Of a stretch of 11,156 bases of DNA, positions 1-11,156 are shown piece by piece (positions within the stretch are counted from its first letter, which is position 1; each line of letters opens with the position of its first letter). The notes under the pieces were generated by a model. It saw only the letters and a list, made by a program, of their open reading frames with translations, ran no database searches and had not been told where the DNA came from. Origin of the DNA: Nostoc sp. GT001 (GTDB lineage: Bacteria > Cyanobacteriota > Cyanobacteriia > Cyanobacteriales > Nostocaceae); NCBI RefSeq assembly GCF_030382115.1, contig NZ_JAUDRJ010000003.1:3314831-3325986 (forward strand). The letters are read 5' to 3'. A program made the position numbers and the translations under genes.

Positions 1-16
1 TGTCTCCCCCAATCCC

Positions 17-511
17 TCATCTCCCCATCTCTCCATTTCTCCATCGAGCGATCGCTCGAAAATATGCTGCAACTGGAATCTGATAGACTTCAATATAAAT
101 CCAAACAATAATTGATAAATGTGATAAGAAGGTTAATATCGTCCAAATATATGGCATCCAGGTAATGGGTTCCTTCAGATTAGCAGGAAAATAGTAAGCT
201 ACTATGCCAATTAGAGTAGTGGGAAGAATTATAAAAACTGCTGCTGCTAATCCATAACCCCAACCTAATTCCACACCTTCCAACTGGCCTTCTGTCCAAC
301 TAAACCCATTCCAACGCCAAGTTAAAGGTGGTTGCCTAGAAGGCATCTTGATTTGCTGTTGCTCTAAGTTGACTGTAAAAATCTCTTGGCAAAAGTCACA
401 AGCCATAGCTTCCATCAATGGCATGTGAGAAATCTTACCTATTCGACAAACTGGGCAGGGGTAAGCTCCATAATAGTCGAAAGATTGGGTTAAGATTTTG
501 GAACTGGGCAT
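17..511 (-). CDS. Zinc-ribbon, two-helix membrane protein of unknown function
   Basis: The product is a 164-residue protein that I do not recognise as a named family. Two CxxC pairs near the N-terminus (Cys19/Cys22 and Cys38/Cys41) look like a zinc ribbon, so metal binding in the cytoplasm is likely. Two strongly hydrophobic stretches, about residues 82-108 and 118-146, should be membrane helices. The C-terminal tail is short, basic and Arg-rich. The ATG at the right-hand end precedes the zinc ribbon closely, so this start is natural. The last codons fall in a C+T-rich simple repeat at the window edge, which may have reshaped the C-terminus, and a HIP1 palindrome lies inside the gene near position 52. 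It is divergent from the DAHP synthase leader and no partner gene is visible. The existence of the gene is likely, but its function is unknown. Confidence 0.75.
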   Translation of the reverse strand: MPSSKILTQSFDYYGAYPCPVCRIGKISHMPLMEAMACDFCQEIFTVNLEQQQIKMPSRQPPLTWRWNGFSWTEGQLEGVELGWGYGLAAAVFIILPTTLIGIVAYYFPANLKEPITWMPYIWTILTFLSHLSIIVWIYIEVYQIPVAAYFRAIARWRNGEMGR

Positions 512-707
512 AATGAGACAGATGATCCTAAAAAATTGATCTGGTCAATGAGAACTTGGGTAATAATGTATGGCAGTTGTTAATTCCCTGCAATAAGCTT
601 TCGTAAGATGAAGTCAGGAGAATTATATATTTTAACTTCTCAATCCTGGCTTTTTCTTCTGAGGTTATATAACGATTGTGATGTCTAATGACAAGCCCTT
701 CGGGTTC

Positions 708-749
708 GGGGGTTCGCAATCGACGGGAACCGCCAAGACTGCGACCCCC
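708..749. repeat. Imperfect palindromic intergenic repeat
   Basis: GGGGGTTCGCAATC at 708-721 faces GACTGCGACCCCC at 737-749, which gives an imperfect stem around a loop of about 15 bases. A small C+G-rich hairpin (CCC TTC GGG) lies just to the left at 696-704. The base composition is much richer in G+C than the flanking spacer, as expected for a small dispersed cyanobacterial repeat. There is no T-tract directly after the stem, so it is not a standard terminator. Within 512-865 I see no supported gene and nothing else of note. Confidence 0.45.
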
Positions 750-865
750 TCACCGCTTTTTTCGTCTACGCAAATAAGCAACTAGTATAATCAGGACAGG
801 GCGTGATTAGTCTTAATCCCCAGAGTTGTACTGAGTCTATCGCTTTTTTATAGTTTGTGCAGGTC

Positions 866-894
866 TTGACAAAGCCTACTTTTCATGCTAATTT
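866..894 (+). promoter_or_regulatory. Probable sigma-70-type promoter for the DAHP synthase leader RNA
   Basis: A perfect TTGACA -35 (866-871) is followed by a 17-base spacer and TAATTT (889-894). The -10 itself is a weak match, but a TG one base upstream (886-887) gives it an extended -10 character. Transcription would begin near 901-903 and yield a leader of roughly 430 bases before the DAHP synthase start, containing the structured element, both terminators and the leader peptide. This is a consensus-based prediction only. A TATAAT at 786-791 is an alternative, but it lacks a good -35. Confidence 0.5.
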
Positions 895-983
895 TACTTC
901 ACATAGGTATATTTCTTAAGTTTTCCAGCAAAAAGTCCGCAAATGCTTAACACAAATTCCTACTTTTATTTTTGGTTTAGGGT

Positions 984-1033
984 GGTTCACCGGGGGTGAA
1001 TTAAGTTTCCTAATGGAAACCGCCCGGTGAACC
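984..1033 (+). promoter_or_regulatory. Structured leader RNA element: long stem with nested hairpin
   Basis: GGTTCACCGGG (984-994) pairs perfectly over 11 bp with CCCGGTGAACC (1023-1033). Inside it, GTTTCC (1005-1010) pairs with GGAAAC (1015-1020) around a TAAT loop. The last four bases of the outer stem (AACC, 1030-1033) are also the first four of the downstream terminator stem, so the two helices compete there. That layout resembles a sensor domain joined to a terminator. I do not recognise a known riboswitch class. It could instead be the body of a small RNA ending at the terminator. Confidence 0.55.
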
Positions 1034-1064
1034 GCAGAGCAAACTCTGCGGTTTTTGTTTTTTT
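1030..1064 (+). terminator. Strong intrinsic terminator upstream of the leader peptide
   Basis: AACCGCAGAG (1030-1039) pairs perfectly with CTCTGCGGTT (1044-1053) around a CAAA loop. The T-rich tract TTTTTGTTTTTTT (1052-1064) begins in the last bases of the stem. No plus-strand protein gene lies upstream, so it must end either a small RNA or the DAHP synthase leader transcript. The Shine-Dalgarno of the leader peptide begins at 1065, the next base after the T-tract. The four-base overlap with the upstream 11-bp stem makes it potentially conditional. Confidence 0.75.
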
Positions 1065-1082
1065 AAGGAGAATTTCATTGTC

Positions 1083-1124
1083 ATGACTTATTTCATTAGC
1101 TGGTTTTATGGCTTTTACTTTTGA
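1083..1124 (+). CDS. Aromatic-rich attenuator leader peptide for DAHP synthase
   Basis: The frame ATG...TGA encodes 13 residues, MTYFISWFYGFYF. Eight of the thirteen are aromatic: four Phe, three Tyr and one Trp. A Shine-Dalgarno AAGGAG lies at 1065-1070, 12 bases before the ATG. The stop codon is immediately followed by segment 1 of a set of alternative RNA stems that ends in a terminator. By analogy with trp, phe and his operon leaders, a ribosome stalled on Phe, Tyr or Trp codons when charged tRNA is scarce would cover segment 1 and leave segment 2 free to form the antiterminator. A ribosome reaching the stop would mask part of segment 2 and allow termination. The peptide itself needs no function. 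The composition, ribosome site, position and downstream gene all agree; the mechanism is inferred and not shown. Confidence 0.85.
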   Translation: MTYFISWFYGFYF

Positions 1125-1182
1125 GCCCAGAATAAATTCCGGGTAAATAGCGTCATGCCAATGAATCAGAACGCGCCCGGAA
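1125..1182 (+). promoter_or_regulatory. Alternative stems 1:2 and antiterminator 2:3 of the attenuator
   Basis: Segment 1 (GCCCAGAA, 1125-1132) can pair with segment 2 (TTCCGGGT, 1137-1144) around a four-base loop, with one A-C mismatch and one G-U pair. Segment 2 can instead pair with segment 3 (GCCCGGAA, 1175-1182) over eight base pairs, one of them G-U. Segment 3 is also the 5' arm of the terminator. The three helices are therefore mutually exclusive, as in the trp-type attenuator. Segment 1 starts directly after the leader peptide stop codon. Confidence 0.75.
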
Positions 1183-1203
1183 CTCTTGGTTTCGGGCTTT
1201 TTT
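1175..1203 (+). terminator. Attenuator terminator (stem 3:4) before DAHP synthase
   Basis: GCCCGGAA (1175-1182) pairs with TTTCGGGC (1190-1197) over eight base pairs including one G-U, with a seven-base loop, and is followed at once by six T (1198-1203). It lies 51 bases after the leader peptide stop and about 126 bases before the DAHP synthase ATG, so it would cut off the structural gene when formed. Confidence 0.8.
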
Positions 1204-1245
1204 GTTGTTATTTTGAGAAGCGGAATAGAGGCACAAGGGAGAAAT

Positions 1246-1300
1246 CAATTCAAAATTCAAAATCAAATAACCTCCCCCTATCCCCTACCTCCTCTTTCCC
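1246..1300. repeat. Simple-sequence repeat tract in the leader
   Basis: A stretch of near-repeats of CAAAATT (1246-1267) is followed by a C+T-rich tract (1271-1300) with CTCC and CCCTA units. Both are typical intergenic simple repeats of Nostocales. The C+T-rich part resembles the two in-frame tracts of the hybrid kinase gene in this window. It lies between the attenuator terminator and the ribosome-binding site AGGAG at 1316-1320. Confidence 0.4.
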
Positions 1301-1329
1301 AATAATTAATTTTTCAGGAGAATATAACC

Positions 1330-2199
1330 ATGATTAATGCCAAACTTGCTGCACAAGCCCATCTCAACCACCAGACAATCGTTAAAATCTCGAAAGAAGT
1401 CGCTTTCGGCGGTAAAGAACTGGTAATTATCGGCGGGCCCTGCACTGTTGAAAGCTTAGAACAAATGGAGATAGTCGCCCAAAAGCTATCTACTGCATCA
1501 GTACATGGGTTGCGTGGCGGTGTCTATAAACCCCGCACATCTCCCTACGCTTTCCAAGGTATGGGAGAGTCAGGATTAGAGATTTTAGCCAGGGTGCGAT
1601 CGCATTACAATATGCCAGTTGTCACGGAGGTGATGTCAATTTCTCAAATTGAAGTAGTCGCTGCCCACGCTGATATGCTGCAAGTGGGTAGCCGCAATAT
1701 GCAAAACTTTGATTTGCTCAAAGCTTTGGGACAAGCTGGTAAACCAATACTGCTTAAACGTGGTTTAGCAGCGACTATTGAAGAATTTGTCATGGCTGCT
1801 GAATATATCCTCAGCCACGGGAATCCTGATGTGGTGTTGTGCGAAAGAGGTATTCGCAGTTTTGATGATTACACCCGTAACGTCCTAGATTTAGGGGCAG
1901 TGGCAGCACTCAAGCAAATAACTCACTTGCCTGTAATTGTAGATCCTTCCCATGCCGTCGGGAAACGGGAGTTGGTCGCACCTGTGGCTAGGGCTGCGAT
2001 CGCTTGCGGTGCAGATGGATTAATTATTGAATGTCACCCAGAACCAGAAAAGTCTGTTTCTGATGCCCGTCAAGCACTTTCTTTAGAAGATATGGTGCAT
2101 TTAGTTGCTAGTTTAAAGCCTGTAGCAACAGCTGTTGGGCGTAGTATATCGGATGTTGGGACGGGTTTGGAATCTGCCCCGATTTTTTGGGCTGCTTAA
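1330..2199 (+). CDS. aroF: 3-deoxy-7-phosphoheptulonate (DAHP) synthase, type I beta
   Basis: This 289-residue enzyme condenses phosphoenolpyruvate and erythrose 4-phosphate to DAHP, the first step of the shikimate pathway to Phe, Tyr and Trp, in the cytoplasm. Family motifs are clear: GGPCTVES (35-42), RGGVYKPRTSP (62-72), LLKRG (142-146), DPSHAVGK (206-213) and ECHPEPEKSVSDA (235-247). Cys38, His209, Glu235 and Asp246 match the metal ligands known from the Thermotoga enzyme by motif and spacing. That enzyme carries an N-terminal ferredoxin-like regulatory domain (about 338 residues in total). Here only about 30 residues precede the catalytic barrel, so classical allosteric feedback is unlikely. 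AGGAG at 1316-1320 supports the ATG. The upstream leader peptide and attenuator are the probable control. No aromatic-pathway gene follows it. KDO8P synthase is the related alternative, but the motifs and context favour DAHP synthase. Confidence 0.95.
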   Translation: MINAKLAAQAHLNHQTIVKISKEVAFGGKELVIIGGPCTVESLEQMEIVAQKLSTASVHGLRGGVYKPRTSPYAFQGMGESGLEILARVRSHYNMPVVTEVMSISQIEVVAAHADMLQVGSRNMQNFDLLKALGQAGKPILLKRGLAATIEEFVMAAEYILSHGNPDVVLCERGIRSFDDYTRNVLDLGAVAALKQITHLPVIVDPSHAVGKRELVAPVARAAIACGADGLIIECHPEPEKSVSDARQALSLEDMVHLVASLKPVATAVGRSISDVGTGLESAPIFWAA

Positions 2200-2262
2200 A
2201 TTTTACACAAGGCGATCGCTTGAATGTCTCAGTCAAAATGTTTCTTTTGGCTTAAGGACAAA

Positions 2263-2295
2263 CAGCGATGCCTACTGCGGTAAACTACGCTTTCG
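2263..2295. repeat. Degenerate dispersed repeat remnant in the 2200-2528 spacer
   Basis: The bases around GCGATGCCTACTGCGG and the following TAAACTACGC resemble the short G+C-rich dispersed repeats often seen between Nostoc genes. This is a memory-based resemblance only. A HIP1 octamer sits just after the DAHP synthase stop, near 2212. The rest of the 329-base spacer is A+T-rich, with no clear terminator for the DAHP synthase gene and no gene I can support. Confidence 0.3.
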
Positions 2296-2528
2296 TAAAA
2301 TAAACTGGTTACTTCAGCTATTTCATTTGTTCTCAAACGTATTTTTACAACACAATCTTTTATATATAAATCTAAGTTATAGTTTTAACAAATAAGACTA
2401 TTTGATTTTATTCTCCAAGTCGTTTTATCCTGAAATCAGTAGATATTTTAACTTTTACTAAATTGCCCAAAGAAGTTTTAGTATACCGATGTTTCAACTC
2501 TGAGAATCTAAAGAAGGACAATAACTAA

Positions 2529-2885
2529 ATGCTAGAGCAGCAGATTGATTGCCCCATCAGACCTAAGACAAGTGCGATGATTATGAAACTTTTTCAAATC
2601 ACTCTAGTGGTCTTAGTACTTTTGATAAACTTAGCAGTTGCTTTCCCCTCTTGGGCAGAAAGTACGCTTTCTTTAACTAGCAATCCTAACAACTTTCAAG
2701 TTGGGCAAAAAGTCATTTGGCTTTACAAGCCCCGCACTGATTCTAGCGATGTCCAAAGAATTCCCGCCGAAATAGTTAAGTTAAGTTCCAAGCAAGTGCA
2801 AATCAAGGTTTACAAACATAACAACGAATTTGTCAATCGTTGGGTGAATCCAAACAAGCTTGAGAATTCGACAAAAATTAAATAG
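2529..2885 (+). CDS. Small secreted protein of unknown function
   Basis: The product is a 118-residue protein with a signal peptide and a mature part of about 75 residues. AAGAAGGA at 2511-2518 lies ten bases before the ATG and favours this start. Met17 and Met19 lie closer to the hydrophobic core but lack a ribosome site. The hydrophobic core runs from about residue 21 to 38 and ends in a likely signal peptidase I site after Ala43 (SWA-ES). The mature part has a short beta-rich pattern (VGQKVIWLYKPR, IPAEIVKLSSKQVQIKVY) that looks like a small SH3- or KOW-like barrel, which is an inference from pattern only. The charge is mostly basic and there are no catalytic motifs. A periplasmic or cell-surface location is expected. 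It converges on the hydroxylase gene and shares an inverted repeat with it as a probable terminator. Confidence 0.75.
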   Translation: MLEQQIDCPIRPKTSAMIMKLFQITLVVLVLLINLAVAFPSWAESTLSLTSNPNNFQVGQKVIWLYKPRTDSSDVQRIPAEIVKLSSKQVQIKVYKHNNEFVNRWVNPNKLENSTKIK

Positions 2886-2940
2886 TCAGTAGTCATTTGT
2901 CCTTTGTAATCACAAATGACAAAGAACAAATGAATACTGA
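2886..2940. terminator. Long inverted repeat between convergent genes
   Basis: TCAGTA (2886-2891) to TTTGT (2903-2907) pairs with 2919-2940. This forms a stem of about 22 bp with two mismatches and an 11-base loop. It starts right after the stop of the secreted-protein gene and lies 46 bases from the stop of the convergent hydroxylase gene. There is no clean T-tract on either side. It resembles common Nostoc repeats built from CATTTGTC and its complement, so it may be a dispersed repeat that also ends or stabilises transcripts. Confidence 0.5.
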
Positions 2941-2985
2941 CAGCCAACAGAAAAATATTTCACAAATTATTTAGGACTGCTATAG

Positions 2986-3744
2986 TTAAAACTCTCTTGT
3001 GTGGGTTTCGTTTTCATAATTAGGATCTTCAGTACCAAGCAGTTTGTCCCAGAATGTAAAATACAAACCGTAGTGTACTTTATACTTGCGATGATGTATT
3101 GAATGATGCATAGAACCAATAAGCCACCTTCCAATCCAGTAACTTTTAGATGAGGAGGGAAATAGTTCAAATCCGAGATGGGTAAACACTGCCCATACTG
3201 TCATAGTTATAAGTGCGGCAACTAAGGTGACGAAATGCAGCGGAACTATAAAGCTTACACCTACAAAGAAAAGTGCTTGTACGATCGCTTCTGGTAAGTC
3301 GAAGGCAGAAGAACTCCAGGGCGTTGGCTCTCCTGAACGATGGTGTCCATAATGCATCCATCTAAAAATTCGAGGGTGGTGAAAGATCCGATGGATAAAA
3401 TAAAAGTAAGTATCCTGAAGAATTAGCACTGCAATAAAGCTAACTATTAAATACCACAGTCCGTATTTCCAGATGTCAGCGTATAACAGTGTTGCTCCCA
3501 AATTATACTCTGAGATCATAAACGCTCCAGAAATAGCAAAAACTACTGTGGAGATTACTGATAATTCAATATCCTTTTTAATGGAACAACTCATCAACGG
3601 TTTCAAACGCAAACTTTTGTTGGCAAGAGACTTCCCTAGAACTAAATAAAAGAGCAAGTATGCTCCCCCAGCAATCAGAAAGTATCGGGCAAGAGTGATA
3701 CCGAAGAAGAAAAAGCCATAATACCAAAATGAGTGGTTCGTCAA
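2986..3744 (-). CDS. Fatty-acid hydroxylase / sterol desaturase superfamily membrane protein
   Basis: This 252-residue integral membrane enzyme probably uses a di-iron centre and O2 to hydroxylate or desaturate a lipid. The histidine clusters of the superfamily are all present: HRIFHH (118-123), HYGHH (131-135), His189, HHSIHH (213-218) and His224. Hydrophobic helices lie near residues 10-37, 60-77, 92-117 and 154-187. The substrate cannot be read from the sequence; a sterol, carotenoid, fatty acid or alkane role is possible. The start chosen is TTG, because an in-frame TAA lies immediately upstream and the first hydrophobic helix begins by residue 6. A GGATGG about seven bases upstream may serve as the ribosome site. 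The gene is alone on its strand here, about 440 bases downstream of the response regulator, so it is probably transcribed separately. Confidence 0.85.
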   Translation of the reverse strand: MTNHSFWYYGFFFFGITLARYFLIAGGAYLLFYLVLGKSLANKSLRLKPLMSCSIKKDIELSVISTVVFAISGAFMISEYNLGATLLYADIWKYGLWYLIVSFIAVLILQDTYFYFIHRIFHHPRIFRWMHYGHHRSGEPTPWSSSAFDLPEAIVQALFFVGVSFIVPLHFVTLVAALITMTVWAVFTHLGFELFPSSSKSYWIGRWLIGSMHHSIHHRKYKVHYGLYFTFWDKLLGTEDPNYENETHTREF

Positions 3745-4180
3745 TTAGACCCATCCGTAATATTAATTTGGTGAAATGAAAATGCTGATTATGTCCAATT
3801 TTTTTGGTCTTAATTACCAAAAATAACCAAATTAAGATTTAATTTGTTAATCGACAAAATCCACTGCTTATTTTACAGCATCGAGTAGTTCAGATAATAT
3901 ATATTAATTTTTATTAACAAAAATTAAACTAATTTTATTGCATAGATATAAATATAAATTATGACTATTTATAAAAAAGGTTATTGATCAATTTAATTTG
4001 TAGTAAATAGCTAAATTTTGGAACCAAGTTACAATTTATTTAAATCGTTTGTTTATATTCTATATTTCAACAACAATTGAATTGATTTTTACCCATTGTG
4101 TTCTTTAATACCTAAAAAAACTTTTAAATCACTTTTCTCTACGTCTACTTTTTATAAATTAATTTGCTATGGATTTTGTT
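3745..4180. other. A+T-rich spacer without a recognisable gene
   Basis: These 436 bases between two minus-strand genes are strongly A+T-rich. One all-A/T hairpin is visible: TTAATTTTT (3904-3912) with AAAAATTAA (3919-3927). The spacer should hold the promoter of the hydroxylase gene and the end of the two-component transcript, but I see no convincing -35/-10 pair or G+C-rich terminator. Short open stretches near the hydroxylase start carry no family signal. Confidence 0.5.
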
Positions 4181-4567
4181 CTACTTTGCTAAACTCCAGC
4201 CCAAGGCTACTGCTACCTCAGTAGCTAATTCTAGAGGATTGAATGGTTTAGCGATCGCACTAATCATTCCCATCTGGGTATAGCGACGGCGATCGGAAGC
4301 CTGGATTTTAGCAGTTAACAAAATTACTGGAATCGCTTTGGTTAATGGATTGGCTTGTAACTTTTCAAAGGTTGTGATGCCATCCATCTCTGGCATCATC
4401 ACATCTAGTAAAATTGCATCTGGTTGGTAAGTCTCAGCTTTAATTATGCCCTCTTGACCGGAACTTGCAGTCATTACTTTCCAGCCTGCGACTGTTTCCA
4501 AGCAAATCTTGGCAACTTCTTGAATATACTGCTCGTTATCAACCACTAGAATTTGCTTTGTTGTCAT
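4181..4567 (-). CDS. Single-domain CheY-like response regulator
   Basis: This is a 128-residue receiver domain with no output domain. Landmarks are Asp10 (in VDNE), the phosphoacceptor Asp55 (LLDVMMPEMDG), Thr85 (LLTA) and Lys107 (AKPFNP). The usual second acidic residue at the start is Asn-Glu instead of Asp-Asp, which is common. The start is the ATG at 4565-4567: an AGGA lies eight bases upstream, while the GTG one codon earlier is worse placed. The gene overlaps the 3' end of the histidine kinase frame by 29 bases, so the two are translationally coupled and the regulator is very likely a phosphorylation partner of that kinase. With no DNA-binding part, it probably acts as a phosphate shuttle or sink, or by protein contact. 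Confidence 0.9.
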   Translation of the reverse strand: MTTKQILVVDNEQYIQEVAKICLETVAGWKVMTASSGQEGIIKAETYQPDAILLDVMMPEMDGITTFEKLQANPLTKAIPVILLTAKIQASDRRRYTQMGMISAIAKPFNPLELATEVAVALGWSLAK

Positions 4568-5684
4568 CACTGCTATCCTCTTGTTGGTTCCGAGAAATTC
4601 CCTGAAATAACTTCATCACCCGTTGTTCAAATTCCTTGGTAGTCACACGCCCGTTGCTCGAAAATTCTGCATCTGGACTTTGTTGGCTATTTGTAGTTTG
4701 CTCGTAACTACTATGAATCATAGAGATGTTGGAAGAGTCTTCTAAATCAGTATTTTGGAAAGTCCTAAATAATGGCAGAGCGATGTAAAAAGTGCTACCT
4801 TTACCCAATGTACTTTCAGCCCAGATGCGTCCGCCGTGTTGTTGCATAATGCTCTTGCAAATTGCCAAACCCAAACCAGTCCCATCATGGTTGCGCGAAT
4901 CTGAAGAGTCAACTTGTTGAAAGCGCTCAAAGATACTCTCAAGTTTCTCTGTTGGGATACCGCGTCCGGTATCTTTGACTGTCAACAAAACCTCATTTCC
5001 TTGTTGTTGCGCCTCCAACCAAACCGTAGATCCAACAGACGAGAATTTAATGGCGTTACTCAATAGATTGGTCAATGTTTGGACAATGCGATCGCAATCT
5101 GCCAATACTTGGCCAGATTGGGCAGAAACAGATACTTTCACTCCTGCTTTGTCAGCTAAAGGCTGCATGACATTTACTGCTTGAGTAATTAAGTCAACGA
5201 TATTGCAGATTTCTGGTTCCATCTTTGCCTTACCCGACTCAATCCGCTCAATGTCTAGAATGTCGTTGATTAAACGTACTAGGCGTTCGCTGCTATCAGT
5301 CGCAATTTGCAGTAGGCGTTTTCCCTGCTCTGAGTCTGTTGGTAGCAAACCACTGGCTAGCATTCCTAGAGAGCCGTGAATCGAAGTTAAAGGTGTGCGG
5401 AGTTCATGACTAACAACAGAGACAAATTCATCTTTCATGCGTTCAATTAGTTTGCGCTCTGTGATATCTCGTAAAATAACCGTATAAAATATTTCCTCAG
5501 CCATCTCTATTTTGGAGATGGAAGCCTCCGCTGGAAATTCAGTCCCATCCTTGCGGCGTCCATAGATTTCACGCCGTTCTCCCATCCGACGGGCAACATT
5601 GGGAGATTGGCCAAAGTCAACCACATGTTGACGGTGTGCTTGAAAAAAGCGCTGCGGTAAGAGTAAATCAAGCGCCTTGTCCAA
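4539..5684 (-). CDS. Histidine kinase part of a frameshifted hybrid kinase (PAS C-half, HisKA, HATPase)
   Basis: These 381 residues are the C-terminal part of the gene upstream on the same strand, read in a different frame. Residues 4-75 are the second half of a PAS domain (RKDGTEFPAEASI, then RDITERK). Residues 83-150 are a HisKA dimerisation domain with phospho-accepting His93 in SHELRTP. The ATPase has the N box with Asn210 (SNAIKFS), the G1 box DTGRGIP from 238, the F box FERF (252-255) and the G2 box GTGLGLA from 268. The tail after about residue 290 is polar, Ser/Gln-rich and probably unstructured. The TTG at 5682-5684 is only where this frame opens; deleting one base restores the full PAS and joins it to the upstream frame. 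All catalytic residues are intact, so the kinase could work if a full-length protein is made or if translation restarts. It overlaps the response regulator gene downstream. Confidence 0.85.
   Translation of the reverse strand: MDKALDLLLPQRFFQAHRQHVVDFGQSPNVARRMGERREIYGRRKDGTEFPAEASISKIEMAEEIFYTVILRDITERKLIERMKDEFVSVVSHELRTPLTSIHGSLGMLASGLLPTDSEQGKRLLQIATDSSERLVRLINDILDIERIESGKAKMEPEICNIVDLITQAVNVMQPLADKAGVKVSVSAQSGQVLADCDRIVQTLTNLLSNAIKFSSVGSTVWLEAQQQGNEVLLTVKDTGRGIPTEKLESIFERFQQVDSSDSRNHDGTGLGLAICKSIMQQHGGRIWAESTLGKGSTFYIALPLFRTFQNTDLEDSSNISMIHSSYEQTTNSQQSPDAEFSSNGRVTTKEFEQRVMKLFQGISRNQQEDSSDDNKANSSG
5668..5684 (-). other. Apparent single-base frameshift inside the PAS domain
   Basis: Read on the minus strand, the upstream frame runs VIGQGA and stops at TGA (5668-5670). 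Skipping one G at 5674-5676 gives VIGQALDLLLP, which is the normal PAS sequence and continues in the downstream frame. The two frames overlap by 17 bases. A real mutation or a sequencing error is the simplest cause. Programmed +1 shifting at GCT-TGA is possible on paper, but lacks the CTT-TGA slip and the spacing seen in prfB. Confidence 0.85.
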
Positions 5685-7626
5685 TCACTTCCTGGGCAGA
5701 GTAGCCGAAAATCTTTTCTGCTCCTTGATTAAACAAAGTGATGCTTTGGAACCCGTTAATGGAAATAATTGCATCATCAGCAATATCTAAAATCCGTGCA
5801 AATCGGGCTTGAGAGAACCGTAATTCTCCCTGTGTTCGTTGACGTTCATCAAGTTGTGACTGCAACTGTTGATTCACCCGAATTAACTCAGCAGTGCGCT
5901 CTGCTACTCTCAATTCCAGTTCGTTGATGGCTTGTAAATTGAGAGATGAGGAAGGCAAAGAAGAATTTACTTCCCTATCTCCCCCTGCTTCCCCTGCCCC
6001 TCTGCCCCCCTGCCCCCCTGCCTCCCTACCTCCCTGCACGACACGCTGCCGCAATTTCATCCGTTCTAAGCGATTGACGATCCGGGTTACTAGTTCTGGC
6101 CCAACAATGGGCTTACTTACAAAGTCATCAGCACCAACGCTAAACACTTGATTTACCATCTCGGCATCGCTATGCACAGTCAGGAATAGAATGGGTAACT
6201 CACACCAGCGCGAATCGTTGCGTACTAATTGGCAAAGTTTTATACCACTTGTATAAGGTAATCCCACATCCAGAATCAGCATATCTGGCGTAACTATTTC
6301 CAAGATTTCCCAGAAATGACGCGGATCTTCAAGAGCGATCGCTTTTAGTCCCCAAGGACTAAGTAAGGTTTGTAAAAATGCTTGAATTTGCGGATCGTCA
6401 TCCACAACCAATATTTTAATTTCTGTATGGAGATCATTTTGCAGCGGTTGTGTGACTGTTTCTAAAACCTGTGGGGTTGGTGATGAAGATATTGCTGCTG
6501 CTTCGTTTCCGTCAATTTCCCGACGCAATAACTTTACCCAACTTTTGAGGTTGGTAATCTCAGATTGACTCAGTATTTGACCAGAACTCAGTAACAATTC
6601 GATATTGCGTGCCAATTTTGAGCCAAGAGGCAAGCCAAAAGTACCTAAAGATCCCGCCAAGGTATGCGCCTCTTTGGCTGCAAGCGATCGCAAATCGATA
6701 TTTAAACTATTTTGGTTTAAAGTTGCGATCGCTTCCTCCAGAAGCCTCACCTGCTCGTCTACCCGCCCTTGAAATCGTTGCCAAATTTCCGCAACTGCGA
6801 TTAATGTTTGCTGTTGTGATTTGAGATTGGGAACCAAAGATTTTTCACGCTCCCCTTCCCCCCTGCCCCCCTGCTCCTCTGCCCCTCTGCTCCTCTTCTC
6901 CTCTGCCCCCCTGCCCCTCTTCTCCTCTGCCCCCCTGCCCTTCTCCTCCTCTGCCAGTGGTTTCAGCCGATAGCCAATACCGTAAACTGTTTCAACCAAA
7001 TCATTGGGCGCTCCTAAAGCTTTGAGTTTGTGTCGTAACCCTTTGATATGGGTGCGAACAGCTTCTTCTTGTGGAGTGTCTTCATAACACCAAAGATGTT
7101 CTAAAATCATGCCGCAGCTAAACACTCGGCGAGTATTTCGCAAGAACAGTTCTAACAGAGCATACTCTTTGGGAGTCAGTGGCAGCAGATTTCCAGCATA
7201 CATCGCTTCACAGCTACTAGGATCTAGTCGCAACCCACCATACTCCAGCACAGGTTGCGAGGTTACGCCTTTACGACGCAACAGTGCCCGAACACGAGCA
7301 ATTAACTCTTCTGCATCAAAGGGTTTAACTACGTAGTCATCTGCGCCTGCATCTAATCCGATCGCTTTTTCATGACTACTATCGCACCCTGTCAATAACA
7401 ATATTGGCATTTGCAAATCACTAGACCGGATTTGACGACAAAGACTAATGCCATCCAGCTTGGGCAAGACTACATCTAGGAGAATTAAATCATAATCGTA
7501 AGTTTGAATAAAATTCCAAGCAGCATCTCCATCAGTGGCAACTTCAACCGCATAGTTTTGGTTAGTCAAAATGGTGGTGAGTGAATATGCACTTAACTCG
7601 TCATCTTCGACAACTAAAATTTTCAT
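5668..7626 (-). CDS. Receiver-wHTH-HPt-receiver-PAS part of a hybrid response regulator/kinase
   Basis: These 652 residues are the N-terminal part of a protein that would be about 1,030 residues if the frameshift were absent. Domains in order are: receiver 1 (1-118; Asp51, Thr79, Lys101), an OmpR/PhoB-type winged helix (about 127-224; TPKEYALLELF and YGIGYRL), a low-complexity Glu/Arg/Gly linker (226-262), an HPt domain with His321 in HTLAGSLGTFG, receiver 2 (about 403-525; Asp453, Thr483, Lys505), a Gly/Arg linker (532-552), a coiled coil (about 565-605), and the first half of a PAS domain up to the frameshift. The ATG at 7624-7626 opens the receiver as MKILVVEDD; a TTG 14 codons upstream adds nothing conserved. 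The protein joins DNA binding with phosphotransfer, so it should both relay phosphate and bind promoters. The target genes are unknown. Confidence 0.88.
   Translation of the reverse strand: MKILVVEDDELSAYSLTTILTNQNYAVEVATDGDAAWNFIQTYDYDLILLDVVLPKLDGISLCRQIRSSDLQMPILLLTGCDSSHEKAIGLDAGADDYVVKPFDAEELIARVRALLRRKGVTSQPVLEYGGLRLDPSSCEAMYAGNLLPLTPKEYALLELFLRNTRRVFSCGMILEHLWCYEDTPQEEAVRTHIKGLRHKLKALGAPNDLVETVYGIGYRLKPLAEEEKGRGAEEKRGRGAEEKRSRGAEEQGGRGEGEREKSLVPNLKSQQQTLIAVAEIWQRFQGRVDEQVRLLEEAIATLNQNSLNIDLRSLAAKEAHTLAGSLGTFGLPLGSKLARNIELLLSSGQILSQSEITNLKSWVKLLRREIDGNEAAAISSSPTPQVLETVTQPLQNDLHTEIKILVVDDDPQIQAFLQTLLSPWGLKAIALEDPRHFWEILEIVTPDMLILDVGLPYTSGIKLCQLVRNDSRWCELPILFLTVHSDAEMVNQVFSVGADDFVSKPIVGPELVTRIVNRLERMKLRQRVVQGGREAGGQGGRGAGEAGGDREVNSSLPSSSLNLQAINELELRVAERTAELIRVNQQLQSQLDERQRTQGELRFSQARFARILDIADDAIISINGFQSITLFNQGAEKIFGYSAQEVIGQGA
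5971..6033. repeat. In-frame C+T-rich simple repeat (second linker)
   Basis: Runs of CCCCCTG and CTCC units on the plus strand encode a Gly/Arg/Ala/Glu linker (about residues 532-552) between the second receiver and the coiled coil. The tract has the look of an intergenic simple repeat, yet its frame is open. Confidence 0.7.
6841..6951. repeat. In-frame minisatellite-like repeat (first linker)
   Basis: Four imperfect copies of a 21-24-base C+T-rich unit (CCCCTCTGC, CTCCTCTTCT and variants) encode repeated EEKRGRGA-type octads at residues 226-262, between the winged helix and the HPt domain. The copy number is likely to vary between strains. Confidence 0.75.
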
Positions 7627-7802
7627 GTTAAAAGGTTTCCAAGTTAAAATGGATATCACAGATAACAATTAATAAGCTTAAATGGCAAGTTTAATATAAT
7701 ATCAATACTTAATTTTAAAACATCTTCCAAAAGGTTTATATTTGCAGTTCAAAATCATTAACAAATATCAATATTGATTAATTTTAATTGGATTTTTTAG
7801 CT

Positions 7803-7820
7803 ATCTGCTAAGGAGCAGAT
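7803..7820. repeat. Perfect 7-bp hairpin in the two-component gene upstream region
   Basis: ATCTGCT (7803-7809) and AGCAGAT (7814-7820) flank the loop AAGG. There is no T-tract on the correct side for either strand. It lies about 180 bases upstream of the hybrid regulator gene and could be an operator or a repeat; the function cannot be told. Confidence 0.35.
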
Positions 7821-7892
7821 GGTATGGAGAAAAGAAGCATTTTCCAGACATTACCTTTATACTACCTTACTTACAAGTTTTTCTAGTACAGA

Positions 7893-8068
7893 GAGGCTCA
7901 GATCCCGAACTTTTTCAAGAAGCCGCTCCAGTTCCCCTTCTCCCAATATGGTAGAAGGGGTTAGGGGATGAGGGCAACTCGAAAACCCTTTTAAAATCTC
8001 GTTTTCAGCCTTTGGCTGGAAATGCTACTCAAAAGCGGCTCTGCCGCGAGTTCGGGAGGTGGAGCCTC
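7893..8068. mobile_element. MITE-like palindromic element with terminal inverted repeats
   Basis: Three nested arms pair in order. GAGGCTC (7893-7899) pairs with GAGCCTC (8062-8068), TCCCGAACT (7903-7911) with AGTTCGGGA (8049-8057), and AGCCGCT (7921-7927) with AGCGGCT (8034-8040). Inside are two smaller hairpins: CCCCTTCT/AGAAGGGG (about 7935-7961) and CAGCC/GGCTG (about 8006-8018). There is no reading frame of note, so it would be non-autonomous or a structured RNA element. Bases 8078-8104 just outside resemble another common Nostoc repeat (GCATTCC...GACT...AACGAG) in degenerate form. No target duplication is evident. Confidence 0.5.
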
Positions 8069-8159
8069 AATTAGGGGCATTCCAAGTCGGAGACTCTTAA
8101 CGAGATAATTTGCTAAAAGCTTTTTCTAGACTGGCTTTAACCTGAAGTTGACACCAATG

Positions 8160-8175
8160 GTACAGCTAGCTGTAC
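8160..8175. repeat. Perfect 16-bp palindrome
   Basis: GTACAGCTAGCTGTAC is its own reverse complement. It is followed by GCCCCTACAG, which makes it look like one side of the common cyanobacterial repeat built around TGTAGGGGC and its complement. It lies about 170 bases upstream of the NIL-ferredoxin start, so an operator role is also possible. Confidence 0.5.
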
Positions 8176-8346
8176 GCCCCTACAGCCGATTATATGTTGT
8201 AAAGATTTTTGGAAATGGTGCTATGTATGTTGATGAGGTCGGAGCAGTGTCTTTCTCTTGCCTTGGTCGTTCGTGCAACTCACCGTAAAAAAGGACTGAT
8301 AAAACTCTCAATACGCTACAACAGAAAAAAACCCTCTGCTAAATCT

Positions 8347-8751
8347 GTGAAAAAACGAGTAACACTCACCTTCCCGAAACGCGCCGTGCAAATGCCAGTC
8401 ACTTACGTACTGGCCAAAGATTTCAACGTCGCCGCCAATATTATCCGCGCCCAAGTTGCCCCAAATCAAATTGGCAAACTGGTAGTGGAATTATCGGGAG
8501 ACATCGATCAATTAGATGCGGCGATCGAGTGGATGCGATCGCGTAATGTTAATGTTTCTTCGACATTAGGCGAAATTGCGATCGACGAGGATGTATGTGT
8601 CCACTGTGGCTTGTGTACTGGGGTTTGTCCTACCGAAGCCCTCACCCTCCAGCCAGAGACGTACAAGTTGACATTCACGCGATCGCGCTGTATCGTCTGC
8701 GAACAGTGTATCCCCAGCTGTCCCGTACAGGCAATTTCTACTAACATTTAA
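8347..8751 (+). CDS. NIL domain / 2x[4Fe-4S] ferredoxin-like protein
   Basis: This 134-residue cytoplasmic protein has two parts. Residues 1-75 form a NIL domain, the small ACT-like fold also found at the end of methionine-transporter ATPases (KKRVTLTFP at the start, IGKLVVELSGDIDQL in the middle). Residues 76-134 form a bacterial-type ferredoxin with two complete CxxCxxCxxxCP motifs: Cys84, 87, 90, 94 and Cys115, 118, 121, 125. Archaeal NIL-ferredoxin proteins have been linked to homocysteine formation, so a sulfur-amino-acid or electron-transfer role is a reasonable guess, but not established here. The chosen start is a GTG, because family members begin at KKRVTLTF; the frame stays open upstream to 8209, but those 46 codons look unlike the family. 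No clear ribosome site is seen. It converges on the DUF3616 gene with a 30-base spacer. Confidence 0.88.
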   Translation: MKKRVTLTFPKRAVQMPVTYVLAKDFNVAANIIRAQVAPNQIGKLVVELSGDIDQLDAAIEWMRSRNVNVSSTLGEIAIDEDVCVHCGLCTGVCPTEALTLQPETYKLTFTRSRCIVCEQCIPSCPVQAISTNI

Positions 8752-8778
8752 CAATCTAAAATCCCAAATCCAAGATTG
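8752..8778. terminator. Short hairpin between convergent genes
   Basis: CAATCT (8752-8757) pairs with AGATTG (8773-8778) across the 30-base gap between the NIL-ferredoxin and DUF3616 stop codons. It is weak, A+T-rich and lacks a T-tract. It may be a shared terminator or just a copy of the common CAATCTAAAATCC-type spacer repeat. Confidence 0.35.
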
Positions 8779-8781
8779 AAG

Positions 8782-9849
8782 TTAGCCCAACTTAAACACA
8801 TCCGCCATTACACCACCATCAGCCACCAGCCTACTTTTTGCTGGAGAGTCATAAACTACCAATAGCGAAGGTATACCAGCTACATCCTGAAACAGCGTCA
8901 TTCCCTCAGCATGATCTTCCCGATTCCCATAAGGAATATCTTGCACAAAATCGGGATTGCTGAAGACATTTTCTCGCAAATTCACACCATTTACCCAGCG
9001 ATAAACTTGCACGGACCCATCTAAATCCATCGTTGGGCCAGCTAAAATCAACAAGTCTTTATCATCTACATACAAATCCCGAATTCCTAAACCATTCAAC
9101 CAGATAAAATGCTTTTTATATAACTCCTGCAATTCTCCAATTTGCTTTAGTTTCATCAGTCCAGGGGTAGAATCTTCTAACTCTATTTCCAGTACCATAG
9201 CCCAACCCCGCAACACAGGCCCGCGCAAACCCAGAAAGACGCGGTTTTGATAAATACCTATTCCTTCAATATCAAAGCCATTATCCTTTCCGGGAATTGC
9301 TGCCTGAATAAACAAGCCTAAATGATCGTCATTTGCTAAAGCTGTCATCAGCACGTTACCCTGATTTGTCACCTCTAATTTAGCGGCATTCAATTGCACA
9401 TCTGGCTTTTGGGGATGTGGACAAGATGAGAATAGCTTACCGTCTATTAGAGGAATTCGTCCTAAAACGTAACGGTTAGGTTCTGATTCAATTTTTCCGA
9501 GCCTTTTCAAGTTTTTGGCATCTGTATTTTCAGGTTTGATTTTTTTGCGTTTGTAGCTGTGAGAACCAACAAACCATAAGTAATTATCAGCGTAAGCCAG
9601 TCCTTCTATATCTATTTCTTTGTCTTCTGGTGCAGGTAAACTGAGAAATTCTGCTACTCTAAATTGTTGATGATCTGTAAAATTATCAGTATCAACCAAA
9701 GATAAACGCTCAATAGTAGAGATTTCATCTGACCCTAACCATAAATACTTTTGATGTGTTAGCAGCACTGCTGATAAGTCTTCTCTATGTTCTTTAAAGG
9801 AATCTACAAAAGTCAATAAAACTTGATTTAGCAAATTTAACTTTGGCAT
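8782..9849 (-). CDS. DUF3616 family protein, probable beta-propeller
   Basis: The product is a 355-residue protein without signal peptide or membrane helices. It matches DUF3616 by overall pattern: repeated strand segments such as KYLWLGSDE, NYLWFVGSH and RVFLGLRGPVLRG, with the recurring motif D-I-E-G near residues 80-83 and again near 194, and a related HAEG near 313. These repeats are what one expects from blades of a beta-propeller, with the acidic EG loops on one face. The biochemical role of the family is unknown to me; sugar-related or phosphoester hydrolysis would be guesses. The ATG at 9847-9849 has no clear Shine-Dalgarno, but a TATAAT lies about 12 bases upstream on the minus strand, so the transcript may have a very short leader. 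It is divergent from the CHAD gene. Confidence 0.8.
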   Translation of the reverse strand: MPKLNLLNQVLLTFVDSFKEHREDLSAVLLTHQKYLWLGSDEISTIERLSLVDTDNFTDHQQFRVAEFLSLPAPEDKEIDIEGLAYADNYLWFVGSHSYKRKKIKPENTDAKNLKRLGKIESEPNRYVLGRIPLIDGKLFSSCPHPQKPDVQLNAAKLEVTNQGNVLMTALANDDHLGLFIQAAIPGKDNGFDIEGIGIYQNRVFLGLRGPVLRGWAMVLEIELEDSTPGLMKLKQIGELQELYKKHFIWLNGLGIRDLYVDDKDLLILAGPTMDLDGSVQVYRWVNGVNLRENVFSNPDFVQDIPYGNREDHAEGMTLFQDVAGIPSLLVVYDSPAKSRLVADGGVMADVFKLG

Positions 9850-9883
9850 TTTAAATTATATTGAGAGTTGCAAAAATGTTAGC

Positions 9884-9900
9884 CATGCTATTATAGTATG
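9884..9900. promoter_or_regulatory. Candidate operator palindrome in the divergent DUF3616/CHAD spacer
   Basis: CATGCTATTATAGTATG is a 17-base near-perfect palindrome around a central T, with one G-T position. It sits 35 bases upstream of the DUF3616 start, between divergent genes. An operator is possible, but A+T-rich palindromes arise easily by chance. The rest of the 273-base spacer is A+T-rich without other clear signals. Confidence 0.3.
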
Positions 9901-10093
9901 TGATTTCATGGCATAAATATAGCTGATATCAAGTTGACGGGGTGAACTGCGATTTCAACCTTTGTATAGATATTGCATGTTTATAGAAGAGTATGCAACT
10001 ATCAATCGTCATAAGCATATCTGCCAATACTCATAACATAAAAAATATGAAAAGTAGATGTAAATTTTTAAATAATGTTGTTATTATGCAAGA

Positions 10094-10105
10094 ACCTCAT
10101 GAGGT
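10094..10105. promoter_or_regulatory. 12-bp palindrome just upstream of the CHAD gene
   Basis: ACCTCATGAGGT is perfectly self-complementary and contains the only GAGG-like ribosome-site candidate (10101-10104) before the CHAD start, though 18 bases is far for that role. It could be a protein-binding site or a fortuitous palindrome. Confidence 0.3.
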
Positions 10106-10122
10106 AATCATTCAGACCAATT

Positions 10123-11106
10123 ATGAAATTAGCCACACAACCTACAGTAAAAACTCTCGGTGACTACGCCTACCAAGCGATTGAAAAACACTTTAAGAAA
10201 ACCTTGAAGTGGGAAAAATCAGTAAAGAAAGATGAAGATCCAGAAGCGCTGCACCAAATGCGAGTGGGAATGCGCCGCCTACGGACAGCGGTAACTCGGT
10301 TTGGGATAGCGGTGGATGTGTCGAAACCAATCAGCGATAAAAATATCGGTAAAATAGCCCGTCGTCTTGGTAATCTGCGAGATTTAGACGTACTTAAAGA
10401 AAGTTTGGAAAACACTTATAAACCAAACTTACCCCGCAAAGAGCAAGAATCTCTGCAAACAGCTTTTACAGCTTTGGCGAAACAACGTGAAGATGTAGAA
10501 TCGAGTGTGCAGAAAACATTAAATGATGAATCTTACAAGTCTTTAAAAGATGCATTGGATAAGTGGTTAGAGAAACCCAACTATCAACCTTTGGCATCTA
10601 TTGCTATTGGGCAAGTGCTACCAGACTTACTTTTACCAGAAGTGAGTAATTTCTTTCTGCATCCGGGTTGGCTAGTTGGGACTGAAGTTGTAGAATCAGA
10701 AGTGAAAATCCAGAAAAACTGGAAAGCAAAAAAGATAGAAAAACAACTGACAACAGAAGGTGAAAGTCTTCATAGTTTGCGAAAAGAAGCTAAACGTATA
10801 CGCTACCAGATGGAGTTATTTACTGACTTATATGGCGAGTCTTACGCAGCTTATATTACAGATGTGAAAAGTATCCAAGAAATTTTGGGTACGATGCAAG
10901 ATAGTGCCGTTTTAACTGACTGGCTAGCAGATGTATACAAGTCAGAAATTCAGACTGAGTTGCCCACCCTTGCTAATTTGTTAACAGAGAATCGTTACCA
11001 GTCGTGGCAGCAATGGCAACCTTTGCAAGAACGGTATCTGAAAACTGAAACCAGACATAGTTTTCATTTAACAATACTGCACCCGCTTTCAGGAGTAATC
11101 AGTTAA
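10123..11106 (+). CDS. CHAD domain protein, likely polyphosphate-binding
   Basis: This 327-residue protein is built of one CHAD domain: two helical-bundle halves rich in conserved His and basic residues. The first half has LHQMRVGMRRLRTAVTRF from residue 43 (His44, Arg47, Arg51, Arg52, Arg54) and RRLGNLRDLDVL. The second half repeats the pattern with LHSLRKEAKRIRYQMELF near 217-234 and LGTMQDSAVLTDW. CHAD proteins bind inorganic polyphosphate through these basic surfaces and often locate to polyphosphate granules; that role is taken from the family. There is no attached CYTH triphosphatase domain, so it is a stand-alone CHAD of normal length. The ATG lacks a well-spaced Shine-Dalgarno. It is divergent from the DUF3616 gene, and no polyphosphate kinase or phosphatase lies in the window. 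Confidence 0.9.
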   Translation: MKLATQPTVKTLGDYAYQAIEKHFKKTLKWEKSVKKDEDPEALHQMRVGMRRLRTAVTRFGIAVDVSKPISDKNIGKIARRLGNLRDLDVLKESLENTYKPNLPRKEQESLQTAFTALAKQREDVESSVQKTLNDESYKSLKDALDKWLEKPNYQPLASIAIGQVLPDLLLPEVSNFFLHPGWLVGTEVVESEVKIQKNWKAKKIEKQLTTEGESLHSLRKEAKRIRYQMELFTDLYGESYAAYITDVKSIQEILGTMQDSAVLTDWLADVYKSEIQTELPTLANLLTENRYQSWQQWQPLQERYLKTETRHSFHLTILHPLSGVIS

Positions 11107-11156
11107 AAGTTACTTTTGATTGAGAAAGGATTGAACTAACGAAGAGATAATTGATA

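Follow-up and report, generated by a model that had tools for sequence, protein, structure and literature searches.

Tandem aromatic-rich leader peptides with predicted ribosome-mediated attenuators precede a DAHP synthase gene in Cyanobacteriia

The leader attenuators of Escherichia coli combine mutually exclusive hairpins, codons that match the product of the regulated pathway and an intrinsic terminator. Those of trp, phe and pheST appear in the cited passages as single attenuators, each for one amino acid (PMC11802643). A closer functional precedent is the aroR-aroF locus of Corynebacterium glutamicum, where a Phe-Tyr-Phe leader precedes a DAHP synthase gene and, in the sections cited, ribosome stalling is described as raising transcription under Phe limitation, with Tyr availability being without effect (Neshat et al., 2014; PMC11802643, PMC4046766). 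In Acholeplasma, the uORFC-13-1 motif is outlined as a terminator stem before aroF together with a predicted uORF that contains one or more Phe codons (PMC8632094). Attenuators in series are represented by the Salmonella mgtCBR leader, in which, according to the cited text, mgtM answers ATP and mgtP proline limitation (PMC3641672). As regards cyanobacteria, a comparative study from 2016 states in its cited part that there are no reliable data on attenuation (PMC4833913). The open-licence papers of PubMed Central, judged by title and the start of the abstract, yielded no attenuator of a cyanobacterial DAHP synthase, and the original prediction knew of no described case.

Here, we describe two leader modules arranged in series between a promoter-like site and a DAHP synthase gene of Nostoc sp. 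GT001 (Table 1). They lie in a stretch of 11,156 nt (contig NZ_JAUDRJ010000003.1, positions 3,314,831-3,325,986, forward strand; hereafter the window), and the genome holds a single copy of each. On comparative sequence grounds, we consider it very probable that they constitute a tandem ribosome-mediated transcription attenuation system sensing charged aromatic tRNAs. Exclusive hairpins, codons for the products of the pathway and an intrinsic terminator are shared with the E. coli systems; in the cyanobacterial version, however, the leader stop codon directly adjoins the arm of the antiterminator, and arm 1 is weak. As in the C. glutamicum locus, an aromatic leader peptide lies upstream of a DAHP synthase gene, but the sources cited describe one leader there, in another phylum, whereas here there are two in series, each with Phe, Tyr and Trp codons. 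The uORFC-13-1 motif, as outlined in its source, is also single, names only Phe and is limited to Acholeplasma and environmental sequences. The mgtCBR leader resembles ours in placing two short frames within one transcription-controlling leader, but its frames are said to answer two different signals, whereas both of ours carry codons for the same amino acid family.

Table 1. Coordinates of predicted features in the DAHP synthase leader region of the window
Feature	Coordinates	Strand	Remarks
Candidate sigma-70-like promoter	866-894	+	-35 TTGACA 866-871, 17 nt spacer, -10 TAATTT 889-894; consensus match
Module 1, whole	943-1064	+	Leader 1, antiterminator, intrinsic terminator
Leader peptide 1, MLNTNSYFYFWFRVVHRG	943-999	+	Stop TGA 997-999
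Module 1 antiterminator 5' arm, GGTTCACCGGG	984-994	+	Coincides with final codons of leader 1
Hairpin within module 1 antiterminator	1005-1020	+	GTTTCC/GGAAAC
Module 1 antiterminator 3' arm, CCCGGTGAACC	1023-1033	+	Last four bases double as the terminator 1 foot
Intrinsic terminator 1, AACCGCAGAG/CTCTGCGGTT	1030-1053, T-run to 1064	+	In 78/78 sequences
Shine-Dalgarno-like AAGGAG of leader 2	1065-1070	+	
Module 2, whole	1083-1203	+	Leader 2, arms 1-4, T-run
Leader peptide 2 as read in the window, MTYFISWFYGFYF	1083-1124	+	ATG 1083, stop TGA 1122-1124; 8/13 residues aromatic
Module 2 arm 1	1125-1132	+	Weakly conserved
Module 2 arm 2, antiterminator 5' arm	1137-1144	+	
Module 2 arm 3	1175-1182	+	Partner is arm 2 or arm 4
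Module 2 arm 4 and T-run	1190-1203	+	Arm 4 1190-1197, six T 1198-1203; intrinsic terminator 2 with arm 3
Type I beta DAHP synthase, 289 aa	1330-2199	+	Without N-terminal ferredoxin-like domain

The original prediction, made from the window alone, had placed a single attenuator at module 2. Its AAGGAG motif, 13-residue frame, stop codon, four arms and six T were all found where it had located them, as was the type I beta DAHP synthase gene downstream. Of its three mutually exclusive stems, 2:3 (one G-T pair) and 3:4 form the full eight pairs, while 1:2 forms seven of eight, with one A-C mismatch. The reported arrangement is real and forms the second half of a larger one, as a second module directly upstream (module 1) had been overlooked. 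The window by itself is not decisive for an attenuator, and it is conservation that decides. Among 2000 dinucleotide shuffles of positions 900-1330, 3.85% contain at least one start-to-stop frame with 6/9 aromatic residues and 0.2% contain two, the number seen in the real sequence; frames of this kind also occur 41 times per 879,462 strand-bases in the flanks of 80 relatives. The predicted fold of 970-1070 is far better than those of its shuffles (z -4.2, 0/200 as good), and that of 1083-1210 mildly so (z -2.1, 7/200 as good). A terminator scan found two sites against 1.0 (sd 1.3) expected.

Using the DAHP synthase protein, we retrieved 80 related loci, nearly all from Nostocales. Three of these (L019, L035 and L049), with 47-102 nt upstream, were left out of all leader counts, giving a close-relative set of 77 loci or, with the window, 78 sequences. 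Both leaders, along with terminator 1, occur in 78/78 of these, some loci below a script threshold having been read by eye. The script finds terminator 2 in 76/78, and the other two (L034 and L037) show it by eye with an interrupted T-run. Common leader forms in the relatives are ...SYFYFWFRVVHRE and ...SWFYGFYFWPRxxSG. A promoter-like motif, TTGACN-16..18-TANNNT, lies 5' of leader 1 in 136/138 loci, as opposed to 14/700 shuffled stretches, and in 119 of those 136 it is positioned 120-149 nt ahead of the leader 1 stop. The consensus promoter scan skipped the corresponding site in the window because its -10 box is weak, and it was recognised via this conservation.

Beyond the close relatives, covariance models of module 1 (R1) and module 2 (R2), built from 55 and 54 of the 78 sequences, respectively, were searched against 291 Cyanobacteriia genomes (E up to 0.001, strict filters). 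R1 matches 106 genomes (59/130 genera) and R2 matches 72 (42/130 genera), with one match per genome in each case and all 72 contained within the 106. A DAHP synthase gene lies 3' of the module in 103/104 loci, the remaining one ending with its contig. For R2, where 70/72 genomes were covered (G042 and G261 being left out), this holds for 69/70 loci, the exception again being a contig end; for the R1-only genomes it holds for 34/34, one gene being a remnant. Of these 34 loci, 28 also show a second leader. It was not seen at the remnant or in five members of family f21 (L156, L244, L245, L246 and L248), where module 1 was the only one seen before DAHP synthase and which are possible natural single-switch versions. 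At the remnant locus, L241 (G116:C48:73000-74400), module 1 stands beside a 77-residue match to DAHP synthase: the gene is decaying while its leader remains recognisable. Among 30 genomes that R2 does not match, a DAHP synthase is encoded in 26. The top hit in 24 of these is a longer paralog with 50-55% identity (G116, which also has the remnant, being one of them), and the remaining two have the short ortholog plus module 1. Within the sampled genomes, the device travels with the short enzyme. The upstream alignment set beforehand as a check thus reveals aromatic leader frames conserved both in Nostocales and in many other families of Cyanobacteriia, and the locus provides strong comparative evidence for what is probably attenuation across them.

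The alternative pairings could be parsed in 140/146 sequences for module 1 (20 distinct arm sets) and in 136/146 for module 2 (48 distinct sets). Among the six unparsed in module 1, L140, L028, L145, L146 and L151 have the module by eye, as does L091, albeit with a shortened leader; those missed in module 2 include L034 and L037, owing to their interrupted T-runs. We compared real arm combinations with 1000 swaps of arms between sequences, which ignore relatedness and so overstate significance: the 8-bp core of antiterminator 1 has 94.4% of cells paired (swap maximum 93.1%), the four-base-pair foot of terminator 1 100% (97.5%), antiterminator 2 89.3% (87.0%) and terminator 2 94.8%, a level attained in 3/1000 swaps. 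The module 2 swap test includes the window and L134, whose parse is a false fit. Covariation is weak in terminator 2, since most of the variation in arm 4 amounts to G-T wobble.

More weight is carried by the recurrence of compensatory changes in separate families; in this tally, the close-relative loci share one common tag, which is not a family assignment. In antiterminator 1, T-A changes to C-G in f26 and f34, A-T to G-C in f4, f6 and the close-relative set, and C-G to T-A in f26, f34 and the close-relative set. In terminator 1, A-T changes to G-C in f10, f17, f26, f35 and f36, and in antiterminator 2, T-A changes to C-G in f13, f14, f26 and f34. The module 2 tally omits L134 from both lists and the window from that of the antiterminator. 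In one locus (L107), strands 2, 3 and 4 of module 1 have changed together, and RNAalifold run on the close set alone reports one covarying pair in each module. The compensatory changes anticipated by the original prediction are therefore present in the antiterminators and the terminators, with fewer in the terminator of module 2. Together with the conserved aromatic frames, they support its reading of a probable trp-type, ribosome-mediated mechanism.

The geometry of the two modules is equally constrained. In module 2, the 8 nt immediately ahead of the leader stop form the best-pairing antiterminator arm in 132/136 loci, and in module 1 the arm begins 13 nt before the stop in 129/140. A ribosome at the stop codon would cover such an arm, whereas one stalled in the aromatic run would leave most or all of it free; the position on the leader would set which arm is masked. 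In the window, the alternative folds differ very little in energy (terminator versus antiterminator: -38.8 versus -39.7 kcal/mol in module 1 and -27.3 versus -27.6 kcal/mol in module 2), and in module 2 of a near relative (L002) the terminator fold is the more stable one by 3.3 kcal/mol (-28.5 versus -25.2).

The frames and their aromatic content, the alternative pairings and their covariation, the arm-to-stop geometry, the promoter-like site and the gene linkage all point to a common scheme, for which we infer translation, termination, a response to charging and a multiplicative logic. The RNA would start upstream of leader 1, and in each module a ribosome would translate the leader, a short frame that includes a stretch of Phe, Tyr and Trp codons. 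With charged aromatic tRNAs plentiful, it would reach the stop, which abuts or just follows the antiterminator 5' arm, and mask that arm, allowing the intrinsic terminator to form. With an uncharged aromatic tRNA, it would stall upstream and leave the arm free to pair with the upstream strand of the terminator hairpin, so that RNA polymerase would read on. As each of the two leader frames has its own alternative hairpins and terminator, both terminators would have to be passed, and the output would approximate the two read-through probabilities multiplied together. The enzyme, which carries out the first step in the synthesis of aromatic amino acids, would be made only when Phe, Tyr and Trp run short.

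In this respect, the window strain itself is atypical. The 13-residue frame, which the original prediction took for the normal leader, is a derived form of a longer conserved one: a single additional A at 1124, which the aligned relatives lack, creates a premature TGA that cuts leader 2 from 20 to 13 residues. In the relatives the frame reads on as ...FYFWPRxxSG, with a stop that abuts arm 2 and corresponds to positions 1144-1146. The insertion occurs in 0/50 other sequences of the same genus, in all 50 of which leader 2 is full length, and it may be a natural variant or a sequencing error. The truncated leader departs from the usual arm-to-stop geometry. As a ribosome at the premature stop would leave arm 2 free, module 2 of the window may read through whatever the supply; it may not work as described above, or may act differently after ribosome release.

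This frameshift, the presence of module 1 in more genomes (106 versus 72) and the five f21 loci with module 1 alone could be taken to mean that module 1 is the only true attenuator, with module 2 being a weaker or decaying copy that has no sensing of its own. We regard this as improbable, as module 2 retains its own aromatic run, the above geometry and a covarying antiterminator, and a second leader accompanies most of the R1-only loci too. Two functional switches in tandem remain the better reading.

The leader peptides themselves speak to what is being sensed. In rows that a script had pre-selected for at least five (leader 1) or at least four (leader 2) aromatic residues, which somewhat raises the percentages, six consecutive columns of leader 1 are 83-98% aromatic (114 distinct nucleotide sequences) and seven columns of leader 2 are 88-100% aromatic (108 distinct nucleotide sequences). 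More telling of selection for aromatic codons than the level of these percentages is the interchange of F, Y and W within the columns, where TTT/TTC and TAT/TAC also alternate. The six codons adjoining the stop are aromatic in 0-8% and track the antiterminator arm instead. A Shine-Dalgarno motif is mostly absent from leader 1 (present in 3/137 loci), and a similar motif precedes leader 2 in 54/121 loci having an in-frame ATG. These patterns bear on the proposal that the leaders act as regulatory arrest peptides. The nascent TnaC chain senses tryptophan within the ribosome, and the leaders, conserved at the peptide level up to their last codons, might similarly sense a free aromatic amino acid rather than tRNA charging. 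However, a specific arrest sequence should not tolerate swaps of F, Y and W at the same columns, an order that differs between families or last codons that track RNA pairing, rendering this very unlikely. Even less credence attaches to a trans-acting small RNA or functional small proteins, with termination before DAHP synthase being incidental: short terminated RNAs would indeed be released and conservation within Nostocales is high, but the alternative pairings covary and each of the 104 examined loci other than the one at a contig end precedes this same gene for DAHP synthase, intact or as a remnant. A riboswitch or T-box finds no support, as no Rfam 15 leader or T-box family matches at gathering score in the window or 12 distant relatives; a relaxed threshold gave six weak matches, all below gathering score and implausible.

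The ferredoxin-like extra domain (PF18152) of longer DAHP synthases gives allosteric control. It is absent from the window protein, which has the catalytic domain (PF00793), and from 5/5 scanned leader-bearing relatives, which likewise keep the catalytic domain. By contrast, it is present in 7/7 scanned paralogs, namely the two of the same genome (L082 and L083) and 5/5 from other genomes. By length, the window enzyme matches short solved enzymes such as 1zco, and the paralogs the longer 1rzm type. No aromatic leader was found within 600 nt upstream of L082 and L083 at a threshold of 5/9 aromatic residues, nor, at 6/9, before the longer paralogs at 27 loci of 24 genomes without an R2 match, apart from one unrelated aromatic frame in L170. 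Attenuation may stand in place of feedback inhibition for the short enzyme. We lean, with some reserve, towards seeing here an old, class-wide device in which serial attenuators act as a multiplicative gate and translation-coupled termination replaces the feedback inhibition of a domain-less DAHP synthase.

If so, cyanobacteria would have their first well-supported case of a ribosome-mediated attenuator. Such attenuation requires transcription and translation to be closely coupled: the leading ribosome would have to keep close to the cyanobacterial RNA polymerase, for which the locus gives a defined site, and the one-base insertion of the window strain would uncouple its second switch. Two serial switches for one amino acid family would be an unusual regulatory design. 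It suggests how flux through the shikimate pathway may be set by an enzyme that has no feedback domain, a point of relevance to cyanobacterial metabolic engineering.

Elsewhere in the same genome, the 500 nt upstream of three trpE-type (Anth_synt_I_N) loci and one prephenate dehydratase locus held no convincing leader attenuator. An aromatic-rich frame (MWKLPWHTWDLL...) does occur some 300 nt ahead of one trpE-type gene in this genome (L238). As a further observation on the window, a minus-strand frame with response regulator, Hpt and PAS domains (4539-5684) overlaps by 17 nt a separate minus-strand PAS-histidine kinase frame (5668-7668); given this overlap, the two may together represent a single hybrid kinase interrupted by a frameshift.
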